Source: Clostridia bacterium | Lineage (GTDB): Bacteria; Bacillota; Clostridia; Christensenellales; Aristaeellaceae | Assembly (NCBI GenBank): GCA_017410455.1 | Contig: JAFQQT010000011.1 | Span: forward strand, 1-51,261 | Direction: 5' to 3' | DNA: 51,261 nt | Shown here: positions 1-51,261 of the stretch, piece after piece | How positions within the stretch are numbered: the stretch's first letter is position 1 | Layout: each line of letters starts with the position of its first letter | Translations under genes and position numbers: made by a program | The notes under the pieces: generated by a model | Seen by the model: only the letters and a program-made list of their open reading frames with translations | What the model was told of the DNA's origin: nothing | Database searches by the model: none

Positions 1-1079
1 ACCAGCTGGTACTTCTCCAGGGAGCCGGGGGTGGTGTAGATACGCCACTGGCCCTGGTAGGAGTGGGACTCGTAGCCGTTCTCAGCAGCGCCGTCGCCGG
101 GGAAGTGCTTGATGGACAGGCTCACGCCCTCCAGCTGCACGCCCTCGGTGCCCTGCTGGTAGCCGGAAACCAGAGCGGTGGTGATGCCGGCAACGACCTC
201 GGGCACTTCGCCGTAGGTGCCGGAGTTACGGGACCAGCGGGGATCGGTGGCCAGGTCGATCTGGGGGCCGTACATCTGACGGATGCCCTGGGCAACCCAC
301 ATCTCGCGGTCCAGCTCAGCATACTCAGAAACCATGGAGTAGTCGCCGCCGTTGGCAACGTCGCCCATGACAGCAGCAGCCAGAGCCATGTTGTTCACGT
401 GGCCGGTGCTGATGGGGTTGGAGATCAGGGTGAAGGGCAGGAAGGCCTCGCCGTTCACGACAGCATCGTACTCAGCCAGCTGGTTGAACACGTTGTTGTA
501 CAGCGCAACGACGGAAGCATCGTAGCCCACGCCACCGCGGTACACGGCATGGCGCAGGTTGTAGTTCAGCACGTCATCGTCGGAGGGAGCAGACCAGCTG
601 CCGCCGCCGGAACCAGCAGAGCCGTCGTCAGCTTCCTCAACGCCGATGGTCACGGAGATGATCTTGGCAACGTTGTAGGTGCCATCCTCATTGGTGACGT
701 CAGCCAGGGTCTTGCTGGTGGGGTTGGCCATCAGCTTATTGAAGATGAAAGCGATCTTCTGGTTGTTGGTCAGCTTGGAAGCCAGGTCGATGGCGCGGGT
801 CTCCGCATCCAGACGCCAGTCTTCGAAGATGTCCAGCTCGCGGTCGTTATCGGCGTCCTTGAAGTACTTGCCGTCCACGACCAGCACGCCAACGGTGGTC
901 ACACCGATGGAGGGCTCACCCTCGCCGTTGTTGTAATACACGGGCTCGAGGTAGGCGTCAGTGATGTTGCCGGTAACGGTGTAGGGCGCGGGGATGTACT
1001 CCACGGCGCTCTCAGCCATCGCGGGGATCATGCCCAGCAGCAGCATCGCAGCGATGAGCAGGCTCAGAATCCTCTTCAT
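1..1079 (-). CDS. Secreted glycoside hydrolase family 3 (beta-glucosidase-like), 3' part outside window
   Basis: This is the N-terminal 359 residues of an exported GH3 enzyme that would release sugars from the non-reducing end of glycans outside the cell. It starts with a signal peptide (MKRILSLLIAAMLLLG, then AMA before ES). A short FKDADNDRELDIFEDWR stretch follows, a Ca-loop-like lead-in common in clostridial GH3 proteins. The GH3 barrel has DPRWSR near residue 285 and the SIKHFPGDG motif that binds sugar. The catalytic Asp lies beyond the window edge, so activity cannot be judged. The start is supported by AAGGAG before ATG and a promoter about 75 bp upstream. The exact substrate (beta-glucoside, xyloside or N-acetylglucosaminide) is not resolved. 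A second, unrelated-layout GH3 lies at 3541-6519. Confidence 0.88.
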   Translation of the reverse strand, partial: MKRILSLLIAAMLLLGMIPAMAESAVEYIPAPYTVTGNITDAYLEPVYYNNGEGEPSIGVTTVGVLVVDGKYFKDADNDRELDIFEDWRLDAETRAIDLASKLTNNQKIAFIFNKLMANPTSKTLADVTNEDGTYNVAKIISVTIGVEEADDGSAGSGGGSWSAPSDDDVLNYNLRHAVYRGGVGYDASVVALYNNVFNQLAEYDAVVNGEAFLPFTLISNPISTGHVNNMALAAAVMGDVANGGDYSMVSEYAELDREMWVAQGIRQMYGPQIDLATDPRWSRNSGTYGEVPEVVAGITTALVSGYQQGTEGVQLEGVSLSIKHFPGDGAAENGYESHSYQGQWRIYTTPGSLEKYQL

Positions 1080-1152
1080 GTGCACTCTCCTTAACCTATT
1101 TGGCTAGATTTGAACAGGCCAACGCGCGCTGCTGACCCGTTCAGTTGTGTTC

Positions 1153-1181
1153 ATTATAGCATACATGTTTCCATTTGAAAA
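1153..1181 (-). promoter_or_regulatory. Sigma-A promoter for the secreted GH3
   Basis: On the minus strand TTTTCA, 17 bp, then a perfect TATAAT (1158-1153), about 75 bp upstream of the GH3 start. The -35 is weak, the -10 is strong. Confidence 0.6.
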
Positions 1182-1311
1182 GGGAATGTCTTGAATTTCA
1201 GGCCTTCAGTCGCTAACGCTATCCCTTCTTATTCACGACGTATTTTCGCCGTGAACGCGCTCATACCTGTACAAATCGCATGCGTTGTCAGCCAGATTCT
1301 GCATACAGCAG

Positions 1312-1350
1312 AAAAACATCCCTCCCCTGCGTGCTGCAAAGGGAGGGATC
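1312..1350 (-). terminator. Intrinsic terminator of the kinase/regulator operon
   Basis: Minus strand: ATCCCTCCC and GGGAGGGAT form a strong stem directly after the kinase stop codon, followed by GTTTTT. Confidence 0.8.
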
Positions 1351-1353
1351 GTA

Positions 1354-2688
1354 TCAGGCCGTTGCCGGGCGCAGGAGCACCGTGAGTTTGAAGATATTGC
1401 CATCCGCCTGCACGGTGGCAACGCCGGAATACTTCTCAGCGATCTGCTGAATGGAGCGCAGGCCGAAGCCATGGCCGGAACCCTTCTTGGTGGTCACGGG
1501 CATGCCGTCGACCATGTTGAGGGCCGCTTCAAAGAAGTTCTCCACATGGAGCACCACCATGTCGCCATGGCGGGCGGCCTTCAGGGCGATGACGCGCTTC
1601 TCCTTCTCCGAAACCTTGCTGCAGCTTTCCAGCGCGTTGTCCAGCGCGTTGCCGAAGAGGGAGTAGATCTCCGTTTCGGTCATGAAATCGAAGAGCGTGC
1701 CGTCGATAATGTAGGAAAACTTCACGCCGCAGGTGCTGCAGAGGATGTTCTTTTCCGTCAGCACCACGTTGATGGCGTCGTGGCCGCACTCCACCACCGT
1801 GCCGTACTCGATGATGGTGTCCTCCAGCTGCTGGATGCGCTCGTCGAGGCTCTCCCAGTCCGCACGGGTGCGGATGGCGGCAATGAGGTGCTTGAGATCG
1901 TGGCACTTGATCTGCAGGGACACGATGCCATCGTGGCTCATGCGGTAGTACTGCATCTTGTTGCGGATGAAGTTGTGCATCTCCTCGTTGTCGCGGCGGT
2001 AGAAGGCCAGCTGGGAGATCACCAGCAGCACCACATAGGTGATGAGGGTGTACAGCAGCGCGCAGATGTAGTACAGGAACAGAGAGGAGATGTCCGCCGT
2101 GAAAACGCGCCCGCAAAACTCCAGCACGATCTGGCAGCACAGGAACGCGCCATAGGAAATCAGCATGGACCACAGGTCCGCCTCATCGGGCGTCTTCTTC
2201 ACAATGCGCTGGTGGATGTAGCACGTGAGCAGGCAGACGCTGCCATATGTGAGGTAGGACACGATGGAGCCCATCAGGCTGTAGGTGGTCCACAGCTGCG
2301 AACCGGGCACCATCCCCGCCGCCGCCGCGAAGACCTTGAATGTGTTCCACGCCAGCTTGAAGATTGTCAGCGCCAGGAGGTCGGCATAGATCGCCTCCAC
2401 CGGCGTGGTTTCATAGCAGAAGGAGTAGCTGCACATGTACAGCAGGCTCATCACCAGCAGGTGCACCGAGTGCCCCAGGCCCTGTGCCACCTCGCCCACG
2501 AGCATCTCATCCACCACCGTGCGGACGCACCAGCTCGCCAGGCACATCGCCAGCATCGAGGCGACCATGCGCAGACCATACATCCGCCGGCGCTGCGGTT
2601 TGCCCGTCAGCAGCAGCACGAGCGTGAAGATCAGCGCCGTGGAGATGCGGTGGTCAATCACGCGGATGATCCACAGATCCGTTATCAT
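1354..2688 (-). CDS. AgrC-type sensor histidine kinase (GHKL ATPase)
   Basis: A membrane sensor kinase that phosphorylates the LytTR regulator encoded just upstream. About six or seven hydrophobic segments fill residues 1-230. A short dimerisation helix carries the phospho-accepting His in KCHDLKHLIA (H263). The ATPase follows, with an N box (FGNALDNALES, about residues 345-355) and a G box (GSGHGFGLRSIQQ, about 404-416). This layout is that of AgrC/ComD peptide sensors. The start is the ATG that overlaps the regulator stop (ATGA) and has GGGGGAG before it; longer readings upstream would run through the regulator. No agrD or agrB partner is visible, so the signal is unknown. It is transcribed from the promoter at 3424-3452 together with the regulator. 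Confidence 0.88.
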   Translation of the reverse strand: MITDLWIIRVIDHRISTALIFTLVLLLTGKPQRRRMYGLRMVASMLAMCLASWCVRTVVDEMLVGEVAQGLGHSVHLLVMSLLYMCSYSFCYETTPVEAIYADLLALTIFKLAWNTFKVFAAAAGMVPGSQLWTTYSLMGSIVSYLTYGSVCLLTCYIHQRIVKKTPDEADLWSMLISYGAFLCCQIVLEFCGRVFTADISSLFLYYICALLYTLITYVVLLVISQLAFYRRDNEEMHNFIRNKMQYYRMSHDGIVSLQIKCHDLKHLIAAIRTRADWESLDERIQQLEDTIIEYGTVVECGHDAINVVLTEKNILCSTCGVKFSYIIDGTLFDFMTETEIYSLFGNALDNALESCSKVSEKEKRVIALKAARHGDMVVLHVENFFEAALNMVDGMPVTTKKGSGHGFGLRSIQQIAEKYSGVATVQADGNIFKLTVLLRPATA

Positions 2689-3389
2689 AGGTTCTCCCCC
2701 AGGAAATTCGAGAAGTGCTTCATGATCTCCTTGCTGTGGGATTTGGAGATGTAGATCTTCTTCCCGTCCACCACCAGATACTCGCTGCAGGCGCTGGAAA
2801 CATAGCGCAGGTTGACCACAAAGGAACGGTTGCACATGATGAAGCGCTTGGGATCCAGCTTCTTGACCACGTCCGAAAGCCGGCCACGCACCTCATAGGT
2901 GCCCTTGGTGGTGTGGTAGGCCAGGTTGTGGTCGAAGACCTCCACATAGGTGATGTCCCCCGAGGAGAGGCTGACGATGCCCTCGGAGGTCTTGAGCGCA
3001 AAGACCGTGCTGGAGGTATTCTCCAGGCGGGTGAGCGCCTTTGTGAGCACATAATTGATGGAGAACTGGTCCGCAGGCTTGACGATGAAGTCCAGCGCGT
3101 CCACCTCGTATCCCTTGATGGCCAGCTGGGCCATGTGGGTGACGAAGATCAGCACCGCGTCGGTGTTGATCTTGCGCATGATGCGCGCCACCTCAATGCC
3201 ATCCAGCTTGTCCATGCGGATGTCCATGAACACGATGTCATGGCTCTCCGTGCTGCGGATGAAGTCCAGCGGCGTATCAAACACATGGATCATGTAGGCC
3301 TGCTCATTGCGTGTGAAATAATCGGCCACCAGTGCACGCAGGGCCGCAGAATCAGCAGGCGTGTCATCCACAATGGCAAGTCGCAGCAT
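2685..3389 (-). CDS. LytTR-family response regulator (AgrA-like)
   Basis: A 234-residue cytoplasmic regulator that binds DNA when phosphorylated. The N-terminal receiver domain starts LRLAIVDDTP and has the phosphorylation site FMDIRMD (D56), the Thr/Ser-type switch region IFVTH and the conserved Lys in FIVKPAD. The C-terminal LytTR domain runs from about residue 130 to 230, with ITYVEVFDHNLAYHT and the typical FIMCNRSFVVNLRYV. Its stop overlaps the kinase start, so the two are translationally coupled. Targets are not known; LytTR sites are usually paired 9-bp repeats, and none was clearly seen in this window. The neighbouring GH3 genes on the same strand are possible but unproven targets. 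Confidence 0.92.
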   Translation of the reverse strand: MLRLAIVDDTPADSAALRALVADYFTRNEQAYMIHVFDTPLDFIRSTESHDIVFMDIRMDKLDGIEVARIMRKINTDAVLIFVTHMAQLAIKGYEVDALDFIVKPADQFSINYVLTKALTRLENTSSTVFALKTSEGIVSLSSGDITYVEVFDHNLAYHTTKGTYEVRGRLSDVVKKLDPKRFIMCNRSFVVNLRYVSSACSEYLVVDGKKIYISKSHSKEIMKHFSNFLGENL

Positions 3390-3423
3390 ACAGATTCATC
3401 TCCTTGTGTGTTTATGTGCTTTC

Positions 3424-3452
3424 ATCATAACACAGAATCCTGTATTCGACAA
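3424..3452 (-). promoter_or_regulatory. Promoter of the LytTR/AgrC pair
   Basis: Minus strand TTGTCG, 17 bp, TATGAT, about 35 bp upstream of the regulator start. Confidence 0.6.
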
Positions 3453-3486
3453 GTTTTTTTCCAACCAGAATTTCATGCCTGCACAC

Positions 3487-3519
3487 AAAAAGGCACACGA
3501 CGCCGAAACGCCGTGTGCC
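3487..3519 (-). terminator. Terminator of the membrane GH3 gene
   Basis: Minus strand: GGCACACG pairs with CGTGTGCC, followed by TTTTTG, about 20 bp after the GH3 stop. Confidence 0.85.
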
Positions 3520-3540
3520 GGGGATTCAGTTTACAGGAGC

Positions 3541-6519
3541 TCAGGCAGCCTTCCTGGCCTTGCCGAACTTCTCCTTGGCGATGTCCAGCACCAGCAGCAG
3601 GCCCGCGATGGCCGTCAGGCCCACGAAGGTCCACTGGCACACGCGCAGGGTCATCTGCCACCAGGCCACATTCTCCACGATGTAGATGCTGTCGTCGATG
3701 CCGTCCATACCGCGGGAGTTGGCCACGATGTACATCACGCGCTTGGCGCTCAGGCGCATGTGCTGGGCGACGATGGGGTTCGCCTTGGCGCCGTCGGGGC
3801 CGTAGGGGGTGAACTCAGCCAGGCTGGAAACGTAGTCATCGGGGATGTCGTTGCCAGCCAGCACCTCGTGCACCTTGACCATGTAGCTGTTGTCGTACAT
3901 GTCGGTCACGGCGAAGCCATCCATGCCCGCCTCGCCACGCAGCCAGCCTTCCAGCAGCTCGCGGTAAGCGCCGGCCCAGACCTGGCCCAGGCGGTTATAG
4001 GCGGTCATGACGCACTTGGCGTCGGCATTGACGATCGGCAGCTCGAAGGCGCGCAGGTAGATCTCACGCAGCGCCTGCTCGTTACACCAGGTGGCGATGC
4101 CGGCGCGGTTGTTCTCCTGGTCGTTCAGGACGAAGTGCTTGTTGTAGACGTACACGCCCTTCTCCTGGATGCCCAGGGTCTCGTAGGTGTCGATCAGGCC
4201 GGTGAGGATGCCGTCCTCGGAGTAGTACTCGAACACGCGGCCGGAGTAGGGGCTGCGGTGGATGTTCAGGCCGGAGCCGTACAGGCCGGCATAGCCCGCC
4301 CACATGGCGTCCTCGCCGATCAGCTGACCGACGCGGTAGGCCAGGTCATCATTGAAGGTGGCGGCGATGATGCCGTTGCAGGGGAAGGCGGTGCCCTTCA
4401 TGCCCATGTTGGGGTCGTTGGTCTGGACGGCGTAGCCGTTCTTGCCAGCGTTGTAGGCCTGGGTCACGCCGGCAGGGCCGTTGTGATCCAGCGTCTGGGG
4501 CTTGCCGACGGAGGTGACCTCCGCGGTCATGCGCAGGCCGCGGGCACAGATGGCCGCCAGCTCGTCATAGGTCAGCTGGTCCATGAAGGTCTCCCACTTG
4601 GGATCGTCGAAGTCAACGCCCTTCATGTGGATCAGCTGGATGCCCATGTCTTCCTTCTCGCCCATCACGGGCCACTCGTCTTCCTCGGTGAAGGCAGGCA
4701 GGTCGCTGTCGTCCAGCACGGACAGGGAGCGCATGGCCTCGGTCATGTGCAGCACGACGGTCTTGTTGGTCACGGTGCCCTCCCAGTCAGAGCGGGAGTA
4801 GTACACCACGGAGTTGTCGCCGCGGCCCTCGTAGCGGTTGATGTCAGCCTCGTCGAACAGGCTGGTCACCTCAGCGCCGGTGCCGTAGGCCTTGGAGTAG
4901 GTCTCAGCGTCGAAGGCGTAGGTGATGGTGTGGACCATGTCCTTGTTGCCCTCGGCGGTCATGCCGTCGGCAGTGGTCTTGCCCTTCACGGCCAGGATGT
5001 TGTTCACAGCCTCGTGGGAGTTGTCGGCCACGGTCAGGTAGTGGTCGCCCTCGGAGAGGATGTACACGCCGGTGCCGGTGGCATCATAGGAGGTCAGGAA
5101 GTACTCGGGAACCTTCACGGTGACGGTCTCGGAAGCGCCAGGCTGGAGCACCTGGGTCTTGCCGTAGCCAACCAGCTCGGCAGAAGCCTTCTCGATGCCA
5201 TTGGCCATGTCATACTCGGTGTAGGGCTTCTGGGCATAGACCTGCACGGTCTTCTTGCCCGCCACGTCGCCAGTGTTGGTCACGGTGACATTCAGCACAT
5301 ACTCGGTCTCAGTGCCCGCGCCGGTCTTCTCCACCTTCAGGTCGGAGAAGGCGAAGGAGGTGTAGCTCATGCCGTAGCCGAAGGGATAGGCCACCACGTC
5401 GGCCCAGTTGAAGCGGCCGGCCTTGGGGGTGCCCAGGACGACGTCCTCATAGCGGGTCTCGGTGTACTTGTAGCCCAGGTAGATGCCTTCCTGATAGACG
5501 ACATACTTGCTGTGGGCGGTGCCCAGGCCGTCCGCGCCGGAGGCGTAGGTGTAGGCGCCGAAGTTGCTCTGCACGGGGTTGAGCTGGTTGTCGATCCACC
5601 AGGTGTCCGGCAGGGAGCCGGAGGGGTTGACGTCGCCGCAGAGCACGTCGCCCACGGCGTACACGCCGGTCTGGCCCACGGAGCCGACCCACAGCGCGGC
5701 GTCAATGCTGTAATCCTCCTCGAACAGGAAGCCCACGGAGATGGGGTTGGCGCTGTTGATGACGACGGTGATGGAGGCGATCTCCTCATCTTCCTTCATC
5801 GCGGCCAGCTCCTCCAGGATCTCGATCTCGTTCTCATTCAGGGCCAGGTAGTCCTCCGCGTCGCTGGCAACGTTGCCGGTCAGGTCGTTGCCCTCGCCGC
5901 CGGTGCGGCCGATGACGAACACGACATGCTCGCCGTTGCCGACGGTGTACTCGCCATCATCGTCCTTGGACTTGCGCCTGAGCCAGCTCCAGCCCATCTC
6001 GCCCACGTCGCCCTTGGGACGCTCGCCATGCTCATCCACATAGGCCTGCAGCATGGGGCCGTTGACGACGGTGAAGCCGCTGTTCTCCAGCGCGGTGCGG
6101 AAGTCGGGCGCGCCCGCAGCATCCACAGCGCCGGAGCCGCTGCCGGCATACACCGGGAACACGGCAGACATGCCCACCAGGGCGATCTCGCTGCCGCGGG
6201 CCAGGGGCAGGGTGTTATTCTCGTTCTTCAGCAGAACGATGCCCTCGCCCTCCACCTCACGAACCAGCGCCTCGCCGGCGGCCTTCAGGTCCGCAACAGA
6301 GGTGTACTGGCTCTCGAAGTAGCGCTTGTACTCCATGGTCTCGGGATCCACCTCGGTGCCGTCGGCCAGCACGTTCTTGGTGGCCTCCGTGCCCAGGAAG
6401 CCGTGGATCTGAACCGCACAGGCCTCTGCGATCAGGTTGCCGGTGATCAGCACCACGCACAGCACGGCCACGATATTCAGGAACACTTTCTTGAGCGTCC
6501 TGCTCGTCGAAGCTTTCAT
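3541..6519 (-). CDS. Membrane-anchored GH3 glycosidase with permuted domain order
   Basis: A 992-residue GH3 enzyme with its domains in swapped order. After an N-terminal hydrophobic segment (about residues 11-32) comes the GH3 C-terminal alpha/beta sandwich (GIVLLKNENNTLPL). A fibronectin-III-like domain follows (KTVQVYAQKPY to GDHYLTVADNS), and only then the catalytic barrel (LTYDELAAICARG, YNKHFVLNDQ, MTAYNRLG). The predicted nucleophile is Asp873 in FAVTDMYD. A second hydrophobic segment close to the C terminus (FVGLTAIAGLLLVL, about 962-981) is followed by Lys/Arg-rich residues, so both ends may sit in the membrane. Permuted GH3 enzymes are known, for example from Ruminococcus. The start chosen is the ATG after GAAAGGAG; a longer reading lacks a ribosome site. 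Substrate is unknown. Confidence 0.88.
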   Translation of the reverse strand: MKASTSRTLKKVFLNIVAVLCVVLITGNLIAEACAVQIHGFLGTEATKNVLADGTEVDPETMEYKRYFESQYTSVADLKAAGEALVREVEGEGIVLLKNENNTLPLARGSEIALVGMSAVFPVYAGSGSGAVDAAGAPDFRTALENSGFTVVNGPMLQAYVDEHGERPKGDVGEMGWSWLRRKSKDDDGEYTVGNGEHVVFVIGRTGGEGNDLTGNVASDAEDYLALNENEIEILEELAAMKEDEEIASITVVINSANPISVGFLFEEDYSIDAALWVGSVGQTGVYAVGDVLCGDVNPSGSLPDTWWIDNQLNPVQSNFGAYTYASGADGLGTAHSKYVVYQEGIYLGYKYTETRYEDVVLGTPKAGRFNWADVVAYPFGYGMSYTSFAFSDLKVEKTGAGTETEYVLNVTVTNTGDVAGKKTVQVYAQKPYTEYDMANGIEKASAELVGYGKTQVLQPGASETVTVKVPEYFLTSYDATGTGVYILSEGDHYLTVADNSHEAVNNILAVKGKTTADGMTAEGNKDMVHTITYAFDAETYSKAYGTGAEVTSLFDEADINRYEGRGDNSVVYYSRSDWEGTVTNKTVVLHMTEAMRSLSVLDDSDLPAFTEEDEWPVMGEKEDMGIQLIHMKGVDFDDPKWETFMDQLTYDELAAICARGLRMTAEVTSVGKPQTLDHNGPAGVTQAYNAGKNGYAVQTNDPNMGMKGTAFPCNGIIAATFNDDLAYRVGQLIGEDAMWAGYAGLYGSGLNIHRSPYSGRVFEYYSEDGILTGLIDTYETLGIQEKGVYVYNKHFVLNDQENNRAGIATWCNEQALREIYLRAFELPIVNADAKCVMTAYNRLGQVWAGAYRELLEGWLRGEAGMDGFAVTDMYDNSYMVKVHEVLAGNDIPDDYVSSLAEFTPYGPDGAKANPIVAQHMRLSAKRVMYIVANSRGMDGIDDSIYIVENVAWWQMTLRVCQWTFVGLTAIAGLLLVLDIAKEKFGKARKAA

Positions 6520-6659
6520 TTGATGAAATCTCCTTTCGGATTCGGTTGCGTTATTGCATACTGATGCCGCCGCGCCAGCCCATGCGGTGACCGCGCAGCA
6601 TAGCCAGACAGGCCCGCCGCGCACATCCCGCAGAGGCCATTCCAGCTATTGTTATGAGT

Positions 6660-6688
6660 ATTTTAGCTGAATTTCCCCCGAAATGAAA
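6660..6688 (-). promoter_or_regulatory. Candidate promoter of the membrane GH3
   Basis: Minus strand TTTCAT, 17 bp, TAAAAT, about 140 bp before the GH3 start. Moderate match only. Confidence 0.45.
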
Positions 6689-6716
6689 GGTGTTTGTCGT
6701 GCACAAGCGCGATGCT

Positions 6717-6803
6717 GTCGCGATATTGTTCGTTTTCTTCCTGCGACAATTCTTTGTCGCGAACGAATCCTGCATTTCATTCGCGATGCCATACGTGTCG
6801 CGA
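6717..6803. promoter_or_regulatory. Cluster of four TCGCGA palindromes between divergent promoters
   Basis: TCGCGA occurs at 6718-6723, 6757-6762, 6781-6786 and 6798-6803. Three copies are preceded by G (GTCGCGA), and an inverted TGCGACA lies at 6742-6748. The surrounding 526-bp gene-free stretch (6520-7045) has no supported coding sequence. It holds this cluster and two divergent promoter candidates, which suggests operator sites, but no matching regulator is recognised. Confidence 0.4.
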
Positions 6804-6851
6804 ATTTTCATTTTTCCGCTGCCAGCAGCGCCATTCCCCGCAAAAATGATA

Positions 6852-6880
6852 TTGCATCCGGCGGCTAACTGTGCCATAAT
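6852..6880 (+). promoter_or_regulatory. Candidate promoter for the 142-residue membrane protein
   Basis: TTGCAT, 17 bp, CATAAT. It would give a leader of about 160 nt before the start at 7046. Confidence 0.5.
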
Positions 6881-7045
6881 AGACGTACCATGAATCAGAG
6901 GAGCATACCCGTCCGGGAGGGAAATGCGGTTCCCGCCCAGGCAGGCATGACCCTCTTCAAGCTGTGCAAACGGCAGGATTCTGCGTGAACAACAAAGCCC
7001 CCTGCGGGCTCCACGATCCATATAGTTGGAAAGGAGTTCCACACC

Positions 7046-7474
7046 ATGAAAAGGTTTACCACCCCCGGCGCGATCGTTGCGCTCCTCTCTGCGCTGATCT
7101 CCCTGGCTGCGGGCATCTTCTTCCAGGTCACCAACGGCACCTTCGGTCAGGGCAAGGTGCAGAGCTACTACAACCCCGTGCTCTTCGGCCTGCTGATCGC
7201 CGCGATCGTCGTGGTCGTTCTGCTGCTGATCTTCAAGCTCCCCGGCCTGGCTTCCTTTGCGGCCACCCTCATCCCCGGCATCGGCATCGCGCTGTTCTTC
7301 CTGGGCGGCAATGGCGCCCGCGCGGCCTACTGGCACTTCGCTGACCTGGGCTTCGAGGAGAAGAGCTTCGGCATGTGCCCCAAGTTCCTGACCTTCCTGA
7401 TGCTGATGGTCGTCGCCTTCATCGTGGGCGAGATTTCCGTCTACCTGCGCAAGAACCCCAAGCTCAAGGGCTGA
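7046..7474 (+). CDS. Small four-helix membrane protein, function unknown
   Basis: A 142-residue protein that I do not recognise. It has four hydrophobic stretches: about residues 8-28 (IVALLSALISLAAGIFF), 46-63 (VLFGLLIAAIVVVVLLLI), 68-90 (ASFAATLIPGIGIALFFLGG) and 112-130 (FLTFLMLMVVAFIVGEI). It ends in a basic tail (YLRKNPKLKG). No catalytic or binding motif is seen. It begins after AAAGGAG and is a single-gene unit: a promoter candidate lies about 165 bp upstream and a strong terminator directly follows. Codon use matches its GC-rich neighbours, so it looks native. It sits divergently from the membrane GH3 across the TCGCGA cluster, and the two may share regulation. Confidence 0.75.
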   Translation: MKRFTTPGAIVALLSALISLAAGIFFQVTNGTFGQGKVQSYYNPVLFGLLIAAIVVVVLLLIFKLPGLASFAATLIPGIGIALFFLGGNGARAAYWHFADLGFEEKSFGMCPKFLTFLMLMVVAFIVGEISVYLRKNPKLKG

Positions 7475-7484
7475 TTGCGCTCTC

Positions 7485-7520
7485 AACGCTCCGTCACCCT
7501 GCTGTGGCGGAGCGTTTTTT
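7485..7520 (+). terminator. Intrinsic terminator
   Basis: AACGCTCCG pairs with CGGAGCGTT, followed by a T-run, just after the stop at 7474. Confidence 0.92.
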
Positions 7521-7750
7521 CTTGATTCAGGGGCACCCGTTGCCCCGTTCGCGCCCGATGCGCGACGCGAGTGCAATCAGCGCGCCGGTTCGCGTCAGAT
7601 TTCCGACGTTTTCATTCGCTTCCAGCATTTTTGCGCCCCTCGCTGCGACATTCAAGAAATCTCCCTTCACTTTCCTTTAAAAATATGATACATTAGGACA
7701 TAATGAATCTGTCCAATTTCACGCCAAATCCACCACCAAGGAGGAGTACC

Positions 7751-9673
7751 ATGCGCCAGAAGATCGACCTGATGACGGGCTGGCAGTTCACCGACCTGAG
7801 CGGCACGACTGTCACCCTCGACCTGCCCCACACCTGGAACAACATCGACGGCCAGGACGGCGGCAACGACTACAAGCGCGGCAGCTGCACCTACCAGCTG
7901 ACCTTCCCCGCCCCGGCCTTTGATGCGGAAACGCAGGAGGTCTGGCTGGAGTTTGACGGCGTCAACTCCTCGGCGAAGGTCACCCTGAACGGTAGCGACG
8001 TGTGCACCCACGAGGGCGGCTATTCCACCTTCCGGGCCAACATCACCGCCCTGCTGACGGAGGAGAACGCCCTGACCGTCGTGGCGGACAACTCCGTCAA
8101 CGACACCGTCTACCCCCAGAAGGCGGACTTCACCTTCTACGGCGGAATCTACCGCGGCGTGCGCCTGCTGGTGGTCAATAAGGCCCACTTTGCCCTGGAC
8201 TTCCTGGGTTCCAGCGGCATCCGCGTCACCGCCACCCCCGAGGGCGAAGGCGCGAAGATCCGCGTGCAGAGCCGCGTGACGGCCGGCGAAGTCGCCATCG
8301 CCATCATCGACCGCAACGGCAAGACCGTCGCCACCGGCACGGGCGCGGACTGCACCATCGAGATGGCCCGGGCCCGCCGCTGGCACGGCGTGGAGGATCC
8401 CTACCTGTACATCTGCCGCGCGCAGGTCGTGGTGGACGGCGTGGTCACCGATCAGCTGGAGATCCCCTTCGGCGTGCGCTCCTTCCGCGTGGATCCCAAG
8501 CAGGGCTTCATCCTCAACGACAAGCCCTACTCCCTCCACGGCGTTTCCCGCCATCAGGACCGCAAGGGCCTGGGCAACGCCATCACCCGCGAGATGCACG
8601 ATGAGGACATGGCCCTGATCGCCGAGATGGGCTGCACCACCGTGCGCCTGGCCCACTACCAGCACGACCAGTACTTCTACGACCTGTGCGACCGCTACGG
8701 CATGGTCGTCTGGGCCGAGATCCCCTACATCTCCGAGCACATGCCGAACGGCCGCGCCAACACCATCAGCCAGATGCAGGAACTGATCGAGCAGAACTAC
8801 AACCACGCCTGCATCGTCTGCTGGGGCGTGTCCAACGAGATCACCATCTCCACCAAGGACAAGAAGGACATGCTGGACAACCACCACGTCCTGAACGACC
8901 TGGTGCATCAGGCGGACCCCACCCGCTTCACCACCCTGGCCTGCTACGCCATGTGCGGCCCCTTCAACCCCGTGGCCCACATCACCGACGTGGTCTCCTG
9001 GAACCTGTACCTGGGCTGGTACGTGCCCGGCATGTTCCTCAATGACCTGTGGATCGGCTTCTGGCACCTGTGCTTCCCCAAGCGCCCGCTGGGCTACTCC
9101 GAGTACGGCGCCGAGGGCATGCCCAACCTGCACTCCTCCCACCCCCGCCGCAACGACCACACCGAGGAGTATCAGGCCAAGTACCACGAGTTCATGCTCA
9201 AGTGCTTCAAGCGCCACCCCTGGATGTGGGCCAACCACGTCTGGAACATGTTCGACTTCGCTGCAGACGCCCGCGATCAGGGCGGCGAACCCGGCATGAA
9301 CCACAAGGGCCTGGTCACCTTCGACCGCAAGGTGAAGAAGGATTCCTTCTACCTTTACAAGGCATGGTGGTCGAAGGAGCGCTTCGTGCACATCTGCTCC
9401 AAGCGCTATGTGGAGCGCACCGACAAGGTGACCACCATCAAGGTCTACTCCACCGAGAAGACGGTGAAGCTGCTGGTGAACGGTCAGGTCGTGGGCGAGC
9501 AGACCCGCGAGGATCACGTCTTCACCTTCAAGGTGCCGCTGACGGGCGAGATCCAGGTGGAGGCCGTTGCCGGCAAGCTGAAGGACACTGCCTCCTTCCG
9601 CCACGTCGACGCCCCCAATCAGGCCTACATCCTGCCCAAGAAGAAGAACCCGCAGAAGTCCAACTGGGTGTAA
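7751..9673 (+). CDS. GH2 glycosidase, probable beta-glucuronidase
   Basis: A 640-residue cytoplasmic GH2 enzyme. It has the sugar-binding jelly roll (WQFTDL to about residue 145), the immunoglobulin-like domain (to about 245) and the catalytic barrel. The acid/base is Glu363 in GVSNEITIS and the nucleophile is Glu451 in YSEYGAEG. After the barrel, GMNHKGLVTFDRK has the N-x-K arrangement (N517, K519) that binds the uronate carboxylate in beta-glucuronidases. Some beta-galactosidases have a similar local sequence, so this is support rather than proof. The context favours glucuronide: next come a GPH sugar symporter, uxuA and a mannonate oxidoreductase. The ATG after AAGGAGGAG is chosen over one 48 bp upstream without a ribosome site. 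There is no signal peptide. Confidence 0.85.
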   Translation: MRQKIDLMTGWQFTDLSGTTVTLDLPHTWNNIDGQDGGNDYKRGSCTYQLTFPAPAFDAETQEVWLEFDGVNSSAKVTLNGSDVCTHEGGYSTFRANITALLTEENALTVVADNSVNDTVYPQKADFTFYGGIYRGVRLLVVNKAHFALDFLGSSGIRVTATPEGEGAKIRVQSRVTAGEVAIAIIDRNGKTVATGTGADCTIEMARARRWHGVEDPYLYICRAQVVVDGVVTDQLEIPFGVRSFRVDPKQGFILNDKPYSLHGVSRHQDRKGLGNAITREMHDEDMALIAEMGCTTVRLAHYQHDQYFYDLCDRYGMVVWAEIPYISEHMPNGRANTISQMQELIEQNYNHACIVCWGVSNEITISTKDKKDMLDNHHVLNDLVHQADPTRFTTLACYAMCGPFNPVAHITDVVSWNLYLGWYVPGMFLNDLWIGFWHLCFPKRPLGYSEYGAEGMPNLHSSHPRRNDHTEEYQAKYHEFMLKCFKRHPWMWANHVWNMFDFAADARDQGGEPGMNHKGLVTFDRKVKKDSFYLYKAWWSKERFVHICSKRYVERTDKVTTIKVYSTEKTVKLLVNGQVVGEQTREDHVFTFKVPLTGEIQVEAVAGKLKDTASFRHVDAPNQAYILPKKKNPQKSNWV

Positions 9674-9731
9674 TCAAGCCTGCAGAAGCAGACTGGTTGA
9701 TATACTACACAAAGCAAGGAGGAAACCTTCC

Positions 9732-11342
9732 ATGGCGAAGAATGCCACCGTTCAGGTTCCTGCCGACAACAGCGGCATGAACCGGGCAAAATTCTACCAG
9801 CTGGCCATGTTCCCCATGAACAATGGCGCGACCAATGTGTACTACGTCCTGATCCTGTCCTTCATCGCCACCTTCGGCAACCGCGTGCTGGGCCTTGGTC
9901 TTGCCTTCGCGTCCTTCATGATCACCGGCATGCGCGTCTTTGACGCCATCACCGACCCCATCATCGGCGCGCTGATGGACAAGACCGACGGCAAGTTCGG
10001 CAAGTTCCGCCCCTTTATGGTCATCGGCAACGTCATCATGGCCGTTTCCGTCATCCTGCTGTACATGGTCTCCCCGCTGGTGCCCGACACCATGATGTGG
10101 CTGCGCTACACGCTGTTCGTGGTTCTCTACGCGGTGTGGGTCATCGGCTACACCTTCCAGACCTCCGTCACCCGCTCCGCTCAGCCCGTGCTGACCAACG
10201 ACCCCAAGCAGCGCCCCCTGTTCACGGTGTTCAACACCATCGGCTCCCTGGCCGGCATGGGCCTGATCCAGGTGCTGGGCATGGTCATCGCCTCCGATGG
10301 CATCGCCGGCGACTACAATGGTACCTGGTTCAACATCATGACCCCCATCGGCATCATCGTGTCCATCCTGCTGACCATCGTTGCCATCATCGGCATCTGG
10401 GAGAAGGATCAGACCAAGTACTTCGGCATGGGCGCCAAGCAGGAGAACCTCTCCCTCTCCGAGTACGTGCAGATCATCAAGGCCAACAAGCCTCTGCAGC
10501 GCCTGATGGTCGCCGGCGGCGGCTGCAAGCTGGCCCTGTCCATCGCCACCAACCTGACGGTGCTGTGCATGATCTACGGCTGCATGACCCAGTTCGGCGT
10601 CATCACCAACGAGGCCGGCGAGCTGGTCAGCCAGAACCGCTACGACAGCCTCAATGCCATCATGATGGTGCTGGGCTACGTTTTCTCTGCTCCCTTCTTC
10701 CTTCTGACCGTCCGCACCTCCCAGAAGTATGGCCAGAAGAAGTCCCTGATGACCTATGTGGGCGTGGCCCTGGCCTGCTATGTGGGCGTGCTGGCCCTGC
10801 TGCTGCTGTGGAAGCCTGAGACTGCGGCGCTCAACCTGAGCATCTTCGGTCAGGATGGCGGCCTGGCCATCAACCTGTACACCATCGCCTTCATCCTGCT
10901 CTTCGGCATCGGCTACGGCGCTTACTACGCCACGGCCGACATGCCCATCCCCATGGTTGCCGACTGTGCCGACTACGAGACCTACCGCTCCGGCAAGTTC
11001 ATCCCCGGCATCATGGGCACCCTGTTCTCCCTGGTGGACAAGCTCGTGTCCTCCCTGTCCGCCACCGTCGTGGCCCTGGTCGTGACCTTCACCACCGGCC
11101 TGGACATCCTGCCCACCAAGTCCACCCCCTACGCTCCCGGCATGAACTGGACCGTCATCATCTGCTTCTGCATCATCCCCATGCTGGCGTGGATCGCCTC
11201 CCTGTGGGCCATGAAGGGCTACAAGCTGGATGGCGAGTACATCAAGCACATCCAGAAGGTCAACGCCGACCGCAAGGCCTACATCGCCGAGGGTCACACC
11301 ATCGAGGAGGCCATGGTTGCCTTCCCCTGCTCCGATAAGTAA
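9732..11342 (+). CDS. GPH-family sugar:cation symporter (hexuronide importer)
   Basis: A 536-residue, roughly 12-helix transporter of the glycoside-pentoside-hexuronide:cation family. The family signature is present early: ITDPIIGALMDKT then GKFGKFRPFM. FNTIGSLAGMG and MPIPMVADCADYE are also typical. It probably carries glucuronides or hexuronates into the cell with H+ or Na+, supplying the GH2 enzyme 58 bp upstream. The start has AAGGAGG at good distance. The long hydrophilic C-terminal tail (KHIQKVNADRKAYIAEGHTI) is common in clostridial GPH members. It belongs to one operon with the genes before and after it; all gaps are under 60 bp. Confidence 0.9.
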   Translation: MAKNATVQVPADNSGMNRAKFYQLAMFPMNNGATNVYYVLILSFIATFGNRVLGLGLAFASFMITGMRVFDAITDPIIGALMDKTDGKFGKFRPFMVIGNVIMAVSVILLYMVSPLVPDTMMWLRYTLFVVLYAVWVIGYTFQTSVTRSAQPVLTNDPKQRPLFTVFNTIGSLAGMGLIQVLGMVIASDGIAGDYNGTWFNIMTPIGIIVSILLTIVAIIGIWEKDQTKYFGMGAKQENLSLSEYVQIIKANKPLQRLMVAGGGCKLALSIATNLTVLCMIYGCMTQFGVITNEAGELVSQNRYDSLNAIMMVLGYVFSAPFFLLTVRTSQKYGQKKSLMTYVGVALACYVGVLALLLLWKPETAALNLSIFGQDGGLAINLYTIAFILLFGIGYGAYYATADMPIPMVADCADYETYRSGKFIPGIMGTLFSLVDKLVSSLSATVVALVVTFTTGLDILPTKSTPYAPGMNWTVIICFCIIPMLAWIASLWAMKGYKLDGEYIKHIQKVNADRKAYIAEGHTIEEAMVAFPCSDK

Positions 11343-11376
11343 TCGCCATTTCATCATCAGTTAAGGAGGAAACACT

Positions 11377-12465
11377 ATGCCTATGCAGATGGGTTTCAGA
11401 TGGTACGGTGAGGGCAACGACAAGATCACCCTCAACGACATCAGGCAGATTCCCGGCGTGTCCACCATCGTGTGGGCGCTGCACCACAAGATGCCCGGCG
11501 AGATCTGGGAAGAGCACGAGATCGCCGAGGTCATGGATCAGCTGCACCAGTACGGCTTCAACGGCGACGTGGTTGAGTCCGTCAACGTTCACGACGACAT
11601 CAAGATCGGCAAGCCCACCCGCGACGCCCTGATCGAGAACTACAAGGTCTGCATCCGCAACCTCTCCAAGTTCGGCGTCAAGGTGATCTGCTACAACTTC
11701 ATGCCCGTCTTCGACTGGACCCGCAGCGACCTGTTCCACCCCGTGGGCGACGGCTCCACCGCGCTGTTCTACGAAAAGGGCATGATCCAGGACGACTACA
11801 ACGCCATGGCGAAGTACATCCTGGACTTCACCGAGAAGTACAACATGTCCTTCCCTGGCTGGGAGCCCGAGCGCATGGCCAAGCTGGACGAGCTGTTCAA
11901 GGCCTATGCGGACGTGGATCACGAGAAGCTGTGGGCGAACCTCAAGTACTTCCTGGAAGCCATCATGCCCACCTGCGAGGAGTGCGGCATCAAGATGGCC
12001 ATCCACATGGACGATCCGCCGTGGGATATCTTCGGCCTGCCCCGCCTGCTGATCAATGCCGAGAACATCGACCGGTTCCTCAGCATGGTGGATCACCCCT
12101 GCAACTGCCTGACGCTGTGCTCCGGCTCCCTGAACGCGGATCCCCGCAACGACGTGGCCAGCATCGTGCGCAAGCACTGCGACCGCATCGCCTTTGCCCA
12201 CGTCCGCAACGTGAAGCACTTCGAGAACGGCGATTTCTCCGAGGCCTCCCACCGCGACTGCGACGGCGACACCCGCATCCTGGACATCATGAAGGCCTAT
12301 CACGACTGCGGCTATGAGGGCTACATCCGTCCCGACCACGGCCGTCACCTGTGGGGCGAGGGCCCCGGCACCGTGCGCCCCGGCTACGGCCTGTACGACC
12401 GCGCCCTGGGCATCATGTACATGATGGGCATCTGGGATATGCTGGACAAGCTGGCCGGCAAGTAA
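11377..12465 (+). CDS. uxuA: D-mannonate dehydratase
   Basis: A 362-residue dehydratase converting D-mannonate to 2-keto-3-deoxygluconate in hexuronate breakdown. Family features are visible: FRWYGEGNDKITLNDIRQIPG at the N terminus, CYNFMPVFDWTR, the metal-site segments IHMDDPPWDIFGLPR, FAHVRNVKH and FEN-type region, and RPDHGRHLWGE near the end. Length is normal for the family (about 350-400). It follows TAAGGAGGAAAC and lies 34 bp after the symporter. With the oxidoreductase that follows it completes fructuronate to keto-deoxygluconate; uxaC, kdgK and kdgA are not in this window and must be elsewhere. Confidence 0.95.
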   Translation: MPMQMGFRWYGEGNDKITLNDIRQIPGVSTIVWALHHKMPGEIWEEHEIAEVMDQLHQYGFNGDVVESVNVHDDIKIGKPTRDALIENYKVCIRNLSKFGVKVICYNFMPVFDWTRSDLFHPVGDGSTALFYEKGMIQDDYNAMAKYILDFTEKYNMSFPGWEPERMAKLDELFKAYADVDHEKLWANLKYFLEAIMPTCEECGIKMAIHMDDPPWDIFGLPRLLINAENIDRFLSMVDHPCNCLTLCSGSLNADPRNDVASIVRKHCDRIAFAHVRNVKHFENGDFSEASHRDCDGDTRILDIMKAYHDCGYEGYIRPDHGRHLWGEGPGTVRPGYGLYDRALGIMYMMGIWDMLDKLAGK

Positions 12466-12501
12466 ACGACTTCAACCATACAAGCAATTGGAGGTATCAT
12501 T

Positions 12502-13347
12502 ATGATGAATCTGCCCCTGAACGTTGATTTCACCGGTAAGGTCGTCGTCGTCACCGGCGCCGGCGGCGTGCTGTGCGGCGACATGGCCCGCGCTTACGCC
12601 CAGGCGGGCGCGAAGGTCGCTGCCCTGGACCTGAACGAGGACGCCGTGAAGAAGCTGGCTGCCGAGCTGCGCGCTGAAGGCTTCATCTGCGAGGGCTACA
12701 AGGCCAACGTGCTGGATCCCGAAGCCCTCGAGGCTGTGCACCAGCAGGTGCTGGCCGACCTGGGCCCCTGCGACATCCTCATCAACGGCGCCGGCGGCAA
12801 CAACCCCCGCGCCACCACCGACAATGAGTACCATCACGAGGCGCAGGAAGGCCAGAAGACCTTCTTCGACCTGGACGCCGGCGGCATCGACTTCGTGTTC
12901 AAGCTGAACTACCAGGGCACCCTCCTGCCCACCCAGGTGTTCGCCCGCGACATGGTGGCCCGCAAGAGCGGCAACATCCTGAACATCTCCTCCATGAACG
13001 CCTACATCCCGCTGACCAAGATCCCCGCCTACTCCGGCGCGAAGGCCGCCATCAGCAACTTCACCCAGTGGCTGGCCACCCACTTTGCGGGCACGGGCAT
13101 CCGCTGCAACGCCATCGCCCCCGGCTTCCTGGTGTCCAACCAGAACCGCGCCCTGCTCTTCAACGCCGACGGCACCCCCACCGCCCGCTCCGCCAAGATC
13201 CTCGCCGGCACCCCCATGGGCCGCTTCGTGGACTCCGAGGAGCTGCTGGGTGGCCTGTTCTTCCTCACCGATGACAAGGCTGCCTCCGCCATCACCGGCG
13301 TGGTGCTGCCCATCGACTGCGGCTTCGCTGCTTACTCCGGCGTGTAA
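12502..13347 (+). CDS. uxuB: SDR-family D-mannonate oxidoreductase / fructuronate reductase
   Basis: A 281-residue short-chain dehydrogenase that should interconvert D-fructuronate and D-mannonate with NAD(P)H. The Rossmann motif is VVVTGAGGVLCGDMARAY (the G-rich loop). Next come LINGAGGNNP, the catalytic Ser in NILNISSMNAY, and Tyr/Lys in PAYSGAKAAISNF. This is the SDR type found beside uxuA in Firmicutes, not the long-chain polyol dehydrogenase type of E. coli, so the gene name is by role. It starts with ATGATG after GGAGG; either Met is possible. It is the last gene of the operon; a new promoter begins 16 bp after its stop. Confidence 0.88.
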   Translation: MMNLPLNVDFTGKVVVVTGAGGVLCGDMARAYAQAGAKVAALDLNEDAVKKLAAELRAEGFICEGYKANVLDPEALEAVHQQVLADLGPCDILINGAGGNNPRATTDNEYHHEAQEGQKTFFDLDAGGIDFVFKLNYQGTLLPTQVFARDMVARKSGNILNISSMNAYIPLTKIPAYSGAKAAISNFTQWLATHFAGTGIRCNAIAPGFLVSNQNRALLFNADGTPTARSAKILAGTPMGRFVDSEELLGGLFFLTDDKAASAITGVVLPIDCGFAAYSGV

Positions 13348-13363
13348 CAAATCCGTAAACCCC

Positions 13364-13392
13364 TTGAAAATACCAGTCTTATCTGGTATAAT
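13364..13392 (+). promoter_or_regulatory. Promoter with nested operator-like palindrome
   Basis: TTGAAA, 17 bp, perfect TATAAT. The spacer and first bases of the -10 form a perfect inverted repeat, ATACCAG-TCTTAT-CTGGTAT (13370-13389). This would let a repressor cover the polymerase site of the secreted protein gene downstream. Confidence 0.75.
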
Positions 13393-13445
13393 ACCAACAG
13401 GTTAAGGACAGCTGCGGCTGTTCAAAATAGAAAGGAGATACCCCT

Positions 13446-14201
13446 ATGAAGAAGATTGCTGCTCTGCTCATGGCCCTGCTGATGCTGCTGGGCACCGTTG
13501 CGCTGGCTGAGCCCACCCTGCTGGCCGAGTTCGGCGACGACAACACCCTGGTGTACGCCCGCGAGATCGCCTACGAGGCTGACGTTGTTGACGCCCTGGG
13601 CAACCCCGCCAACCGCGACGGCCGCCCCGTCTCCAACGCCCATGTGACCCTGTGGGCCGGCGAGTGGCAGCTGGTTGCCGCCTACGTCTCTGAGGACGGC
13701 ATTGACGAGTTCGAGCTGGAGGGCGTTGAGCCCGGCTACTACGCCGTGACCGAGGGCGTCATCCTGAACCTGGTGCCCCTGTTCAACAACTCCGCCAACC
13801 ACGCCAACGGCGTCATGGCTGACCAGGCTGCTTACCTGCACGCCCACGCCTACGACCTGGAAGGCACCCTGACCATGCCCGAAGCCATCGACGACGCCTA
13901 CGAGTTCTTCGCCAAGTTCGACGCCTGGGAGTACGGCACTGTCCGTTCCGAGAACGACGCCGACATGAACTTCGGCCCCATCAAGCTCTCCTTCAAGAAG
14001 GGCGACGATGACTTCCTGTACTGGAACGCTCTGACCGGCTTCGAATTCGAGGAGATCGAAGAGTTCAAGTACATGGGCATGAACGAGAACGGCCAGATCG
14101 TGGTCTGCTCCGCTTCCAAGAACATCGTTTCCAACGCCAAGGCCAAGATCTACTTCGCCTACATCTTCGAGCCCGTCGTGGCCGAGGAAGTCGCCGAGTA
14201 A
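13446..14201 (+). CDS. Secreted acidic protein, function unknown
   Basis: A 251-residue exported protein with a clear signal peptide (MKKIAALLMALLMLLGTVALA, cleavage before EP). The mature part is very acidic, with no Cys-rich, catalytic or repeat motif that I can name. A short stretch around residues 65-105 (GRPVSNAHVTLWAGEWQLVA to VEPGYYAV) resembles carboxypeptidase-regulatory or Cna-B type beta-sandwich folds, but only weakly. It has its own strong promoter, a good ribosome site (AAAGGAG) and a terminator, so it is a single-gene unit although it follows the hexuronate operon by under 100 bp. It could be a substrate-binding or adhesion protein; this is not decided by the sequence. Confidence 0.8.
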   Translation: MKKIAALLMALLMLLGTVALAEPTLLAEFGDDNTLVYAREIAYEADVVDALGNPANRDGRPVSNAHVTLWAGEWQLVAAYVSEDGIDEFELEGVEPGYYAVTEGVILNLVPLFNNSANHANGVMADQAAYLHAHAYDLEGTLTMPEAIDDAYEFFAKFDAWEYGTVRSENDADMNFGPIKLSFKKGDDDFLYWNALTGFEFEEIEEFKYMGMNENGQIVVCSASKNIVSNAKAKIYFAYIFEPVVAEEVAE

Positions 14202-14217
14202 TCCCCACGCAAACAGG

Positions 14218-14251
14218 GCGTGACCCCCATCATGGCGGGTCACGCCTTTTT
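14218..14251 (+). terminator. Intrinsic terminator of the secreted protein gene
   Basis: GGCGTGACCC pairs with GGGTCACGCC, followed by TTTTT. Confidence 0.92.
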
Positions 14252-14272
14252 GCATGCATACGGTACAGAAAA

Positions 14273-14303
14273 GTGGGCGCACCGTTCATGCCAGTGCGCC
14301 CAC
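14273..14303 (-). terminator. Terminator of the CotH-fold gene
   Basis: Perfect 10-bp stem GTGGGCGCAC / GTGCGCCCAC; on the minus strand it is followed by TTTTC. Confidence 0.82.
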
Positions 14304-14309
14304 TTCCTG

Positions 14310-16292
14310 TTATTCCGGTTTTGCGTTGGTGACCTCCAGCAGCTCCAGCACCTCGCCGAAGTAGAGTTCGACTTCCTCATCCGTCAGCTTCATCGCCTTC
14401 TGCAGCAGCTCCGGGATCTTCCGAGGGCGCACGCGGGCGTAGTACTTCGTGGCGCTGATGTTGGTGTACCAGTTCTTGAGCTTCATGTTGTTCCAGCGGT
14501 CGATATGGCGGGGCAGGATGGGCTCCAGCTGGGCGATGACCTCATCGAACTTCGCCTCCACATAGGCCCACTGGAACTTCGTTTCCAGCAGCTCTGCGAT
14601 GCGCATGAGGAACTTCGCCTTGTACTCCGGCACAGCCAGCAGCGCGTTGAGCGGCTCATGGCGGAAGCCCTGGATCTTGCCGGACACGGGCTTGATGTAG
14701 TACTCCAGGGGCGTCTTGTCCAGATTCCGCCAGCAGGCCTCCACGTCAAAGAGCAGGTACCTCCACTTCCCGCCCGGCACGCGGTACACGCGCACGTTGG
14801 TGAAGTCCACATTGCCCAGGATGATCTGGTAGGCAGCGTGGGTGAACATGCTGTCAATGTCCAGCTGGCTCTCCACCCAGGCGAGGTTCTCGGGAATGTT
14901 CAGGTCGTTCGTCTTGCAGAAGTCGCACAGGGCCAGCCAGTCCTCGTTGTCGCCGTTCTGGGTGTAGCGGTCGGTGCCGGTGCGGGTGAGGATGTCGATG
15001 TTGTCGATATCCTCCTCGTCCGTCACGCCCTCATAGGCGGCGATGAAGTGCTTGTTGATCTTCTCGCGCAGGTTGTAGTGGCCCCAGTACTCGCCATTGA
15101 TGTACACCTGAATGACGACATGATCCTGATAGAGGATCCCCTCCCCCTCCGCCAGGGAGGAGGCGACGACGTCCCGCAGGCGGGTGGCGGAGAAATCCGA
15201 GTTGGCCGCCCGCAGCAGCACGGACTTGTACTCCGTGTAGTCGCGGGTCGGGAAGGGGTTGAAGGCGAAGGTCTCCTCGCCATAAGCCTTGCGGGCGTAG
15301 AGGGCAATGGACTTCTGCGCATTCTGCCGCGCGGAATGCCCCGAGGCGGTGAAGGTGCCCACCTGGTTGATCTCGCAAACGCCCGCCATGTTGAAGTACT
15401 CGATGTTGACCGGGTACTCCAGCTCCTTTTCGTAGTTGGGCGTATCGCCGCTGCCCTTGACCAGCGCGCCGGTCTTCTTGTTGAAGAGGTACTTGTCGTC
15501 CGTCACCAGGCAGACCACCGGGGTCAGCTGCTCCGCCTCCACCAGGTACGTCGCGCTGATGGCCCAGGAGGGCACCTCGCCCTCCCGGAAGGCGCGGACG
15601 CGCAGGGCCGTGGTCTTGCTGATGACGAGCCCTTCGGCCGGGAACTCCTTATCCTTGGCAGTGGGCGTTTCGCCGTCGGTGGTGTAGCGCAGCACAGCCC
15701 CTTCCGGCGCCGTCACCGTGACGGTCACGCCGTCAGGATAGAAGCCGCCCACCGTCAGACCCGTGGGGTCCTCCGTGCGCCCGGCGCAGGCAGTTTTACC
15801 GTTCTTCTTGCCGGGCGTGCCCTCCTCGAAGTAACCGTACTCCCCGCCGCCCGCCGTAAGGCCGTAGCTGACATTCACATACTGCTGGGGGAACTCCAGC
15901 TTCTGCACCAGCTGCACCTCCGCGTCGGAGAGGTAGAGGGTCTCGCCGCCCGCAGACAGGCTGAAGGACGCATAGAACTCGCTGCCCTTGCCGGGGTCGA
16001 TGTCATCCTCTCCCGTGCAGTACACGATCAGGTACGCGCCCGCCTTGAGCTTCGTCCCCTCGGGAAAGACGAACTTCTGCAGGTTCTTCTTGCCGTCAGA
16101 CAGGCACCAGCCGCTCAGGTCGACGGCCTTGCTGCCGTCGTTGTACAGCTCCACCCAGTCGTAGCTCTTCTCATCTTCATAAATGCCGTTGGATGCCATC
16201 ACCTCGTTGATGACCACATCCGCCAGGGCCAGCGCCGGCAGGCATACCATCAACAGGAGCATCACCAGCAGGCTGCAAAGCTTCCTCTGCAT
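14310..16292 (-). CDS. Secreted CotH-domain protein with lamin-tail domain
   Basis: A 660-residue exported protein. After a signal peptide (MQRKLCSLLVMLLLMVC to ALA) comes a lamin-tail domain (VVINEVMASN, DWVELYNDG, DLSGWCLSDG). A chitobiase-type beta-sandwich follows (RYTTDGETPTAKD), then a CotH kinase-like domain. Visible CotH features are RQNAQKSIALYARKAYG, YNLREKINKHF, NVDFTNVRVYR and YLLFDVEACW, the last with the conserved Asp. CotH proteins of Bacillus are spore-coat protein kinases; gut Clostridia also have secreted CotH proteins of unknown role. The ATG after CGGAGG is chosen because the signal peptide follows directly; a longer reading lacks both. A small GC hairpin (16310-16328) lies just before the ribosome site. 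It lies after livF, separated by a weak terminator. Confidence 0.85.
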   Translation of the reverse strand: MQRKLCSLLVMLLLMVCLPALALADVVINEVMASNGIYEDEKSYDWVELYNDGSKAVDLSGWCLSDGKKNLQKFVFPEGTKLKAGAYLIVYCTGEDDIDPGKGSEFYASFSLSAGGETLYLSDAEVQLVQKLEFPQQYVNVSYGLTAGGGEYGYFEEGTPGKKNGKTACAGRTEDPTGLTVGGFYPDGVTVTVTAPEGAVLRYTTDGETPTAKDKEFPAEGLVISKTTALRVRAFREGEVPSWAISATYLVEAEQLTPVVCLVTDDKYLFNKKTGALVKGSGDTPNYEKELEYPVNIEYFNMAGVCEINQVGTFTASGHSARQNAQKSIALYARKAYGEETFAFNPFPTRDYTEYKSVLLRAANSDFSATRLRDVVASSLAEGEGILYQDHVVIQVYINGEYWGHYNLREKINKHFIAAYEGVTDEEDIDNIDILTRTGTDRYTQNGDNEDWLALCDFCKTNDLNIPENLAWVESQLDIDSMFTHAAYQIILGNVDFTNVRVYRVPGGKWRYLLFDVEACWRNLDKTPLEYYIKPVSGKIQGFRHEPLNALLAVPEYKAKFLMRIAELLETKFQWAYVEAKFDEVIAQLEPILPRHIDRWNNMKLKNWYTNISATKYYARVRPRKIPELLQKAMKLTDEEVELYFGEVLELLEVTNAKPE

Positions 16293-16432
16293 ATCATCAC
16301 ACCTCCGCAGCGGGCGCAACCGCCCGCACTCGTAATGATTCGACACAGCAGCAGAGAATCCCTCTTTCAGGAGCCGTCTCCATGCGTGACGCGCCGTTCG
16401 CCCCCCGCCACCAGGGCGTCCACCGCAGCGAA

Positions 16433-16463
16433 ATCCCCTCCCCGCACACGGCAGAGAGGGGAT
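16433..16463 (-). terminator. Weak terminator after livF
   Basis: ATCCCCTC pairs with GAGGGGAT about 20 bp after the livF stop, but only TTTCG follows, so read-through is possible. Confidence 0.5.
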
Positions 16464-16484
16464 GCTCTTATGCAATCGGGAAAA

Positions 16485-17191
<707 letters not shown>

Positions 17192-17192
<1 letters not shown>

Positions 17193-18058
17193 CAGACGTT
17201 CTCCTCCCTTCCCTGGGAACCGAGGTAGGCTTCGATAACGACGGGGTTCTGCTGGATCTCCTCGGCCGTGCCCTTGGCGATGATGCGTCCGTAGTTCAGC
17301 ACGCAGATGCCCTCGCAGATGCCCATGACCAGGTTCATATCGTGCTCGATGAGCATCACGGCGATCTGGAACTCATCGCGGATCTTGATGATGTTCTGCA
17401 TCAGCTCTTCCGTTTCATGGGGGTTCATGCCGGCGGCGGGCTCATCCAGCAGGAGCAGCTTGGGGTTCGTCGCCAGGGCGCGGACGATCTCCAGGCGGCG
17501 CTGGGCGCCATAGGGAAGGCTTCCCGCCTTCACGTCCGCCATGTCCTGCATGCCGAAGATGGACAGCAGCTCCAGCGAGCGCTGATGCATCTGCTTCTCG
17601 GCCTTCCAGTAGGCAGGGGCGCGGAAAATGCCCTGCAGCATGCCGTAGCGGATCTGGTTGTGCAGGCCGATGCGGACATTGTCCTCCACGGTCATGTTGC
17701 CGAAGAGGCGGATGTTCTGGAACGTGCGGGCGATGCCCATGCGGTTGGCCTGCTCGGTGGTCATGCCGGAGGTATCCTTGCCGTCGATGAGCACGGTGCC
17801 GCTGGTGGGCTGGTACACCTTGGTCAGGAGGTTGAAGACGGTGGTCTTGCCCGCGCCGTTGGGGCCGATGAGGCCGCAGATCTCGGTGGGGCCCACGGCG
17901 ATGTTGAAGTCCTCCACCGCCTTCAGGCCGCCGAACTCAATGCCCAGGTGGCGGGTTTCCAGCACAGGACGCTTGCCCACGTCGCGTTCGGGCACGATGG
18001 ATACGGAGGGCAGCGGCACCATCTTGGTGTCCACAAGACGCTTCTTCATCTGGGTCAC
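17192..18058 (-). CDS. livG: Branched-chain amino-acid ABC transporter ATPase LivG
   Basis: A 288-residue ATPase partner of LivF. It has Walker A GPNGAGKTT, ARTFQNIRLF, the signature SLPYGAQRRLEIVRAL, Walker B LLLLDEPAAGMNP and the H-loop LIEHDMNLVM. The N terminus is about 30 residues longer than usual before the conserved ETRHLGIEFGGLKAV. The start is GTG, overlapping the livM stop (GTGA) and preceded by AGGTGAGG; a downstream ATG nine bases on is too far from that site. It is coupled to livM and livF. Confidence 0.94.
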
Positions 18059-19251
18059 TGTGCCTCACCTGCCTTTCCGTTCTTCTTGTTCCAGGGAAGC
18101 GCCGCCTTGATCCTGCCCGGCAGCGCCTGCAGCCATTCTGCGGCCACGCGCAGGGGCCTGATGCGCATCAGCAGCGCCCAGAGGTTCTTCAGGATCGGGC
18201 TGTTGGTCGCCAGCATGACGACGATCAGCACCACCGCGTAGGCAAACATGCGGTAGTCGTTGAGGAAGCGCAGCTTCTCCGGCAGCACCTTGAGCAGCAC
18301 CGCCGCAATCACCGAGCCGCGGATGGAGCCGATGCCGCCCAGCACGACGATCACCAGGATCTCGATGGACATGTTGTAGTCAAAGTCCACCGCCGTGACG
18401 GTCTTCATGTTCAGGCCGTAGAGGCAGCCTGCCATGCCCGCCAGTGCAGCGCCGATGACGAAGGCCATCATCTTGTACTTCATCACGTTCAGGCCCACGG
18501 ACTCCGCCGCAATGCGGTTGTCGCGGATGGCCATGATGGCGCGGCCGGAGCGGCTGTTGATCAGGTTCAGCACCACAAAGAGAGTGAAGATGACCAGCAC
18601 GAAGCCGACGATGAAGCGCTCGTTGTTGAACGCCACGGACATGACCTTGTTGTTGGTGCCCTGCGCACCGTTGATGACCATCTGTGCACCACCGGGAACG
18701 GCGGCAGCAGAGCCCTCGTTGATCTTCAGGGCAAATTGCAGCGTGGAACCCTCGACCCACACCAGCACGCAGTTCATCACATTGCGGATAATCTCGCCAA
18801 AGGCCAGCAGCACGATGGCCAGATAGTCGCCGCGCAGCCGCAGCGCCGGAATGCCGATGATCACACCGGCCACCGCCGCAATCGCGCCGGCAACGATGAT
18901 CGCAATGACCAGGATCGCCGTGTCGCTGAAGAAGGGCACCGTCTTGCCCGCCGCATCGATGGTCAGCAGAGCCTTCTCCAGCCATGTGGCAACCACCACG
19001 CCGGAGAATGCGCCGATGCTCATGAAGCCCGCATGGCCCAGGCTCAGCTCGCCCGAGATGCCCACGATCAGGTTCAGGGAAACCGCCAGCACGATGTACA
19101 CGCAGATGGGCACCAGCAGGCCCTTGTCGGCACGCTTGAGCGCAAAGCCCTTGCCGAACCAGCCCTCCAGGGCCGCTTCACACAGGATAAAGGCAACAAT
19201 GACGATCGCAAAGGTGATCAGTGCATTGAGGAGCTTTTTGTTGATCTTCAT
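18055..19251 (-). CDS. livM: Branched-chain amino-acid ABC transporter permease LivM
   Basis: A 398-residue permease with about ten helices, forming the channel with LivH. The family features are YIVLAVSLNLIVGISGELSLGHAGFMSIGA, IGIPALRLRGDYLAIVLLAFGEI and VIVVLGGIGSIRGSVIA. An unusual insert of about 45 residues (NEGSAAAVPGGAQ to NNERF, near 185-220) interrupts the middle, probably an outside loop. The ATG after GAGGTGA is chosen, ten bases past the livH stop; a start eight codons earlier would overlap livH and lacks a ribosome site. Confidence 0.94.
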   Translation of the reverse strand: MKINKKLLNALITFAIVIVAFILCEAALEGWFGKGFALKRADKGLLVPICVYIVLAVSLNLIVGISGELSLGHAGFMSIGAFSGVVVATWLEKALLTIDAAGKTVPFFSDTAILVIAIIVAGAIAAVAGVIIGIPALRLRGDYLAIVLLAFGEIIRNVMNCVLVWVEGSTLQFALKINEGSAAAVPGGAQMVINGAQGTNNKVMSVAFNNERFIVGFVLVIFTLFVVLNLINSRSGRAIMAIRDNRIAAESVGLNVMKYKMMAFVIGAALAGMAGCLYGLNMKTVTAVDFDYNMSIEILVIVVLGGIGSIRGSVIAAVLLKVLPEKLRFLNDYRMFAYAVVLIVVMLATNSPILKNLWALLMRIRPLRVAAEWLQALPGRIKAALPWNKKNGKAGEAQ

Positions 19252-19261
19252 GCCTGTCACC

Positions 19262-20188
19262 TCACACTTTCTCATGGACCTTCTTGCCCATCAGGCCCGT
19301 GGGCTTGACGAGCAGCACGATGATCAGCACCGCGAAGGCAAAGGCGTCGCCCAGCTGGTCGGACACATAGGTCTGGCCGAGCTTTTCGATGATTCCCAGG
19401 AGGATGCCGCCGATCATGGCGCCGGGGATGGAGCCGATGCCGCCGAACACCGCCGCCGTGAAGGCCTTGATGCCGGGCATGGCGCCGGTGGTGGGCTGCA
19501 GGCTGGGATAGGACGCGCACAGCAGCACGCCTGCCACCGCCGCCAGCGCAGAACCGATGGCAAAGGTCAGCGAGATGGTCAGGTTCACGTTCACGCCCAT
19601 CAGCTCCGCCGCGCCCTTGTCCTCCGACACGCAACGCATGGCCTTGCCCATCTTCGTCTTGTTGATGAACAGGGTCAGCACGACCATGATGGCCACGCAG
19701 GCCAGGATGGTCAGGATCATGTTGCCGGAGATCTTCAGCTGATCATTCAGCAGGGAGATGGTGTTGTTGCTGATGGTGACGCTGCCGCCGAACAGGCTCG
19801 CATCCGGCAGGCTGAACATGGCCGGGAAGGCCTTGGGGTTCGCACCCCAGATCAGCTGCGCGGAATTCTGCAGCAGGTAGCTCACGCCGATGGCGGTGAT
19901 CAGCACAGCCAGGGACGTGGCCTGGCGCAGGGGCTTGTAGGCCAGCGACTCGATCACGATGCCCAGCACCGTACACACCACCATCGCCAGCAGGAAGCCC
20001 AGGATGGGCGGCAGGCCCCAGTAGAAGATGGCGACGAAGGAAATGTATGCGCCGACCATAATCACGTCGCCATGGGCGAAGTTCAGCATCTTGGCAATGC
20101 CGTAAACCATCGTATAGCCAAGGGCGATGATGGCGTACACGCTGCCCAGGCTCAAGCCGTTCAACAGTGTGGAAAGGAGCGATATCAT
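19262..20188 (-). CDS. livH: Branched-chain amino-acid ABC transporter permease LivH
   Basis: A 308-residue permease with about eight helices. Motifs are GSVYAIIALGYTMVYGIAKMLNFAHGD, YKPLRQATSLAVLITAIGVSYL, and FTAAVFGGIGSIPGAMIGGI. The ribosome site is weak: AAAGGTCG lies a little far upstream and GAAGGA touches the ATG, so expression may be lower than that of livK, as often in binding-protein-dependent systems. It lies 219 bp after livK across a spacer with a perfect palindrome. Confidence 0.94.
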   Translation of the reverse strand: MISLLSTLLNGLSLGSVYAIIALGYTMVYGIAKMLNFAHGDVIMVGAYISFVAIFYWGLPPILGFLLAMVVCTVLGIVIESLAYKPLRQATSLAVLITAIGVSYLLQNSAQLIWGANPKAFPAMFSLPDASLFGGSVTISNNTISLLNDQLKISGNMILTILACVAIMVVLTLFINKTKMGKAMRCVSEDKGAAELMGVNVNLTISLTFAIGSALAAVAGVLLCASYPSLQPTTGAMPGIKAFTAAVFGGIGSIPGAMIGGILLGIIEKLGQTYVSDQLGDAFAFAVLIIVLLVKPTGLMGKKVHEKV

Positions 20189-20407
20189 TCCTTCACGACC
20201 TTTCTTTCAGCCCGCAGCCACCGGGGCGGCAGGGGCCTCTTGCCGGCGATCGCAGGCCGATCGCCGTCGTATTGGGAGGGAAATGGCGTCTTTGGCGTCC
20301 GGTCCCCGTCAGAAGTGAAATCCCATAATGACAAGAACTGCCCGACTCCCACCTTGCGGGCAGGAGCCGGGCGTAAGCGCATGCCTGCCCTTCAGCAGAG
20401 GCCTGCC
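20189..20407. other. livK-livH spacer with stem-loops
   Basis: No gene is supported here. A perfect inverted repeat GGCGATCG-CAGGC-CGATCGCC lies at 20245-20265, and a near-perfect GCCCGACTCC / GGAGCCGGGC stem at about 20339-20372. On the minus strand neither stem has a T-run, so they look like mRNA-protecting or attenuating stems rather than full terminators. Confidence 0.5.
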
Positions 20408-21550
20408 TTACTCAACCATGGCGTAAGCGCCGTCCTTGATGACGTACACGGTGGGATCCTTGGTGACCGCGCCGGTGGCATTCCAGGAGAGCTTGCCGGT
20501 CAGGCCGTTGATCTCCAGGGTGGGGAACTGCTCGATCAGCAGCTCGCAGGCCTCTTCAGCAGAGGTCTCGCTGGTGATGCCAGCATTCTGGCAGGCCTGG
20601 TAGAGGGCGTAGATGCCGTCGTAGGCGTCCGCGGCGAACTGGTTGGGCTCCTCGCCGTATTCGGCGGCGTAAGCGGCAACGAAGGACTGGGTCGCAGCGT
20701 CCTGAGAGGAAGCAGCGAAGGGGGTCAGCAGCATGACGCCCTCAGCCAGGGTCTTGTCGAAGCCCTCCAGGGTCAGGATGCCGTCCATGCCGTCCACGCC
20801 GAAGAAGGTGGGCGCGTAGGCGATGGCGTTGGACTGGGACAGGATCAGGGAAGCGGGGGTGTAGTAGATGGGCAGGAACACCAGGTCGGCGCCGGCGTCC
20901 TTGCAGGCAGCGATCTGCACGGAGAAGTCGGTGTTGGAGTCAGCAGAGAAGCTGCTGGTGGCCACAACGCTCAGGCCCAGGGCGGCAGCCTGCGCAACGA
21001 AGGCGTCCTTGATGCCGGTGGAGTAGGCGTCAGCGTTGTTGTAGATGATGCCGACCTTGGCAGCGGCGTTCATCTCGAAGATCTTGTCAGCCGCAGCGAT
21101 GCCCTGGCCGGGATCGGTGAAGCAGACCTGGAAGACATTGTCCTTGCCCTCGGTGACGCCGGTGGCGGAAGCAGAGGGCGTCAGCATGAAGATGCGCTCC
21201 TCAAAGGCGATGGCGGACACGGACAGGCAGGGGCCGGTGGTCACGGTGCCCAGAATCATCTGCGCGCCGTTGTCCAGCACGGTGGAGTAGGCGTTGATGG
21301 CCTTCTCGGGGTCATGCTCGTCGTCCTGGATGTCCAGCTCGATGCGGATGGGGCCGCCAGCGGCGTTGATCTCGTTGGCAGCGATCTGCGCGCCACGGGC
21401 AACAGCGGTGCCATACACGGCCGCGCCGCCGGTCATCGGGCCAATCACGCCGACCTTGATAACGATCTGGTCGTCAGCGTAGGCAGTGGGGATCATGCAG
21501 GCCGCCAGGCACAGAGCCAGCACGGCAGCAAACAGCTTGCGGATCTTCAT
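20408..21550 (-). CDS. livK: Branched-chain amino-acid substrate-binding protein LivK
   Basis: A 380-residue exported binding protein that delivers branched-chain amino acids or a related ligand to LivHMGF. The signal peptide is MKIRKLFAAVLALCLAACMIPTAYA; a Cys within it is not in a clean lipobox, so the anchor is uncertain. The periplasmic-binding fold of the Leu/Ile/Val type I class is seen in VGVIGPMTGGAAVYG, GTVTTGPCLSVS, MLTPSASATGVTEGKDNVFQ and AADAYDGIYALYQA. It starts after GGGAGGT and has its own promoter (TTGATT-17-TATAAT). It is the first gene of the liv unit. Confidence 0.94.
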   Translation of the reverse strand: MKIRKLFAAVLALCLAACMIPTAYADDQIVIKVGVIGPMTGGAAVYGTAVARGAQIAANEINAAGGPIRIELDIQDDEHDPEKAINAYSTVLDNGAQMILGTVTTGPCLSVSAIAFEERIFMLTPSASATGVTEGKDNVFQVCFTDPGQGIAAADKIFEMNAAAKVGIIYNNADAYSTGIKDAFVAQAAALGLSVVATSSFSADSNTDFSVQIAACKDAGADLVFLPIYYTPASLILSQSNAIAYAPTFFGVDGMDGILTLEGFDKTLAEGVMLLTPFAASSQDAATQSFVAAYAAEYGEEPNQFAADAYDGIYALYQACQNAGITSETSAEEACELLIEQFPTLEINGLTGKLSWNATGAVTKDPTVYVIKDGAYAMVE

Positions 21551-21610
21551 GGATGATTACCTCCCTAACATATACCTTGCCGCTTTGCCAGCGGCTTTGA
21601 GGATGTCCCT

Positions 21611-21639
21611 ATTATAGCGAGTCGCGTCCAATGAATCAA
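21611..21639 (-). promoter_or_regulatory. livK promoter
   Basis: Minus strand TTGATT, 17 bp, TATAAT. The roughly 60-nt leader contains the stem GCCGCT-TTGCC-AGCGGC (21579-21595). Confidence 0.75.
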
Positions 21640-21755
21640 GCGTTTTGCTGTATCTTTCATGTTTTTTTGTCGCAAACGTTCGTCTTTTCCCCGGCAGGGA
21701 CGTTCACGTCGCCGGTCAGTCGTGGATAAAGCTACCATTCCGCACCGCGCCATGT

Positions 21756-21761
21756 TATAAT
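21756..21761 (+). promoter_or_regulatory. Extended -10 promoter for fbp
   Basis: TGT precedes a perfect TATAAT about 52 bp upstream of the fbp start. No good -35 is seen, consistent with an extended -10 type. Confidence 0.5.
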
Positions 21762-21813
21762 GAAGATACATTGACACCATATCCGACAAATCCCCCTTCG
21801 AAAGGAGCCGCAT

Positions 21814-23730
21814 ATGAACTCTCATCTGCCGCCCGAGCGCCTGAAGTATCTGCGCCTGTTATCCGAGCGTTACCCCACGCTGGAGGCCCTGTCCACCGAG
21901 ATCAGCCGCATCAGCGCGCTGCTGAGCCTCCCCAAGGGCACCGAGCACTTCATGAGCGACATTCACGGCGAATACGAGGCCTTCTGCCACATCATGAACA
22001 ACTGCTCGGGCGTGATCCGCGAGAAGGTCCGGCTCTGGCTGGGCAGCCGCCTCACCCCCCAGGAGGCAGACGAGCTCTGCACGCTCATCTACTATCCCGA
22101 CCAGACCCTCAAGCACCTGCACGCCGCCGGGGAGATCTCCCCTGAGTGGTACCGCACGCGCATCGAGCACCTGGTGCACCTCACCCGCATGCTGACCAGC
22201 AAGTACACCCGCGAGAAGGCCCGCGAGGCCATGCCCGCGAACTGGTCCTTCCTGCTGGATGAGCTCCTGCACTACCAGAGCGACGAGGCGGACGTGGTGA
22301 GCGAGCAGGAGGGCAACCGCCGCCGCTACCACCATGCCATCGTGGACGCGATGATCGCCATCGACACCGGTGACCGCATCATCAACGCCCTGACCCGCAC
22401 CATCAAGCGCCTGGCGGTGGACCGCCTGCACGTGGTGGGCGACATCTTCGACCGCGGCCCCCGCGCCGATTCCGTCATGGACATCCTCATCAGCCACCAC
22501 GCCATCGATATCGAGTGGGGCAACCACGATGTGCTGTGGATGGGCGCGGCTTCCGGCAGCGAGGCCTGCATCTGCGGCGTGGTGCGTAACTGCCTCTCCT
22601 ACGGCAACATGGACATCCTCGAGCGCGGCTACGGCATCCCCCTGCGCGCCCTGTCCCTCTTTGCTGAGCACCAGTACCCCGACCTGCCGCCGGACGTGGC
22701 CCCCAGGCACGCCATCACGGTGATGATGTTCAAGCTGGAGGGTCAGCTGATCCGCCGCAACCCGGAGTTCGCCATGGAGGACCGGCTGCTGCTGCACAGG
22801 ATGGATATGGCCAGCCACACGGTGGAGATCGACGGCGTCACCTGGCCGGTGAAGGATCTGCCCTTCCCCACCGTGTCCCCGGAGGATCCCTACGCCCTGA
22901 CGCAGCAGGAGGCGGATGTGCTCGCCGGCCTGCGCTCGGCATTCATGCACAGCCCCCGCCTGCACCAGCACATCGCCTTCCTGTATCAGAAGGGCTACAT
23001 GTACCGCGTTTACAACGGGAACCTGCTCTACCACGGCTGCATCCCCATGACGGAGGCCGGCGACTTCCTCGGGAAGACCCTCGAGGGGCAGACCTGGGCG
23101 GGCAAGGCCTTCATGAACTACACCGACCGCATCGCCCGCCGCGCCTTCTACAAGGGCGACCGCTACGCGCTGGACTTCATGTGGTACCTCTGGTGCGGCA
23201 CCGACAGCCCCGTCTGCGGCCGCCGCATCAAGACCTTCGCCCGCGCCTTCGTGCCGGACAAGGCCGCCTGGGTGGAACCCCAGGACCCCTACTACCGCTG
23301 GTACCGCACGGAGGAGAAGTGCACGAAGATCCTCGCCGAATTCGGCCTCACCGACCCGGAGAGCCGCATCATCAACGGCCACACGCCCATCCATGTGGGC
23401 AGCGGCGAGAGCCCCCTGCGCGCCGGCGGACGGCTGGTGGTCATCGACGGCGGCTTCTGCAAGGCCTACCAGAAAACCACGGGCATCGCAGGCTATACCC
23501 TCATCGCCAACAGCCACGGCATGCGCCTGATGTCCCACCAGCCCTTCACCACCCTGGAGGACGCCCAGCTCACCGGCCGCGACATCCACAGCCAGAGCTA
23601 CGAATTCGCCACCTACCCCGAGCGCAAGTACGTTTCCGACACCGACTATGGCAAGCGCCTGCAGGAGCGCATGGAGGACCTCATCGACCTGCTGGAGGCC
23701 AGCCGCCGCGGCCTGGTGGTGCTGCACTGA
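21814..23730 (+). CDS. fbp: Fructose-1,6-bisphosphatase, class III
   Basis: A 638-residue metallophosphoesterase-type FBPase that makes fructose-6-phosphate in gluconeogenesis. The N-terminal part matches the class (YLRLLSERYPTLEALSTEISR). Metal-binding motifs are HFMSDIHGEYEAF, HVVGDIFDRGPRAD and EWGNHDVLWMGAA; later come NGHTPIHVGSGESP and VVIDGGFCKAYQKTTGIAGYT. Length is normal for the class (640-670). Class III FBPases are typical of Firmicutes. The start follows AAAGGAG. Gene and terminator form a single unit. Confidence 0.96.
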   Translation: MNSHLPPERLKYLRLLSERYPTLEALSTEISRISALLSLPKGTEHFMSDIHGEYEAFCHIMNNCSGVIREKVRLWLGSRLTPQEADELCTLIYYPDQTLKHLHAAGEISPEWYRTRIEHLVHLTRMLTSKYTREKAREAMPANWSFLLDELLHYQSDEADVVSEQEGNRRRYHHAIVDAMIAIDTGDRIINALTRTIKRLAVDRLHVVGDIFDRGPRADSVMDILISHHAIDIEWGNHDVLWMGAASGSEACICGVVRNCLSYGNMDILERGYGIPLRALSLFAEHQYPDLPPDVAPRHAITVMMFKLEGQLIRRNPEFAMEDRLLLHRMDMASHTVEIDGVTWPVKDLPFPTVSPEDPYALTQQEADVLAGLRSAFMHSPRLHQHIAFLYQKGYMYRVYNGNLLYHGCIPMTEAGDFLGKTLEGQTWAGKAFMNYTDRIARRAFYKGDRYALDFMWYLWCGTDSPVCGRRIKTFARAFVPDKAAWVEPQDPYYRWYRTEEKCTKILAEFGLTDPESRIINGHTPIHVGSGESPLRAGGRLVVIDGGFCKAYQKTTGIAGYTLIANSHGMRLMSHQPFTTLEDAQLTGRDIHSQSYEFATYPERKYVSDTDYGKRLQERMEDLIDLLEASRRGLVVLH

Positions 23731-23751
23731 CCTGCCCATCACAACAAAATG

Positions 23752-23787
23752 CGCCCTGCGGATGTGCATGCATCCACAGGGCGTTTC
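23752..23787 (+). terminator. fbp terminator
   Basis: CGCCCTG-GATG pairs with CATC-CAGGGCG, followed by a short T-run. Confidence 0.7.
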
Positions 23788-23798
23788 CATTGCATCAA

Positions 23799-23836
23799 AG
23801 CGGCTGCCGCCCCCAACGGGACAGCAGCCGCTGTTT
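23799..23836. terminator. Second stem, likely bidirectional terminator
   Basis: AGCGGCTGC pairs with GCAGCCGCT, followed by GTTTTC on the plus strand. It also sits just after the stop of the minus-strand membrane gene, where the tail is poorer (CTTTGAT). Confidence 0.65.
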
Positions 23837-23844
23837 TCATCCGA

Positions 23845-24861
23845 TTACATGTGATGCAGGGGCTTGACCTCGCCGCAGTTGCTGCAGAAGCCATCGCTGC
23901 GGTTGTTCTCCGTGCCGCAGCCATCGCAGGTCCAGCTGGTGCGGGCACGGCGGGCGCGCTCGGCCTCGATCTCTTCCTTCGTGCGGGTCATGGGGCTGGT
24001 GCCCGAGAGCGCCCACGCGCCCAGCAGCACCACGGCATAAACCGCCGCAGCACCCACGCCGACGCCCCAGCCGAAGCAGATGCCCGCCATCACGCAGGCC
24101 GCCAGCACGAAGGGGCCGGCGAAGTACACCGCCAGGTACAGGATCTTGCCCGCAGGGGTGCCCTTGTCCACGCCGAAGAGGCTCGTGTGCATCTCCTTCG
24201 CCTTGAGGATGATCTGCTGGATGCCGTAGCCGCAGCCCAGGGCCGCCGCAGACCAGATGAGGTAGTTCTCCATCAGGATCTTGCCCACTTCGGGCAGGGT
24301 GCTGCTGCGGATGTTGACCACATGCCACAGGCCCGCCAGCAGGAACGCGCCGGCAATAATGATGCCCACCCACAGGAAGGCGCCCGCCGTCACGCGCACA
24401 GGGCCCGCCTTGCGCAGCGCCCTAAACCATGACATGACATTGCCGATGATCCAGCCCAGGAAGATGCCTCCCGCCAGCGGCAGGATCGCCCAGCCCAGAT
24501 ACCCGGTGACAAAGGTGCCCATCTGCGATTCCAGGTCCAGCCTGACCACCGGCGGATTGGGCAGCACATATTCCTGATAGGTCTCAGGCAGCTCGTGCGG
24601 GGGCTCCTCACCGTTCTTGATGGCCTTGTTGTTCTCGCGGGTCTTCTTGTTGAATTCGCTCTTCTGCTGGCTGGCGTACTGCTTCTCATAGGATGCTTCG
24701 CGCTCCGCCACGGCAGCGTCATAGATCTCCTTGAAGCCGATGGCCAGAATGACCACCGCAGCTGCGATGCCAATAAGCATCACCACACGGCCAATGGTCT
24801 TGAGCAGGCCGCCGGTGGTGAGCCAATCCATAAACTTCCTGAAAACCGACCTGTTATCCAT
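23845..24861 (-). CDS. Membrane protein with C-terminal zinc ribbon, function unknown
   Basis: A 338-residue protein that I cannot name. A first helix (about residues 20-42) is followed by a charged stretch (EREASYEKQYASQQKSEF) that is probably a coiled coil. Five or six more hydrophobic segments follow (about 112-290). A charged linker (KEEIEAERARRARTS) leads to a zinc ribbon, CDGCG then CSNCGE, four Cys with normal CxxC spacing. Zinc-ribbon membrane proteins of this kind are common in Clostridia and have no assigned role. The ATG after GAGGTG is chosen over an in-frame GTG nine bases upstream. It is transcribed from the only fully consensus promoter in the window with a 17-bp spacer, so it may be strongly expressed. 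Confidence 0.8.
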   Translation of the reverse strand: MDNRSVFRKFMDWLTTGGLLKTIGRVVMLIGIAAAVVILAIGFKEIYDAAVAEREASYEKQYASQQKSEFNKKTRENNKAIKNGEEPPHELPETYQEYVLPNPPVVRLDLESQMGTFVTGYLGWAILPLAGGIFLGWIIGNVMSWFRALRKAGPVRVTAGAFLWVGIIIAGAFLLAGLWHVVNIRSSTLPEVGKILMENYLIWSAAALGCGYGIQQIILKAKEMHTSLFGVDKGTPAGKILYLAVYFAGPFVLAACVMAGICFGWGVGVGAAAVYAVVLLGAWALSGTSPMTRTKEEIEAERARRARTSWTCDGCGTENNRSDGFCSNCGEVKPLHHM

Positions 24862-24900
24862 ATGTCGCACCTCATCCTTTCACGGATTTCCCTTGTATCC

Positions 24901-24929
24901 ATTATAGTCTTTCATGTCCAATCTGTCAA
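24901..24929 (-). promoter_or_regulatory. Consensus sigma-A promoter
   Basis: Minus strand TTGACA, 17 bp, TATAAT: a full match to consensus, about 35 bp before the zinc-ribbon protein start. Confidence 0.9.
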
Positions 24930-25086
24930 TATCCTTACCCGTTCCGACAAAGGGCACAACTTCCCAAAACGCACCAACTACTTCCCGCATTTGACCAAAC
25001 TCCCCGCCGGCCCCCGGGTTGTCACAATTCCTGCGCCGGATGCCGTGAAAAGACGCATTTCGCCCCTTCCATTTCTTCATCAGATG

Positions 25087-25095
25087 TGCTATAAT
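25087..25095 (+). promoter_or_regulatory. Extended -10 promoter of the ABC-F gene
   Basis: TGC plus TATAAT, about 70 bp upstream of the start at 25169. No clear -35. Confidence 0.6.
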
Positions 25096-25168
25096 AGCTT
25101 TGTATGTGCATTTTCCGGGTCTGCCCGGTCCACCCCGACGACCTTCATTGTATATAAAGGAGAAACCC

Positions 25169-26764
25169 ATGCTGACTGTCAACAACGTTTCCCTCACCTT
25201 CGGCGGCCAGAAGCTCTTTGCGGGCGCTGACCTGAAGTTCCTGCCCGGCAACTGCTACGGCGTCATCGGCGCCAATGGCGCGGGCAAGTCCACCTTCCTG
25301 CGCATCCTTTCGGGCGAGCTGGAGCCCACCACCGGCACCGTGTCCTATCCCTCGACGATGCGCATGTCCACCCTGAAGCAGGACCAGTTCCGCTACGACG
25401 CCTACTCCGTGATGGACACGGTCATCATGGGCAACCCCCGCCTGCATGAGATCATGAAGGAGAAGGACGAGCTGTACGCCAAGGAGGATTTCTCCGATGC
25501 GGACGGCGAGCGCGCGGCGGAGCTGGAAGGCGAATTCGCCGAGATGGACGGCTGGAACGCCGAGTCCGACGCGGCCACGCTCCTCACGGGCCTGGGCATC
25601 CCGGCTGAGATGCACTACGCCACCATGGGCGACCTGCGCGGCGGCGAGAAGGTGAAGGTGCTGCTGGCACAGGCCCTGTTCGGCAACCCGGACATCCTGC
25701 TGCTGGACGAGCCCACCAACAACCTCGATAACCGCTCCGTTGCATGGCTGGAGGACTTCCTGATGGAGTTCCCCGGCACGCTGATCGTGGTCAGCCATGA
25801 CCGCTGGTTCCTGAACAACATCTGCACCCACATCGTCGATATCGACTTCCACCAGGTCAAGCTGTACGTGGGCAACTACGACTTCTGGTACGAGTCCTCC
25901 AAGATGATGCAGGCCCTGATGAAGGACCAGAAGAAGCGCCGCGACGACAAGATCAAGGAGCTGCGCGACTTCATCCAGCGCTTCAGCGCCAACAAGTCCA
26001 AGGCCAAGCAGGCGACCAGCCGCCGCAAGCTGCTCGATCAGCTGACCATCGAGGAGATGCCCGCCTCCTCCCGCCGCTACCCCTGGGTGCACTTCAACCC
26101 CGACCGCGAGGCCGGCAAGGACATCCTGCGCGTGGACAACCTGTCCTACTCCCAGGATGGCGTGCAGCTGCTCAAGGACGTGTCCTTCATCGTCACCAAG
26201 GGCGAGAAGATTGCCATCGTCGGCTCCAACGAGCAGGCGCAGACCGCCCTGTTCCGCATCCTGATGGAGGAGCTGACCCCCGATTCCGGCTCCTTCAAGT
26301 GGGGCGTGACGATTTCGACCTCCTACTTCCCCAAGGATAACGGCCCCTACTTCGACGGCTGCCCGCTGAGCATGATCGACTGGTTCGCCCAGTACTGCCC
26401 GGACATGCTCGAATCCGACAAGCGCGACCTGCTGGGCCGCATGCTCTTCCGCGGCGACGACGTGTACAAGATGGTTTCCGTCCTCTCCGGCGGCGAGAAG
26501 GTGCGCTGCATGCTCTCCCGCATGATGCTCTCCGGCGCGAACTTCCTCATGCTGGATCAGCCCACCAACCACCTGGACCTGGAGTCCATTACCGCCGTGA
26601 ACAACGCGCTGATCGCCTTCCCCGGCAACGTGATCTTCACCAGCCAGGACCACCAGTTCGTCACCACCATCGCCGACCGCATCATCGAGATCCGCGAGGA
26701 CGGCACCATCGCCGACTACTACTGCAACTACGAGGAGTACCTCGAGAAGATCAGGAACGCCTGA
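25169..26764 (+). CDS. ABC-F ATPase (YkpA/YbiT-like) with degenerate second ATPase site
   Basis: A 531-residue soluble protein with two fused ATPase domains and no membrane part; ABC-F proteins act on the ribosome. Domain 1 is intact: GANGAGKST, the signature DLRGGEKVKVLLAQ, LLLDEPTNNLD and VSHDRW. The linker is charged (KDQKKRRDDKIKELRDFIQRF). Domain 2 is altered at three sites: Walker A reads GSNEQAQTALF (no GKS/T), Walker B ends LDQPTNHLD (Gln in place of the catalytic Glu), and the switch reads TSQDHQF in place of SHD. Its signature VLSGGEKVRCMLS is intact. Degenerate second sites are known in this ABC-F branch, but the full set is notable. The start follows AAAGGAG. It is monocistronic, with a terminator. 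Confidence 0.92.
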   Translation: MLTVNNVSLTFGGQKLFAGADLKFLPGNCYGVIGANGAGKSTFLRILSGELEPTTGTVSYPSTMRMSTLKQDQFRYDAYSVMDTVIMGNPRLHEIMKEKDELYAKEDFSDADGERAAELEGEFAEMDGWNAESDAATLLTGLGIPAEMHYATMGDLRGGEKVKVLLAQALFGNPDILLLDEPTNNLDNRSVAWLEDFLMEFPGTLIVVSHDRWFLNNICTHIVDIDFHQVKLYVGNYDFWYESSKMMQALMKDQKKRRDDKIKELRDFIQRFSANKSKAKQATSRRKLLDQLTIEEMPASSRRYPWVHFNPDREAGKDILRVDNLSYSQDGVQLLKDVSFIVTKGEKIAIVGSNEQAQTALFRILMEELTPDSGSFKWGVTISTSYFPKDNGPYFDGCPLSMIDWFAQYCPDMLESDKRDLLGRMLFRGDDVYKMVSVLSGGEKVRCMLSRMMLSGANFLMLDQPTNHLDLESITAVNNALIAFPGNVIFTSQDHQFVTTIADRIIEIREDGTIADYYCNYEEYLEKIRNA

Positions 26765-26774
26765 TAAACACAGA

Positions 26775-26805
26775 ACCGCAGAGGCTCCGGCTTCTGCGGT
26801 TTTTT
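26775..26805 (+). terminator. Terminator of the ABC-F gene
   Basis: ACCGCAGA pairs with TCTGCGGT, followed by TTTTT. Confidence 0.92.
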
Positions 26806-26827
26806 GTCAACACAAGGAGGTCAAACC

Positions 26828-27304
26828 ATGTTCCGCGACCTGTCCCGCAAGAATAAGCAGCTCCCCCACGAAACCTGCATCGCCCTGCTGGAAAACGAGC
26901 GCCGCGGCGTGCTCTCCGTCCACGGCGACGACGGCTACCCCTACGGGAGCCCGATGAACCACTTCTACAACGCCGAAGACGGCTGCCTGTACTTCCACTG
27001 CGGCCGCGCCGGCCACCGGCTGGACGCACTCCGCCGCGATGGCAAGGTCAGCTACTGCGTGATGGACGGCGGCGTACGCCCCGAGGGCGCGTGGGCCTAT
27101 GATGTGCAGAGCGTCATCGTCTTTGGCCGGGTGGAAATCATCGACGACTGGGACACGATGGTGGACATCACCACGCGCCTGAGCCGCCTTTTCCCCTGCG
27201 GCGAGGCGTATATTCAAAAGGAGATCGCCCAGTCCGGCAGGGGGACGCTGCTGCTCAGGCTCACCCCGGAGCACATCTGCGGCAAGCGGGTCACCGAGGC
27301 GTGA
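26828..27304 (+). CDS. NimA-like split-barrel flavin protein (pyridoxamine-5'-phosphate oxidase superfamily)
   Basis: A 158-residue cytoplasmic protein of the pyridoxamine-5'-phosphate oxidase-like superfamily, the branch that includes NimA nitroimidazole-resistance proteins. Typical features are the N-terminal helix, then RRGVLSVHGDDGYPYGSPMNHFY, YFHCGRAGHRLDALR, KVSYCVMD and SVIVFGRVEII. These proteins bind FMN or a related cofactor as dimers; the substrate here is unknown. The start is ATG with AAGGAGG seven bases upstream. It sits 60 bp after the ABC-F terminator and before the rubredoxin promoter, so it is probably its own unit or fed by read-through. Most neighbours are also redox proteins of an anaerobe. 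Confidence 0.87.
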   Translation: MFRDLSRKNKQLPHETCIALLENERRGVLSVHGDDGYPYGSPMNHFYNAEDGCLYFHCGRAGHRLDALRRDGKVSYCVMDGGVRPEGAWAYDVQSVIVFGRVEIIDDWDTMVDITTRLSRLFPCGEAYIQKEIAQSGRGTLLLRLTPEHICGKRVTEA

Positions 27305-27346
27305 TCCATCCCCGCAAATTCCCATCCAGCTTTTTTCACAAAACGG

Positions 27347-27374
27347 TTTCACTTCCTCCAAACGCTGATATACT
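27347..27374 (+). promoter_or_regulatory. Candidate promoter of the rubredoxin/flavodiiron operon
   Basis: TTTCAC, 16 bp, TATACT, about 50 bp before the rubredoxin start. Confidence 0.5.
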
Positions 27375-27424
27375 ATAAGCGTACCCCAACAAAACCAACA
27401 CAACCAACAAGGAGGATTACGAAT

Positions 27425-27580
27425 ATGAAGCATGTTTGTGAAGTCTGCGGCTGGGTTTACGACGAGAACGAGGGCTGCCCCGAGCAGGGCATCGCGCCCG
27501 GCACGAAGTTTGAGGATCTGCCCGAGGATTTCGAGTGCCCCCTGTGCGGCGTGGGCAAGGATCAGTTCGCCGCCGAGTAA
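27425..27580 (+). CDS. rub: Rubredoxin
   Basis: A 51-residue electron carrier. The two iron-binding knuckles are clear: [10 protein letters not shown] (C5, C8) and [11 protein letters not shown] (C38, C41), with the usual spacing. An extra Cys18 (EGCPEQG) replaces the common Asp/Pro region and is outside the iron site. It follows AAGGAGG and ends 32 bp before the flavodiiron protein, its likely electron acceptor. The pair reduces O2 to water (or NO to N2O) and so protects strict anaerobes. Too short to be noticed by many gene finders. Confidence 0.95.
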
Positions 27581-27612
27581 ATCAGCAAAAGAAACGACGA
27601 GGAGTGACTCCC

Positions 27613-28854
27613 ATGCACATCACCGACGCCATCCGCTATGTGGGCGTGAACGACCATGACATCGACCTGTTCGAAGGCCTGTATCCCGTGCCCGACGGCG
27701 TGAGCTACAATTCCTATGTGATCCTGGACGAGAAGATCGCCGTGATGGATCCCGTGGATCAGCACTTCGGCGACCAGTGGCTTGCCAACGTCCGCGAGGC
27801 GCTGGATGGCCGCACGCCGGATTACATCGTCGTGCACCACATGGAGCCCGACCACTCCGCCAACCTCGCCCGCTTTATGGACGAGTTTCCCGGCGCGGCG
27901 GTGGTCGCCTCCGACAAGGCGTTCACGATGATGAAGGCCTATTTCGGCAAGGATTATGCCGAGCGCCGGGTGGTCGTCAGGGAGGGCTCGACCCTCGCGC
28001 TGGGTCAGCACACGCTGCAGTTCATCGCCGCGCCCATGGTGCACTGGCCTGAGGTCATGATGAGCTACGAGATCTCCACCGGCACGCTGTTCTCCGCCGA
28101 CGGCTTCGGCAAGTTCGGCGCGCTGGATGCCGAGGCGTCGGAGGTTCAGCCGCAGGCTGAACGAGCGTCTGCCAATGCTGGCATTGGCGATGCGAAGCCC
28201 GCTGCGGGCGAAGGCCGAAGCGGGCCGGATTGGGCCTGTGAAGCCCGTCGCTACTACTTCGGCATCGTCGGCAAGTATGGCACGATGGTGCAGAATGTGC
28301 TCAAGAAGGCTGCTGCGCTGAAGATCGATCGCATCTGCCCCCTGCACGGCCCGGTGCTGGAGGGCGATATGCTGGCCGAGGCCCTGCGCCTCTACGGCAT
28401 CTGGAGCAGCTACGGCGTGGAGAGCGAGGGCGTGGTTGTCGCCTATGCCTCCATCTACGGCCACACCGCCGATGCCGCGCTGGCCCTGGCCGCCGACCTG
28501 GAGGCAAAGGGCGTGAAGGTCGCCGTGCACGACCTGTGCCGGACGGAGATCTACGAAGCCGTGGAGGACGCCTTCCGCTACGGCAAGCTGGCCCTGGCCT
28601 CCGTCACCTACAATGGCGACGTGCTGCCGCCCATGCGGGCCTTCCTGCACCACCTGAGCAGCCGCGCGTACCAGAAGCGCACCATCGCGCTGATCGAGGC
28701 GGGCTCCTGGGCCCCCATGGCTGCCAAGGTCATGCGGGAGCTCCTCGCCCCCTGCAAGGACGTGGCCATCCTGGAGGAGGGCGTGCGCATCCTCGGCGCC
28801 ATGACCGATGAGAACCGCGCACAGATCGCCGCCCTGGCCAACGCCCTGGCATAA
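27613..28854 (+). CDS. Flavodiiron protein (FprA-like O2/NO reductase) with in-frame hairpin insertion
   Basis: A 413-residue enzyme that takes electrons from rubredoxin and reduces O2 or NO. The metallo-beta-lactamase-type domain carries the di-iron ligands HHMEPDH (H76, E78, D80, H81), MVHWPEV, FSADGFG and CPLHGPV. The flavodoxin domain starts near residue 278 (VVAYASIYGHTADAALALA) and includes ASVTYNGDVLPPM. Family members run directly from FGALD to DW..EARRYY. Here about 30 extra residues (about 175-204), rich in Ala, Gly and Glu, lie between them, encoded by a block with three hairpins. The reading frame stays open, so the protein is probably made. Starts after GAGGAG, 32 bp from rubredoxin. 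Confidence 0.93.
   Translation: MHITDAIRYVGVNDHDIDLFEGLYPVPDGVSYNSYVILDEKIAVMDPVDQHFGDQWLANVREALDGRTPDYIVVHHMEPDHSANLARFMDEFPGAAVVASDKAFTMMKAYFGKDYAERRVVVREGSTLALGQHTLQFIAAPMVHWPEVMMSYEISTGTLFSADGFGKFGALDAEASEVQPQAERASANAGIGDAKPAAGEGRSGPDWACEARRYYFGIVGKYGTMVQNVLKKAAALKIDRICPLHGPVLEGDMLAEALRLYGIWSSYGVESEGVVVAYASIYGHTADAALALAADLEAKGVKVAVHDLCRTEIYEAVEDAFRYGKLALASVTYNGDVLPPMRAFLHHLSSRAYQKRTIALIEAGSWAPMAAKVMRELLAPCKDVAILEEGVRILGAMTDENRAQIAALANALA
28135..28224 (+). repeat. In-frame palindromic insertion inside the flavodiiron gene
   Basis: Three perfect hairpins in about 65 bp: GTTCAGCC-GCA-GGCTGAAC (28144-28162), GCCAATGC-TG-GCATTGGC (28171-28188) and GCCCGC-T-GCGGGC (28197-28209). The block is 90 bp, a multiple of three, and adds about 30 residues. 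It resembles coding-region palindromic repeats such as those of Rickettsia, though unrelated by sequence as far as I can judge. Confidence 0.65.
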
Positions 28855-28857
28855 ATC

Positions 28858-28906
28858 AAAAGAACCTCCCGACCAGCCGAAGTGCTGCGTCAGGAGGTTC
28901 TTTTCG
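28858..28906 (+). terminator. Terminator of the rubredoxin/flavodiiron operon
   Basis: AAAGAACCTCC pairs with GGAGGTTCTTTT around a 24-nt loop. Confidence 0.85.
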
Positions 28907-28923
28907 CATAGAGGCGCGCTGCC

Positions 28924-28952
28924 TTTACAGCCGCCGCAAAAGCTGCTACAAT
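28924..28952 (+). promoter_or_regulatory. Promoter of the split-barrel gene
   Basis: TTTACA, 17 bp, TACAAT, about 55 bp before the start at 29008. Confidence 0.65.
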
Positions 28953-29007
28953 GGAAGAAAGGAAGCGCCCGTTCAGGCATTCCACATCACACAACGGAGG
29001 TGCACCC

Positions 29008-29400
29008 ATGGAGCGAGTATGTGAATTCCTCAAAAACGCCGGAACCTACTACCTGGCGACGGTCGAGGGCGACCAGCCCCGCGTACGCCCCTTCGGCACA
29101 GCTCTCATCTTTGAAGGCCGGCTGTACATCCAGACCGGAAAGGCAAAACCCGTGGCGCAGCAGCTGGCGGCGAACCCGAAGGCGGAGATCTGCGCCTTCC
29201 GGGATGGCACATGGCTGCGCGTGGCGGGCGAACTGGTCGAGGACGACCGCGTGGAAGCCCGCAAGGCCATGCTGGACGCCTACCCCAGCCTGCGCGCCAT
29301 GTACGACGAGAACGACGGCAACACGCAGGTGCTCTACTTCCGGCACGCTGTGGCAACCTTCTCCTCCTTCGCCGCTCCGGCGGAAACGGTGGAGTTCTGA
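29008..29400 (+). CDS. Pyridoxamine-5'-phosphate oxidase-like flavin protein
   Basis: A 130-residue single-domain split-barrel protein. It shows the family pattern TYYLATVEGDQPRVRPFGTA, GRLYIQTGKAKPVAQQLAANPKAEICAF and WLRVAGELVEDD. Such proteins bind FMN or F420-like cofactors as dimers and act as small reductases; substrate unknown. It is distinct from the NimA-like gene at 26828. The ATG after CGGAGGTG is preferred to one 57 bp upstream, because the upstream one lies within the -10 box. Confidence 0.87.
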   Translation: MERVCEFLKNAGTYYLATVEGDQPRVRPFGTALIFEGRLYIQTGKAKPVAQQLAANPKAEICAFRDGTWLRVAGELVEDDRVEARKAMLDAYPSLRAMYDENDGNTQVLYFRHAVATFSSFAAPAETVEF

Positions 29401-29458
29401 TCTCCTCCGGGCACCCCGCCCATGGCAGCGCGATCTGCCATCCCTGACATGCAGAAAC

Positions 29459-29491
29459 GCCCATCCGGTTCAAGACGCCGGGTGGGCATTT
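29459..29491. terminator. Bidirectional terminator between convergent genes
   Basis: GCCCA-CCGG pairs with CCGG-TGGGC with one bulge; ATTT follows on the plus strand and GTTTC on the minus strand. Serves the genes ending at 29400 and 29506. Confidence 0.6.
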
Positions 29492-29505
29492 GGTGGCATG
29501 GCGGC

Positions 29506-29934
29506 TTATTCGTCAGCGTCATCCGCCTCGTCCTCGTCGTCCTCGCGGTGCTCGCCGAAGATGGCCGCCAGCAGCCATTCCTCGGCGCTGTCGTAGCCGT
29601 GGCCTCGCGCCCGCACCTGGAAGTAGTCCAGTTCGGCGTTCATCAGGTGCACCTCCGCGCCCTGATCCTCCAGTTCCAGCATCATGTCGTCGATGACCAT
29701 CCACTCGGTCTGCCCGGAGATATCGGCCATCTCGCCCGTGGCGCCCACGGCCCTGGCCGCGTAGACCGCCTCGAGTTCCACATCTTCGTTGTACTCGCCG
29801 GCGCTGTAAATGATGAACTCGCCGCCCAGGGCCGGCACATCCCGGCTGGCAACCACGCTGTAGACGACCTCGCCGTCCTCCAGCCAGGCAGTGAAGCGGC
29901 GCGCGCCGCGGGTGTAATCCGTATGTATGCTCAT
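29506..29934 (-). CDS. Acidic hypothetical protein
   Basis: A 142-residue soluble protein that I do not recognise. The first part reads like a small beta-rich domain (ARRFTAWLEDGEVVYSVVAS, GGEFIIYSAGEYNEDVELEA). A middle part is ATGEMADISGQTEWMVIDD. The tail is strongly acidic (GEHREDDEDEADDADE). There is no signal peptide or Cys. It starts after AGGAGG with eight bases of spacing; a longer upstream reading would run into the GH42 promoter and lacks a ribosome site. It is divergent from GH42. Codon use matches host genes. Confidence 0.7.
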   Translation of the reverse strand: MSIHTDYTRGARRFTAWLEDGEVVYSVVASRDVPALGGEFIIYSAGEYNEDVELEAVYAARAVGATGEMADISGQTEWMVIDDMMLELEDQGAEVHLMNAELDYFQVRARGHGYDSAEEWLLAAIFGEHREDDEDEADDADE

Positions 29935-30043
29935 GCCATCGTCCTCCTGCGTTTTTTCGGGGCAGGGGGTACAACGCTGGGCGGCAGGGGTTTTCTCATT
30001 TTTCCGCAGAGGATGATCCCGTTCACAAATCACCGGCGATGAC

Positions 30044-30072
30044 TTTACGGGGCGCGGGCAACATGGTATAAT
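30044..30072 (+). promoter_or_regulatory. Promoter of the GH42 gene
   Basis: TTTACG, 17 bp, perfect TATAAT, about 38 bp before the start. Confidence 0.8.
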
Positions 30073-30109
30073 GAACGCATCCATCACTCCACACAGGGAG
30101 GGCAATCAC

Positions 30110-32116
30110 ATGAAGCACTACACCTTCGGCGTGAACTACTACCCCGAGCACTGGATGGAGCCCATCTGCCAGCCCCGCGAACGCTGGGCCACCGACGCGA
30201 AGATGATGCACGAGATGGGCATCGAGATCGTCCGCATGGGCGAGTTCTCCTGGGCGATGTTCGAGCCCCGCGAGGGCGAGTTCCACTTTGAGGTGCTGGA
30301 CGAGGCCATCGACATCCTCGCAAAAGAGGGCATCGACGTGATCCTGGGCACCCCCACCGCCGCCCCGCCGGCGTGGATCATCGAGCAGAACCCCGAAATC
30401 CAGCCCACCAACTGGCACGGGCATCAGCGCTTCTTCGGCGGACGGCACCACGACTGCCAGTCCAACCCCGTCTACCGCGAGCACATCCGCCGCTACGTCA
30501 CCGCCTTTGCCGCGCATTTCGCGGACAATCCCGCCGTGGTGGGCTGGCAGGTGGACAATGAGCTGGGCAACAGCCACGGCGACCTGTGCTACTGCCCCGA
30601 ATGCGAGAAGCGCTTCCGCCTCTGGCTCCGGGAGAAGTACGGCACGATCGACGAGGTCAACCGCGCCTGGGGCACCGCCTTCTGGAGCCAGGGCTACCCG
30701 GACTTCGAGCACATCCACGCGCCGAAGATCACCGCCGCATGGGGTCAGAACCCCTCGCAGGACCTGGACTGGCGGCGCTTCTGCTCCGACCTGGTGTGCG
30801 AGTTCCATCAATTCCAGGCGGACATCCTGCGCGCCGCCGCGCCGGAGAAGTGGATCACCCACAACCTGATGGGCTTCTCCTCCAAGCCCAGCTACTATAA
30901 GCTCGGCGAGCAGCTCGACTTTGCCTCCCACGACCAGTACCCCGGCGGCCATTTCCACGCCCGGCACAACGAGTACCGCGCCGACTGGCACGCCGCGGAG
31001 GTCGACTTCATCCGCGCGGTGAAGCAGAAATCCTTCTGGATCATGGAGCAGCAGAGCGGCATCACCGGCTGGGAGATCCTCGGCCGCACGCCCCAGCCGG
31101 GGCAGACGGGCCTGTGGGCCATGCAGTGCATCGCCCACGGCGCGGACACCATCGTCTTCTTCCGCTGGCGCTCCTGCGCCATGGGCACGGAGCAGTACTG
31201 GCACGGCCTGCTGCCCCACAACGGCGTGCCCGGCCGCTACTACCGCGAGGCCGGGGCCTTCATGAAGCAGACCGCCCCCCTGCTGCGCGAGATCGCTGCC
31301 GCCATGCCCGAGGCCGAGGTCGCCATCCTCCGCTCCTACGATCAGGAGTACGCCTTTCAAATACAGCCCCACCATCCCCAGCACAACTACATCCAGCACC
31401 TGGCTACCTACTACAAGGCGCTGCACCGCGCCAATGTCCCCGTCGATTTCGTGGGCGAGCATCACGACTGGTCGCGCTACAGGGTGCTCATCGCGCCGCT
31501 GCAGTTCCTGATGACCCCCGAACATGCCGCGAAGCTCCGCGCCTACGTGGAGAACGGCGGCCACCTGCTGCTGACCTGGCGCTCCGGCGTGAAGGACGCG
31601 ACGAACCTCTGCCACACCGAGGGTGCGGTCCCCTGCCTGGTGGACGACCTGTGCGGCGTGGCCCTGGCCGAGTACGACTGCCTGCGGGATGTCGATGGCA
31701 AGGTCCTCTGGGACGGCACGGAGTACGAGAGCCGTCACTGGTGCGACATCCTTGACCTGACCACCGCCGAGGCCCTGGCCGCCTACGGCCATGAGTTCTA
31801 CGCCGGCAGCCCCGCCATCACCCGCAACAGGTATGGTCGCGGCCTGTGCTACTACGCCGGCACCACCCCCGGCGACGCGCTGGCGGACAGGCTCATCGCC
31901 CAGCTGCTGGCGGACGCGGATATCGCCCCGCTGATGGCCACGCCCCACGGCGTCGAGGCCGTCCGCCGCGTGAAGGACGGGCGCACCTACCTGTTCCTCC
32001 TCAACCACAACCGGCAGGCGGAAAGCGTCACCATCCCCGAGGGCTACATCCCCTGGGACGGCGCCGCCTGGGACGGGACGCTCCCGCCCATGGGCTACCG
32101 CGTTTTCGTCCGCTGA
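30110..32116 (+). CDS. GH42 beta-galactosidase
   Basis: A 668-residue cytoplasmic enzyme that cleaves beta-galactosides or related beta-arabinosides. The barrel begins FGVNYYPEHW. The acid/base is Glu151 in GWQVDNELGNSHG and the nucleophile Glu313 in FWIMEQQSG. Four Cys (C116, C160, C162, C165, the last three in DLCYCPEC) match the zinc site of GH42. A trimerisation domain follows (VAILRSYDQEYAFQIQP to about 600) and a small beta domain ends the protein. There is no signal peptide, so it acts on imported sugar. The start follows AGGGAGGG; a start 39 bp upstream overlaps the -10 box. It is monocistronic; no transporter lies beside it. Confidence 0.94.
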   Translation: MKHYTFGVNYYPEHWMEPICQPRERWATDAKMMHEMGIEIVRMGEFSWAMFEPREGEFHFEVLDEAIDILAKEGIDVILGTPTAAPPAWIIEQNPEIQPTNWHGHQRFFGGRHHDCQSNPVYREHIRRYVTAFAAHFADNPAVVGWQVDNELGNSHGDLCYCPECEKRFRLWLREKYGTIDEVNRAWGTAFWSQGYPDFEHIHAPKITAAWGQNPSQDLDWRRFCSDLVCEFHQFQADILRAAAPEKWITHNLMGFSSKPSYYKLGEQLDFASHDQYPGGHFHARHNEYRADWHAAEVDFIRAVKQKSFWIMEQQSGITGWEILGRTPQPGQTGLWAMQCIAHGADTIVFFRWRSCAMGTEQYWHGLLPHNGVPGRYYREAGAFMKQTAPLLREIAAAMPEAEVAILRSYDQEYAFQIQPHHPQHNYIQHLATYYKALHRANVPVDFVGEHHDWSRYRVLIAPLQFLMTPEHAAKLRAYVENGGHLLLTWRSGVKDATNLCHTEGAVPCLVDDLCGVALAEYDCLRDVDGKVLWDGTEYESRHWCDILDLTTAEALAAYGHEFYAGSPAITRNRYGRGLCYYAGTTPGDALADRLIAQLLADADIAPLMATPHGVEAVRRVKDGRTYLFLLNHNRQAESVTIPEGYIPWDGAAWDGTLPPMGYRVFVR

Positions 32117-32164
32117 GATATCCGCCATCCGCAGCGCCAGAGAGGAGCCCCATGCGCAAGCCCA

Positions 32165-32446
32165 TCACCCCCCGGAGAAGATCGCCTCCGCCAGCACCTG
32201 ATCCGCCTCGATGAACCACAGCGGCTCGTCATAAAACAGGAACACATGCCGCTCCCCCACCCGGCAGAGATACCGCATGCCCTGGCCCCCCGCTTTGAGG
32301 GCCGGGGCTTCTCTTTCGTCCTCCACCGCGTCGATGATGACCGTCGGGCCATCCTCCGTGCGGAACATCAGCGGTCGCACCCGCCCGCTCAGCAGATGAT
32401 CCGCCCTCACCTTCACATAATGCTTGCATGGCGACTGCCGCTGCAC
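32165..32446 (-). CDS. Small conserved protein downstream of dinB
   Basis: A 93-residue soluble protein. KHYVKVRADHLLSGRVRPL, PTVIIDAVEDEREAPALKAG, GGQGMRYLCRVGERHVFLFY and EPLWFIEA match, by my recollection, a small Firmicutes family with the pattern KYVKV-x-EDG-x-LKAGGQGxRY that often lies near dinB; its function is unknown. The GTG start at 32446 has GGAGG eight bases upstream. A longer reading through the tandem repeats to an ATG at 32512 is possible but has no ribosome site. It ends convergent to GH42 with only 48 bp between, and is probably co-transcribed with dinB across the G12 tract. Confidence 0.7.
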   Translation of the reverse strand: MQRQSPCKHYVKVRADHLLSGRVRPLMFRTEDGPTVIIDAVEDEREAPALKAGGQGMRYLCRVGERHVFLFYDEPLWFIEADQVLAEAIFSGG

Positions 32447-32464
32447 ACCGTCCACCTCCAACAG

Positions 32465-32530
32465 GGTATATTTCAGGAACGCATAAACCAAGGTATATTT
32501 CAGGACTCCCATAAAGGGTACATTTCAGGA
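32465..32530 (-). repeat. Three tandem copies of a 14-bp motif
   Basis: Minus strand TCCTGAAATRTACC at 32530-32517, 32505-32492 and 32478-32465, with periods of 25 and 27 bp. The intervening bases differ. It lies in the dinB to small-gene spacer. Confidence 0.85.
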
Positions 32531-32541
32531 TCCACCTTATT

Positions 32542-32553
32542 CCCCCCCCCCCC
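32542..32553 (-). repeat. Homopolymer tract of 12 G (minus strand)
   Basis: Twelve C on the plus strand, two bases after the dinB stop codon. It is a likely slippage site and also a likely place for sequencing length errors. Confidence 0.9.
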
Positions 32554-32555
32554 GT

Positions 32556-33803
32556 TCATCCGCTGAAGAACGGCACCGGATGAATGGTATGATCCTCCAC
32601 GGGGTTGATGTCCGCAAAGCCGCGATCCGTCAGCACCACGCCGCGCTGCACCACCTGATGGCCGAAGCGGCGGCGCAGGTCGTCGATGGAGCGCTCCATG
32701 CTCTCCACGGCGATGCGCCTGTCCTCGTCGCCCAGGCAGTCCAGCTGGATGGGCGCGTCGTCCAGCGTCAGGTGGGAGCAGCTGATCCCCACGCTCCGGT
32801 AGGGCAGGCCATCGCCGAAGCGCTCGTGGAAGAGCTGCATCGCCATGGCGGCGATCTCCCCGGAGAGGTTGGTGGGACGCTTCAGCATCCTCTGGTGGGA
32901 GCGGGTGACCAGCTCCGTCGTGCGGGCGGAGATGGTGACGCACCGCGCCCGGAAGCCCTCCTGCCGCAGCCGCGCCGCCACGGACTCGGCCAGCAGGTAG
33001 TAGATGCAGCGCGCGTCCTCCGCGGTCGCGATGTCGTGGGGCGGGGTGGTGCTGTTGCCCACGGACTTGATGGCCGCGCGGAAGTCGACGGGCATCACCG
33101 GGGACTCATCCAGCCCGTTGGCGTAGGCCTTGAGCAGCAGGCCGTTCTTGCCCAGGCAGTACTGGATAACCCCCGTGTCCAGCTGCGCCAGGTCGCCGAT
33201 GGTGCGCACGTTCATGCGGGCAAGCTTGCGCTGGGTCGAAGGGCCAACGTAGAGCAGCTCCCCGGCGGGCAGGCGCCAGATGCGCTCGCGGAAGGAATCC
33301 GGCGGGATGACCGTCACCGCGTCGGGCTTCTTCATATCTGAGCCCAGCTTGGCGAAAATCTTGTTGAACGACACGCCCACGGACACGGTGATGCCCAGCT
33401 CCTCCTTCACCCGCTGGCGGATCTGATGGGCGATGCGCTCGCCGTCGGCAATGGTGACGCCGGGGTTGGTCAGGTCAATCCACGCCTCGTCCAGTCCGAA
33501 GGACTCCACCCGGTCGGAGTACTGCTCGTAGAGGCGGCGCATCTTCTTGCTGAAGCGGACGTAGAGCGGGTAATCCGGTGGCACGCAGACGAGGCCGGGG
33601 CACTTCTGCCTCGCCTGCCAGATGGCCTCGCCCGTCCTGATGCCGCAGGCCTTGGCCTTCTGGTTCTTGGTCAGGATGATGCCGTGGCGCGCCTCAACGC
33701 TCCCGCCCACAGCCACGGGCTTGTCGCGGATGGACGGGTCGTAGAGCATCTCCACGGCGGCATAGAAGCTGTTGGCGTCGCAGTGCAGGATCACGCGGGA
33801 CAT
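32556..33803 (-). CDS. dinB: DNA polymerase IV (Y-family translesion polymerase)
   Basis: A 415-residue error-prone polymerase that copies past DNA damage. Catalytic residues are Asp9 in ILHCDANSFYAAVE and Asp105-Glu106 in SFGLDEAWIDL. Other family features are the steric-gate Phe13, GVSFNKIFAKLGSDMKKPDA and LYVGPSTQRKLARMNVRTIGDLA. The little-finger domain follows (KSVGNSTTPPHDI). QLDCLGDED resembles a beta-clamp peptide placed inside the C-terminal half. The start is ATG after GAGGTG; a reading six codons longer lacks one. The promoter has a LexA box in its spacer, so SOS control is likely. Confidence 0.95.
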   Translation of the reverse strand: MSRVILHCDANSFYAAVEMLYDPSIRDKPVAVGGSVEARHGIILTKNQKAKACGIRTGEAIWQARQKCPGLVCVPPDYPLYVRFSKKMRRLYEQYSDRVESFGLDEAWIDLTNPGVTIADGERIAHQIRQRVKEELGITVSVGVSFNKIFAKLGSDMKKPDAVTVIPPDSFRERIWRLPAGELLYVGPSTQRKLARMNVRTIGDLAQLDTGVIQYCLGKNGLLLKAYANGLDESPVMPVDFRAAIKSVGNSTTPPHDIATAEDARCIYYLLAESVAARLRQEGFRARCVTISARTTELVTRSHQRMLKRPTNLSGEIAAMAMQLFHERFGDGLPYRSVGISCSHLTLDDAPIQLDCLGDEDRRIAVESMERSIDDLRRRFGHQVVQRGVVLTDRGFADINPVEDHTIHPVPFFSG

Positions 33804-33844
33804 GAAATCACCTCGCAGCACAAGAGAACATTTATTCGTTGTCT

Positions 33845-33874
33845 ATTATATATGCGAACAGCCGTTTCTGTCAA
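33845..33874 (-). promoter_or_regulatory. dinB promoter with LexA (DinR) box in the spacer
   Basis: Minus strand TTGACA, 18 bp, TATAAT. The spacer on the plus strand reads CGAACAGCCGTTTC (33855-33868), matching the Firmicutes LexA consensus CGAACRNRYGTTYC at all but one position. A weaker second site, GAACATTTATTC, lies at 33826-33837, between the -10 and the start codon. Confidence 0.85.
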
Positions 33875-33982
33875 GTGAAATTTCTGGATAACCGTGTTGA
33901 CGTCCGACGAACAGACGGCAAAATTATTCTCGAAAATTCCCGCCGGCGCATTAACTTCTCCCCCGCGCCAGCGTCTAAAGGG

Positions 33983-33994
33983 TGTAACGTTACA
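33983..33994. promoter_or_regulatory. 12-bp palindrome before the sigma factor gene
   Basis: TGTAACGTTACA is a perfect palindrome 25 bp before the sigma factor start, followed by six A. It may be an operator, or the left half may act as an ECF-type -35 (GTAAC). No clear -10 partner is seen. Confidence 0.45.
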
Positions 33995-34019
33995 AAAAAG
34001 CCGGCAGCGAGGTGATCGG

Positions 34020-34475
34020 ATGGACAGGAACGAGTTTGCCGCCCGGGTGGTGGCACAGACGGACAGGATGTACCGCATCGCCTGGATCCTGCTGCGTCAT
34101 CCGGAGGATTGCCGCGACGCGATGCAGGAGACCGCCCTCAGGGCGTGGGAGAAGCGTGCGACGCTCCGGGAGGAAGCATACTTCGCCACCTGGCTGGTGC
34201 GGATTCTGATCAACGAGTGCCGCAGTATCCAGAGGAAGCGCAGGCGGCTGGTCACGCTGGAGGAGATCGCAGAACCTGCCGTACCGCCGCAGGACCCGGC
34301 GTTGTCCATCGCCCTGCAGCGCCTGCCGGAGCAGCTGCGGCTGCCGCTGACGCTGCATACGCTGGAGGGCATGAGCTACGAGGAAGTCGCCAGAACGCTC
34401 CGCCTGCCCCGTTCGACCATCGTCGGAAGGATTCAACGAGCAAAACAGCAATTGAAAAAGGAGCTGGAGGTATGA
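34020..34475 (+). CDS. ECF-type RNA polymerase sigma factor
   Basis: A 151-residue alternative sigma factor. Region 2 is FAARVVAQTDRMYRIAWILLRHPEDCRDAMQET with the following ATLREEAYFATWLVRILINECRS. Region 4 is LQRLPEQLRLPLTLHTLEGMSYEEVARTL with RLPRSTIVGRIQRAKQQL, a helix-turn-helix. It likely directs RNA polymerase to stress promoters and is held by the membrane protein encoded next, whose start overlaps its stop (ATGA). The ATG after GAGGTGA is chosen; a reading 42 codons longer has no ribosome site and crosses the palindrome. It is divergent from dinB. Confidence 0.9.
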   Translation: MDRNEFAARVVAQTDRMYRIAWILLRHPEDCRDAMQETALRAWEKRATLREEAYFATWLVRILINECRSIQRKRRRLVTLEEIAEPAVPPQDPALSIALQRLPEQLRLPLTLHTLEGMSYEEVARTLRLPRSTIVGRIQRAKQQLKKELEV

Positions 34476-35704
34476 GCATGGACAAGCAACACGACATCGA
34501 TCTGCGTGCCGCCATCCCGGCCACGCCCGATTTCTGCCGCGAGGCTGTGCTGCAGGCCGTCCGCACCTATCGGGAGGAAAGAGCAATGCGCAGACCTTAC
34601 AAGATGATCCTGGCAACGGCGCTGGCGCTGATGCTGCTGTGCGGCACGGCCTTCGCCATCGTGAACCACTACAGCGTCCGCGACTATGTGGCGGACGGCA
34701 AGCCCAGCGTGGCCTTCGTGGAGGCCATCGTGCCGCTGGAAACCACCGCGACGGCCTGCGGGCTGTCCTTCACCCTGGGCGATGCGGTCTTTGACGGCAA
34801 GGACCTCGCCTTCACCCTGACCATGGCCGCCGGAGATGGCGCGTCTCCCCTGTACGTGGCCCCGAAGCTGCAGGCTTTCTGCGGCGGACGGGAGCTGGAG
34901 GTGGATCACGGGGGCTTCGGCGGAGCGTATGACTTCGGCTTCCTCCTGCCCAGCACCGATCCCGGATACGCACTGGCCGCCGATCAGGGCGTGAACGCCT
35001 CCCTGTTCAATGACACGGCCGACGGCCCCGTGACCTGGCGCTACACCCTGACGCTGTACCGGCCCACGGGCGAACTGGTGGACGTGAGCGACTGGCAGCC
35101 CGCTGCGGAGTCCTTCGCGGCCTTCGAGGACAGGCTGCGCGCGCTGCATGCGGAGGGCAGAATCGGCTGCAGCTATGGCGTGGACATCACGGATTATCTG
35201 GATGCTGTCGCCTCCTCCCCCATCGACGGAACAGGACGCGCCCTCTATACCACCTTCGACGAGCGCCTCATGTCCACCGGCATGTTCGAGGTGGCAGACA
35301 CGATCACCTTCGAGTTCACCACCGCCGTGCCGGAGAAGGTCAGCCTGACAGGGCCCGCCACCTTCGATTTCGACGGCTACACCGTGACGGTGAAATCCAT
35401 CACCCAGAGCTTCCTGCAGGTGAATTACGTCCTGGAGGTCATCTACGATGCGCCCCAGCCCAGCGAGCATCATCTGGAGCAGTTCTACGCCCTGACCGAC
35501 CAGAACGGCAGCGAGCTGGCCTGGCGGGCGTCGATGCTGGATCTGGCCGACGACGGCGTGACCGTAACGGTCACCGGCAGCGTCACCCGCATCAGCGACG
35601 AGCCGCTGACGGCCATCACCTTCACGCTGGATCACCGGATGACCATCGACCAGAACGACACGGCAGAGGACATGCCCGCCTTCACCGTGGAGCTGAGCAA
35701 GTAA
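34472..35704 (+). CDS. Membrane anti-sigma factor with large extracellular domain
   Basis: A 410-residue, single-pass protein. A short cytoplasmic part (DIDLRAAIPATPDFCREAVL, about 40 residues) should hold the sigma factor. One helix follows (MILATALALMLLCGTAFAIV, about residues 44-63), then a roughly 345-residue outside region with DUF4179-type features: FTLGDAVFDGKDLAFTLTM, VTWRYTLTLYRPTG and FDGYTVTVKSITQSF. This order matches anti-sigma factors paired with ECF sigma factors in Clostridia. Its start overlaps the sigma stop, so the two are made together. The signal it senses is unknown. Confidence 0.82.
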   Translation: MSMDKQHDIDLRAAIPATPDFCREAVLQAVRTYREERAMRRPYKMILATALALMLLCGTAFAIVNHYSVRDYVADGKPSVAFVEAIVPLETTATACGLSFTLGDAVFDGKDLAFTLTMAAGDGASPLYVAPKLQAFCGGRELEVDHGGFGGAYDFGFLLPSTDPGYALAADQGVNASLFNDTADGPVTWRYTLTLYRPTGELVDVSDWQPAAESFAAFEDRLRALHAEGRIGCSYGVDITDYLDAVASSPIDGTGRALYTTFDERLMSTGMFEVADTITFEFTTAVPEKVSLTGPATFDFDGYTVTVKSITQSFLQVNYVLEVIYDAPQPSEHHLEQFYALTDQNGSELAWRASMLDLADDGVTVTVTGSVTRISDEPLTAITFTLDHRMTIDQNDTAEDMPAFTVELSK

Positions 35705-35715
35705 ATAGGCCACAC

Positions 35716-35760
35716 AAAAAGCCGCCGGAGCTGGCATCGCGTGGATGTCGCTCCGGCGGC
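35716..35760 (-). terminator. Terminator of the cyclophilin operon (bidirectional stem)
   Basis: GCCGCCGGAGC pairs with GCTCCGGCGGC; on the minus strand TTTTTG follows. It may also stop transcription from the anti-sigma gene on the other side. Confidence 0.88.
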
Positions 35761-35776
35761 AATCTCGTTGATCCAC

Positions 35777-36406
35777 TTATTCCGCCGGCGCTTCCACCAC
35801 GCGGATGGTATTGATGACCGGCTGATTCTCCCTGGCCACGGAGCCGTTGCCGTCGGTCACGGGGGTGTTCTGGCAGATGGCGTCGACGATCTCCATGCCG
35901 CTGGTGACGCGGCCGAAGGCGGCGTACTCGCCGTCCAGCCAGGGGGAGACCTCATGCATGATGAAGAACTGGCTGCTGGCGCTGTCGGGCATGCTGGAGC
36001 GGGCCATCGAAAGCACGCCGCGCTCGTGGTTCAGGGGGTTGTACACGCCGTTGGAGGTGAACTCGCCCTTGATGTTGGTGCCGGAGCCGCCGGTGCCGGT
36101 GCCCAGCGGGCAGCCGCCCTGGATCATGAAGCCATCGATGATGCGGTGGAAGGTCAGGCCGTCGTAGAAGCCTTCATTGACCAGGTTGACGAAGTTCTCC
36201 ACCGTGATGGGGGCGACGTTGGGGTAGAGCTCGGCGGTGATCACGCCGTAGCCCGCAATGTCGATCTCGATGTACACAGGGTCCTCATAGGGGTTCTGCA
36301 CAGTGTTGACCGTGCCGCCCAGCAGGCCGAAGAAGCCCTCGGCGCCCGCCAGGCAGGGCGTGCAGGCCAGCATCAGGGCCAGCAGGGTGATCAGAATGCG
36401 CTTCAT
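35777..36406 (-). CDS. Exported peptidyl-prolyl cis-trans isomerase (cyclophilin)
   Basis: A 209-residue cyclophilin that helps fold proteins outside the membrane. It has a signal sequence (MKRILITLLALMLAC); the Cys at its end gives only a weak lipobox. The cyclophilin domain has the active-site segments FHRIIDGFMIQGG, NHERGVLSMAR, ASSQFFIMHE and PWLDGEYAAFGRV. The Arg, Phe, Gln and Trp of the known site are present, while the His after W-L-D-G is replaced by Tyr. It is a near-copy of the gene just upstream, ten bases apart. Starts after AAGGAG. Confidence 0.92.
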   Translation of the reverse strand: MKRILITLLALMLACTPCLAGAEGFFGLLGGTVNTVQNPYEDPVYIEIDIAGYGVITAELYPNVAPITVENFVNLVNEGFYDGLTFHRIIDGFMIQGGCPLGTGTGGSGTNIKGEFTSNGVYNPLNHERGVLSMARSSMPDSASSQFFIMHEVSPWLDGEYAAFGRVTSGMEIVDAICQNTPVTDGNGSVARENQPVINTIRVVEAPAE

Positions 36407-36416
36407 ATGTTGCTCC

Positions 36417-37136
36417 TTACTCCGCGATTTCCGTCACGCGGATGCTGTTGATGATGGGCTGATTCTCCCTGGCGACGGTGCCGTTGCCGTCGGTGACGGG
36501 GGTGTTCTGGCAGATGGCGTCGACGATCTCCATGCCGCTGGTGACGCGGCCGAAGGAGGCGTACTCGCCGTCCAGCCAGGGGGAGACCTCATGCATGATG
36601 AAGAACTGGCTGCTGGCGCTGTCCATGGAAATGCTGTTACGGGCCATGGAGAGCACGCCGCGCTCGTGGTTCAGGGGATTGTACACGCCGTTGGAGGTGA
36701 ATTCGCCCTTGATATTCGTGCCGGATCCGCCGGTGCCATCGCCGTTGGGATCGCCGCCCTGCATCATGAAGCCATCGATGATGCGGTGGAAGGTCAGGCC
36801 GTCGTAGAAGCCCTCATTCGCCAGCTTGACGAAGTTCTCCACGGTGATGGGGGCGATGTTGCTGTAGAGCTCGGCGGTGATCACGCCGTGGCCCGCGATG
36901 TCGATCTCGACGATGTGGCTGGCTTCCGGGGTGATTTCCGGCACTGCGGTGGCACTTGCGGCACCCTGGGTGGCAGATGCGTCATCCTTGCCGCCCAGCG
37001 CAATGGCGCCCACGATCAGCGCCACGGCCACCACTGCGGCCACGGCCAGCATGATCCAGCGGTTCCTGCGCTGCTTATCGGCCAGCGCCTTTGCCTCGGC
37101 GTTGCGGGCATCGTTCATTCTGCTCTTTCTGCTCAT
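36417..37136 (-). CDS. Membrane-anchored peptidyl-prolyl cis-trans isomerase (cyclophilin)
   Basis: A 239-residue cyclophilin with an N-terminal basic segment (MSRKSRMNDARNAEAKALA), a single anchor helix (WIMLAVAAVVAVALIVGAIAL, about residues 27-47) and a low-complexity linker. The catalytic domain is nearly identical to that of the gene downstream (FHRIIDGFMMQGG, ASSQFFIMHE, PWLDGEYASFGRV). Thus one copy is released or lipid-bound and the other stays in the membrane. DNA identity over the catalytic domain is visibly high, which points to recent duplication or gene conversion. Starts after GGAGG. Both end at one terminator. Confidence 0.92.
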   Translation of the reverse strand: MSRKSRMNDARNAEAKALADKQRRNRWIMLAVAAVVAVALIVGAIALGGKDDASATQGAASATAVPEITPEASHIVEIDIAGHGVITAELYSNIAPITVENFVKLANEGFYDGLTFHRIIDGFMMQGGDPNGDGTGGSGTNIKGEFTSNGVYNPLNHERGVLSMARNSISMDSASSQFFIMHEVSPWLDGEYASFGRVTSGMEIVDAICQNTPVTDGNGTVARENQPIINSIRVTEIAE

Positions 37137-37210
37137 GGTTGGTTCCTCCGTTCATTTTTTATGGGGTTGCCCATAGGATACCAGATGGATGTGACTTCTG
37201 TGTGAAGCCC

Positions 37211-37948
37211 TCACAGGGGGCAGCTTTCCCCGTCCTCCTGCAGCTTGCGCATCACGCCGTCCCGGATGACCCAGCCCTCGCCATACAGGGTGGCCCTGCC
37301 GCCCTCCTGCAGGATGTAGCTGCCGTCCGCCAGGGCGTGGAAGGTCTGCCCATGGCTGTCGGCGAAGGTCACATCCTCAAAGAGGCGCATGCCGTCGATG
37401 ACATTGTCCCGCACCATATGGTAATGGGGCAGGATGTTGCGCTGCGTCAGCCCCAGGCCGGGGAGGAAGCGCTGATAGCCGGGGTCGGTGGCCTCGCCGG
37501 GCTCCTCGGGCTGGGCGTAGACCACGTCTGCCGCGTTCATGCTGCCCGCGCTCACGCCCATCACCACGCGCTCCCGGTCCGCCAGCAACGCCCGCAGACC
37601 GAGCTCCCGGAAGAAGGCATTCTGCGTGGGCACATGGCCGCCGGCCAGCAGGATCACGTCGGCCGCAGCCACCAGCGCCGCGGCGCGATGCGCATTGCGG
37701 CTGTCCAGCACGTCCACCCGGGTAAAGCCCATGCCATGATAGCTGAAGCACCCGGCGAAGGTCAGCGCCATCTCGTCATTGCGGGCATGGTCGTCCTTCC
37801 AGGCGGCGATGGCCAGGAAGCGTCCGCCGGGGGCAACATGGCGGCGCAGGTTCTCCACAAAGCCGTTGCGATGAAAAAAGATGCAGGGCAAGCCGCAGCC
37901 CGCCGGGACGTCATCGTCGCAGGGGCTGCTGGTGAGGTACAGGGGCAT
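37211..37948 (-). CDS. Peptidase S51-family (dipeptidase E-like) protein
   Basis: A 245-residue cytoplasmic protein of the class-I glutamine amidotransferase-like fold. It has the S51 nucleophile elbow GVSAGSMNAAD and the preceding ADVILLAGGHVPTQNAFF. NILPHYHM, with the conserved His region, follows. S51 enzymes cut Asp-X dipeptides or cyanophycin fragments; which one is not visible. Starts after AAAGGAGGAG. Transcribed from TTGACA-17-TAAAAT, whose -35 overlaps the -35 of the divergent ABC-F promoter. Confidence 0.88.
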   Translation of the reverse strand: MPLYLTSSPCDDDVPAGCGLPCIFFHRNGFVENLRRHVAPGGRFLAIAAWKDDHARNDEMALTFAGCFSYHGMGFTRVDVLDSRNAHRAAALVAAADVILLAGGHVPTQNAFFRELGLRALLADRERVVMGVSAGSMNAADVVYAQPEEPGEATDPGYQRFLPGLGLTQRNILPHYHMVRDNVIDGMRLFEDVTFADSHGQTFHALADGSYILQEGGRATLYGEGWVIRDGVMRKLQEDGESCPL

Positions 37949-37978
37949 GGGAGAGCTCCTCCTTTTGTACTGCCCTCT

Positions 37979-38007
37979 ATTTTAGTGCCTCCGGCCCCTG
38001 TTGTCAA
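37979..38007 (-). promoter_or_regulatory. Promoter of the S51 peptidase gene
   Basis: Minus strand TTGACA (38007-38002), 17 bp, TAAAAT (37984-37979). Confidence 0.8.
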
Positions 38008-38029
38008 GTCGGGAGGATTATGCTATACT
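38001..38029 (+). promoter_or_regulatory. Promoter of the second ABC-F gene, overlapping the divergent -35
   Basis: TTGTCA (38001-38006), 17 bp, TATACT with an extended TGC. The -35 shares five bases with the -35 of the divergent S51 promoter. Confidence 0.82.
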
Positions 38030-38063
38030 TCACAGGACACACACCACACGAAGGAGTCAACCC

Positions 38064-39620
38064 ATGAGCATTCTTTCCGTTGAGCATCTCTCCCACGGCT
38101 TTGGCGACCGCGCCATCTTCGAGGACGTGTCCTTCCGCCTTTTGAAGGGCGAGCACATCGGCCTCATCGGCGCCAACGGCGAAGGCAAGTCCACCTTCAT
38201 GTCCATCGTCACCGGCAAGCTCCAGCCCGATGACGGCAAGGTGGAGTGGAGCCCCCGCGTCCGCGTGGGATACCTGGATCAGCATGCCGTGCTGACCCCC
38301 GGCATGTCCATCATGGACGCGCTGCGGGCCGCCTTCTCCTGGCTGTTTGAGCTGGAAGCGCGCATGAACGAGATCTGCGACCTGCTGGGCACAGCGGACG
38401 AGGCGCAGATGGACGCTTACATGGCCGAGCTGGCGGAGATCCAGGAGCTGCTGGACGCCCACGATTTCTACCTCATCGACGCAAAGGTGGAGGAGGTGGC
38501 CCGCGCCCTGGGCCTGATGCACCTGGGCCTGGAGCATGACGTCAGCGACCTCTCCGGCGGACAGCGCACCAAGGTGCTCCTGGCCCGTCTGCTGCTGGAA
38601 AAGCCGGACATCCTCCTGCTGGACGAGCCCACCAACTACCTGGACGAGGAGCACATTGCCTGGCTGAAGCGCTACCTGCAGGAGTACGAGAACGCCTTCG
38701 TCCTCATCAGCCACGACATCCCCTTCCTCAACGATGTGGTCAACCTCATCTACCACATGGAAAACCGTAAGCTGACCCGCTATGTGGGCAACTACGACAA
38801 GTTCCTGGAGGTCTACGAGGTGCAAAAGGCCCAGCTGGAGGCCGCCTACCGCCGCCAGCAGCAGGAGATCAGCGACCTGGAGGACTTCGTCAACCGCAAC
38901 AAGGCCCGCGTCGCCACCCGCAACATGGCCATGTCCCGTCAGAAGAAGCTGGACAAGATGGAGCGCATTGAGCTGGCCGCGGAGAAGCCCAGGCCGGAGT
39001 TCAGCTTCCTCATGGGGCGCACCCCCAGCCGTTTCATCTTCCAGACCCGCGAGCTGGTCATCGGCTACGACACGCCCCTGACCCGGCCGCTGAACCTGAC
39101 ACTGGAGCGCGGGCAGAAGATCGCCCTGGTGGGCGCCAACGGCATCGGCAAGACCACGCTCCTGAAGAGCATCCTGGGCCTCATCCCCGCCCTTTCCGGC
39201 CAGGTCGAGCTGGGCGATTACCTCCAAATCGGCTACTTCGAGCAGGAGGGCGATTACCAGAACAGCACCACCTGCCTGGAGGAGATCTGGCAGGAGTTCC
39301 CCAGCCTGAACCAGGCGCAGGTGCGCGCCGCCCTGGCCAAATGCGGCCTGACCACCAAGCACATCGAGAGCCAGGTGCGCGTCCTCTCCGGCGGCGAGCA
39401 GGCGAAGGTCCGCCTGTGCAAGCTGATCAACCGCGAATCCAACGTCCTGCTGCTGGACGAGCCCACCAACCACCTCGACCAGGACGCCAAGGATGAACTC
39501 AAGCGCGCGCTGATGGCCTACAAGGGCGCGATCCTCCTCATCTGCCACGAGCCGGAGTTCTACCGCGACGTGGTGACCGAGGTCTGGGACTGCTCCCGGT
39601 GGACGACGAAGATCATCTGA
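38064..39620 (+). CDS. ABC-F ATPase, both sites intact
   Basis: A 518-residue two-domain ATPase without membrane part. Domain 1: GANGEGKST, DLSGGQRTKVLLAR, LLLDEPTNYLD, ISHDIPFL. Domain 2: GANGIGKTT, VLSGGEQAKVRLCKL, LLLDEPTNHLD, ICHEPEFY (the usual SHD is ICHE). The linker between the domains (about residues 250-310) is rich in Arg, Lys and Gln. It most likely acts on the ribosome; some relatives protect it from antibiotics, but no resistance role can be read from sequence. The start follows GAAGGAG. It differs from the other ABC-F gene at 25169, whose second site is degenerate. Confidence 0.92.
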   Translation: MSILSVEHLSHGFGDRAIFEDVSFRLLKGEHIGLIGANGEGKSTFMSIVTGKLQPDDGKVEWSPRVRVGYLDQHAVLTPGMSIMDALRAAFSWLFELEARMNEICDLLGTADEAQMDAYMAELAEIQELLDAHDFYLIDAKVEEVARALGLMHLGLEHDVSDLSGGQRTKVLLARLLLEKPDILLLDEPTNYLDEEHIAWLKRYLQEYENAFVLISHDIPFLNDVVNLIYHMENRKLTRYVGNYDKFLEVYEVQKAQLEAAYRRQQQEISDLEDFVNRNKARVATRNMAMSRQKKLDKMERIELAAEKPRPEFSFLMGRTPSRFIFQTRELVIGYDTPLTRPLNLTLERGQKIALVGANGIGKTTLLKSILGLIPALSGQVELGDYLQIGYFEQEGDYQNSTTCLEEIWQEFPSLNQAQVRAALAKCGLTTKHIESQVRVLSGGEQAKVRLCKLINRESNVLLLDEPTNHLDQDAKDELKRALMAYKGAILLICHEPEFYRDVVTEVWDCSRWTTKII

Positions 39621-39638
39621 TGACGGGAGGTTTTCCCC

Positions 39639-39971
39639 ATGCGCAAAGCTGCTTCGGTCCTGCAGATCATCCACATCCTCTGCTGCGTGTTTTCCCTGCT
39701 GATGATGGCCGTGTATCCCCCTTTCCAGGGGAGCGAAGCGGGCATGGTCATCCTCATGCTCAGCATCACGCCGGTATGCATCTGCCTGTTGTTCCCCGTC
39801 GGCCTCGTCGGCTGCGTGATGCAGATCATCCGCTGCATCCGCTTCCGGAAGCAGGATGGCAGGCGCGCTCCGGCAGGCCTGATCGTCTGGGCCATCCTGG
39901 GGCCGGTGGTGTGCGCCGTGCTCTGGATGGCAGCGGTCATCGTCTGGGTGGAAAGCACCGGCGGGGTTTGA
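39639..39971 (+). CDS. Small membrane protein, function unknown
   Basis: A 110-residue protein not recognised by me. Three hydrophobic segments are seen: about residues 5-25 (ASVLQIIHILCCVFSLLMMAV), 35-60 and 80-102 (LIVWAILGPVVCAVLWMAAV). A basic loop (RCIRFRKQDGRRAP) separates the last two. It starts after GGGAGG, 18 bp after the ABC-F stop, and so is probably in the same transcript. Confidence 0.65.
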   Translation: MRKAASVLQIIHILCCVFSLLMMAVYPPFQGSEAGMVILMLSITPVCICLLFPVGLVGCVMQIIRCIRFRKQDGRRAPAGLIVWAILGPVVCAVLWMAAVIVWVESTGGV

Positions 39972-39998
39972 CCCGCAGCTACGAAAGGAAGGTCATTC

Positions 39999-40646
39999 AT
40001 GATTCAGGGTTCTGATTATCTCTCCCCCGTCCTGGACGAGCTGGAAAAGCGCTGGCCCGCCAACCGCACGGTCAACATCGTCTGCCACGGCCACAGCGTC
40101 CCCAGCGGCTACTTTGATACGCCCGTTGTGGACACCTTCAACGCCTATCCCCACCTGCTGCACCGCATCATCCAGGAGCGCTACCCCCATGCGGTCGTAA
40201 ACATGATCGTCACGGCCATCGGCGGGGAGAACGCCGTTTCCGGCGCGGCGCGCTTTGCCGCGGACGTCCTCCCCCACCGCCCGGACGTGGTCATCATCGA
40301 CTATGCCCTGAACGACCGGGGCGTAGCGGGCATCGTCAAGGCCTGGGAGGACATGATCCTGCAGGCGAAGGCCGCCGGGGTGAGGGTCATCCTCTGCACC
40401 CCCACCTGGGACGCGACCTGGAAGGAGCAGAGCGAGTACTGGCAGGCCCTTGTCCGCCACGCGGAATTCGTGCGCGACATGGCTGACAGGCACGACGTGG
40501 GCCTGGCGGACTTCTTCGCCGCCTTTGAGCGCACTGTACATACCCCGGAAGAGCTGAACGCACTCCTGTCCCACTGGAACCACCCCAACCGCGCCGGTCA
40601 CGAGCTGGCAGCGCAGGAGCTCGCCCGCTACTTCCCCGCCCGGTGA
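39999..40646 (+). CDS. SGNH/GDSL-family hydrolase
   Basis: A 215-residue cytoplasmic esterase-like protein. The catalytic Ser lies in VCHGHSVPSGYF (block I). The Gly block is TAIGGENAVSGAAR, the Asn block DYALNDRG, and the His is in HWNHPNRAGHEL (block V). Such enzymes often remove acetyl groups from sugars or act as esterases; with GH genes nearby, deacetylation of glycan fragments is possible but not shown. Starts after AAAGGAAGG, 27 bp behind the small membrane protein, and ends at a strong terminator. Confidence 0.88.
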   Translation: MIQGSDYLSPVLDELEKRWPANRTVNIVCHGHSVPSGYFDTPVVDTFNAYPHLLHRIIQERYPHAVVNMIVTAIGGENAVSGAARFAADVLPHRPDVVIIDYALNDRGVAGIVKAWEDMILQAKAAGVRVILCTPTWDATWKEQSEYWQALVRHAEFVRDMADRHDVGLADFFAAFERTVHTPEELNALLSHWNHPNRAGHELAAQELARYFPAR

Positions 40647-40660
40647 ACCAATTGCATGCA

Positions 40661-40698
40661 GAGCCCCCGGCGTCGCCTCAGACGTCGGGGGCTCCCTT
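40661..40698. terminator. Bidirectional terminator
   Basis: GAGCCCCCGGCGTC pairs with GACGTCGGGGGCTC (one bulge), between the convergent SGNH and GH51 genes. Confidence 0.82.
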
Positions 40699-40711
40699 AT
40701 TCAGCTCAGGA

Positions 40712-43465
40712 TCACTCCACGGTCAGCAGCAGCTGAACCATGTCCGCCCGGCCGTCGATGCTGCCATGGATCACATAGCTCCCCGGCCAGTCGTACAGGG
40801 TTGGCTCCACATGGTCCCACAGGACGGCCTTCTGGCCCACGGAGCCATCGGCGAAGGTCACCTCCACCGTTTCGGGCAGCTCCGGCGCCGCGCCCACAGG
40901 GGTGCTCATGGCGATGGCAGCCGGCTCCGCCAGCACCGCGCTGTCCTGCACGGTATGGATGCGCAGCACCGTCACGGAAAGGGCGGGCGCTTCGTAGACG
41001 AAGTCCTCGCTCACGCCCGTCAGCCGGGAGGAAGTGGGCGCCACATTCTCCGGGTTGCGGGCGGAGTTGGTGATGTTCTTGCGCGTGCCGGTGAGCACGT
41101 TCAGCTCCGCGGTGGGGTTGATGAAGGCGTCGCCGGCGTTCTCCAGCAGGATCTGCACGCGGTTGACTGCCTCGGTGGCGTTGACGATCTTGAGGATGAC
41201 GTCGCCCGTTTCCGCGTCCACGGAGGAGGTGACGTACACCGGCTGCCGCTGGGGAATGACGGAGGAGATGATCATCTCGTCATCCACATAGCACTTCATG
41301 GTGTTGGCCGTCACCTCGATGCGGATGTCGTACCAGCGGTTGCTCTCCACCACGAAGTCCGACGTGCCCGCCAGGGACTTGCTGCCATCCACCGCCCGCT
41401 CGATGGCGGAATAGGTGTTGTTCCAGCCGCCCAGGTTCAGGTGGTAGTAGTTCAGCCGGTCCTCCACGAGGAAGGGGATGATGAAGCCCTCGGAGCCGAA
41501 GAGCTTGCGGGCCCGGACGGTGATGGTGTAATCCTGCCAGGCCGTGTCGCCCACATGATAGGCATTGTCGGTGGAGTAGAGGCTGTTCTGGCGCATCATG
41601 CCGTCGTTCACATACCAGGAACCGCCCTGGCCATCCGTCCAGGCGGAGAGGTCGCCGGAATCGAAGGTGTTCTCGTAGAGCACCTCTCCGGTGGCGTTGT
41701 CCGTCACCCGCAGGTCATCATACTCCACGCGGGTGTTCCAGGAGGCCAGGCCAACCTTGCCCGCAGCGGGAGCCGCCTGCGCGGCCTCCGTCGGGGTGAT
41801 GGAGTCCGCCAGCGTGTGGTCGCCCGCGTTCACACCGTAGAGGTAATCCACCCAGTAGCTGGGCGTGCCCCACACGTCCGTGTTGTTGAAGATGATGAGG
41901 TTGGGCTGCCACTGGGTGTAGTTCACCTTGCTGAACAGGGGCGCGTAGCAGCTGAGCTTCACCACGTCGGCGTTGCGCTCAAAGCCGGTCATGAAGGCTG
42001 CCTCGCACACGGCGTTCCACAGGGGATTGTTGCCGCTGTAGTGGCAGGCATACTCGCCGGCGAAGATGTAGGCGTCCTCCCCGCGCTCCATGGCGTCGTA
42101 GCGGTAGGCGTTGGTCAGGAACCACTCGTCGGACATGTAGAAGTGCTCATCGTTGGCATAGACGAAGTCGCGCCCCTGGCCCCGCAGCCACTCCGTGGTG
42201 GGCAGGCCCGCGCCGTTGGACAGGCCGATCACCGAGGAGATCAGCCTGATATCGGGGTACAGGGCGTGGATCTGCCGCTCGAAGGCCTCGAAGCGCTCGT
42301 AATAGCGTTCGTCGCCGCTCTGCTCATTGCCGATCTCCAGATAGGTCAGCCGGAAGGGCTCGGGATGGCCCATCTCTGCGCGCAGGGCCGCCCACTCGCT
42401 GGTTTCCGGGTCGCCGGTGGCAAACTCGATCAGGTCGATGGCGTCGTCGATCCACTTCTGCAGCTCATCCATGGACTCGTACTCCGGGCCGTAGCAGGAG
42501 ATGCCGCTGTTCAGGCACGGGATGGGCTCGCACCCCAGATCCTCGCAGAGGAGGAAGAACTCATAGAAGCCCAGGCCGTAGCTCTGGTAATAGTAGCCGC
42601 TGGTGCCGGAGCGCCGCCAGCGGTTGAAGATGGTGGCCCTTTCCTCCACGCCGCCCACGGAATCCTTCCAGTTGTAGGCGTTGTCCAGTCCCTCGCCCTC
42701 CACGATGCAGCCGCCCGGGAAGCGCAGGAAGCCCGGATTGAGCGCCCGCAGCGCCTCCACCATGTCCGCCCGCAGGCCGTTTTCGCGGTTGTTGTATGTG
42801 TGCACAGGGAAGAGGGACACCATGTCCACATCCACCTCGCCCGGCGCGTTGAACAGCAGCTCCAGGCGGGCGTTGTCCACCGTCATGCCGGCGGTGATGT
42901 AACCCGTCAGCTGCGTCCATTCGCCCGAGGGCACAGCCTCCAGCACCACTTCGCCGACCTCGCCCGACAGGCACAGCAGCTTCACGGTAAAGCCGCCGTC
43001 ATAGTCGCCGCGCGTGTAGAAGCTCACGCGGTAGGGTTCCCCCGCCGTCAGCGCAATGCCCGCATAGCCGATGTTGACGATGCCATCCCCGGCATTCTGC
43101 GCCATCACGCGGACATAGTGGGTGTTCTTATCGTTCATGGCCCCTTTGGTCTGCACAGCCATGGTCGCATCGCCGCGCAGGGACCAGGAGTAGGTGTAGG
43201 AGCCGGGATTGTTGTTGTTCGTCTCCATGGGGAAGAACTCGAACGAGCGGTTCTGGATCAGCTCCGCGTACAGTCCGCCATCCACGGAGTAATTGATGTC
43301 CTCCAGGAACACGCCATACAGGTGCGGGTCGATCTCCACCCCCGCGGACGCCATATCCACCCGGTAGACGCTGTCCACCGCCTCGCCCGCCGCGCCCCGC
43401 GGCACAGCGCATACTGCCAGCACCATGCACACCGCCAGCGCCAGCCACCGCCTCAGTTTCATCAT
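40712..43465 (-). CDS. Secreted GH51 alpha-L-arabinofuranosidase, multidomain
   Basis: A 917-residue exported enzyme that removes arabinose from plant cell-wall polymers. It has a signal peptide (MMKLRRWLALAVCMVLAVCA to GAAGE). A carbohydrate-binding-like beta domain follows (about 85-220), then the catalytic barrel with acid/base Glu381 (YLEIGNEQSGDERYY) and nucleophile Glu471 (IFAGEYACHYSG). A LamG-like domain is inserted at about 570-710 (VLYENTFDSGDLSAW, YYHLNLGGWNN). The arabinofuranosidase C-terminal beta domain resumes (VNRVQILLENAGD), and a bacterial Ig-like group 4 domain ends the protein (VEVTFADGSVGQKAVLW, WPGSYVIHG). Starts after AGGAGG. Its promoter is not clear; the space upstream also holds the divergent tRNA promoter. 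Confidence 0.92.
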   Translation of the reverse strand: MMKLRRWLALAVCMVLAVCAVPRGAAGEAVDSVYRVDMASAGVEIDPHLYGVFLEDINYSVDGGLYAELIQNRSFEFFPMETNNNNPGSYTYSWSLRGDATMAVQTKGAMNDKNTHYVRVMAQNAGDGIVNIGYAGIALTAGEPYRVSFYTRGDYDGGFTVKLLCLSGEVGEVVLEAVPSGEWTQLTGYITAGMTVDNARLELLFNAPGEVDVDMVSLFPVHTYNNRENGLRADMVEALRALNPGFLRFPGGCIVEGEGLDNAYNWKDSVGGVEERATIFNRWRRSGTSGYYYQSYGLGFYEFFLLCEDLGCEPIPCLNSGISCYGPEYESMDELQKWIDDAIDLIEFATGDPETSEWAALRAEMGHPEPFRLTYLEIGNEQSGDERYYERFEAFERQIHALYPDIRLISSVIGLSNGAGLPTTEWLRGQGRDFVYANDEHFYMSDEWFLTNAYRYDAMERGEDAYIFAGEYACHYSGNNPLWNAVCEAAFMTGFERNADVVKLSCYAPLFSKVNYTQWQPNLIIFNNTDVWGTPSYWVDYLYGVNAGDHTLADSITPTEAAQAAPAAGKVGLASWNTRVEYDDLRVTDNATGEVLYENTFDSGDLSAWTDGQGGSWYVNDGMMRQNSLYSTDNAYHVGDTAWQDYTITVRARKLFGSEGFIIPFLVEDRLNYYHLNLGGWNNTYSAIERAVDGSKSLAGTSDFVVESNRWYDIRIEVTANTMKCYVDDEMIISSVIPQRQPVYVTSSVDAETGDVILKIVNATEAVNRVQILLENAGDAFINPTAELNVLTGTRKNITNSARNPENVAPTSSRLTGVSEDFVYEAPALSVTVLRIHTVQDSAVLAEPAAIAMSTPVGAAPELPETVEVTFADGSVGQKAVLWDHVEPTLYDWPGSYVIHGSIDGRADMVQLLLTVE

Positions 43466-43603
43466 CCGTCATTCCTCCTGCCCGGACGCCTGCGCGCCCT
43501 CTTCTTCCTTTATCTTCGCCACCCGTGCAGCGAATTCCTGCCGCCGCCGCGCGTCAGGACGCCTCGCGCAGATGGACGATCCTTGTCTTTTTTCGCCTTA
43601 TGC

Positions 43604-43633
43604 TTGACAATCCCGAACCGAATGTGCTATCAT
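43604..43633 (+). promoter_or_regulatory. tRNA-Arg promoter
   Basis: TTGACA, 18 bp, TATCAT with extended TGC; starts about 8 bp before the tRNA. Confidence 0.85.
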
Positions 43634-43647
43634 ATTCAAGCTGACAT

Positions 43648-43721
43648 GCGCCCGTAGCTCAGTTGGATAGAGTGTCAGACTCCGACTCTGAAGGTCGCTG
43701 GTTCGAATCCAGTCGGGCGTA
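43648..43721 (+). tRNA. tRNA-Arg (anticodon CCG)
   Basis: A 74-nt cloverleaf. Acceptor GCGCCCG/CGGGCGT with one G-U, D arm GCTC-AGTTGGATA-GAGT, anticodon stem TCAGA/TCTGA with loop CTCCGAC (anticodon CCG), T arm GCTGG-TTCGAAT-CCAGT, discriminator A. CCA is not encoded. It marks the border between host-like DNA on its left and the lower-GC accessory region on its right, so it is a candidate integration site. Confidence 0.96.
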
Positions 43722-43724
43722 CTT

Positions 43725-43765
43725 CCCGCAATGCCTTGTTTTGCAAGTGGTTGCGGGATTTTTTT
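43725..43765 (+). terminator. tRNA terminator
   Basis: CCCGCAA pairs with TTGCGGG, followed by ATTTTTTT. Confidence 0.92.
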
Positions 43766-43944
43766 GTTGCAAAAATAGAACGAGTTGCGTGTAGGGCATA
43801 CAGGGTACTCGTACAGGTGCTGAGATGGGATTTGGAAAGGTCATGGGAAAGAATGGTGCGAGAAAGCGGCAGTATCTCGAGCTTTGGTAGCTGACTTCGC
43901 TGCAAAAGTCATACGGTCGGAAGGGAACTTTCCGGGAAAATCTG

Positions 43945-43996
43945 AAGGTCAGGGCAATGCAGCCTGTTTGCAGAGGTTGCATGTCCTGACCTTTTT
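43945..43996 (+). terminator. Strong hairpin with T-run in a gene-free stretch
   Basis: AAGGTCAGG (43945-43953) pairs with CCTGACCTT (43985-43993), with an inner TGCA pairing, then TTTTT. The gene-free stretch 43766-44184 shows no supported gene; it also contains a 13-bp direct repeat, AAATCTGAAGGTC, at 43938-43950 and 44100-44112. This may be the end of a small RNA or a decayed element. Confidence 0.55.
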
Positions 43997-44135
43997 CGAT
44001 ATGTTTTATGGTCGGAGTGGGACTCCTTAGGAGAAAGCTGAGGGGCGAGGTGGATTGGTAGGTTGGCGAGGCAGAATGGTGAGATGACCATATCTGTGGA
44101 AATCTGAAGGTCGTAAAGGTAGAGAAATGAAATTT

Positions 44136-44172
44136 GCCATGATGGCAGGAGGGTGATTTCTTGCATCATGGC
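44136..44172 (-). terminator. Likely terminator of the HXS operon
   Basis: GCCATGATG pairs with CATCATGGC, just after the hxsB stop; the minus strand continues AAATTTCATTT, a modest U-rich tail. Confidence 0.6.
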
Positions 44173-44184
44173 GATTGCGTCTCG

Positions 44185-45576
44185 TCAATTATTCCCTACC
44201 CAGTTATACAAGTGTTGAAGTGTGGCTTCATCCGCCTCAAGAAGATATGTGAACAAAATATCCAGCATCCCCCGGTATACTCTACAGCGATCGTTGTTGG
44301 GATGCGTTGAGATCAGGCTGCCTTCCAATGCATAATTCACGATTGGGCATACGCCGCAATATGGCTGATACACGCAATCGCAACAGCCTGGCAGCGTTTC
44401 CAACAGCGAAGCGGAGCATACCGCCTTACATACGCTGCTGTCAAGCCAGTCGCCATATCCGCTATTCTCTACATTACCAAGTCTGAAAGCATTATCGCCC
44501 ATCTCGGCAAGCATTCGGCCTTCGTCACAGGTATATACATCACCATTGGGTGCAAAGGCGATCTGACCAATGGTCGCTCCACACGGAGAACGCAATTCCA
44601 TGTAGTTAGGTGAATAGCCAAGCAGCATTTTACTCAGGAAGATCGATGCATGCGACTCAAAGAAATGGAGTCCCTTCCTGTTCAGATCGAGAATGGCAGA
44701 AATACCCTCTTGATAGAACTGAATGAACTCTTCCGGGGTATATCCGATCTCGTGCCATCTGCGGCTCGCAGCGCCGAGTCGTGTTAATGGCCGCAAGAAC
44801 ACCGAAGTAAAGCCCAGCTCCGCGTATTCATTCACGATCTCCTTCGCGTACAGGAGAGAAGCCTTTGTTGTCGTCTGAATCGCGCCGACTTCCAAGCCTC
44901 GTGCGCGAAGCATCGCCAATCCACGGAGCATGGTGTCATAGGAACCTTGCCCGTCTGCGCAGGGCCGGTTTCGATCATGAAGATCCCTGGGGCCATCCAG
45001 CGACGTTGAGATGGAGATCTTATTTTCCACAATGAAGTTGACCATCTCTTCCGTCAGCAATGACAGATTGCTGACAATGGTGAAGCTAACCTTTTTGTCA
45101 CCCAGTTTTGCTTTCGCGGCTTTTACCACATATTTGATGGTTTCCCAGTTCAGCAGCGGTTCTCCGCCTTGAAACTCTATGGTCAGATTTTTTGAAGGGG
45201 CCTCGCGTATGCGATCGATCGCTTTATCTGCAGTATCGATGCTCATCCTCGAAGCAGCTGCACATCCATCCGCCTGACAATACACACACCCATTGTTGCA
45301 TTGATTGGTTACAGCAAAGATGAACAGGCTCGTCGGACTGAATAAATACGCATGATTATCTCTTACAGGTTCGATGGCCTCCTGGAGATAGGTCTCGCGC
45401 GATTCCTTAGAGCAAAACAGCCTGCTCTGCAGCATGGCCCACATTTCGCTTTCGGGATCCATAGCGCCAGCAATAAACTGCTGAAAACATTCCTTGCTAA
45501 GAAATGCATAGCGTCCGGAATCATTCGTCAGCAGATACCGGTTCCGAAATGGTTTATAGCGAAAGCTGCCGATCAT
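44185..45576 (-). CDS. hxsB: Radical SAM/SPASM maturase HxsB of the His-Xaa-Ser system
   Basis: A 463-residue radical SAM enzyme predicted to modify the His-Xaa-Ser protein HxsA. An N-terminal domain of about 80 residues (YKPFRNRYLLTNDSGRYAFL) is followed by the radical SAM core with VTNQCNNGCVYCQA (C93, C97, C100 bind the 4Fe-4S cluster). Further motifs are IEFQGGEPLLNW and ISTSLDGPRDLHDRNRP. The C-terminal SPASM domain binds additional clusters: CGATIGQIAFAPNGDVYTCDEG, CDCVYQPYCGVCPI and NNDRCRVYRG. This domain order and the pairing with a second, shorter radical SAM gene are typical of HxsB. The start overlaps the hxsC stop (ATGA). The residue modified and the chemistry are not known to me. 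It is the last gene of the operon. Confidence 0.88.
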   Translation of the reverse strand: MIGSFRYKPFRNRYLLTNDSGRYAFLSKECFQQFIAGAMDPESEMWAMLQSRLFCSKESRETYLQEAIEPVRDNHAYLFSPTSLFIFAVTNQCNNGCVYCQADGCAAASRMSIDTADKAIDRIREAPSKNLTIEFQGGEPLLNWETIKYVVKAAKAKLGDKKVSFTIVSNLSLLTEEMVNFIVENKISISTSLDGPRDLHDRNRPCADGQGSYDTMLRGLAMLRARGLEVGAIQTTTKASLLYAKEIVNEYAELGFTSVFLRPLTRLGAASRRWHEIGYTPEEFIQFYQEGISAILDLNRKGLHFFESHASIFLSKMLLGYSPNYMELRSPCGATIGQIAFAPNGDVYTCDEGRMLAEMGDNAFRLGNVENSGYGDWLDSSVCKAVCSASLLETLPGCCDCVYQPYCGVCPIVNYALEGSLISTHPNNDRCRVYRGMLDILFTYLLEADEATLQHLYNWVGNN

Positions 45577-46451
45577 TGGTCGTTCTCCTTGTCATAGGGA
45601 TGAACGGGACATAATCCCAAGAGGTACGTCGACTTGAACAATCCGCCGCAGGCCTTCTTCTCCGCGCAGGCGTCGCAGGCGTCAGGATATCGGATCTTTT
45701 CCAGGGATATACTGTGCTTAGCCAGCGGCCACGCATGCCTGGGCAACGCGCATAAAGGGAAATCATACAAGCCTACATCAATGGCATGTGCTATCAGGTG
45801 AAGCAAGCCCTTTTCTGAGCGCTGGTACAGCTGATCGTAATCGATCCAGAGTCTGTCGCGGTTATAGGCCGCACGACCATTCATTTCCATCGCGATCAGA
45901 TTGACAACGTCCGCCCGGATTCCCTGATCAACGATCATCTCGCAGGTTTTATTGATCCATTGCACATTTTCACGATGCCCGACAATGCGAATCTCAATTC
46001 TTGCCTCGGTTTGCGCCAGGAATCGAAGCGCATCCAGCGTTTGCTGGAAACTTCCCTCTGTCTGCGTGATATGATCATGAACAACCGCGTCAGGTCCGTG
46101 CAGCAGAATGGCAAATTGATAGTGCTCAGTAATACGCGGATGAATGGCCTCCTGCAAAAACGGAAGGCTCAGTGCACGTCCATTCGTCAATACCAACACA
46201 GGCACGTCAGGCCAGCGTGTATTGATGACATCCATGGCATGAAGCACCTGTTCCCACTTCAAGAATGGCTCGCCGCCAGTAATATCGATGTGCCGGACGT
46301 CATCTTCGATGTTGTCCAGGAGCGAATCCAGGTCACGATCCGTTATGTCTCGCCCCTTCCTGCGCGCGTCAATGCTCATCGGACACATAATGCAGTTCGA
46401 GTTGCAGCGCTCTGTCATCATGAGCACTGCGCTGTTATCATATGAATCCAT
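45573..46451 (-). CDS. hxsC: Radical SAM protein HxsC of the His-Xaa-Ser system
   Basis: A 292-residue radical SAM protein, shorter partner of HxsB. The cluster motif is MTERCNSNCIMCPMS (C16, C20, C23). Next come HIDITGGEPFLKWEQ and VLVLTNGRALS. The C-terminal part has a Cys set, DACDACAEKKACGG and GLCPVHPY, which may bind an auxiliary cluster. HxsB and HxsC always occur together in this system, perhaps as one complex. The start overlaps the protease stop by one base (TGATG) with AGGAGG before it, so translation is coupled. GC content is lower than in host genes, in line with transfer. Confidence 0.88.
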   Translation of the reverse strand: MDSYDNSAVLMMTERCNSNCIMCPMSIDARRKGRDITDRDLDSLLDNIEDDVRHIDITGGEPFLKWEQVLHAMDVINTRWPDVPVLVLTNGRALSLPFLQEAIHPRITEHYQFAILLHGPDAVVHDHITQTEGSFQQTLDALRFLAQTEARIEIRIVGHRENVQWINKTCEMIVDQGIRADVVNLIAMEMNGRAAYNRDRLWIDYDQLYQRSEKGLLHLIAHAIDVGLYDFPLCALPRHAWPLAKHSISLEKIRYPDACDACAEKKACGGLFKSTYLLGLCPVHPYDKENDQ

Positions 46452-47467
46452 CAGTACCCTCCTGACATTCTGACCGCCGTCCAGAGAACCATGCCAAGCG
46501 TCACCAGCAACGCGAATGGGATCTTTCTGACAATGATCACGGATGGCGCTCCATACTTTGAGTGTTCCCAGCGCCGGACTGCCTGCGCTTCGACTTCGGA
46601 TAATCTGGCAGACATGTCTTCCGCAGCATTTGTCGGTAAATCTCTGACGTGCGACGTCGATAAGGCCAGGATGGTGCCCGATGACAGGATCATCCCACGG
46701 CGAACCTCATTTGTTGGTATCCGTCGGTAATTGTAGGCAGCAGCCATGTGCTGGAACAGCATGACGCCCGCAACGACCGCATACACCCACCATTCCGCCG
46801 GGGTATAGGCCCACAGGTCAAAATGCATAAAGCAAAGCATGGCAAGGACGAATACAGCGATGACCGTCTTTTTCCTCATCCACTTACTGCTCCCGAACCA
46901 GTATGCACAAACGAGCATCACAACAGCGACAAACAGCTCGTTCTCGCTGCAAAACCCCGGCGCCAATCCCCATACAATGATTTGCAGGACTGTGATCTCG
47001 ATCATCACAGCTACCATGTACAGGACATCTTTCAGGTGTATTCGTTCCGGAATAAACCGCTCTGCGCGGGTAACAAGCTGGACAATCGTGTCGCCGGCTA
47101 TCCACAGGATCGCGGGCACGAAAATGTATATGTATGGGACAACTGCATACGTCAGACCGCCTGCATCAAGCAAGCGCCCCGGCACACACAGGAACAGGAG
47201 CATGAAAAGCTTCACATCACCGGCCGCCCAGACGCCCGCAGCATACAGCAGGATTGCAAATCCACTCGCGAAAGACAAGCTGAGCGCCCATCCAGCGAGA
47301 TATTCCCGAGCCCCGACTCCGACATATATCACCTGCAACATCGCTACGGTGATCACGCCTCGGAGAAGCCAGCGGTTGGGGACGATACCGTCCGTTATGT
47401 CAGTATACGAGCAAATACCGCCTATAACCAGCATAACACCCAGCAAGAGTACTTCAACCCAAAGCAT
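46451..47467 (-). CDS. Type IV prepilin peptidase-like membrane aspartic protease (A24)
   Basis: A 338-residue membrane protein with about eight to ten helices. The two catalytic Asp motifs of A24 peptidases are visible: SYTDITDGIVPN (D23, as in D-x-x-x-x-x-IPN) and AAGDVKLFML (D84, as in GxGD-[VK]-K). The Cys-rich N-terminal domain of full prepilin peptidases is missing, as in archaeal or TadV-like enzymes. The C-terminal quarter is a soluble stretch (SARLSEVEAQAVRRWEHSKYG), then a last helix. No pilin or secretion ATPase gene is nearby, so its substrate may be HxsA, whose long N-terminal segment precedes a helix; this is inference. It starts after AAAGGAGCAGG and overlaps the genes on both sides. 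Confidence 0.82.
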   Translation of the reverse strand: MLWVEVLLLGVMLVIGGICSYTDITDGIVPNRWLLRGVITVAMLQVIYVGVGAREYLAGWALSLSFASGFAILLYAAGVWAAGDVKLFMLLFLCVPGRLLDAGGLTYAVVPYIYIFVPAILWIAGDTIVQLVTRAERFIPERIHLKDVLYMVAVMIEITVLQIIVWGLAPGFCSENELFVAVVMLVCAYWFGSSKWMRKKTVIAVFVLAMLCFMHFDLWAYTPAEWWVYAVVAGVMLFQHMAAAYNYRRIPTNEVRRGMILSSGTILALSTSHVRDLPTNAAEDMSARLSEVEAQAVRRWEHSKYGAPSVIIVRKIPFALLVTLGMVLWTAVRMSGGY

Positions 47468-47684
47468 TTCCTGCTCCTTTTTGAACAGTCAGACCCAGAG
47501 CATAGTTTGAGAATTCCGCAACGGTCAACTCGGCGTCGTATACGCACTTCACAAATTCACACCGTGCCGTCTGTCCATCCCGGTGCACCAGTATGTGTGC
47601 AAGCTGCCTGTAATCCTCGGCTGCGGCACAGAGCAGATCATAATCGTACAGATCCAAGTCAAACAGAAGGGCATTACTGCTCAT
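47454..47684 (-). CDS. 76-residue protein of the HXS operon, not recognised
   Basis: A small soluble protein encoded between hxsD and the A24 protease. It reads FDLDLYDYDLLCAAAEDYRQ, AHILVHRDGQTARCEFVKC and ELTVAEFSNYALGLTVQKG. The last part (EFSNYALGLTV) resembles the EF-N-L-R-L stretch of HxsD (DEFENALVQQQLRLQL), so it may be a shortened HxsD relative or a recognition partner; the similarity is weak. The ATG at 47684 follows AGGGGATGG and overlaps hxsD by 11 bp; it also overlaps the protease start by 14 bp. This tight coupling argues that it is a real gene. Not matched to any family by me. Confidence 0.65.
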   Translation of the reverse strand: MSSNALLFDLDLYDYDLLCAAAEDYRQLAHILVHRDGQTARCEFVKCVYDAELTVAEFSNYALGLTVQKGAGNALG

Positions 47685-48042
47685 CAAACCATCCCCTGAG
47701 AATATCGTTGGCAGCATTCTCGCCTATAACATTCGGACTGATCACCTTCGGCTTTTCGATCAGTGTTGAAGCCATGGCCCTTCCAAGGAGGATCCTTCGA
47801 ACATCATCGCTTTCCCTGATGAGCTGAAGGCGAAGCTGCTGCTGAACTAGTGCGTTTTCGAATTCATCCGGAGCAAGATCGCTACCCTCCTTAGACTTCC
47901 AGGAAACGATCCATTCCGATTCACTTTGGGCAAGGTGAATATATACGCGGTCAATGAAACTGTAGGCCGCCTTCATCAAAGCTGGCTTCTCATAAATCTC
48001 TTTATCAAATCGCATTTCCACGCATGCACGCCTCACTTTCAC
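47674..48042 (-). CDS. hxsD: HXS system protein HxsD
   Basis: A 122-residue soluble protein of the His-Xaa-Ser system. Family features are FDKEIYEKPALMKAAYSFIDR, WIVSWKSKEG, DEFENALVQQQLRLQL and ESDDVRRILLGRAMAS; the third corresponds to the LLNDYxLRE-like region that names the family. HxsD accompanies HxsA, HxsB and HxsC in all known systems and may bring substrate to the enzymes, though its role is unproven. The start taken is GTG overlapping the hxsA stop (GTGA). An ATG nine codons on (MRFDKEIY) is possible, but both ribosome sites are weak. Confidence 0.8.
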   Translation of the reverse strand: MKVRRACVEMRFDKEIYEKPALMKAAYSFIDRVYIHLAQSESEWIVSWKSKEGSDLAPDEFENALVQQQLRLQLIRESDDVRRILLGRAMASTLIEKPKVISPNVIGENAANDILRGWFDEQ

Positions 48043-48470
48043 TTCTTCGTGTCAGGAACTATAGGCGCGGCCGCAACCGTCACAGACTCAACCGTTGAAA
48101 TAAACGTATTGGCCTGAGGAGTTTGCAACTGAGGCATGCTGCTCAAAGAAGGAACAGGAACAGGGGTAGCGGTCGGGCGCGGCGTAGCCGTGGGGCGCGG
48201 TGTGACATTTCTGTGCGACGCGTGTGAACTATGAGAGTTATGCGTACTTGAACGATGCGAGCTGTGAGAGCTGTGGGAACGATGGGAACTGTGAGAGCGA
48301 TGGGAGCTATGAGAGCGGTGCGCCGCAAATGCATCCTGCGCATACAGAATTCCCAGCAAAAGAATCATTGAGCCCACTGTCAGCAGCCGGTTTCGCGGAA
48401 TATTCCCTTCTTCTTCAAAAATAAAATCAGACACACTCTTCTTGATTTTAGGGAAAATGGAATTATCCAT
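48039..48470 (-). CDS. hxsA: His-Xaa-Ser repeat protein HxsA (putative modified peptide)
   Basis: A 143-residue protein, the likely substrate of the HxsB/HxsC enzymes. Residues 1-25 are a charged lead (FPKIKKSVSDFIFEEEGNIP). A helix follows (LLTVGSMILLLGILYA), and DAFA before AH50 looks like a signal-peptidase I site. Residues 51-86 hold 12 His at a three-residue period, broken once, nearly all as H-x-S; HRSHSSHRSHSSH is the defining family pattern. A Pro/Thr linker (VTPRPTATPRPTATPVPVP, 90-107) and a Ser/Val-rich tail end it. The array would thus be outside the cell or carried there. In known HXS systems the array is predicted to be modified; the product is not known to me. Starts after GGAGG, 15 bp behind the MORN gene. 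Confidence 0.88.
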   Translation of the reverse strand: MDNSIFPKIKKSVSDFIFEEEGNIPRNRLLTVGSMILLLGILYAQDAFAAHRSHSSHRSHSSHRSHSSHSSHRSSTHNSHSSHASHRNVTPRPTATPRPTATPVPVPSLSSMPQLQTPQANTFISTVESVTVAAAPIVPDTKK

Positions 48471-48485
48471 GTGAATGCCTCCGTT

Positions 48486-49547
48486 TTACTTCTGGACTGT
48501 GATCTTGACACATTTACCATTTCTCCAGGTTGTATCGTAATAGATTCCCTGGGTTGAAACATAAGTGATCGTTGATGAGGGATTGTTATTGGTGAATTGC
48601 CCTCGGATGTAGTTGTGTTTTTTGCTGCTTGTGAAGTAGTAGGTTCCATACCCGTTCATCATATCTTTTTTCCAGGAACCAACATAGTGCGCACCGTTTG
48701 CCCAGGTATATGTGCCTTCACCAGACTTAAGGCCCTGACTTAATGAACCAACATAAACGTCGCCATTGGCATACTTGATCGTTGCCTGACCATAGAACCC
48801 CGAACTATCCATCTGGCCTTCGACAGTCGTACCATTTGTGCAGGTTAATGTTGCTTTACGCTGGAGCGTTCCCTCCTGGATCGTCCGAGTCAGCACATTT
48901 CCATTGCGCTGCACAATCTTCATCGTGCCAGTATAAAGGTTTCCACGTTGAAAAGTTCCCGAATAGGTTGTCCCGTCGGCAAATACCAATGTACCATTTC
49001 CGGAAATGCGATCGCTATACCATTGGCCAGTGTAGTGTTCACCAGTATCCCAGACAAAGGTACCTTCTCCTGAACGTTTTCCTTCTGCAAAGCTTCCGCT
49101 ATATGTACCAACGCCAAAGTATATCACAGTAGCCATTCCGTTTTGGGGAACGTCGACTGCTGTACCAACTCCGAGAATTGTTCCGACTTCAGTCGTACCT
49201 AAGCGAAGATCATCTAACTCAAGAAGCGTGTTATATGCCAGCGTTACGGTTTGCCTTTCTACATACTTGGCATCAATATACCCTCGCCGATTACCGTCGA
49301 AAAGGACCTTGTACCAAGTTCGGTTGCCATATTGCTCAACACCAATAACAGTCACTACAGTATCGCTGTCAAGTCTGGTAAGCCTCTCACTGTTTGTATC
49401 AGAATCCTGATATACGCTCACCTTATCAGCAGTAACACAGCCATCAAACGGCAAATCCCATCCTGCATGAGCAATTACTCCATATAGCAATAAAAGAAAG
49501 CATAAAGCGATTGCAATAACTCGAGCAAATACAGCAAATTTCTTCAT
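48486..49547 (-). CDS. Exported SH3-domain/MORN-repeat protein
   Basis: A 353-residue exported protein, first gene of the HXS operon. A signal or anchor segment (FARVIAIALCFLLLLYGVI) is followed by a bacterial SH3-like domain (about 38-97: DKVSVYQDSDTNSERLTRLD, WYKVLFDGNRRGYID). A spacer leads to about seven MORN repeats (from residue 145): GTYSGSFAEGKRSGEGTFVW, EHYTGQWYSDRISGNGTLVF, TTYSGTFQRGN, DVYVGSLSQGLKSGEGTYTW and AHYVGSWKKDMMNGYGTYYF. SH3 domains of this type often bind cell wall; MORN repeats are common protein or lipid contacts. It may display or bind the modified HxsA at the surface; this is inference. Starts after GAGAGGTG behind a strong promoter. Lower GC and more A/T-ending codons than host genes. 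Confidence 0.85.
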   Translation of the reverse strand: MKKFAVFARVIAIALCFLLLLYGVIAHAGWDLPFDGCVTADKVSVYQDSDTNSERLTRLDSDTVVTVIGVEQYGNRTWYKVLFDGNRRGYIDAKYVERQTVTLAYNTLLELDDLRLGTTEVGTILGVGTAVDVPQNGMATVIYFGVGTYSGSFAEGKRSGEGTFVWDTGEHYTGQWYSDRISGNGTLVFADGTTYSGTFQRGNLYTGTMKIVQRNGNVLTRTIQEGTLQRKATLTCTNGTTVEGQMDSSGFYGQATIKYANGDVYVGSLSQGLKSGEGTYTWANGAHYVGSWKKDMMNGYGTYYFTSSKKHNYIRGQFTNNNPSSTITYVSTQGIYYDTTWRNGKCVKITVQK

Positions 49548-49563
49548 CGCAAGACACCTCTCA

Positions 49564-49598
49564 ATATGACAATGTAAAAATCGTCAAAAAATGACAAT
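49564..49598. promoter_or_regulatory. TGAC half-sites at the HXS promoter
   Basis: ATGACAAT occurs twice (49566-49573 and 49591-49598, 25 bp apart), with an inverted TCGTCA (49581-49586) between. GTCA-AAAAA-TGAC forms an inverted repeat at 49583-49595. The sites lie between the -10 and the start codon of the MORN gene, a suitable place for a repressor. Confidence 0.5.
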
Positions 49599-49602
49599 AT
49601 TC

Positions 49603-49631
49603 ATTATACATCTTGTTGAATTATCGTGCAA
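49603..49631 (-). promoter_or_regulatory. Promoter of the HXS operon
   Basis: Minus strand TTGCAC, 17 bp, TATAAT, about 55 bp before the MORN gene start. Confidence 0.8.
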
Positions 49632-49807
49632 GGGGGTGAAGCACACATTCGCTTGCAGAAGGGTACACACTACTGCACACCTTACCCCCAAGCTAAGCCT
49701 TGCCGTTTTGTTAGCGGAGAGCTGATCACAAGACCGCCGCTTTTACCTAATTCATTTTATCATGTCTTATAGGCAGTGTCAATACTACTCACAGAAGCAT
49801 AGCAACA
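49632..49807. other. Gene-free stretch upstream of the HXS promoter
   Basis: No gene is supported. GGGGGTGA (near 49633) and TTACCCCC (near 49683) could pair over a long loop. CCTTGCCGTTTTGTTAGCGG (49698-49717) resembles a sequence in the livK leader. Confidence 0.4.
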
Positions 49808-49858
49808 ACAGCCGTGACCCCAGGAGTCCTCACCAACTCCCGGAGCCACGGCTGTTTT
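49808..49858 (+). terminator. Stem-loop beside the recombinase remnant
   Basis: ACAGCCGTG pairs with CACGGCTGT, followed by TTTT on the plus strand. It abuts the 3' end of the remnant on the other strand, so it may be a leftover bidirectional terminator. Confidence 0.6.
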
Positions 49859-49870
49859 CGTTCCCCCTAT

Positions 49871-50038
49871 TCAGTTCCCCCCATACATCCCCGCCAGCAG
49901 CGCATTGGCCTGGATGATCCTGTCCTCTCGCCCGTGCGCGTACCGGTTCATGGTCGTGCTGATGTCCGCATGCCCGGCAATCGTCTGCAGCGTCTTCACA
50001 TCCAGGTGCGCCGCCGCCATGGTGATGTAGGTGTGCCC
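49871..50038 (-). pseudogene. 3' remnant of a tyrosine recombinase (integrase)
   Basis: Fifty-five codons of the C-terminal part of a phage/ICE-type integrase: GHTYITMAAAHLDVKTLQ, then IAGHADISTTMNRYAHG with the His and the Tyr nucleophile of the catalytic site, ending LLAGMYGGN. The reading is closed directly upstream by TAA, and the Arg of the usual R-H-T is replaced by Gly at the break, so the 5' part with the remaining catalytic residues is lost. GC-rich like the host, unlike the HXS genes. It shows that an integrating element was here and was later cut. Confidence 0.85.
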
Positions 50039-50334
50039 TTATGGTATATTAAGGACAAACCGGGAAAGCCTTGAAAATCAAGGATTTGCGGTTGTCAGGC
50101 GGGTTTTCATCCTTTTCCAAAACGTGAGAGCAAGCCTGAAAAAGTCACTGGTATACTGGGGGTGTAAAATGGACGACAAAAGAATAAGGGAGTAAAAAAC
50201 CTCCCAAATCCCTGAAGGACATCCCCTCTGACAAGAGTGAGATGTCCTTTTTGCGTTCATAACGCGCGTCGATTTCAGAGCATCATCAGGTGCTTTGAAA
50301 ACGGCACACGGAGAAAAGAAAGGAGAAGATCGGA
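50039..50334. other. Gene-free leader of the mobile element
   Basis: No gene is supported in these 296 bp. The base composition drops sharply at about 50038. GTAAAATGGACGACAAAAGA (near 50163) looks like an element border or leader, but this is a weak judgement. A strong terminator-like hairpin is listed separately. Confidence 0.4.
50215..50252 (+). terminator. Terminator or attenuator before parB-like gene
   Basis: AAGGACATC pairs with GATGTCCTT, followed by TTTTT, 83 bp before the start at 50335. Confidence 0.85.
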
Positions 50335-51261
50335 ATGAACAATCAGGCACAGCGCGGTCCTCCCTCAAATGCCGAGGAGAGGAATCCTGCAGTCCATGCA
50401 CGGGATGGCCCTGAACAGGTGGTTGAGCTGTCGCTGACAGAGCTGTACCCATTCAAGAATCATCCGTTCCATGTGGTAGATGATGTTCATATGGAAAGCA
50501 CAGCGCAGAGCATAAAGAACAATGGCGTTCTTGTACCTGTTATTGTGCGTCCCAGAGCAGAAGGTGGCTATGAGATCATCTCCGGGCATCGACGCAAGCG
50601 AGCTTGCGAGATGATCGGCAAAGAAACCATCCCTGCTATCGTCCGTGACCTGGATGATGATGCCGCTACGCTGTTCATGGTGGATTCCAATCTGCAGCGC
50701 GAGCAGCTGCTTCCCAGCGAAAGAGCCTTTGCTTTCAAAATGAAGCTGGATGCCCTGAAACATCAGGGCAAGCGCACCGCCTCAACCTCTGCCCAAGTCG
50801 GTCAGAAGTTGAAAACCTCCATCGAGAAGGTTGCTGAAAAGATTGGTGAAAGTAAAACGCAGGTTCAGCGGTACATCCGTCTGACGCACCTGATCCCGCA
50901 GCTGCTTCAGCTGGTGGATGAACGGCAGATTGCGTTTTCACCGGCGGTTGAGTTGTCATTCCTGAATCAACAGGAGCAGATAGCCCTGCTGGACGCTATG
51001 GACAGCGAGCAAGCCCGTCCATCCCTTTCCCAAGCTCAACGGTTGCGCAAGCTCAGCGAATCAGGCAGTCTGAATATTACCCTGATGCGGAATATCCTTG
51101 CCGAGGAGAAGCTCAACGGTGAAAAGGTAGCAATGGACTACTCAGACTTCCGCGACTACTTTCCCCCGAAAACAACGGATCGGCAGATCCACAAGGTTCT
51201 CATCAAGTTAGTGAGAATCTGGCATCGGCAACAACAGTTGAAGAAAACCCAAGAGGCCCGT
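50335..51261 (+). CDS. ParB/Spo0J-like partition protein, 3' end outside window
   Basis: The first 309 residues of a DNA-binding partition-type protein, probably from a conjugative element. The ParB N-terminal domain has LSLTELYPFKNHPFHVVDD, IKNNGVLVPVIVRPR and the nucleotide-binding ISGHRRKRACEMIG (normally GERR or GHRR), then DSNLQREQLLPSERAFAF. A helix-turn-helix follows (IEKVAEKIGESKTQVQRYIR). After about residue 200 the sequence (SLSQAQRLRKLSESGSL, FRDYFPPKTTDRQI) matches the ParB-like proteins of Tn1549-type ICEs by my recollection. Starts after AAAGGAG. Its GC content is lower than that of host genes. The gene runs off the window. Confidence 0.88.
   Translation, partial: MNNQAQRGPPSNAEERNPAVHARDGPEQVVELSLTELYPFKNHPFHVVDDVHMESTAQSIKNNGVLVPVIVRPRAEGGYEIISGHRRKRACEMIGKETIPAIVRDLDDDAATLFMVDSNLQREQLLPSERAFAFKMKLDALKHQGKRTASTSAQVGQKLKTSIEKVAEKIGESKTQVQRYIRLTHLIPQLLQLVDERQIAFSPAVELSFLNQQEQIALLDAMDSEQARPSLSQAQRLRKLSESGSLNITLMRNILAEEKLNGEKVAMDYSDFRDYFPPKTTDRQIHKVLIKLVRIWHRQQQLKKTQEAR

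Follow-up and report, generated by a model that had tools for sequence, protein, structure and literature searches.

The window, a stretch of 51,261 nucleotides from a Clostridia bacterium (contig JAFQQT010000011.1), carries seven minus-strand genes between positions 44185 and 49547, in the order MORN/SH3, HxsA3, HxsD, HxsD-like, A24, HxsC and HxsB. Families were tested with NCBIfam and Pfam models by comparing bit scores with the curated cut-offs, and by these scores the operon is an HxsA3-type His-Xaa-Ser (HXS) radical SAM system with the following features.

48486..49547, minus strand: 353-aa protein with an SH3_3 domain and MORN repeats, its N-terminus signal-like by eye (Pfam)
48039..48470, minus strand: HxsA3 precursor, 143 aa (NF038309, 110.3 bits against a cut-off of 65)
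48405..48470, minus strand: HxsA3 leader, residues 1–22, ending in F-I-F-E-E-E-G (motif comparison)
48324..48404, minus strand: HxsA3 hydrophobic segment, residues 23–49, ending in a signal-peptidase-I-like AFA (spacing and site control)
48207..48320, minus strand: His-Xaa-Ser/Asn array, residues 51–88, 12 His (counts and shuffles)
47674..48042, minus strand: HxsD, with a GTG start at 48042 or perhaps an ATG start at 48015 (TIGR03976, 67.9 bits against 50)
47454..47684, minus strand: HxsD-like protein, 76 aa (NF038315, 59.0 bits against 41)
46451..47467, minus strand: membrane aspartyl protease of the A24 type, FlaK/EppA-like, with Asp23 and Asp84 as putative catalytic residues
45573..46451, minus strand: HxsC radical SAM protein, short form, 292 aa (TIGR03977, 8.9e-73; Pfam Radical_SAM, 1.8e-12)
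44185..45576, minus strand: HxsB radical SAM protein with a Cys-rich, SPASM-like C-terminus (TIGR03978, 505.7 bits against 370)

An earlier note on this DNA had described one minus-strand unit made of four HXS parts and three extra genes. All seven genes lie where it had placed them, and the family scores and tight spacing confirm this make-up. Its claim that every spacing is 15 bp or less, or an overlap, holds with the GTG start of HxsD at 48042 and fails with the ATG at 48015, which leaves a gap of 23 bp. Related HxsD proteins, compared by eye, suggest the ATG start. HxsB exceeds its curated cut-off, and HxsC is matched best by TIGR03977 although it falls below the cut-off of that model (244.7 bits against 267.9, with the next family at 59.8 bits). 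The 76-residue protein that had been called unknown belongs to the curated HxsD-like family. The reading in that note is supported in part, and neither of its refuting outcomes was seen: both radical SAM genes match the HXS models, HxsC just under its cut-off, and the extra genes are conserved among relatives, as described below.

The operon adjoins remnants of an integrative element, and none of 17 further genomes in the genus has the window's copy. We found no duplication of an attachment site at the tRNA-Arg gene, as the window contains the 22-base 3′ end of this gene a single time, and promoter-like and terminator-like sites were no commoner than in shuffled sequences (8 against 7.5 and 8 against 7.3). 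Another radical SAM gene of this genome, a weak match to the HxsB model on contig C64, has no HXS neighbours by eye.

The earlier observation of 12 histidines at a three-residue period, nearly all in H-x-S triplets, is borne out. The histidines span residues 51–86 with 10 of 11 intervals equal to three and one equal to five, and they form 11 H-x-S triplets and one H-x-N. Among 100,000 shuffles of the array none reached 10 intervals of three and eight reached 11 H-x-S. The precursor had been named HxsA, which is right as to a His-Xaa-Ser repeat precursor, but its type is HxsA3, and the original HxsA model TIGR03979 is not matched at its cut-off (24.9 against 121.65 bits). Arrays were counted in 68 unique HxsA proteins, each having six triplets or more. 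In the 57 from the A24 group, the residue two after the array histidine is Ser, Asn or Thr in 851 of 860 cases (678, 122 and 51, respectively), so the triplets follow an H-x-[SNT] rule. A candidate conserved P-x-T tail at the C-terminus was dropped, since 16 of 48 proteins have it against a shuffled mean of 10.0 and maximum of 16. A separate alignment comprised 57 HxsA of our choosing, 48 of them from Bacillota-type A24 loci, two from L068 and L080, and seven from loci without A24; repeats, near copies and some others, including L091 and L095, were left out.

In front of the array lie the leader and the hydrophobic segment. The distance from the leader Gly/Ala to the first histidine is nearly fixed, at 29 residues in 42 of 50 A24-group proteins, and the residue at −1 is Gly in 48 and Ala in 2 of these. 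A leader motif of the EE-G/A type, the likeliest place for a cut by A24, occurs in 57/57 unique HxsA of A24 loci. It also occurs in 10 of 12 HxsA from loci without A24 (it is absent in L091 and L095), which leaves the leader Gly unsupported as an A24-specific site; the motif may serve for docking instead of marking a cut. A signal-peptidase-like site, [AVLSTI]-x-[AG]-x-His, lies directly before the array in 46 of 50 A24-group HxsA, where shuffles gave a mean of 6.0 and a maximum of 13. A looser AxA pattern was discarded, as its 48 of 50 compares with a shuffled average of 23.5 and maximum of 34. The tight site, together with the wall-binding domains that a few MORN homologues carry, supports the earlier suggestion that HxsA is exported. 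Tat export had been suggested by RR-x-F leaders, seen by eye in two other-clade proteins (L091 and L095), and by an R-N-R in the window. With TatC in 5 of 50 HxsA3 genomes we rejected it for the Clostridial type, although TatC is encoded in the genome of the window.

Conservation of the extra genes was followed through 85 HxsB loci, made up of 80 named loci, the window and four further ones. A24 lies near HxsB in 61 of these and a MORN gene in 47; three loci (L020, L048 and L058) repeat L009, L016 and L015, and without them the counts are 58/82 and 44/82. A MORN gene without A24 occurs in 0/85 loci, and A24, HxsD, HxsC, HxsB and HxsA3 occur together in 54/85, with named records accounting for 49 of the 54. 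The A24 and MORN counts come from five-seed profiles, and those for HxsA3, HxsC and HxsD from iterated profiles. In locus L033 a fused frame of 1273 aa joins the A24 and HxsC matches. On an HxsB tree of 81 rows, A24 sits beside HxsB in 56 of 57 rows outside one clade with 100/100 support and in 4 of 24 rows inside it, and the A24 label changes 5 times against 18.9 in shuffles. With no A24 in 20 of the 24 other-clade loci, the protease is not essential to HXS chemistry generally. A further membrane-protein neighbour is present in 12 of 60 A24 loci, of which the pathway proposed below makes no use.

The A24 assignment draws on the relatives of the window protein. The window protein itself is below the Pfam Peptidase_A24 cut-off (21.0 against 26.5 bits), but 48 of 53 homologues match that family at E up to 0.01; the family is also over its cut-off in 47 of 50 genomes, a count that includes other A24 genes. 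Both aspartates are conserved, with Asp23, Asn31, Gly83, Asp84 and Lys86 found in 59/59 copies that reach these positions (three being repeat records; the fused L033 frame was left out, and three cut copies stop short of the sites). A24 peptidases have their second catalytic aspartate in a GxGD-type motif, which reads A-A-G-D in the window. Archaeal-type models are matched by a minority of the 53 members (FlaK_Arch 5, EppA 2, Arc_PepC_II 4), and the PDB entry for FlaK (3s0x) was matched at E 0.0079; an earlier structure model, built from five sequences (pLDDT 72.7) and set aside, matched no PDB entry at E ≤0.001. The operon gene is the only A24 match in its own genome. Two T2SSE matches were found there; one passes the cut-off but covers part of the model (positions 144–254 of 370, 32.4 bits) and lies in a frame of 302 aa, so that a full-length ATPase of the pilus type was not found. 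HxsA3 is the likeliest candidate for the substrate of the A24 enzyme, which may be its dedicated protease.

The MORN/SH3 protein is likely an exported partner. It matches MORN at 79.6 bits against 22.5 (6.4e-23) and SH3_3 at 38.2 against 27 (1.7e-9). Domains found on 42 MORN homologues were MORN (41), SLH (2), PG_binding_1 (2), CWB2 (1) and SH3_3 (1), so that at most 6 of 42 have an SH3 or wall-binding domain. For HxsD, an AlphaFold2 model (pLDDT 88.1, order b-a-b-b-a-a) matched no PDB entry at E ≤0.001, and the name PqqD was absent from the 50 matches listed; a role as a PqqD-like RiPP recognition element found no support in this comparison.

Taken together, we propose a peptide-modification and display pathway of the HxsA3 type, to which we give a probability of about one half. 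HxsA3 would be made in three parts: the acidic leader F-I-F-E-E-E-G comes first, a hydrophobic signal stretch of 27 residues follows and ends in AFA, and the His-Xaa-Ser/Asn array comes after it. In the cytoplasm HxsB and HxsC would modify the triplets, aided by HxsD and the HxsD-like protein. Most likely they would link the imidazole of each His by a C–C bond with the beta carbon at i+2, giving a string of three-residue cyclophanes. The peptide may then leave through Sec, not Tat, with signal peptidase I probably cutting after AFA, and the dedicated FlaK/EppA-like protease would probably take off the leader behind the conserved Gly/Ala, or else clear the membrane segment. At the cell surface the modified peptide would work together with the MORN protein, whose homologues in a few species carry wall-binding domains. 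The fullest form of this proposal, in which a radical SAM peptide pathway has taken over a FlaK/EppA-type prepilin peptidase as its dedicated protease and makes a surface rod of consecutive three-residue cyclophanes, His-Ser or else His-Asn or His-Thr, with a wall-bound MORN partner, we hold only tentatively and consider rather doubtful as a whole.

Three-residue cyclophanes are our leading guess for the triplets, by analogy with the i+2 geometry. The array fits a triceptide-type motif, with an aromatic His at i and Ser, Asn or Thr at i+2. Precedents for i,i+2 rings are given in PMC11002830: MscB forms C4(Phe)-Cbeta(Ser), HaaB and ScaB form C2(His)-Cbeta(Ala), and YhhB forms C2(His)-Cbeta(Arg). 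The same system and export could instead serve another radical chemistry without a His-Ser ring, in which HxsB, with its likeness to anSME and to enzymes that make thioethers, oxidises or dehydrates Ser, or HxsB and HxsC epimerise residues; this is a real possibility, though we think it unlikely to be the case. By family scores HxsB is not closest to the known three-residue cyclophane makers (YhhB 75.5, AmcB 74.4, GrrM 71.7 and FxsB 55 bits); PapB (161 bits, 3.4e-47), nif11-peptide (147 bits), CcpM, SCIFF and QHNDH maturases rank higher, as does the anSME model sulfatase_rSAM (109 bits, 2.4e-31). Its best PDB matches are 5wgg (CteB; 5.5e-37) and anSME (2.1e-24). The pairing of HxsC with HxsB also suggests possibly more than one reaction. 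The C-terminal cysteines of HxsB are invariant (5/5), its match to Pfam SPASM is below the cut-off (14.3 against 21.5 bits), and the nearest HxsB found is 55% identical. Against another chemistry are the Asn and Thr at i+2, which formylglycine formation is not expected to tolerate, and the lack of cysteine in 56 of 57 A24-group arrays, which makes thioethers to array cysteines unlikely there (4 of 11 arrays without A24 do contain Cys).

Two other readings change the role of the array or the protease. Twelve regularly spaced histidines could mark a His-rich surface protein that binds metal or adheres and is tuned by the radical SAM enzymes, with A24 serving other substrates, and 23 of 57 HxsA have weak Zip matches (best 3.4e-4) that are probably compositional. 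We regard this as improbable, as metal binding would not call for so strict an i+2 rule, and as A24 accompanies HxsB so closely outside the other clade and is the only A24 match in the window's genome. It is more improbable still that HxsA3 is a pilin-like subunit, cut by A24 after EE-G and displaying the modified array on a surface filament. The acidic leader, the Gly/Ala at −1, the near-fixed hydrophobic segment and a FlaK/EppA-like peptidase with its aspartate pair all fit a pilin. Prepilins, however, carry Glu at +5, where HxsA3 does not; the signal-peptidase-like site follows the hydrophobic segment, the genome has no full-length match to an assembly ATPase, and no pilin family was among the best 25 of 67 Pfam families for 57 HxsA at E ≤1.

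With A24 and MORN conserved beside it, what was a bare repeat protein becomes part of a pathway that can be tested for the bond made, the place of the leader cut and the purpose of display. If A24 cuts HxsA3, it may represent a class of leader-cleaving protease that is new for such peptides, and if the cyclophane rod is real it would be a new kind of surface polymer on Gram-positive cells. No product of an HXS system was found in the literature searched, nor were a prepilin peptidase, a radical SAM enzyme and a RiPP found together there. PMC9062424, which maps radical SAM enzymes that modify peptides, names HxsB as one of the larger clusters.

Compared with archaeal FlaK/EppA peptidases, the window enzyme shares the Asp pair and has weak family matches among its relatives, but it is bacterial, lies in a radical SAM operon, and belongs to a genome with no other A24 match and no full match to a pilus-type ATPase. 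Triceptide RiPPs (MscB, HaaB, ScaB, YhhB) share the aromatic residue and i+2 geometry, with Ser and His each having a precedent (PMC11002830), whereas the window system has arrays of about 12 triplets, two radical SAM enzymes, and an HxsB that scores nearer to PapB and anSME. HXS systems as defined by the NCBIfam families HxsA, HxsB, HxsC and HxsD likewise group the genes for HxsB, HxsC and HxsD with that for a precursor bearing His-Xaa-Ser repeats in a single operon, but the window has HxsA3 in place of HxsA, together with an A24 protease and a MORN protein that was seen only with A24. The window operon is one of the HxsA3-type HXS systems of Clostridia (NF038309, NF038315), differing in the SH3 domain of its MORN protein, its short HxsC and the placement of MORN-HxsA3 upstream of HxsD. 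Many relatives carry operons of this type.

The operon at 44185–49547 belongs to a curated family, the HxsA3 systems, and its genes are as follows.

Genes of the operon
49547–48486, minus strand, MORN/SH3 protein (Pfam MORN and SH3_3, both over cut-off)
48470–48039, minus strand, HxsA3 (NCBIfam, over curated cut-off)
48042–47674, minus strand, HxsD (NCBIfam, over curated cut-off)
47684–47454, minus strand, HxsD-like (NCBIfam, over curated cut-off)
47467–46451, minus strand, A24 protease (Pfam Peptidase_A24, the window's own sequence below cut-off)
46451–45573, minus strand, HxsC (NCBIfam, below curated cut-off)
45576–44185, minus strand, HxsB (NCBIfam, over curated cut-off)

The earlier note had read one His-Xaa-Ser (HXS) operon with extra protease and surface genes here, and this was correct in outline; the operon is real and conserved. 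Of the proteins that it named, HxsA (here typed as HxsA3), HxsD and HxsB passed NCBIfam cut-offs, and HxsC fell below its own. The window's own genome passes the HxsB cut-off just once. HxsC (292 aa) has an N-terminus ~80 residues shorter than many relatives (often ~370), as in L009 and L019 (L-numbers are HxsB-bearing loci of other genomes).

Haft and Basu is reportedly the founding paper on HXS. His-Xaa-Ser motifs putatively depend on HxsB and HxsC for maturation, according to PMC9062424; PMC8446631 is also relevant to HXS and radical SAM. A full-text search covering few subscription journals gave nothing relevant joining prepilin peptidase or MORN repeats with radical SAM, and the A24 and MORN neighbours may already be known to NCBI family curators.

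Counting the own genome each time, the HxsA3 model passed its cut-off in 3 of 150 relatives and in 3 of 391 class members, where 2 more matches were weak; among the 17 remaining genomes in the genus it passed in none. L009, L010, L015 and L016, the relatives read first, all carry HxsD, A24, HxsC, HxsB, MORN and HxsA3, in varying order. Scanning a genome collection with an HxsB alignment matched at least 586 stretches, at least 520 of which encode a relative; the best 80 became loci, so locus counts cover the best-scoring relatives only. Among the matches listed, five-seed profiles place A24 no more than 6 kb from HxsB at 61 of 85 loci; MORN is that close at 47, none of which lacks A24. Removing three repeat loci (L020, L048, L058) gives 58/82 and 44/82. 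Again among the matches listed, an HxsA3-like protein (E < 1e-20, iterated profiles) occurs in 61 of 85 loci, A24, HxsD, HxsC, HxsB and HxsA3 jointly in 54 (44 of these with MORN), and HxsD-like in 41 of 61 A24 loci.

On the HxsB tree (81 rows, leaving out the repeat loci and the short contig L086), the A24 label took 5 changes, where shuffled labels took 18.9. A single clade with 100/100 support has 24 rows and holds Myxococcota, Omnitrophota, Elusimicrobiota, candidate phyla and others. Since A24 occurs in only 4 of its loci (2 of them >6 kb from HxsB) versus 56 of 57 rows outside it, the association characterises the Bacillota-type HXS system; the exception, L083, is a lone HxsB with no other HXS gene nearby. 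Nine loci from candidate phyla, Elusimicrobiota, Omnitrophota and Myxococcota (L070, L073, L074, L076, L080, L081, L088, L093, L097) carry, one after another, several more HxsC-like radical SAM matches. An additional membrane protein is found in 12/60 A24 loci, downstream of HxsA3 in L016, L030 and L034, which also share a further large gene; kinase-like and FHA-like genes in L016 (by eye) could point to regulation. A trypsin-like protease gene adjoins HxsA3 in the nearest relatives (L009, L018, L019, L026) and is absent from the window.

As to horizontal movement, the window HxsB falls in a starred group of the tree with L018, L019, L026 and L009. L010 comes from the same family as the window but clusters with L079 (100/100), a Synergistales sequence, and HxsB of L094 (Eggerthellaceae) falls among Bacillota. 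The following lie near the operon.

Features near the operon
43648–43722, tRNA-Arg
49871–50020, tyrosine-recombinase tail, 49 aa, beside the operon (Phage_integrase 6.7e-5, 23.2 vs 27.1 bits)
50031–50317, 287-bp stretch beside the operon, matching part of another genome in the genus at 86% identity
50335–51261, ParB-type gene beside the operon

The genome sharing the 287-bp stretch has a relaxase-like gene (by eye) ~3 kb away, and the ParB region has two matches each in three genomes (G006, G008, G016). Given the recombinase tail, ParB-type gene and shared stretch, the operon seems to sit within or next to the remnant of an integrative element, close to tRNA-Arg; no att repeat was seen. A 20-pair hairpin with a short T-rich tail (49809–49854), between the recombinase tail and the MORN gene, is a possible terminator.

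The earlier note had further suggested that HxsA is modified, cut and displayed at the surface. In an alignment of 57 HxsA proteins, 50 form the A24 group (48 Bacillota-type, L068 and L080) and 7 lack A24. In the A24 group an acidic motif ends in Gly (48/50) or Ala (2/50) before a hydrophobic segment, whose mean best 15-residue hydropathy is 2.5 versus 1.97 in the seven. From this Gly/Ala to the first His the distance is 29 in 42/50 and 30 in 5/50, versus 23 to 38 in the A24-less proteins; so nearly constant a distance suggests that the leader or membrane segment is of measured length, though shared descent plays a part. In 46/50 a tight signal-peptidase-like site stands immediately ahead of the array (shuffled mean 6.0). 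The leader motif is not tied to A24, being present in 57/57 proteins with it and 10/12 without.

We infer that A24 cuts HxsA3: the two share an operon, and no other substrate is evident. Of 53 homologues picked out of 62 clean A24 copies, 48 matched Peptidase_A24, 4 Arc_PepC_II, 5 FlaK_Arch and 2 EppA, and the profile matched FlaK in the PDB (E 0.0079). Asp23, Asn31, Gly83, Asp84 and Lys86 are invariant in all 59 copies reaching these positions, 3 more being truncated at contig ends and the L033 fusion being set aside (L033:6174-9995, Oscillibacter ruminantium, an apparent A24-HxsC fusion in one 1273-aa open frame). An A24 match occurs in 49/50 HxsA3 genomes (many incompletely assembled), more than one in 33 and exactly one in 16. 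That the window's A24 is a borrowed pilus gene is unlikely, as the own genome (assembly 92% complete) gave no other PF01478 match, its T2SSE matches are one over cut-off (model positions 144–254, 302-aa frame) and one weak, and in 13 of the 16 single-A24 genomes the frame size is that of the HXS enzyme or the L033 fusion.

For display, Pfam found MORN in 41 of 42 chosen MORN proteins, SLH on 2 (L023, L035), PG_binding_1 on 2 (L010 and one more), CWB2 on 1 (L084) and SH3_3 on the window's alone, and no recognised anchor on the remainder. Median HxsA3 length is 224 without a MORN neighbour (n=9) versus 163 with one (n=39; seed profile). Three of the nine (L044, L054, L062) show, by eye, an Ala/Gly-rich end segment and Lys-rich tail, L044 alone passing hydropathy 1.4; a C-terminal extension is present in L022, L024 and L028, and the two of these compared with Pfam gave no match. 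Though few, these cases hint at other anchoring. Tat is not generally available to HxsA3 systems (TatC in 5/50 genomes), though the own genome has TatC.

With a protease and a MORN partner that are conserved, the chemistry and role of the HxsA3 system become directly testable. The HxsD structure model is confident (pLDDT 88.1) but had no PDB match reaching E 0.001, so a substrate-binding helper role is a guess. In the window array, 10 of 11 intervals between its 12 His are three residues and one is five. Across 860 array His of 57 unique A24-group proteins, i+2 is Ser 678, Asn 122, Thr 51 and other 9 times, with edges set by H-x-[STN], which favours this rule at the ends and not inside; +3 is His in 628 cases, the middle position is variable (commonest Ser, 434), and Cys occurs in 1/57 arrays. 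The A24-less proteins (n=11) have Ser at i+2 for 137/146 His and Cys in 4/11 arrays. Radical SAM enzymes that form three-residue cyclophanes bond residue i to the i+2 beta carbon, in pairs such as Phe-Ser, His-Ala and His-Arg (PMC11002830). We put a cyclophane HXS product at a little under even odds (about 0.45). HxsB scores nearer PapB and anSME than named cyclophane makers, which counts against it, but the i,i+2 rule, the tolerance for Ser, Asn and Thr and the near absence of Cys suit cyclophane geometry and are a poor fit to thioether or formylglycine chemistry.
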